DNA from: Edaphobacter sp. 12200R-103
GTDB taxonomy: Bacteria > Acidobacteriota > Terriglobia > Terriglobales > Acidobacteriaceae
Reading direction: 5' to 3'
NCBI RefSeq assembly: GCF_010093025.1
Contig: NZ_CP048114.1
Coordinates: 682,001 to 746,000 of the forward strand
Length of the DNA stretch: 64,000 bases
Below are positions 1-64,000 of the stretch, in pieces (positions within the stretch are counted from its first letter, which is position 1; every line of letters begins with the position of its first letter). Below the pieces are notes generated by a model, which saw nothing but the letters and a program-made list of their open reading frames with translations, was not told the DNA's origin and made no database searches. The position numbers were made by a program, and so were the translations under genes.

Positions 1-2713
1 CGATCTTTGGATTGGCGAAGTGGCAGACGAGGCGGGAGATGGCGTCGTGCGCGATGACGCCGTCTGCGTCGATGCCGACGTAGATCTCCTCCTCGGTCTG
101 GTTGAGGGCGAAGTTGAGTGCTTCGGCCTTGCCGCCGTTGGGCTTGGTGAGAAGTGTCAGGCGTCCAGAGGCGAGATCGGCTGGGTAGGTTTTGCGGACG
201 ACCTCGAGGGTGTCGTCGGTCGAGCCGTCGTCGATGACGATGATGCGCAGGTTCTTGTAGTTCGACATCAACACCGAGCGGATGGTGCGGGCGATGACCT
301 TTTCTTCGTTGTAGGCCGGGATGAGCACGGCGACGCGAGGGGCGTAATCGGGCGCGGCGAAGTTTTTGCGGGTGCGCAGGCGGTCGATGACAGCGAAGAT
401 ACCGATGATGATGAGCCGGCCGCTCATGAGGATGTCGCCGACGAAGAAGACGGCGACGACGAAGTTGTTGAAGAAGCCGATGAGGAAGAAGGTGATGGAA
501 TCAGCCCTCGCCTGCCAGCGCTGGTGCGGCGTGAGGGGAGGCATGACCTCGGCGCGGGTTTTGCCGATGAGTTCGGAGACGGGGACGATCTGGTAGCCGC
601 GCTGCCGGAGAGTCGTGATCAGCATGGGCAGGGCAGCCACGGTGGCGGAGCGGTCGCCGCCTCCGTCGTGCATGAGGATGATAGAGCCGCGGCGCCAGGG
701 CTGGGTCCTCATGTCTGCCATCTGGGCGAAGACGCTGTCGGTGATCTCCTGCGGGGTCTTGCGGGGGTGCTCGTCCCAGTCGTTGGTGTCAATCTTGTTG
801 CCGAGGATGACGTAGCCGAGGTTCTGGATGCGATCGACGGGAGCGGCCTGGTCGTTGGTGTCGGGCTCCTGGTCGATGGAGTAGGGCGGACGGAAGTAGA
901 GGGGCTGCACGCCGAGCTTGGAGCCGAAGAGTCGCTCGGTGAGGTTCAGCTCGAGGTCGACCTGACCCTTGGAGATGTCACTGATGTCGGGATGCGTGAA
1001 GGTGTGATTGCCGATCTCATGCCCTTCGCGGTAGATGCGCTGCATGATGCCGACGTTCTTTTCGGCTTCTTCGCCGATGAGCAGGAAGACTGCTTTGACG
1101 TTGTACTGCTTGAGGATGTCGAGGATCTTCGGTGTCCATTCGGAGTCGGGACCGTCGTCAAAGGAGATGGCCACTTTCTTTGGGTCGTAACCATATTGGG
1201 TGACGGTGTAGGAGAGCGGGTACGACTCCATGGACTCCTCGACGACCATGCGGTACTGCAGGGGGACGGACTTGTCGTCGTCCATGGTAAGGTCGCGGGA
1301 ACCGTCCTGGGGCTTACGGGTAATACGCAGGATGTCACCTTCGCCCTCGGTATCGACGTCGTAGCCAGGGGCTACGCGGGCAAGGTCCTTCGCCGGGTCG
1401 GCGCGCAGGGGCGTATCCCAGACCTTCCACATGGAGTTGTCTTCCTGGCCGAGGCGCCAGAGCGCGTACGTCTGGATACCGAGGGCGCGGGCAGCGCGCA
1501 TCTGGTTGAGCACCGTGACCGCGTCGAGGAACCAGACGTAGTGGCGCACGTGTGCATCATCGTCGTCGTAGGCGAAGTGGACGTTGAGGGAATCGTCGTC
1601 GAGGTCGATCTTGGAGTTGGAGTCGTAGGCCTCCTGCCATGCCTGCTGGGTGGAGATGGTGGTGGCGGAGAGGACTTTCTCCGGCGCAGCCTTGTGGCCC
1701 CGGCGGGGTTTGGGTGGGAGCGTTGTTGTCCAGTCGTAGCCGTAGGCCGCGATGGCGCAGATTACTTTCTCTTTCGGGACGACTTTGAGGATGTTTTTGA
1801 GGTTGTCGACGAACCAGTCCTGCGAGGCGATGGGACCGGGTTGACTGCCGGTCTCATGTTCGTCGTAGTTCATAACGAGCAGGCCATCAGAGTGGTCGGC
1901 GAGGAATTTCAGGTCGAAGTCGGGATCGCGCGCGGGGACGTTGACGTAGAGGTGGAGGTTGCGAGGGTGGAAATCGTTGTAGAGGCCGGCGACGAGAGCT
2001 TTAAACCCCGGCTGCGCCTCCTCAGGGATGTTTTCGAGATCGAGCGAGAGGCCGCGATAGTTGGGATTGGCCGCAAGGAAGACGTGGACCTGGTGGATGA
2101 AGTTGGCTCGTGCCGTGTCGCTTGAGAGAAACTGTCCGACTTCGGGAATGAAGTTGTTTTTGACCGGGTCGTAGTTGTTGACCAGCGGGAGGATGTCGAC
2201 GTTGGCGTGGCTCTGGGCGATGACATGGCCGATCTTGTTATCGCGGTCTACGGGAATGACGGTGTTATTCGCGATGACCTTATAAAGGCGTCCGTCGACC
2301 GAGGATCCCATCAGGGACCCATCAGGAGAGGTGACGTGCAGCCACTCCGGAAAGAGCAGGTCGATCTGATTGATGTGCTGGCGCAGGGAGGAGTAGCTGG
2401 CGGGATCGTCGTCCACATAATAGGCAGCGCGCAGGCCTTCGCCGGAGTTCAGAGGAACTTCCGACGGCTTGATGTCGGTCTTTCGATGGGCAGAACGGCG
2501 ATACTTCTGGTTTTTCGGTAACGGCTGGTTGGCAAGAGTGCGGTAGTTGCGCTTTTGGGTGGCAAGCAGCAATTCCGGCAGGGGCTCCATGCGGATAATG
2601 CCGATTGTGAAGATGATGCCGAGGATGAGCCCAACCAAGGCCAATATGTCGAAGATGACCCGAAGGCGCTTCCAGCGCTTGCGTTGCGGATCGTAGAAAA
2701 TCTGTTTCTTCAT
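1..2713 (-). CDS. GH18-like / polysaccharide deacetylase / GT2 fusion protein (C-terminus beyond the window)
   Basis: An uninterrupted reverse-strand frame starts at ATG 2713 (MKKQIFYDPQRKRWKRLR) and runs off the left edge after about 904 codons. A short cytoplasmic N-terminus leads into a membrane segment near residues 19-41. Residues of roughly 110-430 resemble a GH18-type (spore-protein-like) barrel. Residues about 505-700 are a NodB polysaccharide deacetylase, with SFDDGPDSEW near 516, the HTFTHPD metal-binding motif, FRPPYS and LMHDGGG. More membrane segments follow near 735-775, then a family 2 glycosyltransferase beginning at VAVLIPAYNEE (about 793) with DDGSTDD and DADG. The family is associated with making and modifying an exported N-acetylated polysaccharide of the poly-N-acetylglucosamine type; that substrate is inference. 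The remaining GT2 core and probable membrane helices lie outside the window. It is divergent from the next gene. Confidence 0.9.
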   Translation of the reverse strand, partial: MKKQIFYDPQRKRWKRLRVIFDILALVGLILGIIFTIGIIRMEPLPELLLATQKRNYRTLANQPLPKNQKYRRSAHRKTDIKPSEVPLNSGEGLRAAYYVDDDPASYSSLRQHINQIDLLFPEWLHVTSPDGSLMGSSVDGRLYKVIANNTVIPVDRDNKIGHVIAQSHANVDILPLVNNYDPVKNNFIPEVGQFLSSDTARANFIHQVHVFLAANPNYRGLSLDLENIPEEAQPGFKALVAGLYNDFHPRNLHLYVNVPARDPDFDLKFLADHSDGLLVMNYDEHETGSQPGPIASQDWFVDNLKNILKVVPKEKVICAIAAYGYDWTTTLPPKPRRGHKAAPEKVLSATTISTQQAWQEAYDSNSKIDLDDDSLNVHFAYDDDDAHVRHYVWFLDAVTVLNQMRAARALGIQTYALWRLGQEDNSMWKVWDTPLRADPAKDLARVAPGYDVDTEGEGDILRITRKPQDGSRDLTMDDDKSVPLQYRMVVEESMESYPLSYTVTQYGYDPKKVAISFDDGPDSEWTPKILDILKQYNVKAVFLLIGEEAEKNVGIMQRIYREGHEIGNHTFTHPDISDISKGQVDLELNLTERLFGSKLGVQPLYFRPPYSIDQEPDTNDQAAPVDRIQNLGYVILGNKIDTNDWDEHPRKTPQEITDSVFAQMADMRTQPWRRGSIILMHDGGGDRSATVAALPMLITTLRQRGYQIVPVSELIGKTRAEVMPPLTPHQRWQARADSITFFLIGFFNNFVVAVFFVGDILMSGRLIIIGIFAVIDRLRTRKNFAAPDYAPRVAVLIPAYNEEKVIARTIRSVLMSNYKNLRIIVIDDGSTDDTLEVVRKTYPADLASGRLTLLTKPNGGKAEALNFALNQTEEEIYVGIDADGVIAHDAISRLVCHFANPKI

Positions 2714-2828
2714 CGGGGAGTCTGATGCGCGTCCGCAGTCTGGTCCAACCTCAATCCTAAGCAGCCGGGGAAGCACAGTCAATGCGACCGGGCTGCAGAA
2801 AACAACCTTCACAGTATGATGCATCTGG

Positions 2829-4226
2829 ATGCCAAATTGGCGAAGACATCATGTGCAGTTCGGGCTGGCGATTCTGTTGGGATTCGCTCTGCGGCTGCTG
2901 TTTGTCCTGCATGCCCCGCGAATTGCCGGGGATACGCTGATGTACGGCGACATCGCGAAGAACTGGATGCATCACTGGGTCTATGGCTTCGCAGATTCGC
3001 CGACCGGTCCGGTGCCGACGCTGATCCGCCTGCCGGGATACCCTCTCTTTCTGGCGGTCTGCTTCCGTATCTTCGGGGATGATCAGTACAACGCAGTCAT
3101 GTTGATCCAGACGCTGATCGACCTGGGAACCTGTGTGCTGCTGTGGGATTTAACGAGAAGGCTGTTTGGCGGAAGGGCGGCGATGGTTGCATTGTGGATG
3201 GCCGCCCTATGTCCCTTTACTGCAAATTATGTATCGGCTCCCCTAACGGAGACGCTTACGCTGGCGACGATTGCGGCAGCATTCTATGGCCTGGAGCGAT
3301 GGTGCGAAGATGGCGGAGGATGGAATCGCTGGATGTGGGCGATCGCAGGTGCGCTGACGTATTCGCTGCTGCTAAGACCGGAACAGGGTCTTCTGGCAGC
3401 GGCGGTGGTTCCGGCGATGCTATGGGTTGTGTTTAAGAAGACGGAGGGCGGAATATCGGCAACTGCTCCGGTGGCAGCGGTTGCGCTTTGCATGATCCTT
3501 CCGCTGGTTCCCTGGAGCCTGAGGAACTGGCATACGTTCCACGTCTTTGAACCGCTGGTTCCAAGGGATGCTGTCGATCCGGGGGAATTGGTTCCCGTGG
3601 GATTCAACCGCTGGTATCGGACGTGGGCGATCGACTTTGCTTCGACGGAGGATGTGTATTGGAACTGGAATACCTCAACGATCGATATCGACGATCTTCC
3701 GACGCGGGCCTTCGATACGGACGAGCAATATGACCGGGTCAACGATCTGCTGAACGAATACAACCAGACGTCCAACGCGACGCCGAAGCTGGAGTCGGCT
3801 TTTGCTGCTCTTGCAAAGGAGAGGATCGAGGACGATCCGGTGCGCTATTACCTCGCGCTGCCCCTGGCTCGCCTGGTCAATATGATGCTTCGCCCCCGCG
3901 TCGAGATGATGGAGATCGATCTGGAGTGGTGGAGGTGGAGAAAGCATCGAGCCCAGACGGCATTCGCGACAGCCTATGCGGCGCTGGACGTTGTCTACCT
4001 TGCGGCGGCAGCCGTGGGGCTGTGGCGATGGCGAAGGAGGAAGTGGGACGGCTATGGCGTCCTGGCGTGGTCGACCGCTGGCTTCTTCCTGCTTCGTTGT
4101 GGGCTGCTGTTGACGCTGGATAACTCCGAGCCGCGTTATACGCTGGAGTTTTTTCCCCTGCTCATTTTGTGGACAGCCGCGCTCTTTATCTCTGAGGAGA
4201 AGCGACAGGCGCGCCGACTCTCCTGA
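2829..4226 (+). CDS. Membrane glycosyltransferase of the GT39 / ArnT-like type
   Basis: A 465-residue polytopic membrane protein. The N-terminal half has the layout of the dolichyl-phosphate-mannose mannosyltransferase / ArnT superfamily: a first helix (FGLAILLGFALRLLFVLH), then a first extracytoplasmic loop with acidic residues (AGDTLMYGDIAKNW), then LPGYPLFLAV and repeated hydrophobic segments. A large soluble loop lies near residues 230-340, and the C-terminus returns to helices and ends in a basic tail. Members move a sugar from a lipid-phosphate carrier to a lipid or protein acceptor at the outer face of the inner membrane. The acceptor cannot be inferred. It is divergent from the fused polysaccharide enzyme, which suggests a shared envelope-glycan theme. 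The ATG at 2829 has no strong ribosome site. Confidence 0.8.
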   Translation: MPNWRRHHVQFGLAILLGFALRLLFVLHAPRIAGDTLMYGDIAKNWMHHWVYGFADSPTGPVPTLIRLPGYPLFLAVCFRIFGDDQYNAVMLIQTLIDLGTCVLLWDLTRRLFGGRAAMVALWMAALCPFTANYVSAPLTETLTLATIAAAFYGLERWCEDGGGWNRWMWAIAGALTYSLLLRPEQGLLAAAVVPAMLWVVFKKTEGGISATAPVAAVALCMILPLVPWSLRNWHTFHVFEPLVPRDAVDPGELVPVGFNRWYRTWAIDFASTEDVYWNWNTSTIDIDDLPTRAFDTDEQYDRVNDLLNEYNQTSNATPKLESAFAALAKERIEDDPVRYYLALPLARLVNMMLRPRVEMMEIDLEWWRWRKHRAQTAFATAYAALDVVYLAAAAVGLWRWRRRKWDGYGVLAWSTAGFFLLRCGLLLTLDNSEPRYTLEFFPLLILWTAALFISEEKRQARRLS

Positions 4227-4267
4227 CTTTTGTAGAAACGAGTCGTTTGCAGACCAGACGGATTGAA

Positions 4268-5653
4268 CTATTTCAACGGTTTAAGATCGCCAAGCACCGT
4301 GGGGATCAACTCTGCGACGGTGGGGTGTATGTGTACGGCACGCTGGATGGTGGTGTAAGGCGCCTTTGCATACATAACGTCGGTGATGCAGTGGATTGCC
4401 TCGTCACCTCCGGTCCCCAGGATAGAGGCGCCCAGGATCTGTTTGTTTTCTGCATCCACCAGGACCTTCATGAAGCCTTCGCTCTCACCCTTTTCCAAGG
4501 CGCGATTGACCTTGGTCATCGGACGGGTTCCGATGAGAGCAGACTTTCCTGTAGCCCGGACTTCGTGCTCTGTCATTCCCACTCGCCCAAGAGGGGGGTC
4601 CATAAACAATCCGTAGGTCACGATGCGGTCACTAACCCTTCTGGGATCGTTATCCAGCAGATTGGCGGCGACGATCTCAAAGTCGTTGTAGGCGGTATGG
4701 GTAAAGGCTCCGCGGCCATTGCAGTCGCCCATCGCCCATATGCCCGGGACGCTGGTGCGAAGCTGATCGTCGACCTGGATGTATCCGCGCTTATCTGTGG
4801 TCACTCCAGCCTTGTCGAGTCCAAGATCATCCGTATTCGGCTGGCGGCCTACGGCCAGCAATACGTGAGTTGCAGCGGTAGCGGAGGGATCATCATCGCA
4901 GCTGACATGGACTTCAATGCCACTGCCGAAGGTCTTCCGTAACTCGATGCACTCTGCATTCAGTCGTATCCGGATTCCTTCCTTCTCCAGAATCTCCTTA
5001 ATCGCAGCGGAGACATCTTCGTCCTCCTTGTGTGCGAGACGTGGCCCCATTTCCACGATGGTGACTTCGCTTCCGAAACGGCGAAATGCCTGGGCGAACT
5101 CGATACCGACATAGCTTCCTCCTACAACAGCCAGATGCTCAGGAAGAGTATCCAGATCGAGAAGGGTAGTGTTGGTGAGAAAGGGAACGTCTTTCACTCC
5201 CGGCATGTCGGGCACGACGGCGCGCCCGCCCACATTCAAAAAAATCTGCGGGGCGGTCAGCAGGTCTTCACCTACGCGGAGTTCAGTCGGAGACTCAAAA
5301 CGTGCATGGCCGGTATACACCGTACAGTTCTCCATGTTTCGGAGCCAGCTCTCGACGCTATCGCGGGATTTGAGGACGATCGAGTCCTTACGAGCTTTGA
5401 TCGCTCTCATGTCGGCCTTCACCGGACCGTTTGTTTCGATTCCATAGTCTTTCGCATCACGCGCCTTCTGAGCGACGTAGGCGCTGGCGATCAGCGTTTT
5501 GGTAGGAGTGCAGCCCGTATTCACGCAGGTGCCGCCGAAGAGTTTGCGCTCCACCATGGCGACCTTGTGTCCTGCCAGCGCGAGCCGCCCGGCAAGCGAC
5601 GGGCCCGCCTGACCCGCACCGACGATGATGGCGTCGAACTGTTGCGCTGTCAT
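4268..5653 (-). CDS. FAD pyridine nucleotide-disulfide oxidoreductase (mercuric reductase / dihydrolipoamide dehydrogenase-like)
   Basis: A 461-residue class I flavin disulfide reductase. It has the N-terminal FAD Rossmann motif (IIVGAGQAGPSLAG) and the redox-active disulfide GGTCVNTGCTPTK near residues 38-50. A second Rossmann fold for NAD(P) follows (AVVGGSYVGIEFAQ), then the FAD motif IWAMGDCNGRGAFTHTA, and a C-terminal dimerisation domain ending with the catalytic pair in HIHPTVAEL. Length and order fit the family. No HMA-type metal domain and no C-terminal vicinal Cys pair are seen, so true mercuric reductase activity is doubtful. The start at 5653 is preferred over an upstream in-frame extension because it overlaps the stop of the preceding broken gene (ATGA). 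The upstream extension codes for low-complexity sequence. Confidence 0.85.
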   Translation of the reverse strand: MTAQQFDAIIVGAGQAGPSLAGRLALAGHKVAMVERKLFGGTCVNTGCTPTKTLIASAYVAQKARDAKDYGIETNGPVKADMRAIKARKDSIVLKSRDSVESWLRNMENCTVYTGHARFESPTELRVGEDLLTAPQIFLNVGGRAVVPDMPGVKDVPFLTNTTLLDLDTLPEHLAVVGGSYVGIEFAQAFRRFGSEVTIVEMGPRLAHKEDEDVSAAIKEILEKEGIRIRLNAECIELRKTFGSGIEVHVSCDDDPSATAATHVLLAVGRQPNTDDLGLDKAGVTTDKRGYIQVDDQLRTSVPGIWAMGDCNGRGAFTHTAYNDFEIVAANLLDNDPRRVSDRIVTYGLFMDPPLGRVGMTEHEVRATGKSALIGTRPMTKVNRALEKGESEGFMKVLVDAENKQILGASILGTGGDEAIHCITDVMYAKAPYTTIQRAVHIHPTVAELIPTVLGDLKPLK

Positions 5654-5945
5654 AGATGCGAGACTATCAGGAGCCAGCCGAGGATGGCGATCGCATCCTC
5701 GATAAGGCGGCAGGAAGATCGTTGCCGACGGTGTGGGAGAGCCAGCCGCGGAACGAGGCTCCGCCCAGCGTTCCTGCAACTGCTCTTACGAAGCCAGTCA
5801 ACAGGCCGCTGACCAACTGATGACGTGAGGAACCAAGATCTGCGCCTGAAAGCGCGCCACTGATGACCCGTGCAGCAAATTGCGGTGGAATCTTCCGATT
5901 TGGAGGTCCGGGGCCAGTGACAAAATGAAGATGATTCAGGGTGCC
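5650..5945 (-). pseudogene. Remnant of a DUF4126-like membrane protein, frameshifted
   Basis: Reading the reverse strand from about 5945 gives a segment with GPPNRKIPPQFAARVISGAL, then FVRAVAGTLGG, then SHTVGNDLPAAL. After a one-base shift near 5707 it continues LIEDAIAILGWLLIVSHL and stops at 5650. The joined text matches my memory of the C-terminal half of DUF4126 inner-membrane proteins (P-x-R pattern, Ala-Arg-Ile-Val-Ser-Gly-Ala, and an LPxALxEDxxAIxxxxLxVS end). An in-frame stop precedes it, so the N-terminal half is lost or scrambled. Its TGA overlaps the oxidoreductase ATG, which suggests it was once an intact, coupled upstream gene. A sequencing error could explain the single frameshift but not the missing N-terminus. 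Confidence 0.5.
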
Positions 5946-6224
5946 TCACTTCCGGGAAGCCACGCAGGACCGTTTTATCGCTCTTCGTGAAGTTGTAGGG
6001 GGGATTGCCTGTAAAGGCCTATCCTTCAAGAGCTTTGCGAGTTGTGGCGCAAGCTGCAGCTGCATCTTTCCTGATAGAGATGGCACAGGCCAAGCAACTG
6101 CAATATAGAAAGATACGTCGTATTGCCTGCGATACTTCTCCGGCCGGTAAGATTTGTTTTGCGAACCGGCAAACATATATGGGGTTCGCCCTGGCAAATG
6201 ATAAAGAACGTCAAGGAGAGAAAG

Positions 6225-6920
6225 ATGAAGAAGATTGCATGTCTATCGTTGGGGGCTCTGCTGGTGCTTCCTCTTATTGCCAATGCGCAGGGTAAGGAGG
6301 AAGACCGTGTTAAGGAGTCCGGGCAGGTATTGAGGGATATTCTCGAATCGCCCGATAAAGGCATCCCTCACGACCTGATAGATAAAGCTGAGTGTGTCGT
6401 TGTTTATCCTTCGGTTAAGAAAGCAGCCTTTGTAGTGGGCGGCAGCTATGGCCGCGGCGTCATGACCTGCAGGACTGGCGCAAATTTCAGGGGACCCTGG
6501 AGCGCACCGGCGATGATGGCTTTGGAAGGTGCAAGCTTTGGCTTCCAGATCGGCGGACAGGCCACGGACTTCGTTCTCCTTATCATGAATGAGAAGGGCG
6601 CCAAGTCTGTACTTTCCAGTAAAGTGAAGATTGGCGGCGATGCCTCCGCAGCGGCCGGCCCGGTGGGTCGCAATGCAAGTGCTGAGACCGATGTCATGCT
6701 GAAGGCGGAGATTCTCTCGTGGTCGCGCGCGCAGGGCCTCTTTGCCGGAGTTTCGCTTTCAGGTTCGACCATGCGCCCGGACGATGGTGCCAATAAGAAT
6801 CTTTACGGGAGCGATTACACCGCGCAGGACATCGTCTTCAAGCACGAGGTCAAGACTCCCGCTTCTGCCAAAGTTCTGTTGGCTGAACTGAACAAGATCT
6901 CGCCCAAGCGCAAGTCTTAA
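6225..6920 (+). CDS. SYLF (YSC84-type) lipid-binding domain protein, exported
   Basis: A 231-residue protein with an N-terminal signal peptide (MKKIACLSLGALLVLPLIANAQG), so it is expected in the periplasm or envelope. The rest is one SYLF domain: AECVVVYPSVKKAAFVVGGSYGRG, a Gly/Ala-rich middle (GASFGFQIGGQATDFVLLIM) and the characteristic SWSRAQGLFAGVSLSGS near residue 180. SYLF domains bind phosphoinositides or other acidic lipids in eukaryotes; the bacterial role is not settled. The start at 6225 is chosen because AAGGAG lies 8 nt upstream and the signal peptide begins there. A longer in-frame reading adds 34 unlikely residues. A strong terminator follows directly, so it looks monocistronic. 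Confidence 0.9.
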   Translation: MKKIACLSLGALLVLPLIANAQGKEEDRVKESGQVLRDILESPDKGIPHDLIDKAECVVVYPSVKKAAFVVGGSYGRGVMTCRTGANFRGPWSAPAMMALEGASFGFQIGGQATDFVLLIMNEKGAKSVLSSKVKIGGDASAAAGPVGRNASAETDVMLKAEILSWSRAQGLFAGVSLSGSTMRPDDGANKNLYGSDYTAQDIVFKHEVKTPASAKVLLAELNKISPKRKS

Positions 6921-6942
6921 GCCTTGCGGATAGATAAAACAG

Positions 6943-6992
6943 GGCCCCGGGGTGACGGACCGTTTTCCGTTACCTCCGGGGCTCTTTCTTTT
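6943..6992 (+). terminator. Rho-independent terminator after the SYLF gene
   Basis: GCCCCGG-GGTGACGG pairs with CCGTTACCTCCGGGGC (one bulge, one mismatch) around a short ACCGTTTT loop and is followed by TCTTTCTTTT. Confidence 0.85.
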
Positions 6993-7098
6993 GGAGTGAT
7001 AACCTCCGACCCAATTTCGCTGTCCTGTGACAGCGATGACTGGACAGGTCTACAATCTCCGCGCATCGTAATTCACGATTGCGAAGGAGTATACGAGC

Positions 7099-8628
7099 AT
7101 GGCAACGATGACAGCGCTTCGGCCGGGAGAGTACGGATATCCGGTCTCGATCCGCCCACGATATGAGAACTTCATCGGCGGCGAGTGGGTAGCTCCCGCG
7201 TCAGGACAGTACTTCGAAAACGTGACCCCCGTAACCGGGCAGGTTCTCTGTGAGATTCCGCGATCGAACGCTGCCGACGTCGACCGCGCGCTGGATGCTG
7301 CTCATGCTGCGAAGACGGCGTGGGGCAAGACCTCGCAGGCAGAGCGTGCGCTCGTTCTCGACAGAATTGCTCAACGCATGGAAGACAACCTGGAGATGTT
7401 GGCTACGGTGGAGACGTGGGATAACGGCAAGCCAATTCGCGAGACGATGGCCGCCGATCTTCCGCTGGCCATCGATCACTTCCGTTACTTCGCGGGATGC
7501 ATCCGGGCACAGGAGGGCTCAATCGCTGAGATCGACGAGACGACGGTTGCTTACCATTACCACGAACCGCTGGGCGTCGTCGGGCAGATTATTCCGTGGA
7601 ACTTTCCCATACTGATGGCGACGTGGAAGCTCGCTCCCGCTCTTGCGGCGGGCAATGCTGTCGTGCTGAAACCGGCAGAGCAGACGCCGATGTCCATTCT
7701 GGTTCTGATGGAACTGATCCAGGATGTGCTGCCGCCAGGCGTGGTGAATGTTGTCAACGGATTTGGACTCGAGGCAGGGAAGCCGCTGGCCTCCAGCTCA
7801 CGAATCGCCAAGATCGCCTTTACCGGGGAGACGACCACTGGCCGGCTGATCATGCAGTACGCCTCGCAGAACATCATTCCCGTTACGCTTGAGCTTGGCG
7901 GCAAGTCTCCCAATATCTTCTTTGCCGACACCATGCGGGAAGATGACGACTACTTCGACAAGTGTCTCGAAGGTTTCGCCATGTTTGCGCTCAATCAGGG
8001 CGAGGTTTGCACCTGTCCATCACGTGCGCTTGTTCAGGAGTCGATCTACGATCGCTTCATGGAGCACGCGATTAAGCGCGTTAAGGCGATCAAGCAGGGA
8101 AATCCGTTGGATAAGTCAACGATGATCGGAGCTCAGGCTTCGACGGAGCAGATGGAAAAGATTCTCTCCTATATGGATATTGGTAAGCAGGAAGGCGCAG
8201 AAGCGCTTACCGGCGGTAAGCGGGCCTCGCTGGAAGGTGACCTTGCGAACGGCTTTTACATTGAGCCCACAGTCTTCAAGGGGCATAACAAGATGCGTGT
8301 CTTCCAGGAGGAGATCTTTGGGCCGGTTGTCTCTGTAACAACCTTCAAGGATGACGATGAGGCTCTTTCGATCGCCAATGACACCCTCTATGGGCTGGGT
8401 GCCGGTATCTGGACCCGCGACCTCAACCGGGCTTACCGATTCGGGCGTGCTATTCAGGCGGGCCGTGTTTGGACCAACTGCTACCACCTGTATCCGGCTC
8501 ATGCGGCCTTTGGAGGTTATAAGCAGTCGGGCATTGGGCGCGAAAATCACAAGCTGATGCTGGATCACTATCAGCAGACCAAGAACCAGCTGATCAGCTA
8601 CAGCCCTAAGGCGATGGGGTTCTTCTAA
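7099..8628 (+). CDS. NAD(P)-dependent aldehyde dehydrogenase (ExaC / AldA-like)
   Basis: A 509-residue aldehyde dehydrogenase superfamily enzyme oxidising an aldehyde to the carboxylate with NAD(P). Visible motifs are [20 protein letters not shown] (cofactor-binding region), [10 protein letters not shown], the general base in LELGGKSP, and the nucleophilic cysteine in [11 protein letters not shown] near residue 300. The substrate-tunnel segment [10 protein letters not shown] and the C-terminal [11 protein letters not shown] follow. The CTCPSR active-site variant is typical of the subgroup related to acetaldehyde/ethanol-oxidation ExaC enzymes. AAGGAG lies 9 nt before the ATG. The DUF779 gene starts 2 nt after its stop, a pairing seen widely for this subgroup, so they are almost certainly one operon. 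Confidence 0.93.
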
Positions 8629-8630
8629 GC

Positions 8631-9017
8631 ATGGAGACGACCACAAAACTTCCGCTTCAGGTGACCGCGACTCCGGCCGCGGTCGCCCTGATCGGCAAGC
8701 TCAGGGGAAAGCATGGCGGGCTGATGTTCCATCAGTCGGGAGGCTGCTGCGATGGAAGCTCTCCGATGTGTTATCCGCTTGGAGAGTTTCTCGTTGGAGA
8801 AAGCGACGTTCTGCTGGGGGAGGTGGATGGCACACCGTTCTACATCGGCAGGCCGCAGTTTGAGTATTGGAAGCACACGCAACTGATTCTGGATGTGGTG
8901 CCGGGCCGGGGAGGGATGTTCTCGCTGGAGGGTCCGGAGGGCGTACGCTTTCTGATCCGGTCAAGGGTCTTTCAGGACGACGAGATCGGAGCGTTGCGCG
9001 CCGCGGGAAAGATATAG
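8631..9017 (+). CDS. DUF779 family protein, partner of the aldehyde dehydrogenase
   Basis: A 128-residue cytosolic protein matching DUF779: VTATPAAVALIGKLRGKHGG, then FHQSGGCCDGSSPMCYP with clustered cysteines near residues 40-50, and IGRPQFEYWKHTQLILDVVP. Biochemical function is not established to my knowledge. Three conserved Cys and the strict neighbourhood with an aldehyde dehydrogenase suggest an accessory role, perhaps metal or redox related (inference). It begins 2 nt after the dehydrogenase stop. Confidence 0.88.
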   Translation: METTTKLPLQVTATPAAVALIGKLRGKHGGLMFHQSGGCCDGSSPMCYPLGEFLVGESDVLLGEVDGTPFYIGRPQFEYWKHTQLILDVVPGRGGMFSLEGPEGVRFLIRSRVFQDDEIGALRAAGKI

Positions 9018-9025
9018 CCTCAGAG

Positions 9026-9268
9026 CTAGGCGCGCTTTTTTTCGAGGCAGCGAGCCATGATGGCTGAGTGCAGCTTTTCCTGAAGCTCGTCAGAGATGTC
9101 ATAGATCTCGTTATCGCGATAGACCTCAATGGTTCGTCGCGTGGTATTCAGCACGACCTCGCAGTGGCTGCAACCTGCCAGGTGAGCACGGACTTCTTCC
9201 AGGAGTTCGGGGCTGATCTGGCCGTCGAAATAGTCGGTCAGCTGACTGAGAAAATCGGTGCAGTTCAT
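9026..9268 (-). CDS. Zinc-finger anti-sigma factor (ZAS type)
   Basis: An 80-residue protein with the anti-sigma zinc-binding pattern: Cys3, then His29-x3-Cys33-x2-Cys36 (HLAGCSHC). It has no transmembrane helix, so it is a soluble anti-sigma factor, as in RsrA-like ZAS proteins. It should bind the sigma factor encoded just upstream and release it on a redox or metal signal. Its ATG overlaps the sigma stop codon (ATGA), giving translational coupling and stoichiometric production. The C-terminal part (DELQEKLHSAIMARCLEKK) is helical. Confidence 0.88.
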   Translation of the reverse strand: MNCTDFLSQLTDYFDGQISPELLEEVRAHLAGCSHCEVVLNTTRRTIEVYRDNEIYDISDELQEKLHSAIMARCLEKKRA

Positions 9269-9891
9269 GCGGGTGTCCCTTCCTTCCGCTGCCGAAAGTA
9301 CCTGCTCAGGCGTTCGCGCAATTGTAAACGGGCGCGCAGGAGTCGCGATTTGACGGCGGGAACGCTCAAGCCAAGTGCCTCCGCTGTCTCTTCTGTGGAG
9401 AGGTTTTCAATATCCCGCAGGGTAAAAACGGTGCGGAAGCCGGGCGGCAAACCCTGGATAGTGCGGCGGAGAATGTCGTTGAGCTCATTCTGATCGAAGA
9501 TCTGCTCCGGGTTTGGCCTCCACTCGGCAAAATCACGTGGGATGGAGCCTTCTTCGGTCTGAACGTCTTCGTCCATGGAGACGGTCTTGCTGGTCTTGCG
9601 CTTACGAAGACGCATAAGGCTTTCGTTGACCGCGATACGGACAAGCCAGGTCGAGAACTTGGAGTTTCCCTGGAATTGGTCCAGCTTCTCGTAAGCCTTG
9701 AGGAAGGTATCCTGCGTGATGTCTTCGGCGTCTTCACGGTTCTGCGTAATATGCTGTGCTACGCGGAAGATCTGGCGTTCGTACTGCCTGACCAGCTGCT
9801 CAAAGGCAGCCGCATCACCCTCCCGTGCGCGCTCTACGAGAGCTACGTCGGGATGGATCTCTTCCGTACCTGGAGATTGGATGGTCGGCAT
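9265..9891 (-). CDS. ECF-type RNA polymerase sigma factor (RpoE-like)
   Basis: A 208-residue sigma factor with only regions 2 and 4. Region 2 is seen in AFEQLVRQYERQIFRVAQHI, DAEDITQDTFLKAYEKL and FSTWLVRIAVNESL. The linker carries an acidic, charged insert (VSMDEDVQTEEGSIPRDFAE). Region 4 is LPPGFRTVFTLRDIENLS followed by the helix-turn-helix SVPAVKSRLLRARLQLRERL. It directs transcription of a small stress regulon and is presumably held inactive by the coupled zinc anti-sigma factor. A TATAAT box lies about 60 nt upstream on the same strand. Confidence 0.93.
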   Translation of the reverse strand: MPTIQSPGTEEIHPDVALVERAREGDAAAFEQLVRQYERQIFRVAQHITQNREDAEDITQDTFLKAYEKLDQFQGNSKFSTWLVRIAVNESLMRLRKRKTSKTVSMDEDVQTEEGSIPRDFAEWRPNPEQIFDQNELNDILRRTIQGLPPGFRTVFTLRDIENLSTEETAEALGLSVPAVKSRLLRARLQLRERLSRYFRQRKEGTPA

Positions 9892-9952
9892 CGCTTAAAA
9901 GGTGCGGCAAATCAAGGCTGAGCCTGGAAAACTCAGTTTCTTTGACGCTGGG

Positions 9953-9958
9953 ATTATA
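9953..9958 (-). promoter_or_regulatory. Candidate -10 box for the ECF sigma operon
   Basis: The reverse strand reads TACTATAATCC here, a perfect TATAAT with an upstream TAC, 62 nt before the sigma ATG. No convincing -35 hexamer lies 17 nt upstream, so the call is tentative. Confidence 0.35.
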
Positions 9959-10111
9959 GTAATTGCCTTTCCCTTTCAGGCCAAATCGTCTTGATGCCGT
10001 CAAAACTCGGCCCGATGTATCTGCTCAGATTCCACCTGGTGGAGTCCAACGAAAAGAGGCTGACTTGCGGCTTAGAGTAAGAGGTGTGAACTCCCGTAAA
10101 GAGAGGCGAAG

Positions 10112-12475
10112 TTGAAGTTTCGGTCCCGGTTTCATATTGCAGTCCTACTTGGTTCTCTGTTGGCAGGTTGTTCGCTGGCTGATGCTCGCGAGCCGGCGGC
10201 GGCAACGCAAAAAAAATCACATTCGACGAAGAAGTCATCGAAGACAGGCGCTGCCGCGAAGTCTTCTACCAGGAAGCGTACGACGTCAAAATCAGCCTCG
10301 ACAAAACGATCCAAAGCCTCAACAAGAAAGAAAGTTAGTCCCCACCGGCGACTATCGAAGAAGGAGGCAGCGGAATCGGTTCGTCTGAAGACTGTGTTTC
10401 ATGCTACCGAACAACTTCGGCCCATGGCGCAACAGTTGATTGCAACGCGCTCGGCGGCCGCCTATGCGGGAGTTCAGGCCTATGCGCGTGGGCATTCGGG
10501 GGAAGCAGCCGCGGCTGCATGGCTTTCTCTCGGTCATGCCTACATGCTCGACCGCCGTTATAACGAGGCTTACAGCGCCTTCCAGCAGGCTAAGACGATC
10601 GGAAAAGCACTGGATGACTATGCAGACTATCTGGGAGCACAGGCAGCCCTGCAGGCGAAACGGGGAGCAGACGCCTATGCCTTACTCGATCGTTTTGCGG
10701 AACGTCATCCGGCCAGTATTTTTGTTGCGAACGCACCAGTGCTGCTGGCCAATGCCTATATCCAGCAAAACAATCCGCAGGGTGCCCTTGCGGAGCTGCA
10801 GACTCTAGAGAACTCCCCGGTGGGTGGGCACAGCGATTTTCGCTACATCCTTGCACGCGCCTATCAGTTGGCCGGGGATACCGGCCATGCTGCACCGATC
10901 TATCGCAGCATCTATACGAGATTTCCTACCAGCTCTGAGGCCGGACAGGCTCGCGGCCAATTGGACGCTATGGGGGTGCCTCTCACGGCCAGCGAGCGGA
11001 AGGCCCATGCGGATTTTCTCTTCAATGCAAAGCGGTACAACGATGCCGGTCAGGAGTATCACGAGATTGCCCGCGCGGACAGCAGCCTCTCACAGACCGA
11101 CCGAGATGCCTTGGCGATCTATGCCGCCGTATGCGACTACAAGCTGAAGCGCATCAGCCGCCGTGACGTGGAGCGGCTTCCTGACACCGGCAACGATGAT
11201 ACGGCAGCGGTCAAACTGTATCTGTTGGCCGAGATCTCCCGGAGTGAGAACGATCAGCAGGCCCATTCGACAATTCTCGATCAGTTGATCAAGCGGTTTC
11301 CGACCAGCCGCTGGCTTGAGGAAGCGCTCTACTCGGGCGGAAACATGTTCCTGATCAAGCGGGACTATGAGCAGGCTATTTACCATTACAACCTGCTGGT
11401 ACAGATGTTTCCGCGCAGCACCTATGCCCCTTCGGCACACTGGCGATGCGCATGGCTGAACTATCGCCTTCGCCGCTATGGCGAAGCTGCCCGCCTGATG
11501 GATGAGCAGATCGTGCGCTACTCGGCTGGTATTGAGGCCCCAACCGCGCTGTACTGGCGAGCCCGGATCTTTGAGGACGAGGAGCATAATCCGGGTCAGG
11601 CTGCCAATTACTACCGCGCTCTGGTCAGCAATTACGTCAACTACTACTATGCCGATCTTTCGAGGAAGCGCCTCGCTGTCCTGGGCAAGACGCCTTCTGT
11701 GCCGGACTCCCCTGTGCTGGCCTCGGTTCAGCAGCGCGAGATTCCGTCGCTGACGGATGACCTTCCTGAGGAAGAGCCACACCTGATCAAGGCGCGGCTA
11801 CTCGCCAATGCGGCGTTGAATGAGTACATCGCCCCTGAGATCCAGGCCGCTCCGGACTCCACCGAGTGGGGAGCGCTGGCTGAGGCCCGCATCTATGCCT
11901 CGTACGGCGAGACGACACGGGCGTTGCAATCTCTGAAGCGGAGCAAGATCTCGTTCTTCGCGCTTTCCATGGACCAGGTCCCTGACCTTTACTGGCAGCT
12001 TCTCTTCCCGCGGCCCTATTGGAGCGAGTTGGTTACGAATGCTGAAAAGAACGGGCTGGACCCCTTCCTGGTCGCTTCGCTCATCCGCCAGGAGTCGGAG
12101 TTCAATGCAGGAGCCGTCAGTCGTGCCCACGCGTATGGGTTGATGCAACTGCTGCCTTCCGTTGGCAAATCGCTCGCGCACAAGCAACATATGCGCGGGT
12201 TTAACACGGCGCAGCTCCTTAGTCCGTCGATTAATCTCCAGCTGGGAACCTTGAACCTGAGCCAGGTCCTCGCCCGCTACGGAGGCCAAGCTGAATACGC
12301 GCTGGCGGCCTACAACGCCGGGGATGTTCCTGTCCGCCAATGGATGGCAGTGGGTGACTATAAGGATATTGCGGAGTTCGTCGAGTCGATTCCCTACACA
12401 GAAACGCGCGAGTATGTCCAGGCGATCCTGCGAAACAGGATCTTCTATCAGTCGCTCTACGGAAAGAAACGGTAG
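10112..12475 (+). CDS. Lipoprotein soluble-type lytic murein transglycosylase with TPR repeats
   Basis: A 787-residue protein that starts at TTG with GAGAGG upstream. A signal peptide ends in the lipobox LLAGC (Cys20), predicting an outer-membrane or periplasmic lipoprotein. A Lys/Ser/Thr-rich linker (residues about 30-85) follows, which could bind peptidoglycan or anionic polymers. Residues about 100-560 are helical TPR-like repeats such as AWLSLGHAYMLDRRYNEAYS and SGGNMFLIKRDYEQAIYHYN, forming the Slt superhelix. The C-terminus is the goose-lysozyme-like catalytic domain with RQESEFNAGAVSRAHAYGLM (catalytic Glu661), then LGTLNLSQVLARYGG and LAAYNAG. It cleaves the MurNAc-GlcNAc bond to 1,6-anhydroMurNAc ends. 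Confidence 0.92.
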   Translation: MKFRSRFHIAVLLGSLLAGCSLADAREPAAATQKKSHSTKKSSKTGAAAKSSTRKRTTSKSASTKRSKASTRKKVSPHRRLSKKEAAESVRLKTVFHATEQLRPMAQQLIATRSAAAYAGVQAYARGHSGEAAAAAWLSLGHAYMLDRRYNEAYSAFQQAKTIGKALDDYADYLGAQAALQAKRGADAYALLDRFAERHPASIFVANAPVLLANAYIQQNNPQGALAELQTLENSPVGGHSDFRYILARAYQLAGDTGHAAPIYRSIYTRFPTSSEAGQARGQLDAMGVPLTASERKAHADFLFNAKRYNDAGQEYHEIARADSSLSQTDRDALAIYAAVCDYKLKRISRRDVERLPDTGNDDTAAVKLYLLAEISRSENDQQAHSTILDQLIKRFPTSRWLEEALYSGGNMFLIKRDYEQAIYHYNLLVQMFPRSTYAPSAHWRCAWLNYRLRRYGEAARLMDEQIVRYSAGIEAPTALYWRARIFEDEEHNPGQAANYYRALVSNYVNYYYADLSRKRLAVLGKTPSVPDSPVLASVQQREIPSLTDDLPEEEPHLIKARLLANAALNEYIAPEIQAAPDSTEWGALAEARIYASYGETTRALQSLKRSKISFFALSMDQVPDLYWQLLFPRPYWSELVTNAEKNGLDPFLVASLIRQESEFNAGAVSRAHAYGLMQLLPSVGKSLAHKQHMRGFNTAQLLSPSINLQLGTLNLSQVLARYGGQAEYALAAYNAGDVPVRQWMAVGDYKDIAEFVESIPYTETREYVQAILRNRIFYQSLYGKKR

Positions 12476-12570
12476 CCGGAGTGTGTCCGCTGCCAAAGGC
12501 GAGTCTTGTGCGATGTATGAAGAAAAGGGCTGATCCAGATGCTATAGCATGAAGATTGCTCTTCGAGAAT

Positions 12571-12659
12571 GCCCGGATGGTGAAATCGGCAGACACAGCG
12601 GACTTAAAATCCGCAGACCTTAACCGGTCGTGGGGGTTCAAGTCCCCCTCCGGGCACCA
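12571..12659 (+). tRNA. tRNA-Leu (anticodon UAA), CCA encoded
   Basis: The acceptor stem GCCCGGA pairs with TCCGGGC, followed by A and an encoded CCA. The anticodon stem GCGGA/TCCGC encloses loop CTTAAAA, so the anticodon is TAA and reads UUA. A long class II variable arm and the T arm GGGGG-TTCAAGT-CCCCC support leucine. The sequence after it holds no gene for about 490 bp. Confidence 0.96.
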
Positions 12660-13147
12660 ATAATCTCCAATATTTATAGGGTGTTTAGCGATATTGACGA
12701 TTGAAGGCGTATCCCCAAATCCGCAGCCTTATATCGGCTGGGGATACTTATAGTGATACTTAGAAGGCAAAGTTTCCCTACGGAACCCTGGGCTCGCCTA
12801 ACTCTTTCGATGCCAAATGGTTTACCCAGGTGCACCTCGGGTATCCGTGCAGTTCCCTGGCAAGGGGAGAGTGTCGAAATACACCCCATGCGCAGTATGG
12901 CGCTGGTTAGTGGCGCAAATACAGGAGGAAATGCACAGGTCTTTGCGCGACTTTCGTCGGCGCGATCTCAAGTATTAGCAGGGGCCTAATCGACCATCCG
13001 AGGCGAATTGCTGCGGGGCTGGATGCGATCTCTTATATGGTGAGACTGGACAGCGGTAAACCAAGAGCTGGAATACGACGGGAATATTAGGAAGTCGCAG
13101 AGTCAGCCAAGTCTCAGCGTCATTAGTACAGACTCCGCATCACGAAC
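12660..13147. other. Gene-free stretch after tRNA-Leu with one strong hairpin
   Basis: About 490 bp without a credible gene. At 12709-12747, GTATCCC pairs with GGGATAC and, inside it, CAGCC pairs with GGCTG. No T-run follows, so it is not a clear terminator. Base composition is lower in GC than the neighbours. I see no integrase fragment. Confidence 0.5.
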
Positions 13148-13882
13148 TCAATCCCCGTTCAATGGGATCTCATGGACTTCCTGACGATACCGATTGCGCT
13201 CCAAGCGGAAGGAGATCTCGTATCGCTTGTCGCGGCGCGGTCGGTAAACCAAGGCTGGCCGGAAGCATACTAAGCAACGCCCGCGTTTCTTCCTTACGCT
13301 GGGGTAAAGGATGCCGTTGGACTGCGCCTTTAGGAGCTTCTGCGCGAGCTTCTGAGGTTCCGCGTAGCACTCGGGAATAGGCTCAGGCTCCAGAAATTCC
13401 GTATAGTCCGCCGCAGGTTCCAAGGAATGAAACTCCGCATGAAAATCGGCAAGCCAGTCATCGTAAGTAGAGGATTCCGCCTCCGGCATACCTGATGGAG
13501 ACTCAGGTACAACAATGTCAGCGAGCCGTTTGGCCTTGTGATAGCTCACCTCGGCCAGTGAGGTTTCCAGCTTGTCCGCAGCGTACCAAGCACCTCGGGT
13601 AGAGTCGTTGAATCGCGCGCCGGTCGGGCTCGGATGAAGGAAGGCCGCGCGAACGATGTGTCCGTTCGGGATGCCGTAAACCAGCTCGTAGGTGCTTATG
13701 CCAGCCAGTCCAAATTGCTCTCCCTGGATGCGGTCATTCGTGGCCCCATCCAGTCGAATTAATTTTTCGAGCATCTCATCGTCATCGGCGATGTCATCGA
13801 GAACTGTTCCACCGTTGCTAAATTGGGAAGGGATCAGCCGGTGCATACCGTCCCGGTTGACCTGGTGAAGCGGTGGAGTCAC
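13148..13882 (-). CDS. RES-domain toxin of a RES-Xre toxin-antitoxin module
   Basis: A 244-residue protein with the RES domain at residues about 60-220: an Arg in GARFNDSTRGAWYAADKLET, a Glu in LAEVSYHKAKR, and a C-terminal conserved segment. RES toxins (MbcT/ParT relatives) degrade NAD+ or ADP-ribosylate targets; which applies here is not visible. I place the start at GTG 13882 because it overlaps the antitoxin stop (GTGA) and has GGGGTGGG just upstream. A TTG 15 nt earlier is the alternative. The length is somewhat above the usual 150-200 residues, because of extra N-terminal sequence and an insert rich in Glu/Pro near residues 150-170. Confidence 0.88.
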   Translation of the reverse strand: MTPPLHQVNRDGMHRLIPSQFSNGGTVLDDIADDDEMLEKLIRLDGATNDRIQGEQFGLAGISTYELVYGIPNGHIVRAAFLHPSPTGARFNDSTRGAWYAADKLETSLAEVSYHKAKRLADIVVPESPSGMPEAESSTYDDWLADFHAEFHSLEPAADYTEFLEPEPIPECYAEPQKLAQKLLKAQSNGILYPSVRKKRGRCLVCFRPALVYRPRRDKRYEISFRLERNRYRQEVHEIPLNGD

Positions 13883-14328
13883 TGCCCACCCCGCCAAGCG
13901 TCAAGCATTCGCCTGACCTCGATCATTCCCGGCTGACCACGCTGAATCATGTACGCAAGAGGCGTGCGCCCCATAAAGATTGGGCCACGGTTCGAAAGCG
14001 TAATCCAGCGGTCTGCCCACGGCTTACCAAAATAGATGTTCAAAGCTTTGTAGATTCCAATGAGCAGGGAAATGCGCATAAGCGTGTCCTGATCGAGCGT
14101 CCTCTTCGGATGGGTCTTCCAAGCGTGGAATGTCGAAGACGCCAAGCCGCCGAGTAAGGCGCGGGACTGTTCTTCATTCAAATCCCACTTCTTGCGAAGA
14201 TTCATAAACGCCTTGATAGCTGCGGAGGAAAGCTCCGCTCGTTCGGAGGCATTGCCAAGGTCGGCACCGGATTCGAAGTCATATCCGGCAATCCGGGGCA
14301 GGACAAGAGTGGCGGCAGCGGCGGTCAT
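13879..14328 (-). CDS. Xre/MbcA/ParS-type antitoxin
   Basis: A 149-residue antitoxin. Residues about 40-100 form an Xre-like helical DNA-binding region (LNEEQSRALLGGLASSTFHA) and the C-terminal half is the MbcA/ParS/Xre toxin-binding domain (IYKALNIYFGKPWADRWITL, GRTPLAYMIQRGQPGMIEVR). It should neutralise the RES toxin by occupying its NAD site and autoregulate the operon. GAGGTGATCT precedes the ATG. The stop overlaps the toxin GTG. Confidence 0.9.
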   Translation of the reverse strand: MTAAAATLVLPRIAGYDFESGADLGNASERAELSSAAIKAFMNLRKKWDLNEEQSRALLGGLASSTFHAWKTHPKRTLDQDTLMRISLLIGIYKALNIYFGKPWADRWITLSNRGPIFMGRTPLAYMIQRGQPGMIEVRRMLDAWRGGQ

Positions 14329-14344
14329 AGATCACCTCGATTTC

Positions 14345-14370
14345 GATAATTATTATCCTCGAAAACGAGG
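14345..14370. promoter_or_regulatory. Candidate autoregulatory operators of the RES-Xre module
   Basis: Two adjacent dyads lie 17-42 nt upstream of the antitoxin ATG: GATAAT-T-ATTATC (14345-14357) and CCTCG-AAAA-CGAGG (14357-14370). The first overlaps a TATTAT that could serve as the -10 box on the reverse strand. Binding by the antitoxin is inferred. Confidence 0.45.
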
Positions 14371-14473
14371 TTATCCGCAAGAGTCTTATCAAGAGACGCC
14401 TGATGGGATATACCCCCTCCGGGTTCCACAAAAACCGTTGATAATGGGAATCGATGGGGAGCCTTGCTGGATC

Positions 14474-14737
14474 TCAGCTTGGTTTGCGATAACAGATTTG
14501 CCCGTCTGAAAAGAAGAATTCGGCCGAGCAGGTATTTGAGCCACAGATCATGGGTTCCAAGCCGGCACATTGCTGTCGTGTGATAAGGCCGAGTGTGCCG
14601 CAGGTAGGGCAGGAGAGAACAGCGCAGTAGGGGTTTTCGGGTCTTCCGAGCGCGTCAGCATTGTCCAGCAGAAACATTGTTCCCGGTTCCATCTGTTCCG
14701 GAATCCACTCGTCGAGGAAGTATAGATCGGCCACCAT
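14474..14737 (-). CDS. Small zinc-ribbon-like protein of unknown function
   Basis: An 87-residue protein with two cysteine knuckles, SCPTCGTLG near residue 44 and a second pair around ICGSNTC near residue 66, a layout suggesting one zinc ribbon. I do not recognise the family. The start at 14737 is chosen for AGAGG 5 nt upstream; a GTG two codons earlier lacks a site. It lies on the same strand upstream of the RES-Xre module but is separated by about 145 bp containing the module's own operators, so it is probably transcribed separately. Confidence 0.55.
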   Translation of the reverse strand: MVADLYFLDEWIPEQMEPGTMFLLDNADALGRPENPYCAVLSCPTCGTLGLITRQQCAGLEPMICGSNTCSAEFFFSDGQICYRKPS

Positions 14738-15057
14738 AGGCACCTCTTTCGCGGTTGTAATTCAATTTTGGACAACGCAGGTAAGCGCGGAACCGGGTGA
14801 TTTCTACCTTTTTGAAAGGCCTCCTCCCAGAAAAATGCACCATCTATGGTGCAAAGCATACGCCAATTCTCCTCAGTGTCAATGACCCGGTATCGAAGAT
14901 TATTCGATTCGTCATCATGTAGCCGGATGGTTGAGATTGCAGAAGGCGTAGGGCCTGAGCGCTTAGGCTCTCTAGTACGGATGACTTATGGCTCCGGGGA
15001 TGCCGGCGTGTAGGATGTCAACAAGTTCCCCAAGCCTTATCAGGAGTGTGCACCGCG
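14738..15057. other. Intergenic stretch without a recognised gene
   Basis: About 320 bp between the zinc-ribbon gene and the DUF1080 gene, divergent promoters expected. I see no convincing gene, RNA or repeat in it. Confidence 0.4.
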
Positions 15058-15777
15058 ATGGATATATCGAAGGACGAGCTTTCACGTCCGGCTCGTTTCG
15101 TCTTTGCAAAGAAGAAGCTTTTGAGCCGAGTCGCCGTTGGCTTGGCTGTAGGAGTGTTTGCGACGACCTGCATCGCCAACATGGTTGGACAGCAGAAGGC
15201 GAAGCTACCGGGCACGGACTGGATTCAACTGTTCAACGAAACCGACCTTACGGGATGGACCAAGGTCGGCGCAGAGAGCTGGACGGTGGAACCGGATGGT
15301 GTGCTGCATGGCCGAGGACTGACCAAGGCTTACGGGTATCTGGAAACCGATAAGGACTACAAAGATTTCCAGCTGTCGTTACGCTTCAAGTGTGTGGGTG
15401 ACGGTAACAGCGGCGTGTTCTTTCACACAGGATTCAAGCCAAACTCGGTCGATACTACACAAGGCAAGCAGTTCGAAATTGACTGCACCATGATGCATCA
15501 CACCGGCGGAGTGTATGCGGAAGACGGACGCGGATGGATCGTATGGCCTTCGCCCGAGAACGAAGGTGTTGTTCGCAAGGGCGAATGGAACGACTACTTC
15601 GTCGAGGTGATCGGGAACCGTTACCGCTCGCGCCTGAACGGGGTCTGGATGATTGACTATACCGATCCGAAGCCGGGAGCAGCAGCGGATGGCAAGATCG
15701 CTCTGCAGCTGCATGCGGGTGGAGCTGGAAATATGCAGTTCAAGGATATCTGGATCAGGGACCTGTCCGTTCGCTGA
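15058..15777 (+). CDS. DUF1080 protein (3-keto-disaccharide hydrolase family), exported
   Basis: A 239-residue protein with a hydrophobic N-terminal segment (LLSRVAVGLAVGVFATT, residues about 21-37) acting as signal or anchor, followed by one DUF1080 beta-sandwich: WIQLFNETDLTGWTKVGAES, LHGRGLTKAYGYLETDKDYK, LRFKCVGDGNSGVFFHTGF, and the C-terminal GKIALQLHAGGAGNMQFKDI. The family is now named after hydrolysis of 3-keto glycosides. AGGAG at 15042-15046 favours ATG 15058 over a GTG that would overlap it. It is first of four co-directional genes whose products fit oxidation and handling of a sugar at C3. Confidence 0.87.
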   Translation: MDISKDELSRPARFVFAKKKLLSRVAVGLAVGVFATTCIANMVGQQKAKLPGTDWIQLFNETDLTGWTKVGAESWTVEPDGVLHGRGLTKAYGYLETDKDYKDFQLSLRFKCVGDGNSGVFFHTGFKPNSVDTTQGKQFEIDCTMMHHTGGVYAEDGRGWIVWPSPENEGVVRKGEWNDYFVEVIGNRYRSRLNGVWMIDYTDPKPGAAADGKIALQLHAGGAGNMQFKDIWIRDLSVR

Positions 15778-15802
15778 CGCGATCCTTCATCGACCTCATT
15801 AG

Positions 15803-15834
15803 TAAGGTCAGGTTCGTTCCTGGATCTGACCTTA
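15803..15834 (+). repeat. Hairpin between the DUF1080 and quinoprotein genes
   Basis: TAAGGTCAG and CTGACCTTA form a perfect 9-bp stem with a 14-nt loop in the 80-bp spacer. No U-tract follows, so it may be an mRNA stabiliser or partial terminator that sets different expression of the two genes. Confidence 0.5.
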
Positions 15835-15857
15835 ATGATTCCAAAGACGGGAAGTGC

Positions 15858-18092
15858 ATGAGTATCAGATGGAAACAGATGTGCGCCGTTCGGCGACGCT
15901 TCAGGGGAAGATTGCGCCATAGCTCTTTGCCGGTGTGTCGGAGCATTCTGGCCGCTTCGCTCTTCTGTAGTGTGATGTATGCGCAGCATACGACGTGGCG
16001 CGAATATGGCGGCTCGCCCGATGGATCGCAGTACTCTGCGTTACGGCAGATCAACCGAACCAACGTCGGGAAGCTTCAGAAAGCCTGGGTTTTTGAAACG
16101 GGGGACGAGCGGGGCTACGCCTTTAATCCCGTTGTGATCGGCAAAGTGATGTATGTGCTCGCCCACGATAACTCAGTGGTGGCCCTGGACGCGGTCACAG
16201 GCCGGGAGCTTTGGTCACATCCTCTTGAGGCCAAAACATCGTTGATTATGAATCGCGGGTTCAATTACTGGGAGAGCCCGGATAAGAAGGACCGTCGGCT
16301 GATCCTTGCGGTCGACAATGCACTCGAGGAGCTCAACGCTGCTACCGGAAAGCGCATTACAAAGTTCGGCAATGCCGGCCGCGTCGACCTGAGAGAGGGA
16401 CTGGGGCGCGATCCAAAGCGTCTGACTCTGGTTCAGTCCTATAATCCGGGACGCATCTTTCACAATCTCCTGATCCTGGGGTCGGCGACCAACGAGGAAT
16501 ACAACTCTGGCCCTGGCGACATTCGCGCGTATAACGTGCTGACGGGAAAGCTGGAATGGACCTTCCACACCATTCCTCATCCAGGAGAACCGGGATATGA
16601 GACCTGGCCGCCTGATGCGTGGGAGTCGGCCGGGGGAGCAAATGCCTGGAGCGGCATGGCTCTCGATGAGAGGCGCGGCATCGTCTTCGTTCCTACGTCG
16701 AGTCCCAAATACAATTTCTACGGAGCCAACCGTAAAGGTGCAGATCTCTTCGGCGATTGTCTCCTGGCTCTGGATGCACGGACCGGAAAGCTCATCTGGT
16801 ACTACCAGACCGTCCATCACGACATATGGGACTACGACAATGCTTCCACTCCGATGCTGCTTACGGTGACGCATAACGGCAAAAAGGTCGATGTCGTCGC
16901 AGAGACCAGCAAGGTCGGGTTCGTGTGGGTCTTCGAGCGCGAGACCGGAAAGCCTCTGTGGCCGGTCGAGGAGCGTCCGGTTCCGAAGTCCGATATGCCG
17001 GGCGAAGAGACCTCTCCTACGCAGCCATTTCCATCGAAACCTCCCGCATTCGCCCGCCAAAGATTTACAGAAAAAGACCTCAGTCCATTTCTTGAGCCGG
17101 AGGAGCGCGAACAACTGATTCGTCAGATTCGAGCGGCGCATAACAAGGGGCTCTTTACGCCACCGGGTCTGGAGGACACGGTGGAGATGCCAGGCAACAA
17201 TGGTGGGGCCAACTTTGGAGGAGCTTCCGTAGATCCATCCCGTGGATACCTTTATGTCGTCTCCAAGGATCTTCCGGCTATGCTCAAGCTCACACTGGCA
17301 GCCGAGCCATTGAAAACGGGTTCCCCAGAGGTACGTGGCCGCTCGTTATTTGAAGCGAACTGCAGTCTTTGTCACGGCACGAACAGGGAGGGGAAGCCGC
17401 CGGCCATTCCTTCCCTGGTAGATATTCAATCGCGCTTGAGCGGCAAGCAGATTGAAGACACCATTCGCTACGGCAAAGGCCCAATGCCGGCGTTTTCGCA
17501 GCTATCCAATCCGGACGTAGACGCTCTTCTTGCGTATCTTGTTCACCCGGATCGAGCGCCGGATTCGTCGTCCTCTGCAAAACCTGTTGCGGCTGTAACG
17601 AATGACCCGGAACATGCTCATTACCGCAGCAGCTTCGGTTTTATGTTTGCAAGCAGCGGCCTGCCGGTGATCGCCCCTCCGTGGACGACGTTGACAGCCT
17701 ACGATCTGAACTCGGGTACCATCCGTTGGCAGATTCCGTTGGGAGAGGTCCCGGAGCTGGCTGCGAAGGGCTACACCCACACAGGCTCACACTTTCCGAA
17801 GGTGAATCCGGTCGTTACGGCAGGTGGACTTATTTTTACCGGTTCGCGCGATCGAAGGGTGAGGGCCCTTGATACCGCCACAGGGAAGGTCTTGTGGGAG
17901 GCAGAGCTGGGAGCGGGGCTGGAAGGCATGCCTGCTGTTTACGAGGTCAACGGTCGTGAATATGTCGTCTTCTGTGCGGCTGCCCGTTCGACGACCCACA
18001 CGCATGCGATTCCGGGGCACCCGGTATCGCAGGTTCCTATTCACGGCGCCTATGTCGCCTTTGCATTGCCTGAGGCAGCGGTGAAAAATTGA
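15858..18092 (+). CDS. PQQ-dependent quinoprotein dehydrogenase with an internal cytochrome c domain
   Basis: A 744-residue exported protein (hydrophobic segment at residues about 28-41). It has the PQQ beta-propeller repeats, such as LDAVTGRELWSHPL, YNVLTGKLEWTF, LDARTGKLIWYYQ and LDTATGKVLWEAEL. HDIWDYDNASTPML is the conserved quinoprotein segment of glucose-dehydrogenase-like enzymes. A haem c motif, CSLCHG, lies near residues 502-507 and is inserted before the final propeller blades rather than at the end. The enzyme oxidises an alcohol or sugar in the periplasm and passes electrons to the internal haem. With DUF1080, Gfo/Idh/MocA and isomerase neighbours, a sugar or glycoside substrate is likely (inference). 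Confidence 0.9.
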   Translation: MSIRWKQMCAVRRRFRGRLRHSSLPVCRSILAASLFCSVMYAQHTTWREYGGSPDGSQYSALRQINRTNVGKLQKAWVFETGDERGYAFNPVVIGKVMYVLAHDNSVVALDAVTGRELWSHPLEAKTSLIMNRGFNYWESPDKKDRRLILAVDNALEELNAATGKRITKFGNAGRVDLREGLGRDPKRLTLVQSYNPGRIFHNLLILGSATNEEYNSGPGDIRAYNVLTGKLEWTFHTIPHPGEPGYETWPPDAWESAGGANAWSGMALDERRGIVFVPTSSPKYNFYGANRKGADLFGDCLLALDARTGKLIWYYQTVHHDIWDYDNASTPMLLTVTHNGKKVDVVAETSKVGFVWVFERETGKPLWPVEERPVPKSDMPGEETSPTQPFPSKPPAFARQRFTEKDLSPFLEPEEREQLIRQIRAAHNKGLFTPPGLEDTVEMPGNNGGANFGGASVDPSRGYLYVVSKDLPAMLKLTLAAEPLKTGSPEVRGRSLFEANCSLCHGTNREGKPPAIPSLVDIQSRLSGKQIEDTIRYGKGPMPAFSQLSNPDVDALLAYLVHPDRAPDSSSSAKPVAAVTNDPEHAHYRSSFGFMFASSGLPVIAPPWTTLTAYDLNSGTIRWQIPLGEVPELAAKGYTHTGSHFPKVNPVVTAGGLIFTGSRDRRVRALDTATGKVLWEAELGAGLEGMPAVYEVNGREYVVFCAAARSTTHTHAIPGHPVSQVPIHGAYVAFALPEAAVKN

Positions 18093-18122
18093 TGCGGTAA
18101 GGCGCCACGGAGTTTCTCGATC

Positions 18123-19106
18123 ATGAATGTTGCACTTCTAGGCTATGGATTTATGGGAGGCGCTCACCTGGCGGCACTGCAGGTTGTCGAAGACGTCACG
18201 GTGAAATCCGTAGCCACGCGCACGCGTCCCTCAGCTACAGATCCTGCTCGAGGCAATCTCGATCTGAAGGCCGGCCCTCTGCCCGAGGACGTAGTGTGGC
18301 ACTCTGATTGGCGAGACGTGATCGCCGATCCAGCGATCGATGCCGTCGACATCTGTCTTCCGACGGATATGCATAGAGAGGTGGTGCTGGCCTCGCTCGC
18401 TGCAGGAAAGCATGTGCTGTGTGAGAAACCGATGGCGCTGAATACGGAAGACTGCGACGCGATCCTTGCCGCGGCCCTCAAGAGTGGACGCGTCTTCATG
18501 GTGGGCCAGGTGCTGCGATTTATGTTTCCTTATCAATGCGCCGCTCGTTATGTTGCGGAGGCGGGAAGGGAAGCTGTTACCAGATGCAGCTTTCAGCGTA
18601 GCGCCGGCTATCCTGGTTGGGGAGGCTGGCTGGCGAACGAAGAGCGCAGCGGAGGAGCCATTCTCGATCTGTTGTGCCATGATCTTGACCAAGTGTTGAA
18701 TATCTTCGGTCCTCCCAGGTCGGTGAATGCCACCAGCAAGGGACCCGTAGATACGGTACAAGCGACCTTGCATTATGGCGACCGGTCGGCGGTGCAGGTC
18801 GAGGGTGGCTGGTTCTCGCCGGAGACTCCATTCTCTGCCAGCTTTGTGGTGGAAGCGAAGGACGAGGTTTTGTCGTTTGAAGGTGATGTGTTGCGTCTCC
18901 AGAAAAGAGGCGAGGCCGGTAAGGTGATTGAAGTCCCCAAGCACGACCCGTACTTTGATGAGATAGCCTACTTTATTGATTGCTGCCGCAGAAACGCAGC
19001 CCCGAAGCTTTGCCTCCCGGAGGAGTCGGCTGCCGCGGTGCGGCTTTCGAATCTGGTGAGAGCATCGCGTGACTTGAGCGGAAAGGAATTGGAATGGCAA
19101 GGATAG
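18123..19106 (+). CDS. Gfo/Idh/MocA family NAD(P)-dependent oxidoreductase
   Basis: A 327-residue enzyme. The N-terminal Rossmann fold is MNVALLGYGFMGGAHLAAL, and the family motif CEKPMALN with its catalytic Lys is near residue 100. The C-terminal alpha/beta domain carries RSAGYPGWGGWLANEERSGG and the conserved HDLDQVLNIFG. It oxidises or reduces a sugar-like substrate; C3 oxidation of glycosides is a known activity in this family. It begins 30 nt after the quinoprotein and overlaps the isomerase gene by 13 nt. Confidence 0.9.
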   Translation: MNVALLGYGFMGGAHLAALQVVEDVTVKSVATRTRPSATDPARGNLDLKAGPLPEDVVWHSDWRDVIADPAIDAVDICLPTDMHREVVLASLAAGKHVLCEKPMALNTEDCDAILAAALKSGRVFMVGQVLRFMFPYQCAARYVAEAGREAVTRCSFQRSAGYPGWGGWLANEERSGGAILDLLCHDLDQVLNIFGPPRSVNATSKGPVDTVQATLHYGDRSAVQVEGGWFSPETPFSASFVVEAKDEVLSFEGDVLRLQKRGEAGKVIEVPKHDPYFDEIAYFIDCCRRNAAPKLCLPEESAAAVRLSNLVRASRDLSGKELEWQG

Positions 19107-19939
19107 AGCCGATGGAGACGGGATTGGTTGTATGGGCTGAGGACAACGCTACCGTGACTCTTAACTATTTGCGGTCATTCGGTCTGAGGGCGATGCAACT
19201 GGGAGTGCCCCCGGGCGTCGATTGTGGCAGGGCATTACCGGAGTGGAAGACGGAGCTGGCGGACTCGGGCGTTGTCATCACTGGTGCTGTTTGCTCCTAT
19301 GCGGGTGAAGACTATTCAGATCTCGAACGGGTACATGAATCTGTCGGCTTCACTACGCCGAAGTACAGGGCAGAGCGAATTGCACGGACCAAGGAAGTAG
19401 CGGATTTTGCACATAGCCTCGGGGTCGGTTCCGTCTCCTGTCACATAGGCTTTGTTCCTGAAGACCCTCAGGCCCAGCTTTATCGGGATATGGTCGAGCT
19501 TACCCGAGAGCTTTGCGATGCATGCGCAGACTTCGGCCAGAACTTCGTTCTCGAGACAGGCCAGGAATCAGCGGCCGTGCTGCTCCGTTTTATCGCCGAT
19601 GTCAATCGTCCGAATCTGAAGGTCAACTTCGACCCTGCCAACATGATCTTCTATGGTTCGGGCGATCCTATCCAGGCGCTCGGTATGTTGAGCGAGCATG
19701 TATTGTCCGTTCACTGCAAAGACGGCAATCCTCCGAAGGAACCTGGCTCGCTCGGTTCAGAATGCGCACTTGGTGATGGCGAGGTGGATTTTCCTGCATT
19801 TTTGCGGCAACTGAAACAGATGGGATACACAGGCGCGCTCACGATCGAGCGCGAAGAACCGAACATGGAAAAGAAGAACGCAGATGTTCGGACGGCCATT
19901 GAAAGGCTGAAATCCTGGAAGGCCGGCGCAGGTCTGTAG
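19094..19939 (+). CDS. Sugar phosphate isomerase/epimerase family TIM-barrel protein
   Basis: A 281-residue xylose-isomerase-like TIM barrel (AP endonuclease 2 superfamily). Metal ligands are visible in FVLETGQESA (Glu near 155), VNFDPANMIFYG (Asp near 180), SVHCKDGN (His near 207) and the closing LTIEREEPN. Such proteins isomerise, epimerise or eliminate keto-sugars. It overlaps the dehydrogenase gene upstream, so the two are translationally linked. No signal peptide, so the product is cytosolic. Confidence 0.88.
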   Translation: MARIEPMETGLVVWAEDNATVTLNYLRSFGLRAMQLGVPPGVDCGRALPEWKTELADSGVVITGAVCSYAGEDYSDLERVHESVGFTTPKYRAERIARTKEVADFAHSLGVGSVSCHIGFVPEDPQAQLYRDMVELTRELCDACADFGQNFVLETGQESAAVLLRFIADVNRPNLKVNFDPANMIFYGSGDPIQALGMLSEHVLSVHCKDGNPPKEPGSLGSECALGDGEVDFPAFLRQLKQMGYTGALTIEREEPNMEKKNADVRTAIERLKSWKAGAGL

Positions 19940-20016
19940 AGAATCCGGAGGGAAGGAAGAGTGACTTCTTTCCGTGCACGGACGGAAACTCCTTCTATCA
20001 TCCTGCAAAAACCACT

Positions 20017-20045
20017 CGGATTCTTCGCGGCGTTCAGAATGGCGG
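20017..20045. repeat. Short dispersed-repeat copy (TTCTTCG...TTCAGAATG family)
   Basis: CGGATTCTTCGCGGCGTTCAGAATGGCGG-like text resembles the element at 38324-38356 and the one inside recQ at 40381-40470. It lies between convergent genes. Confidence 0.4.
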
Positions 20046-20072
20046 AATACCGCTGCAGGCGATACCGAAGCC

Positions 20073-23000
20073 TTATGCCACGACTGTTTCTGCATGCGGT
20101 GCTGGAGCAACCGGCTTGAGCACGGGCGCGAGCCAGTGGCCGGTGTGCGAGCCCGGGTTAGCGGCGATCTCTTCGGGAGTGCCGATGGCGACGACCTGAC
20201 CGCCACGGCTGCCTCCCTCTGGTCCCATGTCAATAATCCAGTCCGCAGACTTGATGACGTCGAGATTGTGTTCGATGACCAGCAGTGAGCCGCCACCGTC
20301 GATCAGTTTGCGGAAGGCTGCGAGGAGTTTGGCGACATCGTCGAAGTGCAGACCGGTGGTAGGTTCGTCAAGGATATAGAGGGTGCGGCTGCGGGCTTTT
20401 GCAGCGGCCTCGTTGCCGTTGGAACGGTTGAGGGCGGAACGTGTTGTCGCGAGATGCGAGGCGAGCTTGACGCGTTGCGCTTCGCCGCCCGACAGAGTGG
20501 TGGCAGATTGGCCAAGGCGCACGTAGCCCAGTCCAACCTCGTCGAGAACGTAGAGCTTATCCACGATCTTGGGATGCCCGGCGAAATAGACCAGGGCTTC
20601 TTTCACGGTCATGTTCAGGACATCATGAATGTTTTTGCCCTTGTAACGAATCTCAAGGATAGAAGATTTGTAGCGTGTCCCGTTGCATTCTTCGCAAGGA
20701 AGTTCGACGTCGGCAAGAAACTGCATCTCCACCGTTACCGTGCCGTCTCCTTCGCAGACGTCGCAACGCCCGCCGGGAACGTTGAAGGAGAAGTGTCCGG
20801 CGGTGAGGCCGCGGCGCTTGGCGTCGGGCTGTGCGGCGAACAGAGCGCGGATATCGTCGAAGGCTTTGATGTAGGTCACGGGATTGGAGCGGGGGGTGCG
20901 CCCGATCGGAGACTGATCCACGAGCACAACATCGTTCAGGTGCTGGGTTCCCGAGATCTCTCGGTAAAGATTGGTAGGATCGACACCGTCATTTGCGCCT
21001 TCCTGCCCCAGTGCCTGAATGAGTGCACGGTACAGGACCTGATGGACCAGTGTGGATTTCCCGGAGCCGGAGACTCCAGTGACGCAAACGAGCATGTTCA
21101 GGGGAATCTCAACATCGACTCCACGCAGGTTGTGAATGCGTGCACCTGTCAGCTTCAGACGCTCGCGGCCGGGCTCGCGTCGATGTTTTGGAATAGTAAT
21201 GGAGGCACGGCCCGAGAGGTATTTGCCGGTGATGGAGTTTGGGTTGCGCGTGACCTCAGCCACCGTTCCGCTGGCGAGCAGCTGCCCGCCAAGCTCACCC
21301 GCGCCGGGGCCGAGGTCCAGCAGATGGTCGGCGGAACGGATCACGTCGGGATCATGCTCGACGACGAGAATTGTATTTCCAAGATCGCGCAGCTCTTCCA
21401 TGATGTGGATCAGGCGCGCGGTATCGCGGGTGTGCAGGCCGATAGAGGGCTCGTCGAGGACATAGAGTGCGCCGACCAGGCGCGAGCCGAGCGAGGTTGC
21501 AAGCTGAATCCGTTGGGATTCGCCTCCGGAGAGCGTAGAGGAGAGCCGGTCGAGCGTCAGGTAGTCGAGTCCAACCTGATCGAGGAAGTGGATGCGTTGG
21601 CGAACCTCTTCGAGGATCTTGCCGGCGATCTCAGTTTGCGAGGGAGTGAGACGGAGGGCAGTGAAGAAGTCTCGCGCGCCGATCACAGTAAGGGCGGCAA
21701 CTTCGCAGATGTTCTTGTCGTTCAGGAGAACGGCGCGGGCTTCTGCACGCAAGCGTTGGCCACGGCATTCGGGGCAGGTTGCGTAGCCGCGATATTTTGA
21801 GAGAAAGACGCGGACGTGCAGCTTGTACTTCTTCTGCTCAAGCGCGTTGAAGAATCCACGGATGCCGGGGAATGATCCGGAGCCGTCTTCGATAAAGCGC
21901 TGCTGCTCCGGCGCCAGATCGTACCAGGGGACATCGGTGGGAACTCCGGCGGCTTTGGCGGCACGCAACATCTCGGTGTGATGCGGGCGGTACTTGGTCG
22001 TGGTCCAGGGGGCAACTGCGCCCTGCGCGAGCGTCTTCGACTTGTCGGGGATGATGAGGTTGGGATCGAAGTCGATAGTGTTGCCGAAGCCCTGGCAGCG
22101 CGGGCAGGCGCCATAAGGGTTGTTGAAGGAGAAGAGACGCGGTTCTGGTTCGCGGTAAGCGCGATGACAGGTGGTGCACTCGAAGGCCGAGGAGAAGCGC
22201 AGGGTGCGAGGCTCACCTTCGCCTTCACGAGGTACCGTGAGGAAGCGCACTTCACCGGATTCACGGTAGCCGGTCTCGATGGCGTCAACGATGCGCGAAC
22301 GAATCTCGGGCGAGAGGGCGAGGCGGTCGACGAGGACGAAGATGGGCTGCGAAAAGTCCAGTTCGAGCAGAGACTCGGGGGTGGAGAACTCGACGACACT
22401 ACCGTTTTGAAAGAGGCGGTTGTAGCCGCGGCGGCGCAGCTCCGTCAGTCGTTCCTTGAGCGAGTCGGTGAGATCGAGCGACGGAGCTGGCTTTGTGGCT
22501 TTCGTCGCTTTTTTCGCTGCGGTCTTTCTTGGTTTCGGAGATTCAGGGGGAGTCTCGGTGGAGGAAGACTGCATCGGCTCAAGCTTTATGTCCGCCCGAA
22601 CGATTGGAAAGAGCGCGTAGACACGGGCACCCTCCGGCAGCGCAAAGAGAGCATCCACGATCTCATCGACGGTGTCGGTCTTCACGATGCCGCCGCAGTG
22701 CAGGCACGTGACCGTGCCGCAGCGGGCGTAGAGCAGACGCAGGTAGTCGTAGATCTCGGTTGCAGTGGCGACGGTGGATCGCGGGTTGCGCGTCTGGTTC
22801 TTTTGCTTGATGGCGATCGCCGGGGCGAGGCCATCGATGTGATCGACGTCGGGCTTCTCGATGCGCTCAAGGAACTGGCGGGCGTAGGCAGAGAGCGATT
22901 CGACGTAGCGGCGCTGGCCTTCCGCATAGACGGTGTCGAAGGCGAGGGAGGATTTACCAGATCCCGAAACCCCGGAGACGACCGTGAGGGCATTGTGGGG

Positions 23001-23090
23001 AATGTCCACATCGACGCCCTTCAGGTTGTGGGTTCGGGCTCCGCGGATGGTGATCTGGTTCTGGTTCTGTTCGGGCGTCTGAGTGCTCAT
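20073..23090 (-). CDS. uvrA: UvrABC excinuclease subunit A
   Basis: About 1005 residues. It has two ABC ATPase halves: Walker A GVSGSGKSSLAFDT near residue 40 and GVSGSGKSTLVHQ near 650, with signatures LSGGESQRIQLA and LSGGEAQRVKLA. UvrA zinc modules are seen in CTTCHRAYREPEPR...CPRCQG and CDVCEGDGTVTVEMQF...CEECNG. UvrA dimers detect helix-distorting lesions and load UvrB. A Lys/Ala-rich insert (KPRKTAAKKATKATKPAP) lies in the first half near residue 200, a lineage-specific extension. I start at ATG 23090 (MSTQTPEQ), just before the conserved ITIRGARTHNLKG; an in-frame ATG at 23114 is possible. Confidence 0.97.
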   Translation of the reverse strand: MSTQTPEQNQNQITIRGARTHNLKGVDVDIPHNALTVVSGVSGSGKSSLAFDTVYAEGQRRYVESLSAYARQFLERIEKPDVDHIDGLAPAIAIKQKNQTRNPRSTVATATEIYDYLRLLYARCGTVTCLHCGGIVKTDTVDEIVDALFALPEGARVYALFPIVRADIKLEPMQSSSTETPPESPKPRKTAAKKATKATKPAPSLDLTDSLKERLTELRRRGYNRLFQNGSVVEFSTPESLLELDFSQPIFVLVDRLALSPEIRSRIVDAIETGYRESGEVRFLTVPREGEGEPRTLRFSSAFECTTCHRAYREPEPRLFSFNNPYGACPRCQGFGNTIDFDPNLIIPDKSKTLAQGAVAPWTTTKYRPHHTEMLRAAKAAGVPTDVPWYDLAPEQQRFIEDGSGSFPGIRGFFNALEQKKYKLHVRVFLSKYRGYATCPECRGQRLRAEARAVLLNDKNICEVAALTVIGARDFFTALRLTPSQTEIAGKILEEVRQRIHFLDQVGLDYLTLDRLSSTLSGGESQRIQLATSLGSRLVGALYVLDEPSIGLHTRDTARLIHIMEELRDLGNTILVVEHDPDVIRSADHLLDLGPGAGELGGQLLASGTVAEVTRNPNSITGKYLSGRASITIPKHRREPGRERLKLTGARIHNLRGVDVEIPLNMLVCVTGVSGSGKSTLVHQVLYRALIQALGQEGANDGVDPTNLYREISGTQHLNDVVLVDQSPIGRTPRSNPVTYIKAFDDIRALFAAQPDAKRRGLTAGHFSFNVPGGRCDVCEGDGTVTVEMQFLADVELPCEECNGTRYKSSILEIRYKGKNIHDVLNMTVKEALVYFAGHPKIVDKLYVLDEVGLGYVRLGQSATTLSGGEAQRVKLASHLATTRSALNRSNGNEAAAKARSRTLYILDEPTTGLHFDDVAKLLAAFRKLIDGGGSLLVIEHNLDVIKSADWIIDMGPEGGSRGGQVVAIGTPEEIAANPGSHTGHWLAPVLKPVAPAPHAETVVA

Positions 23091-23200
23091 GGCCAAACTT
23101 CTATTTTCAGGCATTTGGGCGCTGAGCGCGAGTTAACGGCTGTACGCGAGAGAAGAGAGGTGGTGGCTGTGGCTCCCTATGTTATTGAAGAAGAAAGAGT

Positions 23201-24106
23201 CTATGGATTTGGCGGTCTTCGTTCCAGAGATGCCCTGTCCCACTTTGCCGAATCTGCTGCGGCATCATAGGCGCTCTGGATGAACTCGAGCAGGGCATCG
23301 TCGGGTGAGGGCTGGCGGCGCATATCGTCGTATTTGAAGACGAACTCTCCAAGGTTGTTGTCCCAGAACGCCGCGGAGGGAAGGATCTTCTTTTCCGAGA
23401 GGCCACCGGGCACGGGAGCAGCATAGCAGTAGAAGGCTGCTTCGCCATATCCACCGTTTCCAGGCCAGAAGCCGGCCGAGATAACTTCATGCGAGTAGGC
23501 CTCCCGCTGGATGGAATCGGCGCCCTCGCGCGGCGGTGCGGCCCGGCCGGAGAACCGCGTGACTGCAAAGTCAAAGCTCCCCCAGAAGAAGTGAATGGGG
23601 CTTACCTTTCCCAGAAATCCCGGCGCCCAGGCGCGAAATACCTTTTCCGTGTGGCGAAGCACCTGCCAGAAACGATGCGCATACTCCGCATCATAGGCGT
23701 GATGCACCGTGTCCTGATCGAAGCGGATGGGGTTTTGCACTTCTACCGGCATCGGCCATATCTCTACGGAGACTTGAAGAGAGTCCAGGCATCGGAGGTA
23801 CTCCCTGTAGAAATCGGCGACCGACATCGGTTTCAACGCGAGGGACTCGTTCTTTCCTGATCCCAGGCGCATGCGCAGCACATGCTCGAGGAAGTCGAAC
23901 TCGATGTCGAGAACGTCGTTCTGGTATTCCATCGCCGAGGTTCCCAGGCCGCGTGCCGTGACATAGAGAGGAACGTTCCACCAATGATTCTGCAGCGGAG
24001 TAAGCGCGAGGCGCGTCTTGCCGACGATCTGCGTCCACATGTGCAGGGTGTCCGCCGTGTCAGACCATGCGCTCCAGGGTAGCTCTGGCCATGCTTGGTT
24101 GCTCAT
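23201..24106 (-). CDS. DUF5996 family protein
   Basis: A 301-residue soluble protein matching what I recall of DUF5996. It opens with WPELPWSAWSDTADTLHMWT, then NHWWNVPLYVTARGLGTSAM, and in the middle has SPIHFFWGSFDFAVTRFSGR. The aromatic, His- and Trp-rich pattern is distinctive. The biochemical role is unknown. It lies between lspA and uvrA on the same strand with its own spacing, so operon membership is uncertain. Confidence 0.8.
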   Translation of the reverse strand: MSNQAWPELPWSAWSDTADTLHMWTQIVGKTRLALTPLQNHWWNVPLYVTARGLGTSAMEYQNDVLDIEFDFLEHVLRMRLGSGKNESLALKPMSVADFYREYLRCLDSLQVSVEIWPMPVEVQNPIRFDQDTVHHAYDAEYAHRFWQVLRHTEKVFRAWAPGFLGKVSPIHFFWGSFDFAVTRFSGRAAPPREGADSIQREAYSHEVISAGFWPGNGGYGEAAFYCYAAPVPGGLSEKKILPSAAFWDNNLGEFVFKYDDMRRQPSPDDALLEFIQSAYDAAADSAKWDRASLERRPPNP

Positions 24107-24167
24107 ATCGCCTCCCTCGTTCTCGCGGAGAGGATATCACCATGAAGTTACGAATGACGGCTGGGTT

Positions 24168-24734
24168 TTATGTTGAAGCTTTACCGTCTTCCGGCTGGGG
24201 TCGAATGATCTCGATCATCAGCAGGCAGGCTCCGATCACGATGGCTGAATCGGCAAAGTTGAAGTCGGGCCAGTGGTAGGGGCCCAGGTGGAAGCCGATG
24301 AAGTCGATGACGTAGTGATAGACGACGCGATCGTACAGGTTGCCGACGGCTCCGCCGAGGATGAGCGCCAGAGCGATGCAGGTAAGGTTGAGGCAGCGGC
24401 AGGAACGCATCAGCATCATGCCGACCACCACGACGGCGGCGACCGAGAACAGAATGAGTCCTCGGCGAACCAGGTCCGGCGAGGCGGTGTCGGCGAGGAA
24501 GCTGAACGCAGCGCCCGTGTTGAGGACGTGGGTGATGTTGAGGATGCCAGGGATTACCGTGTGCGAGCGGCCTACGGGCAACCGGTGGGTGATGAATTTC
24601 TTGCTGACGTGGTCAGCGATGGCGACGAAGGCCGAGAGCGCAAGTAGGAGAGGGAAGTAAAAGTTCCTCCGGTTCGCAGGCTGACGGGGCTTGGGGTCGA
24701 ACTCGGTCGGCGGATACTCGTAGCGCTCGGACAT
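24168..24734 (-). CDS. lspA: Lipoprotein signal peptidase (signal peptidase II)
   Basis: A 188-residue polytopic inner-membrane aspartic protease that cleaves prolipoprotein signal peptides after lipid attachment. Family motifs are present: NTGAAFSFL, LILGGAVGNLYDRVVYHYVI (first catalytic Asp in NLYDR) and WPDFNFADSAIVIG (second catalytic Asp). The N-terminal cytosolic extension, MSERYEYPPTEFDPKPRQ, is longer than in most. It lies downstream of ileS on the same strand, an arrangement common in bacteria, though a spacer of 141 bp with two hairpins separates them. Confidence 0.95.
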   Translation of the reverse strand: MSERYEYPPTEFDPKPRQPANRRNFYFPLLLALSAFVAIADHVSKKFITHRLPVGRSHTVIPGILNITHVLNTGAAFSFLADTASPDLVRRGLILFSVAAVVVVGMMLMRSCRCLNLTCIALALILGGAVGNLYDRVVYHYVIDFIGFHLGPYHWPDFNFADSAIVIGACLLMIEIIRPQPEDGKAST

Positions 24735-24804
24735 CGGTCTCGTCTTACTCCATCGAGAAGAATTCGTTTGTTGCTGCAGTTCGCAGGCTCAGAAAGGGGA
24801 CCTC

Positions 24805-24860
24805 AGGGGCCGAAGCCCCTCTCTTCTGTGTTATTTGTTGGCACGGCTAAAGCCGTGGCC
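24805..24860. repeat. Two short palindromic hairpins between ileS and lspA
   Basis: AGGGGC-CGAA-GCCCCT (24805-24820) and GGCACGGC-TAAA-GCCGTGGCC-like pairing (24840-24860) lie 20 bp apart. They resemble REP-type palindromes of the GGCTAAAGCC kind. No U-tract follows on the reverse strand, so they may stabilise or process the transcript. Confidence 0.55.
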
Positions 24861-24875
24861 CTTAAGCAATACCGT

Positions 24876-27788
24876 CTACTCTGCATTCTTTTGAGCTGCA
24901 TAAGGAGGATACCTGATGGCGGCAAGAGCATCGGCACAGCGCAGGCAGACGGTGGGGTATTTTGTATCGTCGCCGACATCGTTGGTGTAGCGCCAGCAGC
25001 GCTCACACTTGGTTCCTGTCGCCACCTTTGCCAGAATTCCGGTGGTGATCTCCATAGCATTGTCGGAGGTGTCTTTGAGCGTGACCGAGGACACGTTCAT
25101 CAGCTCTGGCAGGCTGGATTCGTAGCGCTTCAGCAACTCGCACGAGGACTCATCCAGATCTGCAGTAAGGATCTCGAGCGAAGCCTCCAGTGCCTTGCCG
25201 ATCAGCTTCTCATTCCGGCCCTCTTCCAAGGCCTTCATCGCGATGGCGCGGATCCCAAGCAGTCGCTTCCAGTCCTCCTCAATCTGCCGGAGGCTGGTTA
25301 GCCCAAGGTCATTGATGTTCAGGAAGAGCGCCAGGTGGACACTGGCCTCACGTCCTTCGACCTTCGGCAGCGCCTGCCAGACCTCATCTGCGGTGAAGCT
25401 GAGGATGGGAGCAACCAGTCGGGTAAGAACTTCGGCGATATGCCAGAGCGCAGTCTGGGCGCTGCGGCGTGCCGGGTGATTGGGGGCAAAGGTGTAGAGG
25501 CGATCCTTGAGGACGTCGAGGTAGAGCGCGCTCAGGTCAGTGTTCGTAAACTCATTCAGCGCGTGGTAGGCGCGGTGGAACTCGAACTCGTTATAGGCTC
25601 GGCGGATTTTCCTGTCCAAGTCGGCCAGCCTAGCGAGAATGTACTGGTCCAGCGGTTCCAGCTTTGCAAAATCGCGCTGAGCATTCGTAGCTGGGTCAAA
25701 GTCGTGCAGGTTGCCCAACAGGAACCGGAAGGTGTTGCGCAGCTTGCGGTAGTTGTCGCTGACGCGCTGCATCAGGTTTTCGCTGGCGGCGACGTCTTCG
25801 CGGAAGTCGACGGAGGCGACCCACAGGCGGACGATCTCGCCGCCCAGACGCTTGGCGATGTCGACTGGATCGACGCCGTTGCCGAGGGATTTCGAAAACG
25901 CGCGGCCCTGCTCGTCCAGAGTCCAGCCTGAGGTGGCGACCATCCTGTAGGGCGCTTTTCCTCGCACTGCGACGGAAGTCAGGATGGAGGAGTGAAACCA
26001 GCCGCGGTGCTGGTCGCCGCCTTCGGTGTAGAGATCGGCGGGCCAGCGCAGCTCCGGCTCGACGTCGAGCACGGCATGCCAGCTTGCTCCGGACTCGAAC
26101 CAGACATCGAGGATGTCCATTTCCTTGCGGAACGCCGTGCCTCCGCACGTGGCGCAGGCGGTCCCGGCTGGGAGCAGCGTAGAGACGTCGTTGGCATACC
26201 AGGCATCGGCGCCCTCTTTGTGGAACAGCTCAACGATGCTCGTGTTGACCGCTTTATCGTTCAGGGGAGTATGACACTTCTCACACAGGAAGACCGCGAT
26301 GGGAACGCCCCAGATGCGCTGGCGCGAGATGGTCCAGTCGGGCCGGGTGGCGATCATGTTGGAGATGCGCTCCTGTCCCCAAGCCGGATCCCACTTCACG
26401 TGGGCGATCTCATCGAGTGTGCGCTGACGGAAGGTGGTTAAGGAGCCATCCGGATTCTGCATCGGCGTCTCCATCGAGATGAACCACTGTTCCGTAGCGC
26501 GGAAGATGACGGGATTATGGCAACGCCAGCAGTGCGGGTAGGAGTGATTGATCTCACTGAAACCCATCAGAGCGCCACGCGAGCGGACCAGCTCGACGAT
26601 GGCAGGATTGGCTTTGAAGACCTGCAGACCATCGTACTCGGGCAAACCGTTGCGGAGCCGGCCAGAGCCGTCCACATCGCAGGTCTGGGGCAGACCATAG
26701 CGGCTGCCGGTGGCGAAGTCGTCCGGGCCGTGCGCTGGCGCGGTGTGGACGGCTCCGGTACCCTGCTCGGTGGTGACGTAGTCGGCGTTGACACCGAGGA
26801 TTTCGCGATCCAGAAATGGATGCTGGAAAGTGACGCGATCCAGCCGGTCGCCCTTGAAGCGGGAGATTTCCTTTGCCTCGGTCAGGCTGCAGGCCTGGCG
26901 AGTCGGCTCCGCGAGGGCTTCGGCGACGATATAGACGTTGTCATCGGTGTTTTTCAGGGCAACGTAGTCCAACTCCGGGTTAAAGGCAACGGCGAGGGAT
27001 GCGGGGAGCGTCCAGGGGGTCGTGGTCCAGATGATGGTATAGACCGGAAGGCCCGTCAGCGAGGAATCTATGGCTGCCGGATCGCTGGTAAGGGCGTAGC
27101 GCACATAGATCGAGGGCGAGGTGTGCATCTCATACTCGATCTCAGCCTCTGCCAGCGCTGTTCTGTCGTGGACGCACCAGTAGACCGGCTTCAGACCTTT
27201 GTAGACAAAATCATTTTCGAAAAAGCTGTAGAAGGTCTCAATGATGGCAGCCTCGTAGGCATGCGACATCGTGAGGTACGGTGAGCCCCATCGGCCGAAG
27301 ACCCCAATGCGCTCAAACTGCGACCGCTGCAGGTCCACGTACTTCTGGGCGTACTCGCGGCAGGCCTTCCGGACGGCGAGCGGGTCCATCTCCAGCTTTT
27401 TGCGGCCCAGTTGCTCATCTACCTTGATCTCAATGGGAAGGCCATGGCAGTCCCATCCGGGAACGTAAGGGGAATCGAAACCGGCCATGGTCTTGGTCTT
27501 GACGACGAAGTCCTTGATGCATTTGTTCAGCGCATGGCCCAGATGGATTGCACCGTTGGCGTAGGGAGGTCCATCGTGCAGGATGTACTTCGGGGAGCCG
27601 GCGCGGGCTGACCGGATCTGCCCGTAAAGGTCCTGTTTCTGCCAGGCTTCCAGGCGAATGGGCTCGTTGACCGGAAGGTTGGCCTTCATGGCGAAGGAGG
27701 TCTGGGGCAGATTCAGGGTTGACTTCAGGGGCTTTGCCTGAGGTTCGGTCTGGGTGTTCTCGGGCTTGCTCGCAGTTACGTCCGGCAT
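24876..27788 (-). CDS. ileS: Isoleucyl-tRNA synthetase
   Basis: 970 residues. Class I signature HIGH appears as GAIHLGHALNK near residue 80, after PPYANG. The CP1 editing domain is present (TTPWTLPASLAVAF, HTAPAHGPDDF). The KMSKS loop reads GRAFSKSLGNGVDP, a variant in which Lys-Met is replaced by Ala-Phe. The anticodon-binding region follows and the C-terminus has a zinc module (CERCWRYTNDVGD...CLRCADAL), typical of bacterial IleRS. The enzyme charges tRNA-Ile. No T-box leader is visible in the 343 bp upstream. Confidence 0.97.
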   Translation of the reverse strand: MPDVTASKPENTQTEPQAKPLKSTLNLPQTSFAMKANLPVNEPIRLEAWQKQDLYGQIRSARAGSPKYILHDGPPYANGAIHLGHALNKCIKDFVVKTKTMAGFDSPYVPGWDCHGLPIEIKVDEQLGRKKLEMDPLAVRKACREYAQKYVDLQRSQFERIGVFGRWGSPYLTMSHAYEAAIIETFYSFFENDFVYKGLKPVYWCVHDRTALAEAEIEYEMHTSPSIYVRYALTSDPAAIDSSLTGLPVYTIIWTTTPWTLPASLAVAFNPELDYVALKNTDDNVYIVAEALAEPTRQACSLTEAKEISRFKGDRLDRVTFQHPFLDREILGVNADYVTTEQGTGAVHTAPAHGPDDFATGSRYGLPQTCDVDGSGRLRNGLPEYDGLQVFKANPAIVELVRSRGALMGFSEINHSYPHCWRCHNPVIFRATEQWFISMETPMQNPDGSLTTFRQRTLDEIAHVKWDPAWGQERISNMIATRPDWTISRQRIWGVPIAVFLCEKCHTPLNDKAVNTSIVELFHKEGADAWYANDVSTLLPAGTACATCGGTAFRKEMDILDVWFESGASWHAVLDVEPELRWPADLYTEGGDQHRGWFHSSILTSVAVRGKAPYRMVATSGWTLDEQGRAFSKSLGNGVDPVDIAKRLGGEIVRLWVASVDFREDVAASENLMQRVSDNYRKLRNTFRFLLGNLHDFDPATNAQRDFAKLEPLDQYILARLADLDRKIRRAYNEFEFHRAYHALNEFTNTDLSALYLDVLKDRLYTFAPNHPARRSAQTALWHIAEVLTRLVAPILSFTADEVWQALPKVEGREASVHLALFLNINDLGLTSLRQIEEDWKRLLGIRAIAMKALEEGRNEKLIGKALEASLEILTADLDESSCELLKRYESSLPELMNVSSVTLKDTSDNAMEITTGILAKVATGTKCERCWRYTNDVGDDTKYPTVCLRCADALAAIRYPPYAAQKNAE

Positions 27789-28131
27789 TGTTTCCTTTGG
27801 CTCGCTTTTCGGGGTCCGATCAATATCTATTGTATCTGGGCCAGCCTATGTGACGGAGTCGCAGACGCACCGGCGCCCGGAATCGAAAAGAGACAGGATG
27901 AAACTCCCCCCTAGAATTACGAGACAATCAGACGGGGATGCGCGTCCAATGAGACGAGCGTAACGGGGCGAATCTTTGTAGAATGTTCCCGGAGCCAGTT
28001 GCCCTGCCTTCGCGGTAGAGATGGAACAAGTCGGCGCAGACCGGCAGAGATGGGAGATGGTTTGATTTCCCGGGAATAGCGGCTGCAAGATGGAACAGAC
28101 CTTCTTGCAGCGTCGAGGCACAGCAGCATAA
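27789..28131. other. Divergent intergenic region between ileS and tonB-like gene
   Basis: About 340 bp expected to hold the two divergent promoters. I see no gene, T-box element or clear terminator in it. Confidence 0.4.
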
Positions 28132-29211
28132 ATGGCGAATACTTGGCTGAATTCAACGGATGAGGAGACCCGGGAAGCAGGTCCGAACCTGCATCCGCTG
28201 GCGGATGCTCCGAAGCTGAACGAAGAGACGGAAGGCTCGATGTGGGCTTCGCTCATTGCGAACCTGCGCGATCTCTTCAACCCGGTAAAGCAGGCTCCTC
28301 TCCAGCTTGAGTCGAAACCGGTCGAATCGGATCTCGTTATTGAAGAAGAGGGCGTCTTCACCTCGCTGAAGAACAGCATCATGGATGTCTTCTTCCCCAA
28401 GAAGCTTCCACCGCTGGTGCTGGAGTCCAAACCGATCGCGGTTCCGGATCTTCTGAAAGCAAAGCAGGATCCCAAGGCGACCGGAAGCGCCATTGCTATC
28501 TATGCGTTGCTCTTCCTAATGTTTGCGTGGCTGGTCCACAAGAAGGTTCCGTTCGCGGCTCCAGTAAAACAGCCGGAATTGACCAATGTGACGATTCCAC
28601 CGCTTGCCCCGATGAAGGCGAAGTCCATGGGCGGTGGCGGCGGTCAGCGCGGACCTACTCCGGTAACCAAAGGCACTCCGCCGAAGTTCGCGGAGACGCA
28701 GATCGTTCCTCCCAAGGCTCCTCCGCTGCAGGAACCGAAGATTAAGATTGAGCCTACGGTCGAGGTCCAGAAGGATGTTCACATGGCTTCGAGCATTCCC
28801 CAGATCGGCGTGGCGAACTCGCCGCTGGTCGGGATGTCGATGGGGAACGGCTCAGGCACAGGTCTGGGTTCGGGCAATGGCTCGGGCATCGGACCGGGTT
28901 CAGGCGGAAATACCGGAGGCGGCCCCAAGCGAATTGGTGGCGGCGTCTCTGCGCCTCAGCTGATCTATTCAGTAGAACCTGAGTTCTCCGAAGAGGCTCG
29001 TAAGGCCAAGGTCGCTGGAAACGTGTTGGTGAACCTTTGGGTCGACACCAATGGTCTTCCTAGCCACGTTCGCGTTATTCGCGGCGTCGGCATGGGCCTG
29101 GACGAAAAGGCGGTCGAGGCTGTAAAGCAATATCGCTTCAAACCGGCGATGGAGAACGGCAAGCCAGTCCTGGTGGAATTAAACGTCGAGGTCAACTTCC
29201 AAATCTTCTGA
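28132..29211 (+). CDS. Energy transducer TonB family protein
   Basis: A 359-residue protein. An unusually long cytosolic N-terminus of about 115 residues contains two repeats of the pattern PLQLESKPVESDL / PLVLESKPIAVPDL. A single membrane helix follows (SAIAIYALLFLMFAWLVH, residues 119-136). The periplasmic linker is proline- and then glycine/serine-rich (GNGSGTGLGSGNGSGIGPGS). The C-terminal TonB domain (residues about 270-359) carries YSVEPEFSEEARKAKVAGNV and AVEAVKQYRFKPAMENGKPV. It transmits proton-motive energy to outer-membrane receptors. No ExbB/ExbD lies beside it. Confidence 0.9.
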   Translation: MANTWLNSTDEETREAGPNLHPLADAPKLNEETEGSMWASLIANLRDLFNPVKQAPLQLESKPVESDLVIEEEGVFTSLKNSIMDVFFPKKLPPLVLESKPIAVPDLLKAKQDPKATGSAIAIYALLFLMFAWLVHKKVPFAAPVKQPELTNVTIPPLAPMKAKSMGGGGGQRGPTPVTKGTPPKFAETQIVPPKAPPLQEPKIKIEPTVEVQKDVHMASSIPQIGVANSPLVGMSMGNGSGTGLGSGNGSGIGPGSGGNTGGGPKRIGGGVSAPQLIYSVEPEFSEEARKAKVAGNVLVNLWVDTNGLPSHVRVIRGVGMGLDEKAVEAVKQYRFKPAMENGKPVLVELNVEVNFQIF

Positions 29212-29232
29212 TCTGTTTGCTGCACAAGCCAG

Positions 29233-29259
29233 AAGGGCCTGCCGTTGCGGCAGGCCCTT
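29233..29259. terminator. Bidirectional terminator hairpin
   Basis: AAGGGCCTGCCG and CGGCAGGCCCTT form a perfect 12-bp stem with a 3-nt TTG loop between the convergent tonB-like and chemoreceptor genes. The following T content is modest on both sides. Confidence 0.75.
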
Positions 29260-29284
29260 CCTGTTGGTGTTGCAGTTTGGATGT

Positions 29285-30997
29285 TTATGCCGCCTGTGCG
29301 GCGTGGTTCGGTTGCACTGTTAATACACTGCCGGGACGTGCCATCTTTACCGTGTTGGACTGCAGGCGGAAGCGATCCACCTGCTCTTCCAGCGTGACGG
29401 CGGTTGTGCGCAGCGACTCGATCCCTGAGGCGGTGGTTGCCATACCTGCAAGGTTCTCGTTGCTGAGCGAGTGGATGGAGTCCAGGCTCGCCGACGACTG
29501 GTCGGCCGCGGCTGCCTGTTGCGAAGCTGCAATTGCAATCTGGGTGATCATCTTGTCCACGCGCTCCGCCATTCCGATGATGCGCTCGAGCGCCTCGCCG
29601 GCCTGGTTGGTAGTCAACACGCCCTGCTGCACGGTGCCGGTGCCGCTCTCCATGCTGGAGATTGCGACACGGGTGCGGTCCTGGATCTCCTGGATCATGG
29701 TTGCGATCTCACCAGTAGCCTGGGCCGTGCTCTCGGCCAGGCGGCGAACTTCGCCGGCGACAACGGCGAATCCACGTCCGTGATCGCCGGCGCGGGCCGC
29801 CTCAATCGCGGCGTTGAGAGCCAGAAGGTTGGTCTTGCGGGCGATCTCGTCGATCACAGTAACGATCTGCGAGATGCGCTTGGAGTCCTCACCCAGCAGG
29901 CCCACCGTCGATGAGGTTTCGCTCACGGCAGAGGCGATGGAGTGCATGGAGCCGAGCACCTGTTTGACGATATCGCCGCCATCGCGCGCCGTCTGTGCCG
30001 CGCTGCGAGCTGTCTCTGCGGCAGACTGCGTATGGCGCGAGACCTCGGCGATCGAGGCCGACATCTCCTGCATGGCCGTGGCAGCCTGTTGTGTCTGCTG
30101 ACTCTGCTGGTCGATCCGGCGATGGATCTGATCGGAGGCGGAGCGCATGGAGGCTGTGCTTCCTGTCAGCGCGCCTGCCGTCTCAACGACTGTCCCGATG
30201 ATGGAGCTGAGGTTCGACTGCATCTTCTGCATGGCGCGGGCGAGTGTGCCGATCTGGTCACTACCGTACAGATGACTCAGCTCATCTCCGGTCAGGTCCC
30301 CACCTGCGATAGCATCCGCTCGTTCAGCGACGAGATCGATGGAGCGGGTAATGCGGCGAGACAGCATGAACGAGATGCAGCCACCCACGAGAGCACCGAT
30401 GATGGTCGCGATCCAGAGGGTCCATAGCGTCGAGCTGTTCGCGTGCTGCAGCTGCGCGATCTCCATATCGGCCTGCGTCATCTGGGAATCGCCAAGGTCG
30501 CCAGTCATCGAGAACATCGACTTCTCAAGCGGAAGCACCTGGTTCTGGAAGATGTCGTAGGCCTGCGCAGTGCCCTGCGAGGTTTTAGTCTCGTTGAGCT
30601 GTTCCACCTTCTCTTCGAGAGACTTTAGCGAGGCCAGTCCGGATGCGATCTCATGGATGCGCGTGGTGTCGTAGCCCAGGTTGTTGCCGTCGGCATATTT
30701 CGTAAGCTTCGCCATCGAGTCGTCTGCCTGGGATAGGTACTGCTTGCGGGCGTGACGGAATGTGGCCGACGAAGTTGGGTCAATGCCGAACAGCATGTAC
30801 GACTCGAGCGCATGGATGCTGTAGAGCATCTGCAGCCGGAGATCGCGCGTTGCCGAATTGATCGGAATATGCTGGGTCGTGGCGCTGGCGGCGAGGCGAT
30901 TCGCCTCCTGGATCCGCATGGTTGCCGTAAAGGCGCTTAGGAGCATGGCGAAGATCAGAGCGCCTGTCGCCAGGCCAAGTTTCTGTTCGAGTTTCAT
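29285..30997 (-). CDS. Methyl-accepting chemotaxis protein
   Basis: A 570-residue chemoreceptor: membrane helix 1 ([20 protein letters not shown]), a helical periplasmic sensor of about 155 residues (four-helix-bundle type), membrane helix 2 ([19 protein letters not shown], about 190-210), HAMP, and a cytoplasmic signalling coiled coil. The hairpin tip is [20 protein letters not shown] followed by [15 protein letters not shown], the conserved CheA/CheW contact. The start at 30997 is chosen because GGGAAGA precedes it and it avoids overlap with the next gene. No che genes are nearby. Confidence 0.93.
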
Positions 30998-31058
30998 GAG
31001 TCTTCCCGTCGCAGAGTGAAGTTGAAATTGAGGTTGGCCGTCGGACTCCGACGAACGC

Positions 31059-31385
31059 TTACTGGGCATTGAAGTTCACGTCCACCGTCATGCTGGTGGT
31101 ATCCGCTGCGGGCTCGAAGCGCCAGCGGCGCACGGCCTCCTGCGCGGCGTTACCCAGCAGGGCATGGCCCGATTCCACCTTGGCGTCGGTCACGGAGCCA
31201 TCCGGAGCAACCGTCAACTGAAGCACAACGACGCCCCCGACATGCATGCGACGTGCGATCTCGGGATAAACAGGAGCGACCTTGCTGACAACCGTGCGGC
31301 GTCCCGCAGCCAGAACGGTGCTGGAACTAGCTGCCAGCAGGGCTAAGAGGAAGAGCGAGCAGAGAGAACGGCGAGAGAGTAACAA
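31059..31385 (-). CDS. Small TonB C-terminal domain protein, exported
   Basis: A 108-residue protein with a signal peptide ([20 protein letters not shown]) followed directly by a TonB-like C-terminal domain: [40 protein letters not shown] and [10 protein letters not shown]. It lacks the membrane anchor and Pro-rich linker, so it is not a full energy transducer. It is a free periplasmic TonB-fold domain. It lies just upstream of the chemoreceptor on the same strand. Confidence 0.85.
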
Positions 31386-31443
31386 AGGAGTGCCTCCGAA
31401 AATTGAATTTCAGAGACTGTATCGGCAGGAAAAGGCTTCCGCT

Positions 31444-32049
31444 TTAATGCGCGGCCATGACAGGAGCTGGAATCTCGGCAAACGTAAGATTTTCGGCAGA
31501 GCTTCCGGTACGTTGTTTCCAGTTGAGGAAGAGCGTTCCGTAGCTGTCGGTGATGCAGGTTGCCGGATCGATATGGAGAGCAGTTAGCGTGCGATCGATC
31601 CAGTCGATCGGTCCTTCAATCTCCGCATAGTTCCCGATGGGGGTTTCGTCGACGACTACATGGCCTGAGGGCTCGGAGCCGTCAGACCACTCGGTGCGGT
31701 ACTTCTCGTAGGTGAAGACCGGCTGATATCCGAGGCGTTCGAAGATGGAGGCCAGGGCCTCTCCATCGCCAAGCGTGGTTTCGGTCTCGATTCGTACCTT
31801 GTAGCGCGAAGAGCTGGGTGCACTCTGAGGATCCGCGAGGCCTTTGTGCGTCACGGTGTAGGTGTCACCATACTGACGTATCCGAAGAATCTCGGTGCGG
31901 GACCGCAGCTCGCGCGAAGGCGTGTCGTAGAGCGTATTGTGTTCGAAGGTGCGTGGCGTCTGTAGATGGAATCCCAACTCGCGAAGCCGCGATTGAAGAG
32001 ATTGTGGATCGGTGATGGGGAGCTTGAGTTCAATCTCAGCATTCGCCAT
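31444..32049 (-). CDS. CYTH domain protein (class IV adenylate cyclase-like)
   Basis: A 201-residue cytosolic CYTH domain. The N-terminal ExExK motif is in AEIELKLPI, with further tunnel residues in ILRIRQYGDTYTVTHKGL, RYKVRIETETTL, YEKYRTEW and VVVDETPIGNYAEIEGP. The family hydrolyses or cyclises triphosphates inside a beta-tunnel (CyaB, thiamine triphosphatase, inorganic triphosphatase); the substrate cannot be told. The start at 32049 is the first codon of the domain; upstream in-frame sequence looks non-coding. It is divergent from the TsaC-like gene. Confidence 0.85.
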   Translation of the reverse strand: MANAEIELKLPITDPQSLQSRLRELGFHLQTPRTFEHNTLYDTPSRELRSRTEILRIRQYGDTYTVTHKGLADPQSAPSSSRYKVRIETETTLGDGEALASIFERLGYQPVFTYEKYRTEWSDGSEPSGHVVVDETPIGNYAEIEGPIDWIDRTLTALHIDPATCITDSYGTLFLNWKQRTGSSAENLTFAEIPAPVMAAH

Positions 32050-32100
32050 GAAGTGAGTATACGGCCGTTCCGAGGCCGCTTGCGACGATAGGATGGAGAT

Positions 32101-33144
32101 ATGGCCGGTGGAAAAACAGAGCGCCTTACAGGCGAGCAGGGAATTGTACGCGCCGCAGAGATTCTGCGTAGCGGAGGAACGGCCGCGTTCCCGACCGAGA
32201 CCGTCTACGGTCTGGGAGCGAATGCTCTTGATCCTGTTGCGGTTGCGAAGATATTCGCTGCCAAGGAGCGGCCCGGCTGGGACCCGGTCATCGCGCATGT
32301 CAGCGACCGTGGGATGGTAGATCAGATAGCGGAAGTTTCCAACGAGGCCGGACGGCTGATGGAGGCGTTCTGGCCGGGGCCACTGACCTTACTGCTTCCA
32401 CGGAAAGCGACTGTGCCGGATTTGGTCACGGCAGGTCGGTCGTTGGTTGGTGTGAGGATGCCGGCGCATCCTCTGGCTCTGGAGCTTATTCGCCACGCCG
32501 GAGTTCCGATTGCCGCTCCGAGCGCGAACCGCTTCGGGCGGACGAGTCCGACGACCGCGGCTCACGTGTTTGAGGACCTGGATGGCCGCATCGACGCGGT
32601 TTTGGACGGAGGGCCAACCCACGTGGGGCTTGAATCGACCGTGATCGGGCCCGCAGAGGATAATTCCGGCTGGCTGATCTATCGGCCCGGCGGAGTCTCG
32701 AAGGAGGCACTGGAGCGGGTGCTCGGTGCCAGTAGGGTGAAGATGTTTCGTCCGGCGGAGCTACAGGGCGCGCCGGAGAGTCTGCCCTCGCCGGGAGTGG
32801 GGATTCGGCACTACGCTCCGCGGGCGAGACTGGTCCTGGTAAACGTAGCTGGGGAAGAGAGCGTCCCGCTGGAACAGCGGCTGGTGGAGACGATCGACCG
32901 GCTCGGAGACTCAAAGGCGGAGATCGGTGTCATGCTGCCGGATGGCTGGAATGCTTCCACTGCTCCCTTGATCTTCCGCTGGGGACCGTGGACAAAGGGA
33001 GAGGTGCTTGCGCGACGTTTGTTTGCCGGGTTGCGCGAGCTGGATGACGCGGATGCAACCGTGATCGTCTGCCCGGTGCCGGAGTTCGGGGGAATCGGTG
33101 AGGCGATTCGCGACCGCCTGCAGAAGGCGGCGCGCGAGAAGTGA
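32101..33144 (+). CDS. L-threonylcarbamoyladenylate synthase (Sua5/TsaC type)
   Basis: A 347-residue two-domain Sua5. The YrdC domain covers residues about 1-190, with GGTAAFPTETVYGLGANALD, KERPGWDPVIAHV, FWPGPLTLLLPRK, VGVRMPAHPLALELI and APSANRFGRTSPT. The C-terminal Sua5 domain begins after SPGVGIRHYAPRARLVLV. It makes threonylcarbamoyl-AMP for the t6A37 modification of ANN-decoding tRNAs. The longer Sua5 form is consistent with the length. Confidence 0.93.
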   Translation: MAGGKTERLTGEQGIVRAAEILRSGGTAAFPTETVYGLGANALDPVAVAKIFAAKERPGWDPVIAHVSDRGMVDQIAEVSNEAGRLMEAFWPGPLTLLLPRKATVPDLVTAGRSLVGVRMPAHPLALELIRHAGVPIAAPSANRFGRTSPTTAAHVFEDLDGRIDAVLDGGPTHVGLESTVIGPAEDNSGWLIYRPGGVSKEALERVLGASRVKMFRPAELQGAPESLPSPGVGIRHYAPRARLVLVNVAGEESVPLEQRLVETIDRLGDSKAEIGVMLPDGWNASTAPLIFRWGPWTKGEVLARRLFAGLRELDDADATVIVCPVPEFGGIGEAIRDRLQKAAREK

Positions 33145-33178
33145 TCCGTTTACGCTCGCAGCACCAGGACTACGGCAT

Positions 33179-34360
33179 TTAAATCTGCCCGGCCGTTGCG
33201 GCGAGCTGGCCCGCGAAGGAATCGAGTGAGAGCGAGCGCAGGAGGTTGCGGCGCATTCCGCTCCAGACCTGGTCGATGGAACGGGAGGCCTGCTCAATCC
33301 ACTGGAAGGAGACCGATTGGGCGATGCGCTCGAGCTCTGCGCGAAGGTCGGTATTGCGGACCAGCTCCGGAGTTCCAGACTGGATGAGGAGAATGTCTTC
33401 CAGCAGAAGTGTCAGGGTGCGGAGGAGTTCGGTGGTCTTCTGCTGACCCTCGGCTCCGGCGCGGTAGGTCTCCGTCATCTTGAAGAGTGCGGTGTGGTCC
33501 GGCTCCGTGGTTGCCTGTCGGAGAAGAAGCATAGCGTCGGCGCGGGCCGCAGTATACCCCTGAAGATCGAAGCTGAGGGCTCGGCCCGCTGCTCCCTGGG
33601 CGAGGCGGGCGATGAGGGTGCGCTGTTTCGGCGGGACGTCGGAGCGGCGATCGCGGAGCAGCATCTCGACCTCCTCGACCGGCAGAGCGCCGAGGCGCAC
33701 AAGCGCGGCACGGGAGCGGATGGTGGGTAGAAGCTCCCCGGGATTCTCCGCCAGCAGGATGATATGTACGGTCGCGGGCGGCTCCTCAAGCACCTTGAGG
33801 AGGGAGTTGGCTGCCTCCTTCATGAAGCTGGAGGCGGTAATGATAAATACCTTCTTCGGCGCCTCGGCGGGAAGATAGTTGGCGCTCTGGATGAGAGTGC
33901 GCACCTGGCCGAGCTTGATGAGAAGCTGAGGGGGATCGGGCGGAATGATGAGGACGTCGGGATGAGGCTGAATGAGAACGCGGGTCTCTTTTTTATCGAC
34001 CTCGCGAAGCTCTTCGCGGGCGGCTACGGCTTTGTCGATCTCATCGTCGAGAGCAAAGGCGGTGGCGATGCGGGTGCAGTTGCGGCATCTGCCGCAGAAG
34101 CTGGCGAGAGACTGTCCGTTGGACCCCAGGGCTGGATTGTAGGAGTGAAGCTCGCGCGGCTGACGCTCGCACTCGATGGCCATGGCAAGCATGAGGGCGA
34201 GCGTGTATTTGCCCGCTCCTCGCGGCCCAGCGAGAATGAGGGCGTGGGGGAATCGTCCCGCTGCTACCGCCGTCCGAAGATGCTCGACGGCGGAGCTGTT
34301 GCCGAGGAAGGAATTGAAATCGGCAGGAGCTTCCACCCTGGTCTCCTGTTTCTCCGCCAT
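33179..34360 (-). CDS. holB: DNA polymerase III delta' subunit
   Basis: A 393-residue clamp-loader AAA+ subunit. It has Walker A GPRGAGKYT near residue 44, a zinc module (CGRCRNC near residue 89 with an earlier Cys in IECERQ), and the sensor region ANSLLKVLEEPPATVHIILL followed by LLPTIRSRA. A lineage-specific charged insert (DDEIDKAVAAREELREVDKK) follows the zinc module. The C-terminal collar domain completes the subunit. It works with DnaX and delta to load the beta clamp. Confidence 0.93.
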   Translation of the reverse strand: MAEKQETRVEAPADFNSFLGNSSAVEHLRTAVAAGRFPHALILAGPRGAGKYTLALMLAMAIECERQPRELHSYNPALGSNGQSLASFCGRCRNCTRIATAFALDDEIDKAVAAREELREVDKKETRVLIQPHPDVLIIPPDPPQLLIKLGQVRTLIQSANYLPAEAPKKVFIITASSFMKEAANSLLKVLEEPPATVHIILLAENPGELLPTIRSRAALVRLGALPVEEVEMLLRDRRSDVPPKQRTLIARLAQGAAGRALSFDLQGYTAARADAMLLLRQATTEPDHTALFKMTETYRAGAEGQQKTTELLRTLTLLLEDILLIQSGTPELVRNTDLRAELERIAQSVSFQWIEQASRSIDQVWSGMRRNLLRSLSLDSFAGQLAATAGQI

Positions 34361-34652
34361 AGCCCTCCTCCTCTATAAAAATGTGCAAAGTACTATAGAT
34401 ATTAGACTTAGATCTGGATCTCCTGCGCAATTCGCCAACCATTCTTCCAGAACTCTATCAATGTCTGTTTCTATGGTAAGCGATGGAGGGAAACTCGTCT
34501 GAACCCACCTTAGGCGCGATGAAGCCGCCCGAAGATGGGGCACCCGGCTCGAATCGCTCCGAGTTATTAGGAAGCAATGGATGCGGTTGCACCAACCCCA
34601 AGCGGCAGGGATAATTGGCGAGCCGGATCAACAGGGATGACAGGTTATTGGA
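34361..34652. other. Intergenic stretch holding the left 43-bp repeat
   Basis: About 290 bp between divergent holB and the GH32 gene. Apart from the repeat at 34505-34547 I see no gene or RNA. Confidence 0.5.
34505..34547 (+). repeat. Left copy of a 43-bp direct repeat flanking the GH32 gene
   Basis: CCACCTTAGGCGCGATGAAG followed by CCGCC-CGAAGATGGGGCACCCGG. It is identical to the copy at 36232-36275 except for two substitutions and one extra base. Confidence 0.8.
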
Positions 34653-36155
34653 ATGGTAAGTAAAAGTCGTCGCAAATTTCTTCTGAACATGGCCGGCGCC
34701 GCAACGCTTGCCGGCGTCGCCGGCGATCTGGGAGCTTCGGAGTCCGCGACCGCTTCTCTGCCTGTTCCGTTATCTCAGGATCCGCTCCGTCCTCAATACC
34801 ATCTGCTTCCCGCGAAGAACTGGATGAACGATCCTAACGGCCCAATCTATTGGAAGGGCAAGTACCACATGTTTTTCCAATACAACCCGAATGCTGCGAT
34901 CTGGGGAGATATGCACTGGGATCATGCCGTCAGTGAGGACATGATTCACTGGAGGCATATGGCGGTGGCAATCGCTCCTACGCCGGGTGGACCCGATGAG
35001 GAGGGAGTCTTCAGCGGGACCGCTTTTGTCCAGGATGGCAGAGTAGGAATGATGTACACCGGCGTGAAGAAGTCCCTGTTAAGGGATGCAACGATCAAGG
35101 ATTCCTCTTTGCGCGAGACGCAATGCATTGCCTTTGCGAATGACGAAGAGCTTTCCAGCTTTACTAAGGTCGCCGAACCGGTGATCGCGACGCCTCCTGT
35201 GGGAATGCAGGTAAATGGCTTTCGCGATCCGTCTCCCTGGAGGCAGGGAGACTGGTGGTATACGCCGATCGCTTCCGGCTTTCCCGATATTGGTGGAGCC
35301 ATACTTCTGTATCGCTCGAAGGACCTGCGATCATGGGAGTTTGTGAAGGTCTTCGCTCAGCGAGAACCATCTTTTGAGGCTTATATCCCATGGGATGTCT
35401 GGGAGTGCCCGGAGTTTTTCTCCCTGGGGGATCGACACGTACTTCTGTTCTCCACGATGGGGAAGGCGTTCTGGCAGACCGGCCAGTTCGATAGTGAGAC
35501 GCTGACGTTTACGCCGGAGCAGATGGGGATTCTGGACTATGGAAGCTATTACGCCCCCAAAACTCAACTGGACGCCAGTGGGAACCGCATTCTCTGGGGA
35601 TGGATCCAGGAGTCACGCCCGGTTGCTCAATATAAGAGCGCCGGATGGGCGGGTATGATGTCGCTTCCGAGGGTGATGTCTCTGGCTGCGGACGGCACCC
35701 TGCGTTACAAAGTGGCAGACTCCGCAGATGCGCTGCGAGGTCAGGAATTGCGGCTGCGCGGAAAAGAGAGGACGACGGTCAGGATCAAGGGCTGCTGTGG
35801 GGAAGCGATCTACCGGACCAGACGGAAGATGGCCCCGTTCAAGCTGGTGATCGAAGGTGACCGCTCGAAAGAGAGATGGATTGAGGTCGAATTCGACCCG
35901 TCCTACCCGGATAAGATCTTTATCGATGCAAGACCGCTGAAGCTGTCTATAGAGGAGAGAGAGACCATTGAGATTCGCCTTCACATCGATAGCTCGGTGA
36001 TTGAGCTGATTGTGAGCGAGCGAATCGCCTGGACGAAACGCTTCTACTACGAAGGCGCCGTGCAGGATGCCCTGCTGCGATGGGAAGGGCAGGACTCTCT
36101 GGAATCGGTCTCCTTATGGCCACTCAAGCCGATATCGGCGACGCGCCTGGCGTGA
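34653..36155 (+). CDS. Exported glycoside hydrolase family 32 (levanase / fructosidase-like)
   Basis: A 500-residue enzyme with a Tat-like signal (SRRKFLLNMAGAATLAG). GH32 catalytic motifs are all present: the nucleophile in NWMNDPNG (Asp60), the transition-state stabiliser in FRDPSPW (near residue 190) and the acid/base Glu in WECPEF (about residue 251). A five-blade propeller is followed by a C-terminal beta-sandwich (residues about 360-500). It releases fructose from fructans or sucrose outside the cytoplasm. It stands alone, with near-identical 43-bp repeats on both sides. No transporter or regulator lies next to it. Confidence 0.92.
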   Translation: MVSKSRRKFLLNMAGAATLAGVAGDLGASESATASLPVPLSQDPLRPQYHLLPAKNWMNDPNGPIYWKGKYHMFFQYNPNAAIWGDMHWDHAVSEDMIHWRHMAVAIAPTPGGPDEEGVFSGTAFVQDGRVGMMYTGVKKSLLRDATIKDSSLRETQCIAFANDEELSSFTKVAEPVIATPPVGMQVNGFRDPSPWRQGDWWYTPIASGFPDIGGAILLYRSKDLRSWEFVKVFAQREPSFEAYIPWDVWECPEFFSLGDRHVLLFSTMGKAFWQTGQFDSETLTFTPEQMGILDYGSYYAPKTQLDASGNRILWGWIQESRPVAQYKSAGWAGMMSLPRVMSLAADGTLRYKVADSADALRGQELRLRGKERTTVRIKGCCGEAIYRTRRKMAPFKLVIEGDRSKERWIEVEFDPSYPDKIFIDARPLKLSIEERETIEIRLHIDSSVIELIVSERIAWTKRFYYEGAVQDALLRWEGQDSLESVSLWPLKPISATRLA

Positions 36156-36209
36156 GTGGATGAGAAGCGGGTGAGGATTTTGCTTCTTGCTGAGTCTGGG
36201 TTGGTACCG

Positions 36210-36226
36210 TTCGCGCTTTGCGCGAA
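36210..36226 (+). repeat. Perfect short hairpin downstream of the GH32 gene
   Basis: TTCGCGC-TTT-GCGCGAA followed by TAAAT. It sits 55 bp after the stop and directly before the right 43-bp repeat; it may act as a weak terminator. Confidence 0.45.
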
Positions 36227-36231
36227 TAAAT

Positions 36232-36275
36232 CCACTTTAGGCGCGATGAAGCTGCGCCGAAGATGGGGCACCCGG
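36232..36275 (+). repeat. Right copy of the 43-bp direct repeat flanking the GH32 gene
   Basis: CCACTTTAGGCGCGATGAAG followed by CTGCGCCGAAGATGGGGCACCCGG, same orientation as the left copy 1.7 kb away. Confidence 0.8.
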
Positions 36276-36334
36276 TTTATGCGAAGGCAAATGTGTTGAC
36301 GGCCGAAGGTCGCGTCCGCCTGACGCGGCCAGCG

Positions 36335-37288
36335 TCACCAGCCGCGGGTCTGGAGGAGTTCGTGCTCTTCGAGGGCGGCCGCGGCGAGGCCCTTCATGGT
36401 ACCGGTGACGGTCTCGGAAGCTTCGGCTACGATCTTGGGGTCGTTGTAGTGGGTAGTGGCGATGACGATAGCCTTGGCGCGGGAGACAGCCTCTTCGCGC
36501 TCCTTGGGGTTGTTCTCGACGTCGAGCGGGGTGGCACGCTCCTTCATGAAGATTCCGGAGCCGACGAAGACGGCCTCGGCGCCCAGCTGCATCATGAGGG
36601 CGGCGTCAGCGGGGGTGGCGATGCCACCGGCGGAGAAGTTGGGGACGGGGAGCTTGCCGGTCTGGGCGACCATGCGGATGAGTTCGTAGGGCGCCTGGTG
36701 GAGCTTGGCCTGGTTGTAGAGCTCGCCCTCGTCGAGGACGGTGAGAGCCTTCATCTCGCGGACAATCTGGCGCATGTGCTGGACGGCGTGGACGACGTCG
36801 CCGGTTCCGGCCTCGCCCTTGGTGCGGATCATGGCTGCGCCTTCAGCGATGCGGCGGCAGGCCTCGCCGAGGTTGCGGGCGCCGCAGACGAAGGGAGTGG
36901 TGAAGGCGTGTTTGTCGATGTGGTAGGTCTCGTCGGCGGGGGTGAGAACCTCGGACTCGTCGATGAAGTCGACGCCGAGCTCCTGGAGGACCTGGGCTTC
37001 GGCGAAGTGGCCGATGCGGGCCTTCGCCATGACGGGAATGGAGACGGCTGCGATGATGCCCTTGATGAGCTTGGGGTTCGCCATGCGGGCGACGCCGCCT
37101 TCGGCGCGGATCATGGCCGGAACGCGCTCGAGCGCCATGACGGAGGTGGCGCCGGCCTCTTCGGCGATCTCAGCCTGAACGACGTTCATGACGTCCATGA
37201 TCACGCCGCCTTTGAGCATCTCGGCCAGGCCGGTCTTGAGACGAAGGGAAGAGGATCCGAGATTGCCGTTTGAGGTGTGGTCTGCCAT
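36335..37288 (-). CDS. pdxS: Pyridoxal 5'-phosphate synthase, PdxS subunit
   Basis: A 317-residue TIM-barrel protein of the deoxyxylulose-5-phosphate-independent vitamin B6 pathway. Visible are [20 protein letters not shown] (ribose-5-phosphate-binding Asp), [16 protein letters not shown] with the Schiff-base Lys, [27 protein letters not shown] and [20 protein letters not shown]. It condenses ribose 5-phosphate, glyceraldehyde 3-phosphate and ammonia. The start at 37288 has AAGGAGAA 6 nt upstream. The glutaminase partner PdxT is not adjacent. Confidence 0.96.
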
Positions 37289-37563
37289 GACGATTCTCCT
37301 TGGGAGCCGCTGTTCCATCGGGAAATTTGGGAGGGAGCGGCGAGAGACTTAAGTTTATCAGTTTTGTTTCTCTACGATGAAGTGACTTTGCGCTGAAGCG
37401 GATGGTCTACGGCAAATGTCATAGATGCTGAAGACCGGGGCTAACCGGGCAGGTTCGGGGCTGCGTAATTTTGCCTGAAATTCAAACTGGGTTGATGAGA
37501 GGAAAACTGTACGGACGGCAGGATGAACCGAGGGAAGTTGTGGAGTTGGCACCTGGAGGTAGG

Positions 37564-38286
37564 ATGGCCCCTGAATTGACGATTGTGATTCCGGCGAAGA
37601 ACGAAGCCGGGATGCTGCCCAGGTTGCTGAAGTCGCTCGAAAGACAGGATTATCCTGGGATGCCGGAGACCAGGGTGATTGTCGCGGACGCTGGTTCGAT
37701 CGATGGCACCGTTGAAGTCGCGCTCAGCTTTCGGGACCGCTTGTTGGTGGAGGTGATTGAGGGCGGGCTGCCATCGGTGGGAAGAAACGCCGGCGCGCGG
37801 CTGGCAACGACGCCGTATGTGTTGTTTCTGGACGCGGATGTGGAGCTTCCGGAGCCGACGCTGCTGCGGCGCGCTCTGTGGAGGATGAGGAGAAGGAAGC
37901 TGCACCTTGTAACCACCAGCATCGGATGCCGCGAAGGGAACCTGTTTGACGACCTGCTGTATGCGGGTAACAACTTCATGCAGCATCTCGGCTCGCTTCT
38001 GAAACCGTTTGCGACGGGGATGTTTATGCTCTTCGATCGCGAGGCATTCCATGCGCTGGGAGGCTTCAACGAGAAGGCGCTGTTCGCAGAAGACTACCTG
38101 CTTTCAAAGAGGGTAGCCCGCATACGGTTCCGGATTGTGCGCGGGAAGGTGCTGACGACCAATCGCAGATTTCAGAAGCTGGGTCATGGACGGATGGTAT
38201 GGATGTTCTTCAAGACCATGATGCACAGCTGGAACGACAAGTATTTTTTGCGGGATCAGGGGTACTGGGAGGAGTCGGAGGTTTAG
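37564..38286 (+). CDS. Family 2 glycosyltransferase
   Basis: A 240-residue GT-A enzyme without clear membrane helices except a possible C-terminal amphipathic patch. It has LTIVIPAKNEAGMLPRLLKS, VIVADAGSIDGT, the metal-binding LFLDADVELPEP, and the acceptor-side FATGMFMLFDREAFHALGGF with ALFAEDYLLSKR. The acceptor is unknown. The start at 37564 is preferred because GGAGGT lies just before it and the GT2 fold begins at residue 5; an in-frame ATG 93 nt upstream gives a poor extension. Confidence 0.85.
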   Translation: MAPELTIVIPAKNEAGMLPRLLKSLERQDYPGMPETRVIVADAGSIDGTVEVALSFRDRLLVEVIEGGLPSVGRNAGARLATTPYVLFLDADVELPEPTLLRRALWRMRRRKLHLVTTSIGCREGNLFDDLLYAGNNFMQHLGSLLKPFATGMFMLFDREAFHALGGFNEKALFAEDYLLSKRVARIRFRIVRGKVLTTNRRFQKLGHGRMVWMFFKTMMHSWNDKYFLRDQGYWEESEV

Positions 38287-38323
38287 GCTCTTTTTCGAAT
38301 TTCAGTGGCGGTAAGGGCGAGAT

Positions 38324-38356
38324 ACAGGGATTCTTCGCCTTCGGCTCAGAATGACG
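38324..38356. repeat. Copy of a dispersed short repeat (TTCTTCGCCTTCGGCTCAGAATGAC)
   Basis: Intergenic copy of the element that also occurs, diverged, at 20017-20045 and inside recQ (40381-40470). The core CTTCG-n-CTCAGAATGAC is typical of repeats scattered in acidobacterial genomes. Confidence 0.5.
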
Positions 38357-38376
38357 GCAAGGGGATTGATGTCGGT

Positions 38377-38910
38377 TCAGTCTTCCGGCTGGGTGAAGCC
38401 TGCTCTGGCGAGGAGAGCTCGGTCGAGCTCGATGAAGATGCCTTTGCCGCGGGCAAGCGTGGTTCCGTCGGAGGAGAGAATCTCCGCCCGATGGAAGAGC
38501 TTGCGGCCTTCGCGATGCAGGTGGTGGCTGGTGACGGTCAGGCTCTGGTAAAGCGGCACGGGACGAAGATAATCGATCTCCATGTGACGGGTGACGGCGA
38601 GCACGTTGAGGGGACGGTTGATCTTGCTCATGGCTTCGTCCAGAAGAGTAGCGATGATGCCGCCATGGACGTAGCCGGGCGGCCCTTCGTGCAGCCGGTC
38701 GAGTTGAAAGTGCGCGGTCGCTGTGGGATGCCCGGGCACGCTCGTATCGGTTGAAAAGACCAGATGCAGCCCCTGAGGGTTCTCCGGCCCGCAGCCGAAG
38801 CAGTGATTCGCACGCTCGTCTATGGTCGAACGGCCTTTTGTCGAGGCTGGAGCGTGGCGGCAGTCGTCGGGCATAGGCATCGATTGCGACAGTAGCATAT
38901 CGGACAGCAC
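38377..38910 (-). CDS. PaaI-type hotdog-fold thioesterase
   Basis: A 177-residue protein (or 167 if the ATG at 38880 is used). An N-terminal CFGCGPENPQGLHLVF segment is typical of the PaaI-like 4-hydroxybenzoyl-CoA-thioesterase-type group, and the hotdog core carries PGYVHGGIIATLLDEAMS with the catalytic Asp/Glu and His-Gly-Gly. It hydrolyses an acyl-CoA of unknown identity. It is divergent from the phosphatase-superfamily gene. Confidence 0.85.
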   Translation of the reverse strand: MLSDMLLSQSMPMPDDCRHAPASTKGRSTIDERANHCFGCGPENPQGLHLVFSTDTSVPGHPTATAHFQLDRLHEGPPGYVHGGIIATLLDEAMSKINRPLNVLAVTRHMEIDYLRPVPLYQSLTVTSHHLHREGRKLFHRAEILSSDGTTLARGKGIFIELDRALLARAGFTQPED

Positions 38911-38996
38911 GAAAACAGTTGCGATTGAGGGCTGGCCCTGGGGTGGAGTTCTCTGAGAGGATGGCGTGCGTGAGTTGTGGAAAGGAGTTTAGCGGC

Positions 38997-40100
38997 TTGT
39001 CGATGAGAACGATTGCCTTGGGATTGCTGCTTGGTGTGATGGGGATGGTGGGTGCGCAGGCGCAGCAGACGGACGATGCGCGAGTTGTCCTGGTGATGAC
39101 CGATGGGCTGCGATGGCAGGAGGTCTTTCGTGGAGCCGATGAGAGCCTGCTGACGGCGGAGCGTTATTTCGACAAGCGCGAGGTGAGCTCGTTGAGAGAG
39201 AAGTATCTGGCGGCTACACCGCAAGAGCGGCGGCAGAAGCTGATGCCGTTCCTTTGGAGCACGTTTATTCCGCAAGGGCAGATCTACGGTGATCGCGATG
39301 CGGGTTCGGATGCTTATGTGACCAATGGATTCAACTTCTCCTATCCGGGATACAGCGAGACGCTGACAGGTCACGGCGATCCAAGGATTGATTCGAACGA
39401 CGACAGGCCGAATCCAAACCTGACAGTTCTGGCGTGGCTGTCGAAGCAACCGGGATTTCAGGGAAAGGTTGCGGCTTTCGGGGCGTGGCATGTGATCGCG
39501 AATGCGGTCAATCCGGAAAAGTGCATTAGCTGCACGGTCAATGCGGGGTACGATCCGATGGCGATGTCGCCGATGACACGGGAGATGAAGCTCATCAACG
39601 ACATCAAGGCGAATTCGCCGCGCGTGTGGGAGGATGAGGCGTATGACGCTCCGGTGTTTGAGACGGCGCTGGAATTCATTCGGGTGAAGAAGCCGAGAGT
39701 CGTGTTTCTATCTCTGGGGGAAACGGATGAGTGGGCGCATGCAGGGAACTACGGCGAGTACCTGGAGTCGGCGCATCGTGTCGATGGATACATGAAGACC
39801 CTGTGGGATGAGTTGCAAGCAATGCCGGAGTACAAAGGAAAGACAACGATGATCTTTCTGGTGGACCACGGGCGCGGACCGGCTCCTGAGGAGTGGAGGT
39901 CGCATGGGCAGAAGGTTCCCGAGTCGAAGTACATCTTTATGGGTTTCATGGGGCGCGATGTGTCGACCCTTGGGGTGAGGAGCAAGGTGCCGCCCGTCAC
40001 CCAGAGCCAGGTGGCGGCTACGTTGGCGAAGTATCTTGGGCTCGATTGGAATGAGCAGGAGAAGCAGGCAGGGAGGCCGATTGCGGATGCAGTGAAGTAG
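38997..40100 (+). CDS. Alkaline-phosphatase-superfamily (type I phosphodiesterase-like) exported protein
   Basis: About 367 residues with a signal peptide (MRTIALGLLLGVMGMVGAQA). Metal ligands of the superfamily are visible: VVLVMTDGLRWQEVFRG near the mature N-terminus, YVTNGFNFSYPGYSETL containing the likely nucleophile, SLGETDEWAHAGN and FLVDHGRGPAPEEW. Members cleave phosphate or sulfate esters or phosphodiesters; the substrate is not deducible. AAAGGAG at 38981-38987 is 9 nt before an in-frame TTG (38997) and 15 nt before ATG 39003, so I favour the TTG; both give the same signal peptide. Confidence 0.82.
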   Translation: MSMRTIALGLLLGVMGMVGAQAQQTDDARVVLVMTDGLRWQEVFRGADESLLTAERYFDKREVSSLREKYLAATPQERRQKLMPFLWSTFIPQGQIYGDRDAGSDAYVTNGFNFSYPGYSETLTGHGDPRIDSNDDRPNPNLTVLAWLSKQPGFQGKVAAFGAWHVIANAVNPEKCISCTVNAGYDPMAMSPMTREMKLINDIKANSPRVWEDEAYDAPVFETALEFIRVKKPRVVFLSLGETDEWAHAGNYGEYLESAHRVDGYMKTLWDELQAMPEYKGKTTMIFLVDHGRGPAPEEWRSHGQKVPESKYIFMGFMGRDVSTLGVRSKVPPVTQSQVAATLAKYLGLDWNEQEKQAGRPIADAVK

Positions 40101-42602
40101 CTAGCTAGCGCAGATCTCAAGGATGCTGGCACCGAACTTTTCGGCCTTTTCGAGGCTGATGCCATCAACTTTTTTGAGATGTGCGAGGGTTCGAGGCTGC
40201 TCAAGCGCGATATTGCGCAGAGTGGAAGAGCCGAGGACGAAGAACTGGGGCATGCCGAGGCGCTCGGCCTCGGCGGTGCGCCAGTCCCGGAGACGAGTTT
40301 CGAGTGCCTGCTGGGCCGAGGTCAGGGTAGGTGGTTGTAGTTGCGCGGCAGCCGGAGGTGGTTTTTGAGGAGCCGATTCCGTGGCAATACGGGAAAGATG
40401 CGGGAGGTCCTCCCATTCTCCTTCGCTTAGGGCAGGTTCTACGCGGCTTTGATGCTTCGCTCGGAATGACACGTCTGCCGCAGGTGGAGTGGTATCCGAG
40501 TTTTCGTCTCGTCCATCTTGATTTCGGCATAGCGCGATGATCGCGGCACCGTAACGGTCCGCTTTTTCGGGGCCAATGCCGGAGACGTTCAGAAGTTCCT
40601 GGATCGTTTGGGGTTGTGCCTGGACGATGTTGAGGAGGACAGAATCTCCAAAAACGATGAAAGCGGGTTTGCCGGTCTTTGCGGCTTCGGCTTTGCGCCA
40701 GTCGCGGAACTGCTGCTCGAGGGTCTTCTGTGCGGGGGTGAGGGATGGAGAAGCAGATCTCTCTGCTCCGGCCCTTCGAGCCTCAGGTCGGGATGACGCT
40801 TCGGAAGTGGTGCGCCCCCGACGGTTTGTCGTTCGGTCGCGCTTCTTTGCGGGAGCTGCCGTGTGGTCATTGCCGGGGAGCAGGACGGCGAGATCGTCAT
40901 TGTGGTCGAGCGTGCGGCCTTCGTGGGTGAGCGATGCGCGCTTGAATGTGATGACGTTGCCTTCGGCGTTGGTGAAGGAATCGATGCTGAGGGTGAGGAA
41001 TCCGGCGCGTATGAGCGCGTTGAGGTAGATGTCGAATTGCTTGCGATCGATGCCGAGCGAAAGATCGCTGTGGAGCTTGCCGGTGGCTCGCGGGCTTGCT
41101 CCGTCGAGCGCTCCGAGGATGGCGCGGAGTTGGCGCTCTTCCTGCGGAGTGGGTGTGCGGAAGGTCTGCGCCGTGGCGCGTTCGGGCGAGCAGAAGTCGC
41201 AGTGGCCGCAGGGGCGCAGGCCGTCGGCGGTATCGCCGAAGTGCTGGATGAGGGCAGTCATGCGGCACTGCGGGGTTTCGGCGAAGCGCGCCATCAGGTC
41301 GATCTGCGAGCGACGGAAGGCGAGCTGCTGATCGTAGCCGGACTGCCAGGAACGGTTTTCTCCGGCGCGGAGATTGCCCGCAATATCGAAGGCGGCTGCG
41401 CCTTGGGCGACGAGTTTGTGTGCAGTGCGCTCGAAGGTCTCGAGGTCCATGCGGGTGATCTTGCGGAGATCGTCGGGGGCCTGGAAGTCGCCGGTGAGGA
41501 CGCGGGCGAGACGCGCTAATTCGGTGGGAGCGGGGTAGTCGCGCTCGAGGAAAAAGTGGTGCATCTTGCGGTCCGCAAAGGAATGAAGCAGGACGGTGCG
41601 CGAGGGAAGGCCGTCGCGACCGGCGCGTCCGATCTCCTGGTAGTAGGCTTCGACGGAGGCAGGAAGCGCGGTGTGGATGACGGTCCGGACATCAGGTTTG
41701 TCGATTCCCATGCCGAAGGCGATGGTGGCGACGACGATTTCAAGATTGCCTGAGAGGAAGTGGCGCTGCACGCGCTCCCGCGTGGCGGGGTCCAGGCCGG
41801 CGTGATAGGCGGCGGCACTGCCTCCGAGCTGTGACGCAAGCTCTTCTGCGGCTTTGCGTGACGGAGCATAGACGATGGCGGGGCGGTTCGCCGCGGACTT
41901 CAGCAGGTCGACAGCGAACTGGCTGCGTCGCGGCTTTGAGAGCTCGACCACTTCGATGGCGAGATTGTGGCGGCGGAAGCCGTGGATGAACAGCGCGGGA
42001 TTCTGGAGACGAAGCTGCGCCGCGATATCGCGCTGAACGGTTGGGGTTGCTGTGGCGGTGAGAGCGATGACCGGCGCGGGCCGCAGGGAAGGGAGGTACT
42101 CTCCGAGTGTGCGGTAATCGGGACGAAAATCATGACCCCATTGCGAGATGCAGTGCGCCTCATCGATGGCGATCAACGCAGGCTTTCGTTTGGCGAGCAT
42201 CTCGGGGAAGCCGGGAACACGCATGCGCTCCGGGGCGATGAAGAGAAACTGGAGGGTGCCGTCCAAATATTCACGGCATGCCTGACGAGACTGTTCGCGG
42301 GGAAGCCCGGAGTGAATCCGGGCGACGCGCAATCCAAGTGCGGAGAGCTTCGCAGCCTGATCGTCCATGAGGGCGATCAGGGGCGATATGACAAGCGCCG
42401 TGCCACCGCGGGCAATTGCGGGCAATTGATAGCAGAGAGACTTTCCAGCCCCGGTAGGCATGACAAGCAGGACATCACGGCCCTCCGTGGCAGCGCGGCA
42501 TACGGCTTCCTGATTGGCGCGGAAGCCGGAGAAGCCGAAAGTCCTGTGGAGGAGATCTGAGAGTACGTTTGAATCCATGTTGCCCTTGGGAAATCTTCGC
42601 AT
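40101..42602 (-). CDS. recQ: ATP-dependent DNA helicase RecQ with two HRDC domains
   Basis: An 833-residue superfamily 2 helicase: Walker A LLVMPTGAGKSLCYQLP, motif II IDEAHCISQWGHDFRPDY, motif VI QEIGRAGRDG, and the RQC zinc cluster (CRMTALIQHF...CGHCDFC). The C-terminus has two HRDC domains (residues about 615-695 and 755-833). The linkers before each HRDC contain sequence that looks like translated intergenic repeats: residues about 600-618 (40747-40800) and 711-740 (40381-40470). The start at 42602 is supported by AGGAGG 8 nt upstream; an internal Met at 42578 is less likely. It unwinds DNA 3'-5' in recombination and fork repair. Confidence 0.95.
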   Translation of the reverse strand: MRRFPKGNMDSNVLSDLLHRTFGFSGFRANQEAVCRAATEGRDVLLVMPTGAGKSLCYQLPAIARGGTALVISPLIALMDDQAAKLSALGLRVARIHSGLPREQSRQACREYLDGTLQFLFIAPERMRVPGFPEMLAKRKPALIAIDEAHCISQWGHDFRPDYRTLGEYLPSLRPAPVIALTATATPTVQRDIAAQLRLQNPALFIHGFRRHNLAIEVVELSKPRRSQFAVDLLKSAANRPAIVYAPSRKAAEELASQLGGSAAAYHAGLDPATRERVQRHFLSGNLEIVVATIAFGMGIDKPDVRTVIHTALPASVEAYYQEIGRAGRDGLPSRTVLLHSFADRKMHHFFLERDYPAPTELARLARVLTGDFQAPDDLRKITRMDLETFERTAHKLVAQGAAAFDIAGNLRAGENRSWQSGYDQQLAFRRSQIDLMARFAETPQCRMTALIQHFGDTADGLRPCGHCDFCSPERATAQTFRTPTPQEERQLRAILGALDGASPRATGKLHSDLSLGIDRKQFDIYLNALIRAGFLTLSIDSFTNAEGNVITFKRASLTHEGRTLDHNDDLAVLLPGNDHTAAPAKKRDRTTNRRGRTTSEASSRPEARRAGAERSASPSLTPAQKTLEQQFRDWRKAEAAKTGKPAFIVFGDSVLLNIVQAQPQTIQELLNVSGIGPEKADRYGAAIIALCRNQDGRDENSDTTPPAADVSFRAKHQSRVEPALSEGEWEDLPHLSRIATESAPQKPPPAAAQLQPPTLTSAQQALETRLRDWRTAEAERLGMPQFFVLGSSTLRNIALEQPRTLAHLKKVDGISLEKAEKFGASILEICAS
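40381..40470 (-). repeat. Dispersed repeat embedded in frame in recQ (second linker)
   Basis: The reverse strand reads GTCATTCCGAGCGAAGCATC, then CTAAGCGAAGGAGAATGGGA, text of the same style as intergenic repeats at 38324 and 20017. It encodes VSFRAKHQSRVEPALSEGEW within RecQ without breaking the frame. Confidence 0.6.
40747..40800 (-). repeat. Second repeat-like element in frame in recQ (first linker)
   Basis: The reverse strand reads GCGTCATCCCGACCTGAGGC, then GAAGGGCCGGAGCAGAGAG, a related CATCCCGACC-type repeat. It encodes ASSRPEARRAGAERSAS between the RQC region and the first HRDC domain. Confidence 0.5.
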
Positions 42603-42737
42603 ATTGTTTGCCTCCTCTGCGTCTTAAAGGCCGTCAGGGAATAAAAGGAGATACAGAATCCAATGGGATGGGGAGAGAATCTGAAAAGTATCCCCATTGT
42701 CGCGGAACCCGGAAGGAACCGGGAGAAGGAGCAGAGG

Positions 42738-43196
42738 ATGCTGTACGCAAGTGCAATGTCAGCCCTGGCGCTGTTGGTGATCGGAAGCATCGGGGGTGTG
42801 GCGTGGCGGATACGGTCTCGCCGCAGGCGTGAGATAGAGAAGTACCTGATCGATGCAGATGCGCTGCATGCGCTGCTGGACCCTGAGGCGAAGGTACTGG
42901 TCTTCGACGTTCGCCAGCCGCTGGATCTTCTGGCTCATTCGGAGATGATCCCAGGCGCAAAGCGAATCCCGCCGAAGGACCTTTTGGCAGATCCATCGCT
43001 GTTATCCGACACGGTGGACGCGGTTGTTTACTGCACCTGCGAGGGCCAGAAGACCAGTGTGGAGATTGTGCAGCGAGGCCTGTCGCTCGGCTTTCGCCGC
43101 CTGAAGGTGTTGCGTGGCGGGTTGAGCGCATGGAAGGCAAAGGGATACCCCGTTGTCCCTTACAAAGAGTCATTTCGTCTGGACACTGCTCTTTGA
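42738..43196 (+). CDS. Membrane-anchored rhodanese-domain protein
   Basis: A 152-residue protein: N-terminal membrane helix (MSALALLVIGSIGGVAWRI), a basic stop-transfer stretch (RSRRRREIEKY), then one rhodanese domain with VLVFDVRQPLDLLAHSEMIP and the active-site loop YCTCEGQKTS. The catalytic Cys is present, so sulfur transfer is possible. The GGLSAWKAKGYPV end is typical. By the positive-inside rule the domain is cytosolic. The start at 42738 lies just downstream of GGAGAAGGAG. It is divergent from recQ and co-directional with the methyltransferase gene. Confidence 0.88.
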   Translation: MLYASAMSALALLVIGSIGGVAWRIRSRRRREIEKYLIDADALHALLDPEAKVLVFDVRQPLDLLAHSEMIPGAKRIPPKDLLADPSLLSDTVDAVVYCTCEGQKTSVEIVQRGLSLGFRRLKVLRGGLSAWKAKGYPVVPYKESFRLDTAL

Positions 43197-43263
43197 CCGG
43201 GTAATCGGCATCGAATATTTATAGGGCTTTCCTGAACTGATCCGACGCAAGCAAAGGAGGCGG

Positions 43264-44601
43264 ATGGAGATGCCTACTGAAACGGAGTGTGACAGGGCCA
43301 GACGTTTTCAATCTCTTTTTGAGCGATATACGGGAGAGTCCTTTGCGATCCACCTTTGGGATGGATGGACGTGGAACTGGCCGGAGCGCGGCGAGCCGCG
43401 CTGCACGCTTATCTTCAAGAATCCAGCCGCACTGACTATGCTGATGGAAAAGCCCAGCGAGATTGCGATGGGAGAGGCGTATCTTGCGGGTGAGATCGAT
43501 CTCGAAGGAGATATATTCGCTGTCTTCGAAGTGGCGGGATATCTCTTTCACACACCCCAGGCGCGCCGCAAGCATGTTGTGGAGATGCTCTCCTTTATCG
43601 CTGCTGAGACGGTGAAGCGCTGGACGAAAGGCGGGCCGCACACACTGAGACGGGACCAGGAGGCGATCTCATACCATTACGATCAGCCCGCTGCGTTTTA
43701 CGCACCGTGGCTGGGAGAATCATGGGCATATTCCTGTGCTTACTTTGAGTCGCCCGACGACGACCTTACTGTCGCACAGACCAATAAGCTTTCCCTGATA
43801 TGCCGCAAGCTGCATCTGCAGCCAGGCGAACACTTCCTGGATATCGGCTGCGGATGGGGAAGCATGGTGCTCCATGCCGGGGCAAAGTTCAACGCATACG
43901 CCCAGGGAATCACGATCAGCAAAGAACAGGCGGAAGTTGCGCGCAGGAGGATCGAAAGAGCGCATTTAGACCAGAGCTGCAGGGTAGATCTGCTGGATTA
44001 TCGGCAGGCGCCGAAAAGGTTCGCTCCATTTGACAAGATCTCCAGCATTGGCATGTTTGAGCACGTGGGTGTGAAAAATCTTCGGCAGTACTTCGCCACG
44101 GTCTACCAGATGCTGAAGCCTGGAGGAGTATTTATGAACCATGGAATTGCGCGCGCGTCACGTGCAGGCAATGGATGGTTTGCCAGAGCGCTGATTTCGA
44201 TGCCAATGCTGAGGCGGGCGAGCAGTTCTTTATTTATCCAGAAGTATGTCTTCCCGGAGGGTGAGCTTGCGACCATCTCCGAAGCGTTGCGCAGCGCGGA
44301 AGCTGCAGGATTCGAAGTGCGCGATGTCGATAACCTTCGAGAGCACTATGAGCTGACATTGCGTGCCTGGGCACGCGGCCTGCAGGCGAATGCCCTGCAG
44401 GTTCGCCAGATGGTCTCAGAGGCGACGTATCGTACGTGGCTGCTCTACCTGGCCGGTTCGGCGGTTGAGTTTCATCGAGGCGATCTGATTGTCTACCAGA
44501 CGCTGCTGAGCCGGTCAAACCGGGGATACAGCGGGCTTCCTCTCACGCGCAGGGACTGGTATCAAAAGACTGCGGGCGAGAGGCGAGGGTTGGTTGCGTA
44601 G
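43264..44601 (+). CDS. Cyclopropane-fatty-acyl-phospholipid synthase family methyltransferase
   Basis: A 445-residue SAM-dependent enzyme acting on unsaturated acyl chains of membrane phospholipids. The N-terminal lipid-binding domain (residues about 1-130) is followed by HYDQPAAFYAPWLGESWAYS (CFA family signature), the SAM motif FLDIGCGWGSMVLHAG near residue 196, GITISKEQAEVAR, and ISSIGMFEHVGVKNLRQYF with the bicarbonate-site Glu. AAGGAGG lies directly before the ATG. The group also makes methyl-branched or cyclopropane lipids used for acid and stress tolerance. Confidence 0.92.
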   Translation: MEMPTETECDRARRFQSLFERYTGESFAIHLWDGWTWNWPERGEPRCTLIFKNPAALTMLMEKPSEIAMGEAYLAGEIDLEGDIFAVFEVAGYLFHTPQARRKHVVEMLSFIAAETVKRWTKGGPHTLRRDQEAISYHYDQPAAFYAPWLGESWAYSCAYFESPDDDLTVAQTNKLSLICRKLHLQPGEHFLDIGCGWGSMVLHAGAKFNAYAQGITISKEQAEVARRRIERAHLDQSCRVDLLDYRQAPKRFAPFDKISSIGMFEHVGVKNLRQYFATVYQMLKPGGVFMNHGIARASRAGNGWFARALISMPMLRRASSSLFIQKYVFPEGELATISEALRSAEAAGFEVRDVDNLREHYELTLRAWARGLQANALQVRQMVSEATYRTWLLYLAGSAVEFHRGDLIVYQTLLSRSNRGYSGLPLTRRDWYQKTAGERRGLVA

Positions 44602-44630
44602 GTACGGCAGTAGGCCAGGATAGTCTCTTA

Positions 44631-44701
44631 ATTTGCACGGAGGTGTCAGCCTGAGCCTAGCGCGCTAATGCGTAGTCGAAGGATGACACCTCCGTGCAAA
44701 T
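44631..44701. repeat. 18-bp perfect inverted repeat between convergent genes
   Basis: ATTTGCACGGAGGTGTCA (44631-44648) and its exact reverse complement (44684-44701) enclose a 35-nt loop containing GAGCCTAGCGCGCTAATGCG. It could act as a bidirectional terminator or be a palindromic repeat copy. Confidence 0.8.
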
Positions 44702-44727
44702 CGGATTCAGACGGTATCGATACACGC

Positions 44728-45981
44728 CTAGGGAATGACACTATTGAGCTGCGGATCTTCAGCCTGTGGTGAAACCGCCTGATCTTCCTTTTCGGAGAAG
44801 GTGAAGAGGAAGAAAAGCAGAACGAGCGCGGAGATGATGGTCGAGAAGATCCAGATGGCGCGCCAGTTGTAGGTTACTCCGGCCTGTGGTGTCGCGAGAG
44901 CGTAGTGCTCGACCACGAAGCCGGACAGCCATGAACCGACGAACATGCCCAGGCCATAGGTGATGAAGGTGATGAGTCCCTGAGCGGCGGCGCGCAGATC
45001 GGCGTGCGCCTTCTGGTCGATATAGATTTGCCCGGTCACGAAGAAGAAGTCGTAGCAGATTCCATGCAGCAGAATTCCTCCCCAGAACATCCACATGCCC
45101 GTGGTTGGGTTTCCGTAGGCGAAGAGAAGATAACGCAGCACCCAGGCTCCCATTCCTGCGACGAGCATGTACTTGACTCCCAGCCTGCGGAAGAACCAGG
45201 GGATGAGGATCATGCAGACGAGCTCGGACATCTGTCCGCCGGTCATCTTGCCGGCCGCGTTCTCGACGCCTACCTGGTTGAGGAAGAGATTCGTGAACGC
45301 ATAGTAGAACTGGAGCGGAATGCAGATGAAGAACGACGCCAGGACAAAGATGAGCATGGATCGCTCTTTGAGCAGCGAGATGGCCTCACGCGGGAAGATG
45401 TTCGTGAGCGAGAAGCGATCGTTGCGATTTCCGAGAGGCGGCGTATGCGGGAGCGTGAGGCTGTAGACCCCCAGCAGCAGGGAAGCGGCAGCGGCCAGCC
45501 GCATTGCGATGGCCGTGGCTTCAAGCCGAAGCGAGCCGATGACCAGTCCGGCGATGATCCAGCCGATGGAGCCGAGGACGCGGATTGCGCCGAACTCCTG
45601 CTTGGGATCGTTCATCTGTCGAAAGGCAAGGGAATTGGTGAGCGCCAGCGTGGGCATGAAGCAGAGGCAGTAGAGAAGAAGAAGGGTGTAGAAGGCTCCG
45701 AAGGAGGTCTGAGAAGCGGCCGCGAAGAGAAGGATACCTCCCACGATGTGGAGAAATGCGAGGACTTTCTGGGTCGCGAAGAGACGGTCAGCGATAAGGC
45801 CTACGAGGAAGGGAGCGATGATGGCGCCGACGGCGGTGGCGCCTGCAGCAAGGCCGATCTGCTGGCCGTTGAAGTGCAGGCCCGAGGCCAGCCATGTCCC
45901 AAGAGTGACGTACCAGGCTCCCCAGACGAAGTACTCGAGGAACATCATGGTGCTCAGCCGGAATCTCATCTGCAGCTTCAT
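44728..45981 (-). CDS. MFS transporter, nucleoside:H+ symporter-like
   Basis: A 417-residue protein with about 12 membrane helices. The start MKLQMRFRLSTMMFLEYFVW and GAWYVTLGTWL resemble the NupG/XapB nucleoside permease family, as do the cytosolic FRQMNDPKQEFGAIRVLGSI segment and the late ITYGLGMFVGSWLSG. In acidobacteria such proteins often accompany sugar genes, so the substrate may be a sugar or nucleoside (inference). The start at 45981 has AAGGA 9 nt upstream; longer in-frame sequence upstream is not membrane-like. It is third in a co-directional set with the cytochrome and quinoprotein, about 100 bp after the latter. Confidence 0.85.
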   Translation of the reverse strand: MKLQMRFRLSTMMFLEYFVWGAWYVTLGTWLASGLHFNGQQIGLAAGATAVGAIIAPFLVGLIADRLFATQKVLAFLHIVGGILLFAAASQTSFGAFYTLLLLYCLCFMPTLALTNSLAFRQMNDPKQEFGAIRVLGSIGWIIAGLVIGSLRLEATAIAMRLAAAASLLLGVYSLTLPHTPPLGNRNDRFSLTNIFPREAISLLKERSMLIFVLASFFICIPLQFYYAFTNLFLNQVGVENAAGKMTGGQMSELVCMILIPWFFRRLGVKYMLVAGMGAWVLRYLLFAYGNPTTGMWMFWGGILLHGICYDFFFVTGQIYIDQKAHADLRAAAQGLITFITYGLGMFVGSWLSGFVVEHYALATPQAGVTYNWRAIWIFSTIISALVLLFFLFTFSEKEDQAVSPQAEDPQLNSVIP

Positions 45982-46082
45982 TGCTAAAAGTCCTTCCTTC
46001 ACAGAGCTTGTGAATCTCCATGAGGGGTAGACTGCACGGAAGCAATCCTCTCCCTCACCGAATGAGTGTATTCGGTTTGAAG

Positions 46083-47741
46083 CTAGTTCAGGCGGAATGC
46101 GTAAACAGAATCGCCCGCGCCGGCCAGGATGTATTGATGCCCATCGAGCATGTAAGTTTCCGGAGCGTTGCTGACCCCAATACGCGCATGCCACAGGGGA
46201 TTGCCATTAGCGACGTCGTAGGCGACCAGGTTCCCGCCGGGATCGCCGGTGAAGAGCAGCTTTCCTGCTGTCGCCAAAAGACCGGGCTGAACGCCGTAGT
46301 TCGCGATTCCGGAGTAGCGATGTTGCCATGCCACTTTACCGGTCTTGTAATCGATGGCAGTGATGTAGCTGCCCATGCTGCCGAGGCTCTGTTCGTCCTT
46401 ACCGCCGAGCCCCATGGACCCCCGCGGATCGGTAGTAGTCAGGTAGTACATGGCGTAAGTGTCCGTGGTCTGGACGTACATCAGGCCGGTGTCGGGACTA
46501 TAGGCAGGAGGCATCCAGTTGGTAATTCCCTGATTCGCCGGCGACACCAGCGCCCCTGCAAGGTCAAAATCCTTTGCTGGAATGCGGACGGGCGCTCCAT
46601 TCTTATCGTAGGTGTCCCTGGCCCAGTTGACCGTCTTCGACATCTTCCCGGTAACAAGGTGCTCTCCGGTCAGGCGATCGAGCGTGAAGTAGTAGCCGTT
46701 GCGTGCTGCGTTCAGTACCATCTTTCGCATCTTGCCGTTGAACATGCCGTCGATCAGGATAGGGGTCTGTGCGGAGTCGTAGTCGTGAGTGTCGTGAGGG
46801 GAGTTCTGGTAGTACCAGGCCATCTTTCCGGTATCGACATTGAGCGCAATGATGGAGCAGGTATAGAGGTTTGATCCCGGACCACGCTTCTGCGAGGTAT
46901 AGGCGGCGCTCGGATTGCCGGTGCCGAAGATGTAGAGGTGGGTTTCGGGATCGTAGGAGCCGGGAACCCAGACGTTGCCGCCGCCGTGCGAAGCCGCGTC
47001 CAGATTCAGCCAGGTGTCGAGACCCGGGTCGCCCTGCTTCATCGGGACGGTGTAGAACCTCCACTGCACGTCGCCGGTTTCGGGATCGTAGGATTGCAGA
47101 AATCCGGGTTCGTCGAGGTCATCTCCTGTACCGACGAGAAGATGATTGCCGACGACGATGGGAGCCATGGTGGAGAAGTACTGCTCATCGAAGCTTGCAA
47201 TTTCTTTGTGCCACTTCTCCTTGCCGGTTTTGGCGTCGAGACAGATCAGGTAGTTATCTGGCGTCTCCATGTAGACCCAGTTCTTCCACATGGCCATGCC
47301 GCGATTGCCGATGTGGGTTCCGCCCTTGGTCTTCCAGTAGTAGTGCCAGAGCATGTGGCCGTCGCGCGCGTCGAGGGCCCATGCGTTGTCGGGTGTTGAG
47401 ACGTAGAGAACGCCATCGACCTGCAGTATGGAGCCTTTGATGTTGGCTGGAGTGTTGAACTCGGCCGTGCCTTCGCCGGCTACGATCGTCGGAGGTTCTG
47501 TCGGCAGAGATTGGGAGCCTGTGTGAAGCCGAGATACCCAGGCGAGCGACAGATTCTTTACGGTCGACTGGTTGATGGCATCAAGGGAGCTGTACCTTCG
47601 TCCGGAGTAGTCGCCCGAGTACGTGGGCCACGAATCAGGACTCGGTTTGAGGATCTGGCCTGGATCGAGACTCTGGGTTCTTGCGGGAGATGCGGCCAGT
47701 GCAAAGGATGCAGCGAGCAGAGAGGACAGCAGTGTTTTCAT
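46083..47741 (-). CDS. PQQ-dependent alcohol/sugar dehydrogenase (quinoprotein)
   Basis: A 552-residue periplasmic quinoprotein with a signal peptide (LLSSLLAASFALAASPART). Propeller repeats such as LDARDGHMLWHYY, LDAKTGKEKWHKEI, YDPETGDVQWRF, LNVDTGKMAWYYQ and YDVANGNPLWHARI are clear. SPHDTHDYDSAQTPILI is the conserved segment near the PQQ/calcium site. There is no haem c motif in this protein; the haem is supplied by the gene directly upstream, whose stop overlaps this ATG (ATGA). Substrate unknown. Confidence 0.92.
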   Translation of the reverse strand: MKTLLSSLLAASFALAASPARTQSLDPGQILKPSPDSWPTYSGDYSGRRYSSLDAINQSTVKNLSLAWVSRLHTGSQSLPTEPPTIVAGEGTAEFNTPANIKGSILQVDGVLYVSTPDNAWALDARDGHMLWHYYWKTKGGTHIGNRGMAMWKNWVYMETPDNYLICLDAKTGKEKWHKEIASFDEQYFSTMAPIVVGNHLLVGTGDDLDEPGFLQSYDPETGDVQWRFYTVPMKQGDPGLDTWLNLDAASHGGGNVWVPGSYDPETHLYIFGTGNPSAAYTSQKRGPGSNLYTCSIIALNVDTGKMAWYYQNSPHDTHDYDSAQTPILIDGMFNGKMRKMVLNAARNGYYFTLDRLTGEHLVTGKMSKTVNWARDTYDKNGAPVRIPAKDFDLAGALVSPANQGITNWMPPAYSPDTGLMYVQTTDTYAMYYLTTTDPRGSMGLGGKDEQSLGSMGSYITAIDYKTGKVAWQHRYSGIANYGVQPGLLATAGKLLFTGDPGGNLVAYDVANGNPLWHARIGVSNAPETYMLDGHQYILAGAGDSVYAFRLN

Positions 47742-48604
47742 TTCAGGCTCACCAGATATGCCGTTATGTTGTGAATCTCTTTGTCGGTGTATTTGTGCAG
47801 AAGCTCGCGATGAGCAGCGAGCGGATCGTGGATCTCAATCTTCGGAACATCGCCGACACGTGTAAAGCCGCGATTGGTTCCGTCTGGCTGCTTCACTCCT
47901 ACATAGAAGTCATCGATGCGGGTCAGCACGCCCTCTACCTTCTCGCCCGTGGGTGAGGTGACGGTCACAGTGACTGGAGGCACATGAAGGTTTTGCATGC
48001 GAACCCTGGGAACGCCGTTCGGGCCTGCTCCGCCATCGGGCAAAAGCCACGTCTGCTGCAGGACCTTCGGCGTCGGCATCTTGGCGGCGAAGCCTTTCAG
48101 GTCACCGGTTACGGAGTGGCAGGAGGCGCAGCGCTTCTGGAAATCGGCTTCTCCGACCTTTGCATCGCCCCGCACGATGTCGATGTTGTTCTCGTTGGGA
48201 TCGGTACGACTGGCGATGTGAATGCTGTGCAGCCAGGCGGCAACATCCTTAATCTGAGCGTCGCTCAGTTCAATGCGGGGCATGCCCTTATCAGCGCGCG
48301 CGCCGTGGACAATAGGCGCGATCAGCTCTCCCTCCTTGTCCTGCATGACAATGCTGGAGCGCAGCAGGTTGGGCCCGACCTCTCCGCCGCGAGCATCAGA
48401 GCCGTGGCAGAAACCGCAGCTGACTCCATAGGTCGCTTTCCCTCGCGCGATCACCTCTGCGGGGGCCTGTGGACGGTCCGGATACGCCGGCGGACGGTGA
48501 ACCTGTCCGGCGGCACGTGTCTGAGCTTCAGCGATGTAGGAGGTTCTGGCGCCGTACCATGCTCCCGGAACCAGGAAGAGAGCCGCTAACAATCTAAACT
48601 TCAC
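47738..48604 (-). CDS. Dihaem cytochrome c, electron acceptor of the adjacent quinoprotein
   Basis: A 288-residue exported protein with signal peptide FRLLAALFLVPGAWYGA. Two haem c sites are visible, CGFCH (residues 63-67) and CASCH (159-163), each within a cytochrome c domain, with candidate axial Met in GMPR and KMPTP. The C-terminal about 90 residues (VTVTVTSPTGEKVEGVLTRI) form a beta-rich module of unknown role, ending in NITAYLVSLK. It should take electrons from the PQQ enzyme encoded immediately downstream and pass them to a terminal oxidase. Confidence 0.9.
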   Translation of the reverse strand: MKFRLLAALFLVPGAWYGARTSYIAEAQTRAAGQVHRPPAYPDRPQAPAEVIARGKATYGVSCGFCHGSDARGGEVGPNLLRSSIVMQDKEGELIAPIVHGARADKGMPRIELSDAQIKDVAAWLHSIHIASRTDPNENNIDIVRGDAKVGEADFQKRCASCHSVTGDLKGFAAKMPTPKVLQQTWLLPDGGAGPNGVPRVRMQNLHVPPVTVTVTSPTGEKVEGVLTRIDDFYVGVKQPDGTNRGFTRVGDVPKIEIHDPLAAHRELLHKYTDKEIHNITAYLVSLK

Positions 48605-48832
48605 GCAGTTGTTCCCTCCGTCTGGCAGGCTTGAGGAAACCGGTGTTCAAGCGAGACAGAACAGGCAAAAAATCGGTTCCTCTGACTCTACCTTGAAGCC
48701 GCACGGATACCAAACTCTCTCGGAGGGCCGTCTTTTCGGCGCGCGCGGCGGCGGCGATGGGCTTTCGACGGATCAGAAAGCCGAATGAGACGAATCCAGG
48801 AATTGGAATTGATCCCCCATTGAAATTAGCGC

Positions 48833-48862
48833 TTGACAGGCGAATTTAGGCGTCGATAGGAT
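48833..48862 (+). promoter_or_regulatory. Sigma-70-type promoter of the receptor gene
   Basis: TTGACA (48833-48838) and TAGGAT (48857-48862) with an 18-bp spacer, 117 nt upstream of the chosen start codon. Confidence 0.6.
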
Positions 48863-48874
48863 GCTCCCGAAAAA

Positions 48875-48888
48875 ATGAGACGTCTCAT
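48875..48888 (+). promoter_or_regulatory. Perfect palindrome ATGAGACGTCTCAT, candidate LacI-type operator
   Basis: A 14-bp perfect palindrome with central CG starts 12 nt after the -10 box, overlapping the expected early transcribed region. LacI/GalR operators share the central ACGT-type symmetry. The cognate regulator is not in the window. Confidence 0.55.
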
Positions 48889-48979
48889 AACGCTCCCAAT
48901 TTTTCACCAAGGGATAGTTGTGCAATCCAGGTCACAGCCCCGCACTTTGCTGTGCGGGCAATTTCGGAGGCTTCAACTC

Positions 48980-51900
48980 ATGATTACGAAGATCACCGAC
49001 GGTTCGGCGCGGTGGGAGATGCAGACCAGTTCAGGTTCTGCCGCCACCACGAACTTACTCGGTACAGGAAAGCGCGTGATGCGCGGAACATGTCTGGCGT
49101 TTGCGCTGGCTGTTCTGCCCGTCTTTGCAACTGCTGTGTTTTCACCGATGGCATACGGCCAGGCCAGTTCGAGCTCTGACGCGGTCGGAAAGGTAACGGA
49201 TTCCACGGGCGCGAGTGTGCCCGGAGCAACGGTTCATCTGATCAACAATGCAACCGGCGCAGAGCGTACCGCCACCACGAATGACAGCGGTGACTGGTCG
49301 ATTCCCAATATTCCCCCGGCGAACTATCGCGTTCGGGTTGAGAAAGAGGGATTCAAGACCAGCACCATTGCTTCGCTCCCGGTTGAAATCGGAAAGACGG
49401 CGAACGGCTCGGTCACGCTGAGCGTCGGTGAGAGGACCGAGACGGTCGAGGTCAGCACGCTGCCGCCGCAGTTGCAGACGTCTGAGGCTACGGTTGGCCA
49501 GATTATCGACCAGAAGCAGATCAACGATCTCCCTCTGAATGGCCGTAACGTGCTTCAGCTTGCAGCGCTTTCCCCGGGCGTTTCACCGCCGCAGAGCGGC
49601 CAGACGGGCACTCCCGCGCAGACGGGCACCCAGACGAGCAGCCGCCAGCTTTACATCGCGGTAGACGGTGGACGCGCCTCATCCACGAACTACGTGCTGG
49701 ACGGCACGTATGTCCGTTCGATGCGCTTCAACAACATGTCGATCTTGCCGAACACGGATGCCATCCAGGAGTTCAATCTGCTGCGCTCGACCTTCTCAAC
49801 GGAGTATGGCCAAGGGCAGGCGGTTGTTTCGATGGTGACGAAGTCGGGCTCGAACTCGGTTCACGGCACGGTGTATGAGTACGCACGTAACGCGATCTTC
49901 GACGCTCGTAATTACTTCACAACCGTGGCAAGCAGTCCTGTGAAGCCCGACTTCTATCGTCATCAGTATGGAGGCACGGTCGGCTTCCCGATCATCAAGG
50001 ACAAACTGTTTATGTTTGGCGCCTACGAGGGGATGAGGTCAGCCCGCGCCAACCCGGCGTTTGCCATATTCCCGACACAAGCAGAGCTTGGCGGCGATGC
50101 CACTGCAGCGGATCCAAATGTGGCGGGCAATGCAGCTATCCTGAAGCAAACCTGCGCACCGAGTGCGACCACAATATGCGTCGGCGTTAAGAATCCGGCT
50201 GGCTGGAACCCCGCCTTCTGGAATTCCAATAAGGCCTCATCCGTACTAGCCGCAACCTATCCTAAGCTGGCAAGCGATTCGCCAGTACCAGGCTATAACG
50301 GAAACAACTATGCGCTTCAGAACGCAATGTTCACCGAGAACTACAACAGCTACACGCTGCGCGGGGACTGGATTGTTTCCCAGAAGAACTCCTTCTTCGC
50401 CCGGTATATCGATTTCAATTCCGCACAGATCACGCCCCAGGTGACCGGCAGTAGCCTCTCGAATCCGCTGGTGGGCCGTAACGCTGTACTTGGCAATACG
50501 TACCTCATCTCATCGAACATCGTGAACGAGGTGCGCGTAGGTTGGAACCAGTTCTACAACATCGGGCTCGCCGTACTGCAGGATCCCACGACGCAGTGGG
50601 CCGCTGCGGAAGGATTGACCAACGTTACGGCACTCACGTCGAAGCAGCAGAATGGCCGCGCCGGTTTCACGATCGCGGGTTACAACAACGTGGGTGATGG
50701 TGCGGGCGACCAGGGTGGTAAGGAGAACGTCATCAGCATCGGCGATTCGCTCTCCATTGTGCACGGCAGACATACCTGGAAGACTGGCTTCCAATATCAG
50801 AACCGCCGTCTGTGGCAGATTGCCGATAACAACTCTCGCGGCAACGCCACGTTCGACAACTGCTCCAAGAGCAACTGCCCCGTGGGCGAAAAAACCTATA
50901 CCGACCCGGTCACAGGCTTCCAGGTCTACTACAACAAGTTCCAGAACTATGCACGCGGCATGTGCACTTCTGGATGCAACGGTAATGCCGGAACGACGCT
51001 GGGCCACTATCGTGACAATACCTATGGCGCGTTCTTCAACGATATATGGCAGTTCGGCCACGGCCTGACGGTCACTCTCGGCATGCGATGGGAGTACAAC
51101 AGTCCGTTTGTCGAACAAAACGGACTGGAAGGCACGCTTGATCCGACCACGGGACTAGTTACTTTCAGCAAGATCCCGGCGAACATTCCAAACTCGTACA
51201 AGCCTTATTACGATCTGAGCAGGACGTATCGTCCTGGGATCATCGAACCGAACAAGAAGGGCTTTATGCCGCGCGTCGGTCTGGCGTATGAGGCCCGGCC
51301 AGGCACTGTTGTTCGTGCGGGCTTTGGCATCTACCTCGACAACGTCAATACCAACGAGTTGCAGTTCACCCGTTACGCTGCTCCGCTGTACTTCCAGCAG
51401 GCGTTCAACAGCACCTTCGTCAATCAGCTCTGGCCCGATCCAACGCAGGCAATCGGCGTAGCACAGGTGCCTTCACCGTTCTCGATTCTTCCGAAGAACA
51501 ACCGTCCTTACACGGAAGAGTGGACCGCAAGCGTGCAGCAGGATCTGGGTCACAACATGATCCTTGAGATTGCCTACACGGGCAGTGAAACCCACAAATC
51601 CTGGAAGCGTTACGACCAGAACCAGTGCACCCAGTATCCGTTTGTGGTGCCGTCGTACGCCGCGACAGGGTGCACGGTCCCCGCTGGGCAACTCAACCCC
51701 AACCGGCCGTATCCAGCGTTCAGCCAGGGCGTTCTGACCAGCAGCACCAGGGGCGATGCAAACTTCCACGGCGGTTCGGTCAAGCTCGAGAAGCGTGCGA
51801 GCCATGGCTTGTACTACCTGGCCAGCTATCAGTGGTCGAAGAACATCGACAACTTCTCAGGTGAGGCTGCGGCGAACGACTCATCCTTCGCGACCTCGAT

Positions 51901-52507
51901 GTCGTTCGACCGCTCGTACTCGAACTTCGATAACCGCAACAAGGCGGTTATCTCGGGTGGATATGAGCTGCCGTTCGGCAAGGGCAAGCGTTGGCTGCAA
52001 TCTGGCGCAGCCAATGCGCTGGCCGGTGGCTGGTCCGTCCAGCCGGCCATTCAGCTTCGTGGCGGTTATCCGTTCAACGTCTCACGCAGCGGCTGCAACT
52101 TTGCAGCGAATATCGGCTGCCGCGCCTTTCTGGTCTCCGGCAAGACGGTGTCGGATGCTTATCTGAGCAACCCATCGCCTCTCCACTGGTTTGACGATTC
52201 GGTGTTCACGAACAACTACACCGGTTCCTACAGCCGCAACTCAGCCGACAACCCTTCAGTTCAAGGTTGGGTTACCCGTAACGTGCTTCGTGGACCCGGC
52301 ACGACCGACGTCGACTTCTCAGCGATCAAGAACGTCCAGGTCTATGAGCGGGTGCATGCGCAGTTCCGCGCAGAGGCCTACAACATCTTCAATCACCCCA
52401 TCTTCTCGAACCCGCAGGGCAACATCAACAACTCCCAGGTGGGAAGGGTTACGGGCACGTCGATGGACAACCGCAGCATCCAGCTCGCAGTCAAGGTCAT
52501 CTTCTAG
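48980..52507 (+). CDS. TonB-dependent receptor, Oar-like, with N-terminal carboxypeptidase-regulatory domain
   Basis: An outer-membrane protein of about 1175 residues. The start at 48980 has GGAGG 9 nt upstream; a longer in-frame reading would begin inside the operator palindrome. A signal-like segment (CLAFALAVLPVFATAVFSPM) ends before AYGQA. Then comes a CarboxypepD_reg-like beta-sandwich (VGKVTDSTGASVPGATVHLI, WSIPNIPPANYRVRVEKEGF), a plug with INDLPLNGRNVLQLAALSPG, and a long barrel ending in the aromatic NRSIQLAVKVIF. Such receptors are abundant in Terriglobia and thought to import oligosaccharides or other polymers. Substrate unknown. Confidence 0.9.
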   Translation: MITKITDGSARWEMQTSSGSAATTNLLGTGKRVMRGTCLAFALAVLPVFATAVFSPMAYGQASSSSDAVGKVTDSTGASVPGATVHLINNATGAERTATTNDSGDWSIPNIPPANYRVRVEKEGFKTSTIASLPVEIGKTANGSVTLSVGERTETVEVSTLPPQLQTSEATVGQIIDQKQINDLPLNGRNVLQLAALSPGVSPPQSGQTGTPAQTGTQTSSRQLYIAVDGGRASSTNYVLDGTYVRSMRFNNMSILPNTDAIQEFNLLRSTFSTEYGQGQAVVSMVTKSGSNSVHGTVYEYARNAIFDARNYFTTVASSPVKPDFYRHQYGGTVGFPIIKDKLFMFGAYEGMRSARANPAFAIFPTQAELGGDATAADPNVAGNAAILKQTCAPSATTICVGVKNPAGWNPAFWNSNKASSVLAATYPKLASDSPVPGYNGNNYALQNAMFTENYNSYTLRGDWIVSQKNSFFARYIDFNSAQITPQVTGSSLSNPLVGRNAVLGNTYLISSNIVNEVRVGWNQFYNIGLAVLQDPTTQWAAAEGLTNVTALTSKQQNGRAGFTIAGYNNVGDGAGDQGGKENVISIGDSLSIVHGRHTWKTGFQYQNRRLWQIADNNSRGNATFDNCSKSNCPVGEKTYTDPVTGFQVYYNKFQNYARGMCTSGCNGNAGTTLGHYRDNTYGAFFNDIWQFGHGLTVTLGMRWEYNSPFVEQNGLEGTLDPTTGLVTFSKIPANIPNSYKPYYDLSRTYRPGIIEPNKKGFMPRVGLAYEARPGTVVRAGFGIYLDNVNTNELQFTRYAAPLYFQQAFNSTFVNQLWPDPTQAIGVAQVPSPFSILPKNNRPYTEEWTASVQQDLGHNMILEIAYTGSETHKSWKRYDQNQCTQYPFVVPSYAATGCTVPAGQLNPNRPYPAFSQGVLTSSTRGDANFHGGSVKLEKRASHGLYYLASYQWSKNIDNFSGEAAANDSSFATSMSFDRSYSNFDNRNKAVISGGYELPFGKGKRWLQSGAANALAGGWSVQPAIQLRGGYPFNVSRSGCNFAANIGCRAFLVSGKTVSDAYLSNPSPLHWFDDSVFTNNYTGSYSRNSADNPSVQGWVTRNVLRGPGTTDVDFSAIKNVQVYERVHAQFRAEAYNIFNHPIFSNPQGNINNSQVGRVTGTSMDNRSIQLAVKVIF

Positions 52508-52557
52508 TCGAAGATTTCAATCCCAAAAAAAGTCGGACAGATTCAGTCGACCTCCGG

Positions 52558-52602
52558 CGATAACTGTAGCATCCAGCTGGCAGTGAAGGGGGCTCTTCTA
52601 GA
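52558..52602 (+). pseudogene. Duplicated 3'-end remnant of a TonB-dependent receptor gene
   Basis: GGCGATAACTGTAGCATCCA then GCTGGCAGTGAAGGGG-CTCTTCTAG closely follows the last 45 bp of the receptor gene just upstream (GACAACCGCAGCATCCAGCT...ATCTTCTAG). It would encode DNCSIQLAVK before losing frame. It is either a local duplication or the tail of a deleted second receptor gene. Confidence 0.6.
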
Positions 52603-52621
52603 CTTAGCCGACTGTCGTTAG

Positions 52622-52663
52622 CCAGGGACGGACTCTCAGCAGTCTGTCCCTGGTTCTTTTTTT
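52622..52663 (+). terminator. Rho-independent terminator of the receptor gene
   Basis: CCAGGGACGGACT pairs with AGTCTGTCCCTGG (one G-U pair) around CTCAGC, followed by TTCTTTTTTT. Confidence 0.92.
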
Positions 52664-52778
52664 AACGGACTATCTTTTCGCAGGCAGTCTCATTGACTGC
52701 TTCCCAGCTGATCCTTTGCATACAGCGTGTTGAGCCGAAATGGATGACTTTCGCTATTATTTCGCCTAAAATTGTGGG

Positions 52779-53597
52779 ATGCAGCCATTGAGCAGCTCGA
52801 GCCTGCGCCGCGATCTCAGCCGGAGGAACGTGGATCGCGCGCTTGAGAGAAGACACGAGCTGAGTTATGGCTCCATTCCCAGCGTTATTTATCAGGAAGA
52901 AGATGCTGCGCATGGAAACTTTCTCGATGCGTCTTACCGGGCTATCTGCGCTCGTCCTGAGTGGCGGCGACGTCTCGACAAGAGCTACACGGGCGACCGC
53001 TGGATTGCGCGACGATGGGACCGGGCAGAGAGAAGTGAGCTGGACTGCGGAAACAGTTCCGATGCGCTGCTGATGAACATTTTCTGTTACCCGAGGGTTT
53101 TGCGCAGTCGTGATCTTTGTGCAGCGCTGGGGGTAGACCCAGGAGTTATCCCGGAGTTCGGAGTCAGACCGCATACACCGCTTCTGAACGAGAAGACGGA
53201 CCAGACCGAGGTGGATATGCGCATTGGGGATCTGCTGGTCGAGGCCAAATTGACGGAAACTGGTTTTCGTCCGGCCCCAAAACGACTTCTGCTTCGTTAC
53301 CGCGACTTTGAGGAGGTATTCGATCCTGCAGAACTTCGGATCGCCGACGATCTGGTCCCCCAATACCAACTGCTCCGGGGTATTCTTGCGGCGTACTCCG
53401 CGAAGGTGAGCTTTGCGTTGCTCTGTGACGGTCGCCGTGCCGATCTTCAGGAGAGCTGGTTTCGTGCACTACAGGCGGTACGCAGCTACAGCTTTCGCAG
53501 CCGGTTAAAGCTGGTCACGTGGCAGGAGATAGCGACCTGTGTGCCGGCTCGTCTCAAGAGTTTTTTGAAAGAGAAATACGGCATTATTCCGGCGTGA
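52779..53597 (+). CDS. PD-(D/E)XK nuclease-like protein of unknown role
   Basis: A 272-residue soluble protein. Near residue 143 it reads TEVDMRIGDLLVEAKLTETG, which fits a PD-(D/E)XK site (Asp in DMRIGDLL, then E-x-K in EAK). Upstream are IFCYPRVLRS and ALGVDPGVIPEFGVRPH, seen in a conserved group of such hypothetical proteins. Downstream are DDLVPQYQLLRGILAAYSAK and LLCDGRRADL. It may be a DNA nuclease or a catalytically altered relative. No methyltransferase or other restriction gene is nearby. The next gene's GTG overlaps its stop (GTGA), tying it to the small exported protein. Confidence 0.6.
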   Translation: MQPLSSSSLRRDLSRRNVDRALERRHELSYGSIPSVIYQEEDAAHGNFLDASYRAICARPEWRRRLDKSYTGDRWIARRWDRAERSELDCGNSSDALLMNIFCYPRVLRSRDLCAALGVDPGVIPEFGVRPHTPLLNEKTDQTEVDMRIGDLLVEAKLTETGFRPAPKRLLLRYRDFEEVFDPAELRIADDLVPQYQLLRGILAAYSAKVSFALLCDGRRADLQESWFRALQAVRSYSFRSRLKLVTWQEIATCVPARLKSFLKEKYGIIPA

Positions 53598-54025
53598 TCG
53601 GAAGAACTGATTTGCGTCTCCAGCGCGACGATGCTTCAATAGAATCGTTGCGACGACTCCTTTCCATCGCGTTGCTGCTGATACTCAGCCTGCCATTGGC
53701 GTCGCCTCTCTTCGCTCTTAGCGCGCAGAGTGAGGCAAATCTGCCTGCCTGCTGCCGCCGTGGAGGAAGGCATCACTGCATGGGTATGGCAATACAGTCG
53801 ACGTCTTCCCAGACTCCGAGCGTCCGCTCGTCCGTCGATCACTGCCCGTATTTTCCCGGCGTGACGACTGCGATCCAAACTGGGTGGACGGTGCTTCCGG
53901 TTCAGGCAAGTATCTATGCCGGGCTTGTAAGCCATCCTGCCGTCGTTGCCCAGACGCAGTCGATGTGGCGCATCTCGCGCGACCCCTCGCGTCAGAAGCG
54001 CGGGCCACCTTCCATCTTCCTTTAA
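53594..54025 (+). CDS. Small exported Cys/His-rich protein, CCRR family (copy 1)
   Basis: A 143-residue protein. The hydrophobic segment LLSIALLLILSLPLASPLFA is a signal peptide or anchor. Right after it lies LPACCRRGGRHHCMGMAIQ, then a DHCPYFPG motif near residue 79, and the protein ends KRGPPSIFL. The second copy downstream shares LPACCRR-x-G-x-H-x-C-x-M, CPYxPG and KRGPP. I do not know a named family. The Cys/His/Met cluster suggests metal binding outside the membrane (inference). The GTG start overlaps the previous stop (GTGA); a TTG just before LRRLL is an alternative. Confidence 0.6.
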   Translation: MIGRTDLRLQRDDASIESLRRLLSIALLLILSLPLASPLFALSAQSEANLPACCRRGGRHHCMGMAIQSTSSQTPSVRSSVDHCPYFPGVTTAIQTGWTVLPVQASIYAGLVSHPAVVAQTQSMWRISRDPSRQKRGPPSIFL

Positions 54026-54065
54026 TCCCCATTCGTCCAGCGCACGCGAGACATCTGCTTTAAAT

Positions 54066-54085
54066 CCCGCATCGTAAGCGGGTCT
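54066..54085 (+). terminator. Short hairpin after copy 1 of the CCRR proteins
   Basis: CCCGC-ATCGTAA-GCGGG followed by TCTTT; a weak intrinsic terminator or attenuator between the paralogous genes. Confidence 0.4.
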
Positions 54086-54218
54086 TTGCAGCTGTTTACT
54101 GTGTGCAAAGCTGGAATCTGCCTGCATGCTTCGTCCCTGAATGTCCGGCATGGAAGGATCGCGGAGTCGGGAGACTCTCTTGGGAGCAGGCATCCCCGCG
54201 CAAATAACAGGAAGGCAA

Positions 54219-54638
54219 ATGAGCAGCAGAACGAGAGGGCCGTGGCGAATCAGTGCCGTTCTGACGGTGCTAAGCCTTGTCCTGCCTTTTGTGGCGTTGC
54301 TCATCGTCGCGCCGGTTGGGCAGGCCGCCCTGCTTCCCGCCTGCTGCCGGCGGCACGGAAAGCATCAATGCGCAATGCGCATGACAGAGGGCGGCACCGA
54401 TAACGCCGCATCTTCTGCATCGCCTCGTCTTGCAAGACTGGTTGAGAGATGTCCCTATGCGCCGGGAGCGGTCCCATGCACCCCAAATCCTCTCCTATGG
54501 CAGCCTGTTCAGGGGGTACCGTCCGCTTTCATGCAGAGCGGTCAAACGGCCATCTGCTGGAGGCGATCTGCTCGGGAAGTTTTTCAGGACTCTGCCAACC
54601 TCAAGCGAGGTCCACCTGCCGTTCACATCTCCGCCTGA
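54219..54638 (+). CDS. Small exported Cys/His-rich protein, CCRR family (copy 2)
   Basis: A 139-residue paralogue of the preceding small protein: hydrophobic segment (VLTVLSLVLPFVALLIVAPV), then LLPACCRRHGKHQCAMRM, ERCPYAPG near residue 78, and the tail LKRGPPAVHISA. Sequence outside the shared motifs has diverged. The start at 54219 is chosen for GGAAGG just upstream and because the signal segment follows; an ATG 78 nt earlier lacks support. It ends 54 bp before the second TonB-dependent receptor on the same strand, so the small proteins may assist that receptor. Confidence 0.65.
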   Translation: MSSRTRGPWRISAVLTVLSLVLPFVALLIVAPVGQAALLPACCRRHGKHQCAMRMTEGGTDNAASSASPRLARLVERCPYAPGAVPCTPNPLLWQPVQGVPSAFMQSGQTAICWRRSAREVFQDSANLKRGPPAVHISA

Positions 54639-54692
54639 AACCATCTTTGGGCCGCAGCCATTTAACCGGGCTGCCAGAACGCTGGAGACATT

Positions 54693-57554
54693 GTGAAGCA
54701 TCTTGTAAAGCTGATCGTTGCATTATTAAGTTGCACCGCGCTGTTGGCGACCGCCAGAGCGCAGGAGACCCTTACTACAGCCTCCGTGACAGGCAGAGTC
54801 ATGGATTCAAGTGGAGCGGTCGTACCGAACGCGATCGTGAAGGCTGTAGCTTTGGCCACCAACCAGAGCTATACGGCGACAACGGACACCCAGGGACGCT
54901 TTCGGATCCCATTTCTTGCTATCGGAACCTATACGCTCTCAACACAGCCATCCGGTTTCGCTCTCACGCAAAAACAGATTCAGTTGACTGTCGGGGGAGC
55001 ATTTGATGTAACGCTTCAGGTCGGAGTCGAATCGACCAGCAGTTCGGTCAACGTAATAGGACAGACGCCGGTGCTCGAAGAGAATCGCAGCCAGATCTCT
55101 GAGACGGTACTGCAGGAAGAGGTCAACAATCTTCCCTACAATGGAAGAAACTTCCTCGATCTATCGTTGCTCACTCCCGGCATCAGCCCCACCAATACGG
55201 CCAGCGTGCAGACCTTTGCGGAGACCTCTCCTGTTGTAGGACAGGGCTATTCCGTCAACAGCCAGCGGAACTTCTCCAACAGCTTCGTCGTCGATGGTCT
55301 TTCTGCGAATGACGATGCAGCGGGCCTGGCCGGAAATTTCTACAGCATGGATGTAATTCGCGAGTTCCAGGTGGTGACCTCCGGCGGTCAGGCTGAGTTT
55401 GGGCGCGCGATGGGCGGGTACTTCAACATTGTTACTCGCAGCGGGACCAATGATCTGCACGGTACGCTCTACGGCTTTATGCGGAACCAGCGACTCAATG
55501 CGCAGAACGCTCTGTCGCGCAATAAAGTTCCCATCACGCAGGCACAGTATGGCGCCAGTCTCTCCGGGCCTGTCCGGCATGACAGAACCTTCCTGTTCGG
55601 CAACTATGAAGGGCGACGTCTCAATACAAATGGCGTCATCACCATCAACCCCGCCCAAGCGCTGCAGATCAACGATCATCTGAATGCCATCGCGTTTCAT
55701 GGGCCACGTCTTTCCGTGGGAGCGGGAGCTACTACGTTCTATCCCACGACAGTGCATACCGACACGACGTTTCTGCGTGGAGATCATCGCTTCAGCGATA
55801 CGGATCAATTCAATGCGAGGTACAGCTACTATCGGCTGGACAGCACTAATGCTCGCGGTGCGGGTGGGCTGGCGGACGTCAGCTATGGGACCGCAGTTCG
55901 CGACACCAACCACACGCTTGCGATCAGCAATGTAGCCACACTTTCGCCGCGTACGTTCAATGAGACCAGGGGACAATTTACCTATGACAGTCTGGACGCC
56001 CCTCCAAACTTCGAGAACAGTCCGGCTGTCAGCATCAGCGGAGTAGCGACCTTCGGGCGCTTTTCCTCTTCTCCCACAGCTCGGTTGAACTATCTCTACG
56101 AGGGAGTGGACAATCTGGTGATGCAACGTGGGGCGCACACCCTCAAGACTGGCGTCGACTTCCTCTTTAACGAGGACAAGATTACATTCCCCATGGCGAG
56201 CTTCGGATCCTACAGCTTCCCATCGCTCACGGCATTTCTGTCCAGTGGCGCCGCATATGCTTCCTTCTCCCAGAACTTCGGGATTCCCTATATCCAGCAG
56301 AACAATCCCAATCTTGGTTTCTATGCTCAGGATGAGTGGAAGGCGAGCGCATCGTTGACCCTGAACCTGGGGATCCGCTACGACCTGCAGTTTCTGAAGA
56401 GCATCAACACGGATGCAAACAATGTATCTCCGCGAGTAGGTTTTGCATGGTCGCCCTTCACAAATAAGCACACGGTGGTTCGCGGCAGCTTCGGGCTGTT
56501 CTATGACCGTGTACCGTTGCGGGCGCTGGCAAATGCGTTACTGTCTGCCGGGAATACGATCGATCCCACGCAGGGACGTCTGCTGCAATACACCTATGTT
56601 CCGGGAGATGTTGGAGCGCCGGTGTTCCCGGATGTATCGACAGCGCCGAATCCCGGATCGAAGATCAGCTACTCGTTGATGAACCGCAACATACAGAACG
56701 CCTACTCCGAGCAGGCAAGTCTGGGAGTGGAACAGCAGCTTGCCCGGAATCTTACCCTTGGCCTCTCCTATCAGCACGTTCGCGGATTGCACCTGTTGTC
56801 TTCGCTGAATCGCAACATCAATCCGGACGGAACCAGGCCTGATCCTACACGGGGCAATATCAAACCGTATGATTCACTCTTCGACTCGTACTACGACGGC
56901 CTTTCGGTCTCTTTGCTGGAGCGCCCGGCATCGTGGGGCTCTGCCCGTGTGTCGTACACATGGTCGAAGGCGATGGACAATGTCGGTGAGTTCTTCTTCA
57001 GCTCACCCATCAACAACTTCGACCTGAGCGTCGATCGCAGCCGGTCCGATGACGATCAGAGGCACCGTCTTGTCTTCGATGCGACCCTCCACACGCCGAC
57101 ATCTCATGTCAGCACGATCACTGAGCACCTGACGCATGGCTGGCAACTTGGAGGAATCCTGCAGTACTATTCCCGGCTTCCATTCAATATCACGACGGGA
57201 GGGCAGACGAAGCAGCAGACCACGCAGCGGCCATGCACCTTCGGCTACACTCTTGTCGGAACGAATCCATGCACGGAAGGACTTGCCGGTGCTGTGATCG
57301 GCCGCAATGCGGGGACAGGCTTCGACTTCTTCAACGTGAATGCACGGCTCAGCCGCACCTTTGCACTTACTGAGAGGGTTCATCTGGAGGCTATGGCGGA
57401 GGCCTTCAATGCGCTCAATCATAGGAATAACATGATTCCCAATGGAACCTGGGGCAGTGGAGAGTATCCCTCCCGTGCCAATCCGTCCTTCGGAGCAGCA
57501 ACCGCGGTGGGCGATCCCAGGAGCTTCCAACTTGCAGCGAGACTGACCTTCTAG
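54693..57554 (+). CDS. TonB-dependent receptor, Oar-like (second)
   Basis: A 953-residue outer-membrane receptor starting at GTG with GGAG 6 nt upstream. Signal peptide LIVALLSCTALLATARA, then a carboxypeptidase-regulatory-like domain (ASVTGRVMDSSGAVVPNAIV, FRIPFLAIGTYTLSTQPSGF), a plug with NNLPYNGRNFLDLSLLTPGI and RNFSNSFVVDGLS, and a barrel ending PRSFQLAARLTF. It is shorter than the first receptor and clearly distinct in sequence. The two upstream CCRR-motif exported proteins point to a shared function, possibly metal or siderophore uptake (inference). Confidence 0.9.
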   Translation: MKHLVKLIVALLSCTALLATARAQETLTTASVTGRVMDSSGAVVPNAIVKAVALATNQSYTATTDTQGRFRIPFLAIGTYTLSTQPSGFALTQKQIQLTVGGAFDVTLQVGVESTSSSVNVIGQTPVLEENRSQISETVLQEEVNNLPYNGRNFLDLSLLTPGISPTNTASVQTFAETSPVVGQGYSVNSQRNFSNSFVVDGLSANDDAAGLAGNFYSMDVIREFQVVTSGGQAEFGRAMGGYFNIVTRSGTNDLHGTLYGFMRNQRLNAQNALSRNKVPITQAQYGASLSGPVRHDRTFLFGNYEGRRLNTNGVITINPAQALQINDHLNAIAFHGPRLSVGAGATTFYPTTVHTDTTFLRGDHRFSDTDQFNARYSYYRLDSTNARGAGGLADVSYGTAVRDTNHTLAISNVATLSPRTFNETRGQFTYDSLDAPPNFENSPAVSISGVATFGRFSSSPTARLNYLYEGVDNLVMQRGAHTLKTGVDFLFNEDKITFPMASFGSYSFPSLTAFLSSGAAYASFSQNFGIPYIQQNNPNLGFYAQDEWKASASLTLNLGIRYDLQFLKSINTDANNVSPRVGFAWSPFTNKHTVVRGSFGLFYDRVPLRALANALLSAGNTIDPTQGRLLQYTYVPGDVGAPVFPDVSTAPNPGSKISYSLMNRNIQNAYSEQASLGVEQQLARNLTLGLSYQHVRGLHLLSSLNRNINPDGTRPDPTRGNIKPYDSLFDSYYDGLSVSLLERPASWGSARVSYTWSKAMDNVGEFFFSSPINNFDLSVDRSRSDDDQRHRLVFDATLHTPTSHVSTITEHLTHGWQLGGILQYYSRLPFNITTGGQTKQQTTQRPCTFGYTLVGTNPCTEGLAGAVIGRNAGTGFDFFNVNARLSRTFALTERVHLEAMAEAFNALNHRNNMIPNGTWGSGEYPSRANPSFGAATAVGDPRSFQLAARLTF

Positions 57555-57574
57555 GGTTAGACAGAGTTGCTTTC

Positions 57575-57605
57575 GAGGCGAAGACTGCTGCCAGGTCTTC
57601 GCCTC
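57575..57605 (+). terminator. Hairpin after the second receptor
   Basis: GAGGCGAAGAC and GTCTTCGCCTC form a perfect 11-bp stem with a 9-nt loop. There is no T-run, so termination strength is uncertain. Confidence 0.6.
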
Positions 57606-57685
57606 ATATGCTGTTCACGGTGGCCGGTCTGGTGTCAGCACTTTTATCCTTGAATCGGGCGCTGGAGATCCTTACCCTGACGTCT

Positions 57686-58585
57686 ATGCCGGAGCTGCCC
57701 GACATCTCCGCTTATCTGACTGCGCTGCAGCCGCGAATCGTCGGCCAGCGGTTGGAGTCTGTTCGTCTGGCGAGCCCGTTTCTCTTGCGAACGGCAACTC
57801 CGTCTCTCCAGGCAATCGAAGGGCACACCATACAGTCGCTCGGCAGAATCGGTAAGCGCATCGTGATGGAATTCGATCACGGTCTCTGGCTCGTACTGCA
57901 CCTGATGATTGCCGGCCGTCTGCACTGGCGATCTGCGGGTGCGAAGCTGGCAGGGCGGAACTCTTTGGCCGCATTCGATTTCCCGAACGGATCCTTAGTG
58001 CTGACGGAAGCGGGATCGAAACGTCGTGCATCGCTGCATCTCTTCAGCAACAGGCATGATCTGGCCGCCGTCGATCCTGGCGGTCTGGATGTTTTTGAGA
58101 TCGGCATCGACGAGTTCAAGGCGGCTCTCAAGGCGGAGAATCGCACGCTCAAACGAGCCTTGACCGATCCGCGTATCTTGAGCGGAATCGGCAACGCCTA
58201 CTCCGATGAGATTCTGCACGCTGCACAGCTTTCACCCATCCAACTCACGCACAAGCTGTCGGCGGATGAGTGGGAGCGGCTTTTCGCTGCGACACAGCAG
58301 ACGCTGCAGCTCTGGCTAGATCGTCTCAATGCTGAAGCTGCTGCATCTTTCCCCGAGAAGGTTACCGCATTTCGAAAGGACATGGCAGTGCACGGACGCT
58401 TTGGTGAGCCTTGCCCACGCTGCGGCAGCCCTATCCAGCGAATACGCTATGCGGATAATGAGACAAACTACTGTCCGCAGTGCCAGACCGGCGGACGGCT
58501 GCTTGCGGACCGCAGCCTCTCACGTTTGCTCGGTAAGGACTGGCCCCGTACGCTCGACGAGCTGGAAGCTCTGCGTCGTCGCTGA
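57686..58585 (+). CDS. Fpg/Nei family DNA glycosylase
   Basis: A 299-residue base-excision repair glycosylase/AP lyase. After Met removal, Pro1 and Glu2 (PELPD) form the catalytic N-terminus. The conserved Lys is in GRIGKRIVMEF, the helix-two-turn-helix in PRILSGIGNAYSDEILHAA, and the zinc finger in CPRCGSPIQRIRY...NYCPQCQTGGRLL. The PELPD start, rather than PELPE, places it in an Fpg-like subgroup; whether it prefers 8-oxoguanine or oxidised pyrimidines is not clear. The start at 57686 is fixed by the catalytic Pro. Confidence 0.93.
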   Translation: MPELPDISAYLTALQPRIVGQRLESVRLASPFLLRTATPSLQAIEGHTIQSLGRIGKRIVMEFDHGLWLVLHLMIAGRLHWRSAGAKLAGRNSLAAFDFPNGSLVLTEAGSKRRASLHLFSNRHDLAAVDPGGLDVFEIGIDEFKAALKAENRTLKRALTDPRILSGIGNAYSDEILHAAQLSPIQLTHKLSADEWERLFAATQQTLQLWLDRLNAEAAASFPEKVTAFRKDMAVHGRFGEPCPRCGSPIQRIRYADNETNYCPQCQTGGRLLADRSLSRLLGKDWPRTLDELEALRRR

Positions 58586-58631
58586 ACCATCCGGTAGATC
58601 TGGGAACGCGGGAAAGAGGGCGCGTTTCTAA

Positions 58632-59372
58632 TTAGTAAGCCGATTGAGAGACCGGCGGCCCGATCAGCAAGATCACGGGAGACGGACCGACATCGGTGCT
58701 CGAAAGCCGATCGAGTGTCGTGATATGGACGTGCTCGCTGGGGGTGGAGGCGCGGGAGACTGCAGTGCATGGCGTTTCCGGAGCGATGCCCGAAGAGATG
58801 AGGTCCTGCGCGAGAGTCTCGAAATTGCGCCCCGGCATGTAGATCACTAATGTGGCTTCATCAGGAAAGGCGCCTGACCAGTTTGGTGTCAGCGATACCT
58901 TTCCGGCGGCGTGATGCGCCGTCGCCAGAATCAGCTTCGAAGCACGGCTGCGATCGGTGAGCGGCGTCCGCAGGTTGGCAGCGACTGCGAAGGCCGTCGT
59001 GATTCCAGGAACAATCTCAAAGGGAATGGAGTACTCACGCAGAAAACCGATCTCTTCGGCGGCCCGGCCAAAGATAAGCGGATCGCCGGACTTGAGCCGA
59101 ATGACAGAACGGTCTGCCTTGGAGTGCTCGAGCATGAGCTGGTGAATTCCCGCCTGCGTAATACGCGGCTGCCCGCATCGTTTGCCAACAGGAATGATAT
59201 CCGCTGTCGGGCTGGCGAGATTGAGAACCTCATCGCTCACGAGATCATCCGGCAGGATGACATCGGCAGTTTTGAGCAGGTGAGCAGCGCGTAACGTCAG
59301 CAGCGCAGGATTGCCCGGACCTGCGCCGACGAGATAGACATAGCCAGATTCAGCGTCAGGAATCGAGATCAC
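58632..59372 (-). CDS. cobA: Uroporphyrinogen-III C-methyltransferase (SUMT)
   Basis: A 246-residue SAM-dependent tetrapyrrole methylase making precorrin-2: VYLVGAGPGNPALLTLRAAH at the N-terminus, DLVSDEVLNL, VGKRCGQPRITQAGI, VIRLKSGDPLIFGRAAEE and IPFEIVPGITTAFAVAANL. Its ATG overlaps the stop of the dehydrogenase gene upstream (ATGA). With that partner it makes sirohydrochlorin for the sirohaem of the nitrite/sulfite reductase encoded nearby. Confidence 0.95.
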   Translation of the reverse strand: MISIPDAESGYVYLVGAGPGNPALLTLRAAHLLKTADVILPDDLVSDEVLNLASPTADIIPVGKRCGQPRITQAGIHQLMLEHSKADRSVIRLKSGDPLIFGRAAEEIGFLREYSIPFEIVPGITTAFAVAANLRTPLTDRSRASKLILATAHHAAGKVSLTPNWSGAFPDEATLVIYMPGRNFETLAQDLISSGIAPETPCTAVSRASTPSEHVHITTLDRLSSTDVGPSPVILLIGPPVSQSAY

Positions 59373-60010
59373 GCCTTCTCCGCGGTTTGAGTGTTAGTCA
59401 GGGCGTGTTCCCGCGCCAGCAGGCGGGAAGGACACTGATCGTAGGCGCAGACCTGACGCTGGGCCAGCTCATGTAGCAGAAGCCGGCGAGACTCGTTCAG
59501 CGGCTCGGCAGCAACAACCTCACGGCGCAGATTGCCGAGATCGGTAAGCCACTCGCCAAGGTCCAGCGGCAGCTGCTCGTTCAACTCTTTCCGGAGTTGC
59601 TGGGCGAGCGCGGGAGAGTTTCCGGCAGTCGAGATGGCGATCTGCAGGTCGCCACGCCGGACGATCGAAGGGAAGTAGAAGTCGCAGAAGGGCGGATCGT
59701 CGACCGCATTACACAGAACCCCGCTGGCGGTTGCCTCAGCGAAGACAGCGCGATTGACAGCCGGATCGTTTGTAGCGGCAACGACAAGAAACGATTCCGC
59801 AAGATCGCCCGTCTGGTACCGGCGCTTGCGCAGGGTCAGATCTCCGGAGGCTGCCTGTTCGGCGATTCGGTCGCTGACCTCAGGAGCAATGACGGTGACG
59901 GCAGCATCGGCGGCGCGAAGAGAATCGATCTTGGACTCAGCCAGGTGTCCAGCGCCGATGACGAGCGCACGACGGCCAGTCAGTTTGAGAAAGAGAGGGA
60001 AGAGGGACAT
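59369..60010 (-). CDS. Precorrin-2 dehydrogenase / sirohydrochlorin ferrochelatase-like (CysG N-terminal type)
   Basis: A 213-residue protein with the NAD-binding N-terminus ALVIGAGHLAESKIDSLRAA and VTVIAPEVSD. Further conserved parts are VVAATNDPAVNRAVFAEATA, GVLCNAVDDPPFCDFYFPS and RGDLQIAISTAGNSPALAQQ with FRKELNEQL-like helices. It oxidises precorrin-2 to sirohydrochlorin and may insert iron. GGAGAAGGAG precedes the ATG. First gene of a two-gene operon with the methyltransferase. Confidence 0.9.
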   Translation of the reverse strand: MSLFPLFLKLTGRRALVIGAGHLAESKIDSLRAADAAVTVIAPEVSDRIAEQAASGDLTLRKRRYQTGDLAESFLVVAATNDPAVNRAVFAEATASGVLCNAVDDPPFCDFYFPSIVRRGDLQIAISTAGNSPALAQQLRKELNEQLPLDLGEWLTDLGNLRREVVAAEPLNESRRLLLHELAQRQVCAYDQCPSRLLAREHALTNTQTAEKA

Positions 60011-60138
60011 TCAAAGCTCCTTCTCCATGATAGAGCTTTCGGTCGAGAGGTTTGTCCCCCAGCCATCGATTTTGCGCGGGCTCTTCAAGGAGCGGAAGAT
60101 AGTGCAGGATTCCATCTTTGAATTTTCGTTTTACGGGA

Positions 60139-60453
60139 TCAGCGGTTTTCCCGGGAGCTCTTCGGCGGGGCTTCCCATACGAACAGGAACTCTTTGTTGC
60201 TCGATGTTGCGAGATTGAGGTTATTCTGCCTGCCTGCTCTGCTCAGTGCTGCCCGAATATTCTCCTTCGAGTCGGGAAGCTCTGCGAGCGGAATCTTCAG
60301 GGCCGAGCCCGGGGGAAGCTCTGTGATATCGCTAAGAAGCTGCCGGATGATCTCTTTGTGCTTTCCCTCTCTTCCTCTGGGAATATCATCCTGCAGAATA
60401 CGTTCGAACCTCATGGGTTTTTTTATCTCTTTAACTTCTTCATAGTCGCCCAT
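60139..60453 (-). CDS. Conserved hypothetical protein, small and charged
   Basis: A 104-residue soluble protein. The start at 60453 has GGAGG 5 nt upstream; 33 upstream in-frame residues are unlikely. Notable segments are MRFERILQDDIPRGREGKHK, LPPGSALKIPLAELPDSKEN and IRAALSRAGRQNNLNLATSS, ending KEFLFVWEAPP. The last parts read like a small DNA- or RNA-binding fold (a helix with Arg/Lys then a beta edge). No name is known to me. It sits upstream of the sirohaem genes on the same strand but about 130 bp away. Confidence 0.65.
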   Translation of the reverse strand: MGDYEEVKEIKKPMRFERILQDDIPRGREGKHKEIIRQLLSDITELPPGSALKIPLAELPDSKENIRAALSRAGRQNNLNLATSSNKEFLFVWEAPPKSSRENR

Positions 60454-60650
60454 AGTGTCCTCCGTTTGCGGTACCTGCGAAAAGCCAACCTCCTGACTGA
60501 CGTAGCGTAAAACTAACGCTAACGTATGGTTAATTTGATGCCAAGTTGCCACTACATGTTTTAGGTGTAAAGTTGACGTGTAAATGATTGATTCAAAATA
60601 GGTAGCAGGTTTTATTTCAATAATGATACTCTGCCGTCAGGGGTTGCCTG

Positions 60651-61106
60651 ATGACAAAAATACTTCATACGGAAGTAGTGCCGATCGAAGAGGCAAAGCG
60701 CGAGGATTCAGGCCTGGCAAGACTGGATGTCTTGGTAGTGGATGATGAGCAGACAATCGCCGATACTCTGTCCGTGATCCTCTCACGGTCGGGATTTTCC
60801 GTGCGAACGGCGTATGACGGTAAGGGTGCCTTTGAGATTGCCATGCAGAATCCTCCCCGTCTTGTGATCAGCGATGTCGTGATGCCAGAAATGACTGGCG
60901 TCGAACTGGCCATCGCCCTCAAGAGTTCGATTCCCGAATGCCAGATTCTGTTGTTTTCCGGACAGGCGGCAACAGCTGACCTTCTGGAGCAAGCTCGGGC
61001 CCAGGGACACGACTTTGCCATCGTCAGTAAGCCAATTCACCCTAAAGATCTGATTCGAAGGATCTCCGAATACCTCCAGGTAGAAAAGCCATTGACTCTG
61101 CGGTAA
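60651..61106 (+). CDS. Single-domain response regulator
   Basis: A 151-residue receiver domain with an extra N-terminal about 25 residues. Acidic pocket VLVVDDEQTI, phosphoacceptor Asp in LVISDVVMPEMTG, the Ser of LLFSGQAA and the Lys of IVSKPIHPKDL are all present. No output domain, so it works through protein contacts. No histidine kinase lies in the window. It is convergent with the reductase gene. Confidence 0.9.
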   Translation: MTKILHTEVVPIEEAKREDSGLARLDVLVVDDEQTIADTLSVILSRSGFSVRTAYDGKGAFEIAMQNPPRLVISDVVMPEMTGVELAIALKSSIPECQILLFSGQAATADLLEQARAQGHDFAIVSKPIHPKDLIRRISEYLQVEKPLTLR

Positions 61107-61172
61107 AGCGGAATTCTGCCGGAGAGCCTTCTGAAGTCGCGACGTCAAGGCGGATTTCCCATCGATTAGAAG

Positions 61173-61212
61173 AACAAGGCCGCGTTCGCTGAAAAGCAAA
61201 CGCGGTCTTGTT
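61173..61212. terminator. Bidirectional terminator between response regulator and reductase
   Basis: AACAAGGCCGCGTTCGC pairs with GCAAACGCGGTCTTGTT (two mismatches) around TGAAAA, followed by TGT-rich sequence on the forward strand and TTC on the reverse. Confidence 0.75.
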
Positions 61213-61225
61213 TGTAGGGAATCGG

Positions 61226-62950
61226 TTATTCTGCCGGCGCGAGGCGGGCGGCGCCAACGGGAGGCGCATCCCGTTCGACTGGCGTAAGAACCTCACCGGC
61301 AAGCTGTGCGCGCAGGGTGCTGTCGTCGGTACGGTCGAAGTAACTGCGCAGATCCTCACCGGGAGTACGAGCTTCAAGATACGCGTTCAGCAGGCGTTCG
61401 ATTGCGTCCGGCACGTCTGTCGCCGCCGCGCGATAGCCCAACTGCCGTGCGGTACGGGCATACTTGCCCACGGAGCCACCGACGCAGAAGAAGAAGGCGT
61501 CGACCATCTGGCCGTCCTTCTTGATCTTCTTGCCCTCCAGGCCAATATCTGCGATCCAGTGCTGTCCGCAGGAGTTGGTGCAACCCGTGATGTGGAGGCG
61601 AATCTGTTGATCGAAGCCAGGCAGGCGATCCTCCAGCTCAGCGACCAACCACTTGTTGAAACCCTTGGTCTCTGCAATGGCCAGCTTGCAGAACTCCGTC
61701 CCGGTGCAGGCGATCGCTCCACGCCAGAAGGGCGAGACGTCGACGTTGAAGCCGAGCGAATTCAACTCAACGACCAGAGCAGCGGTTTCGCGGTTGGGTA
61801 CGTTGACGATCAGGATGTTCTGTCCGATCGTCGTGCGCAGATTGCCGTCACCATACTTTTCGGCTAGCTCAGCCAGCTTCAGAAGCTGATCGCCGGAGAC
61901 ACGGCCGTTGAGAACGCTGGCTCCTACCGTGGACAGACCGGGCTGACGCTGAGGAGTGATACCGATATGGTCGCGGTAGATGTCGGCAGGAATCTCTTCC
62001 ATGCTGACCGGACTGGGATCGAGCTTGTACCCCAGCTTTTCTTCGAGAGCTTCAAGGAAAGACTCGGCGGTCCAGCCAAACTTCATGAAGAGGTATTTGA
62101 TGCGGGCGCGGGTACGGTTCTCGCGAAGGATTCCTGCATCCCGGAAGACTTCGGCGGTGGCCGTGGCTACCGCAAGTGCCTGGTCCTGGCGGACGAAGGC
62201 CGGGATGCGCACGGCAATGTTTGGCTCATTGGACAGGCCTCCACCCACGCGTAGGGTAAAGCCGATCTCCTCTTTGCCGTCGACGGTGCGCTTGATGGCG
62301 GTGAGGGCAGCGTCGTTGATCTCTGGGAAGCTGCACCAGACCGGGCATCCGGAGACGGTGAACTTGAACTTGCGGGGAAGATTGACAAAATCGGTGTTGC
62401 CGTTGAGCCTGTGCGCGATCTCGATGGCGAGAGGGCTGGCATCGATAAGTTCGTGACCATCCAGACCGGCCAGGGGGCATCCGGTAACGTTACGGACGAC
62501 GTCGCCGCAGGCGCCCTTGGTGCTGAGTCCGACGGCGTTGAGGGCGTCGACGACTTCGATCAAGTCCTGAATGGTGAGCCAGTGAAGCTGAATGTTCTGC
62601 CGGGTCGTAATGTCGGCAAGGTTGTTGGCGTACTTTTTGGTTACTTCGCCGATAACGCGAGCCTGAGCGCTGGTCAGGATTCCATTGGGCAGCGCAATCC
62701 GCATCATGAAGTATTCGGTGGCCTTGCCTTCGCCGCCGCTTCCGCCGGTCACTCCCTTTCCATCGCCCTGGCTGTAGACCCCCCACCAGCGGAAGTACAA
62801 GGCCCAGTCGGAAGGAATCGAATCCCAACCCTGACGAGCAAACTCGCGTACTTCCTCCCATGCTTCCCAGGGATTTTTAGCGAGCTTAAGTCGTTCCGTT
62901 TTCTGGGCTTTGGTCTCTTTGACGGCGGCTGGGGCCGGAGTGGTGGACAT
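61226..62950 (-). CDS. Sirohaem/4Fe-4S nitrite or sulfite reductase (NirA/SirA type)
   Basis: A 574-residue assimilatory reductase. The two Cys pairs ligating the coupled 4Fe-4S cluster and sirohaem are in CTGTEFCKLAI and GCTNSCGQHWIAD. Other family parts are ITTRQNIQLHWLTIQDL, NVTGCPLAGLDGHE, KFKFTVSGCPVWCSFPEIND, and NLRTTIGQNILIVNVPN. Ferredoxin is the usual donor. Nitrite versus sulfite cannot be decided from sequence by eye. The start at 62950 has AAGGA 9 nt upstream. The 185-nt leader encodes a cysteine-rich peptide followed by a terminator, which argues that sulfur supply controls the gene and thus favours sulfite. Confidence 0.93.
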   Translation of the reverse strand: MSTTPAPAAVKETKAQKTERLKLAKNPWEAWEEVREFARQGWDSIPSDWALYFRWWGVYSQGDGKGVTGGSGGEGKATEYFMMRIALPNGILTSAQARVIGEVTKKYANNLADITTRQNIQLHWLTIQDLIEVVDALNAVGLSTKGACGDVVRNVTGCPLAGLDGHELIDASPLAIEIAHRLNGNTDFVNLPRKFKFTVSGCPVWCSFPEINDAALTAIKRTVDGKEEIGFTLRVGGGLSNEPNIAVRIPAFVRQDQALAVATATAEVFRDAGILRENRTRARIKYLFMKFGWTAESFLEALEEKLGYKLDPSPVSMEEIPADIYRDHIGITPQRQPGLSTVGASVLNGRVSGDQLLKLAELAEKYGDGNLRTTIGQNILIVNVPNRETAALVVELNSLGFNVDVSPFWRGAIACTGTEFCKLAIAETKGFNKWLVAELEDRLPGFDQQIRLHITGCTNSCGQHWIADIGLEGKKIKKDGQMVDAFFFCVGGSVGKYARTARQLGYRAAATDVPDAIERLLNAYLEARTPGEDLRSYFDRTDDSTLRAQLAGEVLTPVERDAPPVGAARLAPAE

Positions 62951-62983
62951 TGATAGAATCCTTTGGCTTGGAATTGCGGCGGT

Positions 62984-63010
62984 AATAAAAATCCCACTCG
63001 CTGGAGTGGG
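62984..63010 (-). terminator. Intrinsic terminator in the reductase leader (candidate attenuator)
   Basis: On the reverse strand CCCACTC-CAGC-GAGTGGG is followed by ATTTTTATT. It lies 34 nt upstream of the reductase ATG and 39 nt after the leader-peptide stop, so transcripts from the upstream promoter must pass it to reach the gene. Confidence 0.8.
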
Positions 63011-63048
63011 CGTTGGCGACTTGCCTGAGGGTCGCAGATCGGAAGGAC

Positions 63049-63135
63049 CTACGAAGCAGGGCAGAGACGACAGCGCACCCGTTCGCAACAACACATGCGA
63101 CAGGAGGAGAGAAGCTGGATGCGGTCGAAAGCCAT
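63049..63135 (-). CDS. Cysteine-rich 28-residue leader peptide
   Basis: ATG at 63135 opens a 28-codon frame ending in TAG. The second half reads SSCRMCCCERVRCRLCPAS, with six Cys codons (TGT, TGT, TGT, TGC, TGT, TGC), three of them consecutive. No ribosome-binding site precedes it. Instead the -10 box ends 6 nt before the ATG, so the transcript probably starts at or next to the A of ATG and is translated as a leaderless mRNA. A terminator hairpin lies between it and the sirohaem reductase gene. This is the layout of a cysteine-tRNA-sensing attenuator; similar Cys-containing leaderless peptides are known before sulfur genes in actinobacteria. Ribosomes stalling at the Cys run would alter folding of the downstream RNA and allow read-through. 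The antiterminator partner is not obvious by eye. The coding claim rests on the frame, promoter geometry and context. Confidence 0.7.
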   Translation of the reverse strand: MAFDRIQLLSSCRMCCCERVRCRLCPAS

Positions 63136-63141
63136 GCTTAA

Positions 63142-63170
63142 AGTATGGCGGTATGGAAGGTAAGAGTCAA
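63142..63170 (-). promoter_or_regulatory. Promoter of the leader peptide and reductase transcript
   Basis: Reverse strand TTGACT (63165-63170), 17-bp spacer, CATACT (63142-63147), then 6 nt to the leader ATG. The distance predicts a start site on the ATG. Confidence 0.7.
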
Positions 63171-63270
63171 GGGAGGACTCGGAGTTTCCAGCAGGATTTG
63201 CATACAAATGACTTTGATTTCAGAGGTTTTGGAGATTTCGCCCTTCCAGGGAGTTCCTGCTGCGAAAGTA

Positions 63271-63945
63271 CTACTCCGCAGCAGACAGGGACTGTTTATG
63301 GCGGACGTCGGAGCCGCGCACCCAGAAGATCACATCTTCGGCGATATTCGTGGCGTGATCCGCGGATCGCTCCAGATTCCGGGAGACGATGATGGCGTTG
63401 AGTGCCTGTGCGCTGATCTCGGGCTGCTGCTGCATCAGCTGAACCATCTCGGCCTGAACGTCCCGGTTCATGTCATCCACTTCATCGTCCATGGCGAGGA
63501 CCTTCTCCGCGAGCCTGGCGTCGGCCTCCAGAAGAGCCTGAAGCGCAGTACGGATCATGATGCCCACCTTTTCGCCCATATCGGGAATGTCGATAGGGAG
63601 CTCGATCAAAGGGACGTCCGTAAGCGATTGCACCCGTTGAGCGATATTGGAAGCCTGATCGCCGATACGCTCAAGGTCGCCGTTGATTTTGATGACGGCA
63701 AGAATGAAGCGAAGGTCGATCGCCATGGGCTGCTCCTTCGCCAGCAGATCGTAGGCCAGCTCATCTACGTCGCGCTCAGCGGCATTGATAGCTTCTTCGA
63801 TCTCCTTCACGTGCTCGCAGAGGCTGACATTGCGGGTCAGATAGGACTCCAGCGCAAGCGAGAGGGCCTGCTGGGAGAGGGCCGCCATGGCGAGAAGCTT
63901 GTCCTTGAGCGCGGCAAGCTGCTGATGAAAGTTGATGCGCGGCAT
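63271..63945 (-). CDS. phoU: Phosphate transport system regulator PhoU
   Basis: A 224-residue all-helical protein with the two PhoU repeats: INAAERDVDELAYDLLAKEQ with MAIDLRFILAVIKINGDLER in the first, and MDDEVDDMNRDVQAEMVQLM with IIVSRNLERSADHATNIAED in the second. Metal-binding ExxxD and DxxE motifs are present. It links the Pst transporter to the PhoR kinase and represses the Pho regulon in high phosphate. pst genes would be expected just beyond the right edge. Confidence 0.95.
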   Translation of the reverse strand: MPRINFHQQLAALKDKLLAMAALSQQALSLALESYLTRNVSLCEHVKEIEEAINAAERDVDELAYDLLAKEQPMAIDLRFILAVIKINGDLERIGDQASNIAQRVQSLTDVPLIELPIDIPDMGEKVGIMIRTALQALLEADARLAEKVLAMDDEVDDMNRDVQAEMVQLMQQQPEISAQALNAIIVSRNLERSADHATNIAEDVIFWVRGSDVRHKQSLSAAE

Positions 63946-64000
63946 GGAGCAAACACCCCTTCTAGTTCACGATCCTTCTATTGTGCGGCAGACACAGCTC

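Follow-up and report, generated by a model that had tools for sequence, protein, structure and literature searches.

A conserved Cys-codon leader, very likely a leaderless transcription attenuator, upstream of a sulfite-type sirohaem reductase gene in Edaphobacter and other Terriglobia

The short Cys-rich leader that precedes a sirohaem reductase gene in Edaphobacter sp. 12200R-103 is very likely a ribosome-mediated, cysteine-responsive transcription attenuator, and the reductase, which would supply sulfide for cysteine, is very probably switched on only when cysteine is short. The element lies in the window, which denotes here the whole 64,000-nucleotide stretch of DNA that was analysed, and is one of at least three such leaders in the genome of this strain. 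Its sequence anatomy, conservation, pairing potential and gene context were seen directly. From these we infer a mechanism with a leaderless start, ribosome stalling, termination and cysteine as the signal. Transcription would start at or beside the leader ATG, and a ribosome would load on the 5' end without a Shine–Dalgarno site. With ample Cys-tRNA, the ribosome would pass the Cys codons to the stop codon and cover the initial segment of the leader; the hairpin at 63010-62993 would form, and RNA polymerase would halt upstream of the reductase. Under cysteine shortage, the ribosome would stall at Cys12–Cys17, and the RNA behind it (63080-63008) would fold as an antiterminator holding the 5' arm of the terminator, so that the polymerase would continue into the sulfite reductase gene. 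Control would be exerted by cysteine itself, as an earlier note on this DNA had supposed.

The earlier note had described a promoter, a frame of 28 codons, six of them Cys, a hairpin, a ribosome site and a reductase at positions 62951-63170. All of these were present as described and the coordinates were right, with everything on the minus strand, which the note had left unsaid (Table 1). The end of the -10 box (63142) was separated by 6 nt from the leader ATG at 63135. The leader peptide, MAFDRIQLLSSCRMCCCERVRCRLCPAS, carried Cys at codons 12, 15, 16, 17, 22 and 25 and ended with a TAG stop codon at 63051-63049; its main Cys run (codons 15-17 of 28) ended 11 codons ahead of the stop. By themselves, the signals of the window were close to chance, as 3 promoter-like sites were counted in a 6.5-kb region against 1.8 expected, and 9 terminator-like sites in the same region against 6.0 expected; they become significant through the comparative data from relatives. 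No Rfam 15 family matched the window leader at gathering scores, and no Rfam 15 match was obtained up to E 5 in L001, L134, L003, L033, L045 and L067; a riboswitch was rejected on this ground.

Table 1. Positions of features at the reductase locus of Edaphobacter sp. 12200R-103 (window numbering) and of small frames at YeiH-like loci (numbering of the named record)
Feature	Position	Strand	Details
Leader promoter TTGACT-17-CATACT	63142..63170	(-)	-35 TTGACT 63170-63165; -10 CATACT 63147-63142
Leader peptide frame, presumably leaderless	63049..63135	(-)	28 codons + stop; six Cys codons
TGT TGT TGC run, presumed stall site	63085..63093	(-)	Cys 15-17; Cys12 at 63102-63100
Predicted antiterminator hairpin	63008..63080	(-)	GGGTG 63080-63076 with CGCCC 63012-63008
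Intrinsic terminator CCCACTC-CAGC-GAGTGGG + ATTTTTATT	62984..63010	(-)	hairpin 63010-62993; -10.9 kcal/mol
AAAGGA, reductase ribosome-binding site	62959..62964	(-)	8 nt 5' of reductase ATG at 62950
Sirohaem reductase, NirA/SirA kind	61226..62950	(-)	sulfite-type residues Lys196, Cys148, Tyr59
phoU	63271..63945	(-)	next gene upstream, same strand; outside the switch
Sirohaem cofactor gene, CysG N-terminal type	59369-60010	(-)	downstream of reductase
Uroporphyrinogen-III methyltransferase gene	58632-59372	(-)	downstream of reductase
Small frame at YeiH-like locus	L187:1210-1326	(+)	
Small frame at YeiH-like locus	L037:3162-3040	(-)	
Small frame at YeiH-like locus	L063:2401-2523	(+)	

Downstream of the reductase, a strong terminator-like hairpin of 11 pairs was seen immediately 3' of the gene (window 61205-61180, minus strand), which suggests a transcript carrying this single gene. 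The region separating the reductase from the genes for sirohaem synthesis held a response-regulator gene (window 60651-61106, plus strand) and a 137-codon frame without an NCBIfam match (window 60139-60552, minus strand).

Conservation was assessed upstream of the reductase in relatives, which comprised 80 named genome contigs (the best 80 of 595), 30 loci given by a family search of 200 genomes and 20 further stretches from that search. A match of some kind, counting nitrite-type paralogs, was obtained in 152 of the 200 genomes. Of 132 upstream regions, the paralog L002 and six duplicates (WIN, L086, L088, L097, L106 and L112) were taken out, which left 125, the window's own included. A leader was scored where an ATG-started frame of 7-60 codons, no more than 330 nt from the reductase, had at least three Cys in 8 codons. 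Such a Cys-cluster frame was found in 97 of the 125 distinct upstream regions (relatives including the best 80 of 595), compared with 5 of 125 on the opposite strand and 3.8% of 6250 shuffles. Two of the 97 matches, L102 and L117, look false, being 9-codon frames approximately 310 nt upstream; in the genome of the latter (G062), a cysD match and a cysH-like match lay upstream of the reductase on the same strand. Under a looser criterion (ATG or GTG, within 450 nt), 14 of 14 further genomes of the same family had the frame, L172 and L177 among them being repeats of the records L072 and L067.

The non-Cys residues of the leaders were hardly kept and differed widely, and the lengths ranged from 12 to over 30 codons. 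In 20 aligned Edaphobacter-like leaders, selected from the 95 of the terminator analysis with L021 left out, Cys occupied codon 12 in 20/20, codon 15 in 19/19, codon 16 in 20/20 and, less strictly, codon 25 in 19/20. TGT and TGC replaced one another at codons 12, 17 and 25. Third-position bias was absent overall in these leaders (majority shares of 0.67, 0.68 and 0.66 at positions 1-3), as is expected where RNA structure is a further constraint on a sequence. The earlier note had proposed conservation in relatives as a check and had named the joint lack of a conserved frame and of third-position bias as evidence against it; the bias is absent, but the frame, the Cys codons, the promoter spacing and the hairpin were all kept.

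The 28 upstream regions without a leader by the ATG criterion were of several kinds. Five contained a GTG-started Cys frame (L011, L015, L076, L108 and L119), and in L063 the leader preceded a YeiH-like gene heading a YeiH-like/reductase/sirohaem cluster. Six others (L024, L025, L110, L111, L122 and L126) had another open frame of 209-226 codons ending 20-48 nt before the reductase, and the reductase may be inside an operon there because of this proximity. In L110, L111 and L122, that frame stopped approximately 45 nt before the reductase, the one in L110 ending like PhoU, and the reductase may be under a different promoter. Ten were unexplained (L014, L016, L017, L079, L094, L096, L100, L116, L123 and L127), of which L014, L016, L017, L079 and L100 still had a GCCCA- or ACCCA-type hairpin with a T-run. 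The remaining six were all of the Rokubacteria/Methylomirabilota relatives (L064, L077, L078, L080, L081 and L082). Moreover, the frame was found in 0 of 6 acidobacterial relatives of the reductase that do not belong to the class (31-39% identity over the stretch); its absence from both sets of six fits an origin independent of mycobacteria. The reductases of L017 and L037, which were 61-67% identical to the Edaphobacter protein, occurred in records titled Verrucomicrobia and Opitutia and are perhaps mis-binned contigs.

The spacing of the promoter was analysed in 99 leaders with a cluster of at least three Cys in 8 codons and a stop codon 75-230 nt upstream. A promoter matching at least 8 of 12 positions and ending 4-8 nt before an in-frame ATG or GTG was present in 72 of them, with 38 promoters at 6 nt and 28 at 7 nt, compared with 1.7% of 4950 matched draws. 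With the stricter requirement of 9/12, the counts were 32 of 99 leaders and 0 in the controls. In the base frequencies of 20 single-ATG leaders, TTG stood at approximately -36 to -33, and TAnnnT ended approximately 6-7 nt before the ATG. It is from this conserved spacing that we infer the leaderless start. On average, 13.3% of genes in three Acidobacteria genomes have been predicted to be leaderless, according to a table in PMC3160421.

The terminator was analysed in 95 leaders, as L033, L040, L060 and L074 had no promoter-like site and were dropped. In 94 of these 95, a hairpin with a T-run came after the stop codon of the leader. At -9 kcal/mol or better it was found in 94 of 95, compared with 74 of 285 shuffles, and at -12 kcal/mol or better in 81 of 95, compared with 46 of 285; at -5 kcal/mol or better, the shuffles reached 134 of 285.

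Folding was examined in 94 leaders, L114 being dropped for want of a hairpin. Full-length minimum-energy folds favoured the terminator, which was kept in 87 of the 94 free RNAs; with the whole hairpin present, at least one stall state broke it up in 13 of 94, and every stall state did so in 2 of 94. Therefore, control would have to be kinetic, with the antiterminator forming first. Control of the trp attenuator is likewise kinetic. Partial RNAs, folded before the 3' arm of the hairpin is made, were chosen after the full-length folds and are more favourable to the attenuation reading. In these, the 5' arm of the terminator gained a mean of 7.7 kcal/mol of pairing with upstream RNA when the ribosome was at the first Cys of the cluster, 6.2 kcal/mol at the last Cys and 1.8 kcal/mol at the stop codon, the shuffles giving 3.9 kcal/mol. 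A gain of at least 4 kcal/mol was seen in 79 of 94 stalled compared with 10 of 94 released leaders, and for 66 of the 94 the stalled gain was equalled by no more than 10% of 40 shuffles. The antiterminator that the earlier note had asked about agrees with the stalled pairing gain over shuffled sequences and disagrees with the full-length folds.

In the case of the window, the predicted antiterminator pairs GGGTG with CGCCC, takes three bases of the 5' arm of the terminator, and encloses an inner helix and an apical hairpin. The gain was modest, at -4.7 kcal/mol at the first Cys, -0.4 at the last and 0 at the stop codon, compared with a shuffle mean of -2.2 kcal/mol and 7.5% of 40 shuffles as good. 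Long antiterminator-like hairpins were recognised by eye in 20 leaders, in several of which the pairing stopped at the edge of the arm. RNAalifold gave no consensus structure for the antiterminator segments of 16 Edaphobacter-like leaders.

A second clade, of Sulfotelmatobacter-titled and related Terriglobia, had leaders that often end in SGAGRLLT. The codons of this tail, UCUGGCGCGGGG.., duplicate the 3' arm of the terminator, CUGGCGGUGGG (CUGGCG), and can pair with the 5' arm, CCCACCGCCAG. The alignment of this clade (A3) held 16 of 19 loci, the search having missed L040 and L079 and matched L033 on the wrong strand. The terminator paired in 97.9% of cells, and four of its pairs were changed on both sides, which was reached by 0 of 500 shuffles. 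The antiterminator paired in 93.2% of cells compared with 26-54% when slid (n = 16), a comparison favoured by the structure having been taken from one member. Shuffled letters paired as well (93.1%) because the alignment columns hardly vary, and no compensatory changes were seen in the antiterminator. The z-scores were -2.8 to -4.0 for three antiterminator folds and -5.4 for one terminator fold. Most simply, the conserved SGAGRLLT tail reflects conservation of RNA and not of protein.

The reductase was nearest to M. tuberculosis NirA/SirA (1zj8, E 7.5e-89), followed by plant nitrite reductases. It scored below the NCBIfam cut-offs for NirA (NF007126, 377.9 vs 523) and nitrite reductase (NF007125, 374.1 vs 594), while the paralog passed NF007126 (797 vs 523). 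It was barely above the cut-off for CobG, precorrin-3B synthase (TIGR02435, 235.4 vs 234.8), and this score does not discriminate here because the NirA-type paralog passes TIGR02435 as well, with 357. Lys196, the second Lys of LPRK-x-K, was Lys in 109 of 109 loci (L003-L111, tblastn) and Asn in the paralog; plant nitrite reductases have Asn at this position. Moreover, Tyr59 and Cys148 stood where NirA/SirA of M. tuberculosis has its Tyr-Cys pair; they were kept in 109 of 109 loci (L003-L111), and the paralog had Phe and Gly. The nitrite-type paralog had no leader. Together with the leader shared with cysDNH, these residues support sulfite as the probable substrate, short of proof. The preference for sulfite over nitrite, which the earlier note had drawn from the leader, gained support from the residues independently of it.

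The anatomy was specific enough for such leaders to be found by a simple scan, in which a promoter (8/12), leaderless spacing and a Cys cluster were combined on both strands. The window, two stretches of the same genome and the loci of 80 named relatives (705,885 bases) were scanned. The relatives' loci gave 47 matches, 45 before the reductase and 2 before YeiH-like genes. Edaphobacter sp. 12200R-103 gave one in the window and one in the cys stretch, and none was obtained in the 12 kb around the nitrite-type paralog.

The leader of the cys stretch, MASFAQRACCCCRMLPCPCACCCR, precedes the CysD, CysN and CysH genes. This leader (L134:9634-9560, minus strand; G000:C1 ~2247633) had 10 Cys among 24 residues and ended in CCCR. 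After it came a hairpin that was long but imperfect and stopped 8 nt short of the gene, with no convincing terminator, and because of this lack it may use translation or Rho-dependent control. In a cysD search of 80 genomes, 32 had a match, and 28 of 30 loci were read, the weak matches L164 and L165 being left out. A Cys-cluster frame was found in 22 of the 28 cysD upstream regions, by a looser criterion than for the reductase and as a count without a separate control. A terminator was in the usual place in 13 of the 22, and the leader of the genome under study was not among them. ATP sulfurylase (PF01747) had no match in this genome, CysD/CysN being present instead.

The two scan-matched YeiH-like genes fitted TIGR00698 (YeiH family) below the cut-off. 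In L063 the gene started approximately 300 nt after the leader ATG, and in L037 approximately 730 nt after it, with two shorter frames between. The YeiH-like gene of Edaphobacter sp. 12200R-103 scored 112.6 bits against the cut-off of 232.6. Its leader consisted of TTGACG-17-TACCCT, 8 nt, ATG, MGLMHIAACNCCPCCMDGCCCCAELSHA, and a hairpin ending in the T-run CGUGGGUUUUU; a stricter scan listed neither promoter nor terminator for it. No Cys-cluster frame was found upstream, on the gene's strand, at the SulP locus L186 or at six of eight cysK/M-like places (L188-L193, with L194 and L195 left out).

If a like device acts at cysD-cysN-cysH and at the YeiH-like locus, then sulfate activation would be switched together with sulfite reduction, and probably with a sulfur permease too, as a small sulfur regulon of Terriglobia. 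A wider proposal, to which we give an even chance, is that Terriglobia run cysDNH, sirA and the YeiH-like transporter mainly through dispersed leaderless Cys-codon transcription attenuators. These would make up a cysteine regulon that spans several operons and has no regulator protein of its own, independent of mycobacteria in origin, with terminator-containing and terminator-free versions in one genome.

The principle is already known from mycobacteria. Shell et al. (2015; PMC4633059) describe leaderless polycysteine short ORFs with contiguous Cys codons before cysteine and sulfur genes, including nirA/Msmeg_4527 of the same reductase family. The earlier note had named leaderless Cys peptides before actinobacterial sulfur genes as known. 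Canestrari et al. (2020) is cited in part of PMC9031893 for attenuation dependent on cysteine availability, and in part of PMC13236596 for translation attenuation in M. smegmatis. By analogy, the ribosome on the Terriglobia leader, whether stalled or moving, would alter access to the ribosome-binding site of the reductase, the hairpin being incidental. This mycobacterial precedent before the same gene family and the cysD leader without a convincing terminator speak for such translation attenuation, but hairpins with T-runs sit at a similar place in 94 of 95 leaders and covary in one clade, and the AAAGGA of the window lies outside the hairpin; we therefore consider it improbable. Portions of PMC1262725 describe Mycobacterium Cys leader peptides with Cys runs near the stop codon and without conserved hairpin terminators, whereas the Terriglobia leaders have a conserved terminator and a possible antiterminator. 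A Cys run near the stop is not seen in the window leader but is present, as CCCR, in the cysD leader.

That the frame instead encodes a small Cys-rich, metal- or redox-binding protein acting in trans, with the terminator as its own gene end subject to partial read-through, would suit the very high Cys content, which is extreme in the cysD leader. This is very unlikely, since the non-Cys residues and the lengths are so variable, the SGAGRLLT tail is accounted for by RNA pairing, and the scan matches sit before sulfur genes. Control through Rho, or simple polarity, in which the leader would serve to couple translation, would agree with the cysD leaders that have no intrinsic terminator, but such a terminator is nearly universal behind the reductase leader, and this alternative is rated slightly lower still. 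Finally, chance could have placed a spurious frame, promoter and hairpin in front of the gene. The site counts of the window alone are close to expectation, but the conservation and controls across relatives contradict this reading, which is scarcely credible.

Classical amino-acid attenuators (trp, his and leu) have, as is proposed for Terriglobia, a leader peptide with regulatory codons and alternative antiterminator and terminator structures; the Terriglobia leader differs from them in its apparent leaderless initiation and in cysteine. In PMC8632094, the uORFC-8-2 motif before cysS of Rhodobacterales has likewise been predicted to attenuate transcription through the ribosome, with Cys codons in tandem and a U-run at the end. 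It differs in gene, phylum and structure and usually has Cys at uORF codons 14-15, and the passages on it mention no leaderless start. According to PMC2965389, hardly any of the attenuators predicted in Acidobacteria has been given a function, and no description of such a device in Acidobacteria was found in the open-access literature. For Acidobacteriota, a phylum common in soil, the attenuator would be a functioning amino-acid switch. It would also show that sensing through leaderless Cys codons occurs again beyond Actinobacteria, there acting on a terminator and not on start-site control. The anatomy of such leaders may also help to tell which substrate a NirA-like reductase uses.

In all three YeiH-like loci examined, a frame of 38-40 codons was seen between the terminator of the Cys leader and the transporter gene (Table 1). 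It had one hydrophobic stretch, with the endings ..LIPPIGF, ..LIPPIKW and ..LKHIPW compared by eye, and is perhaps an unannotated small subunit.
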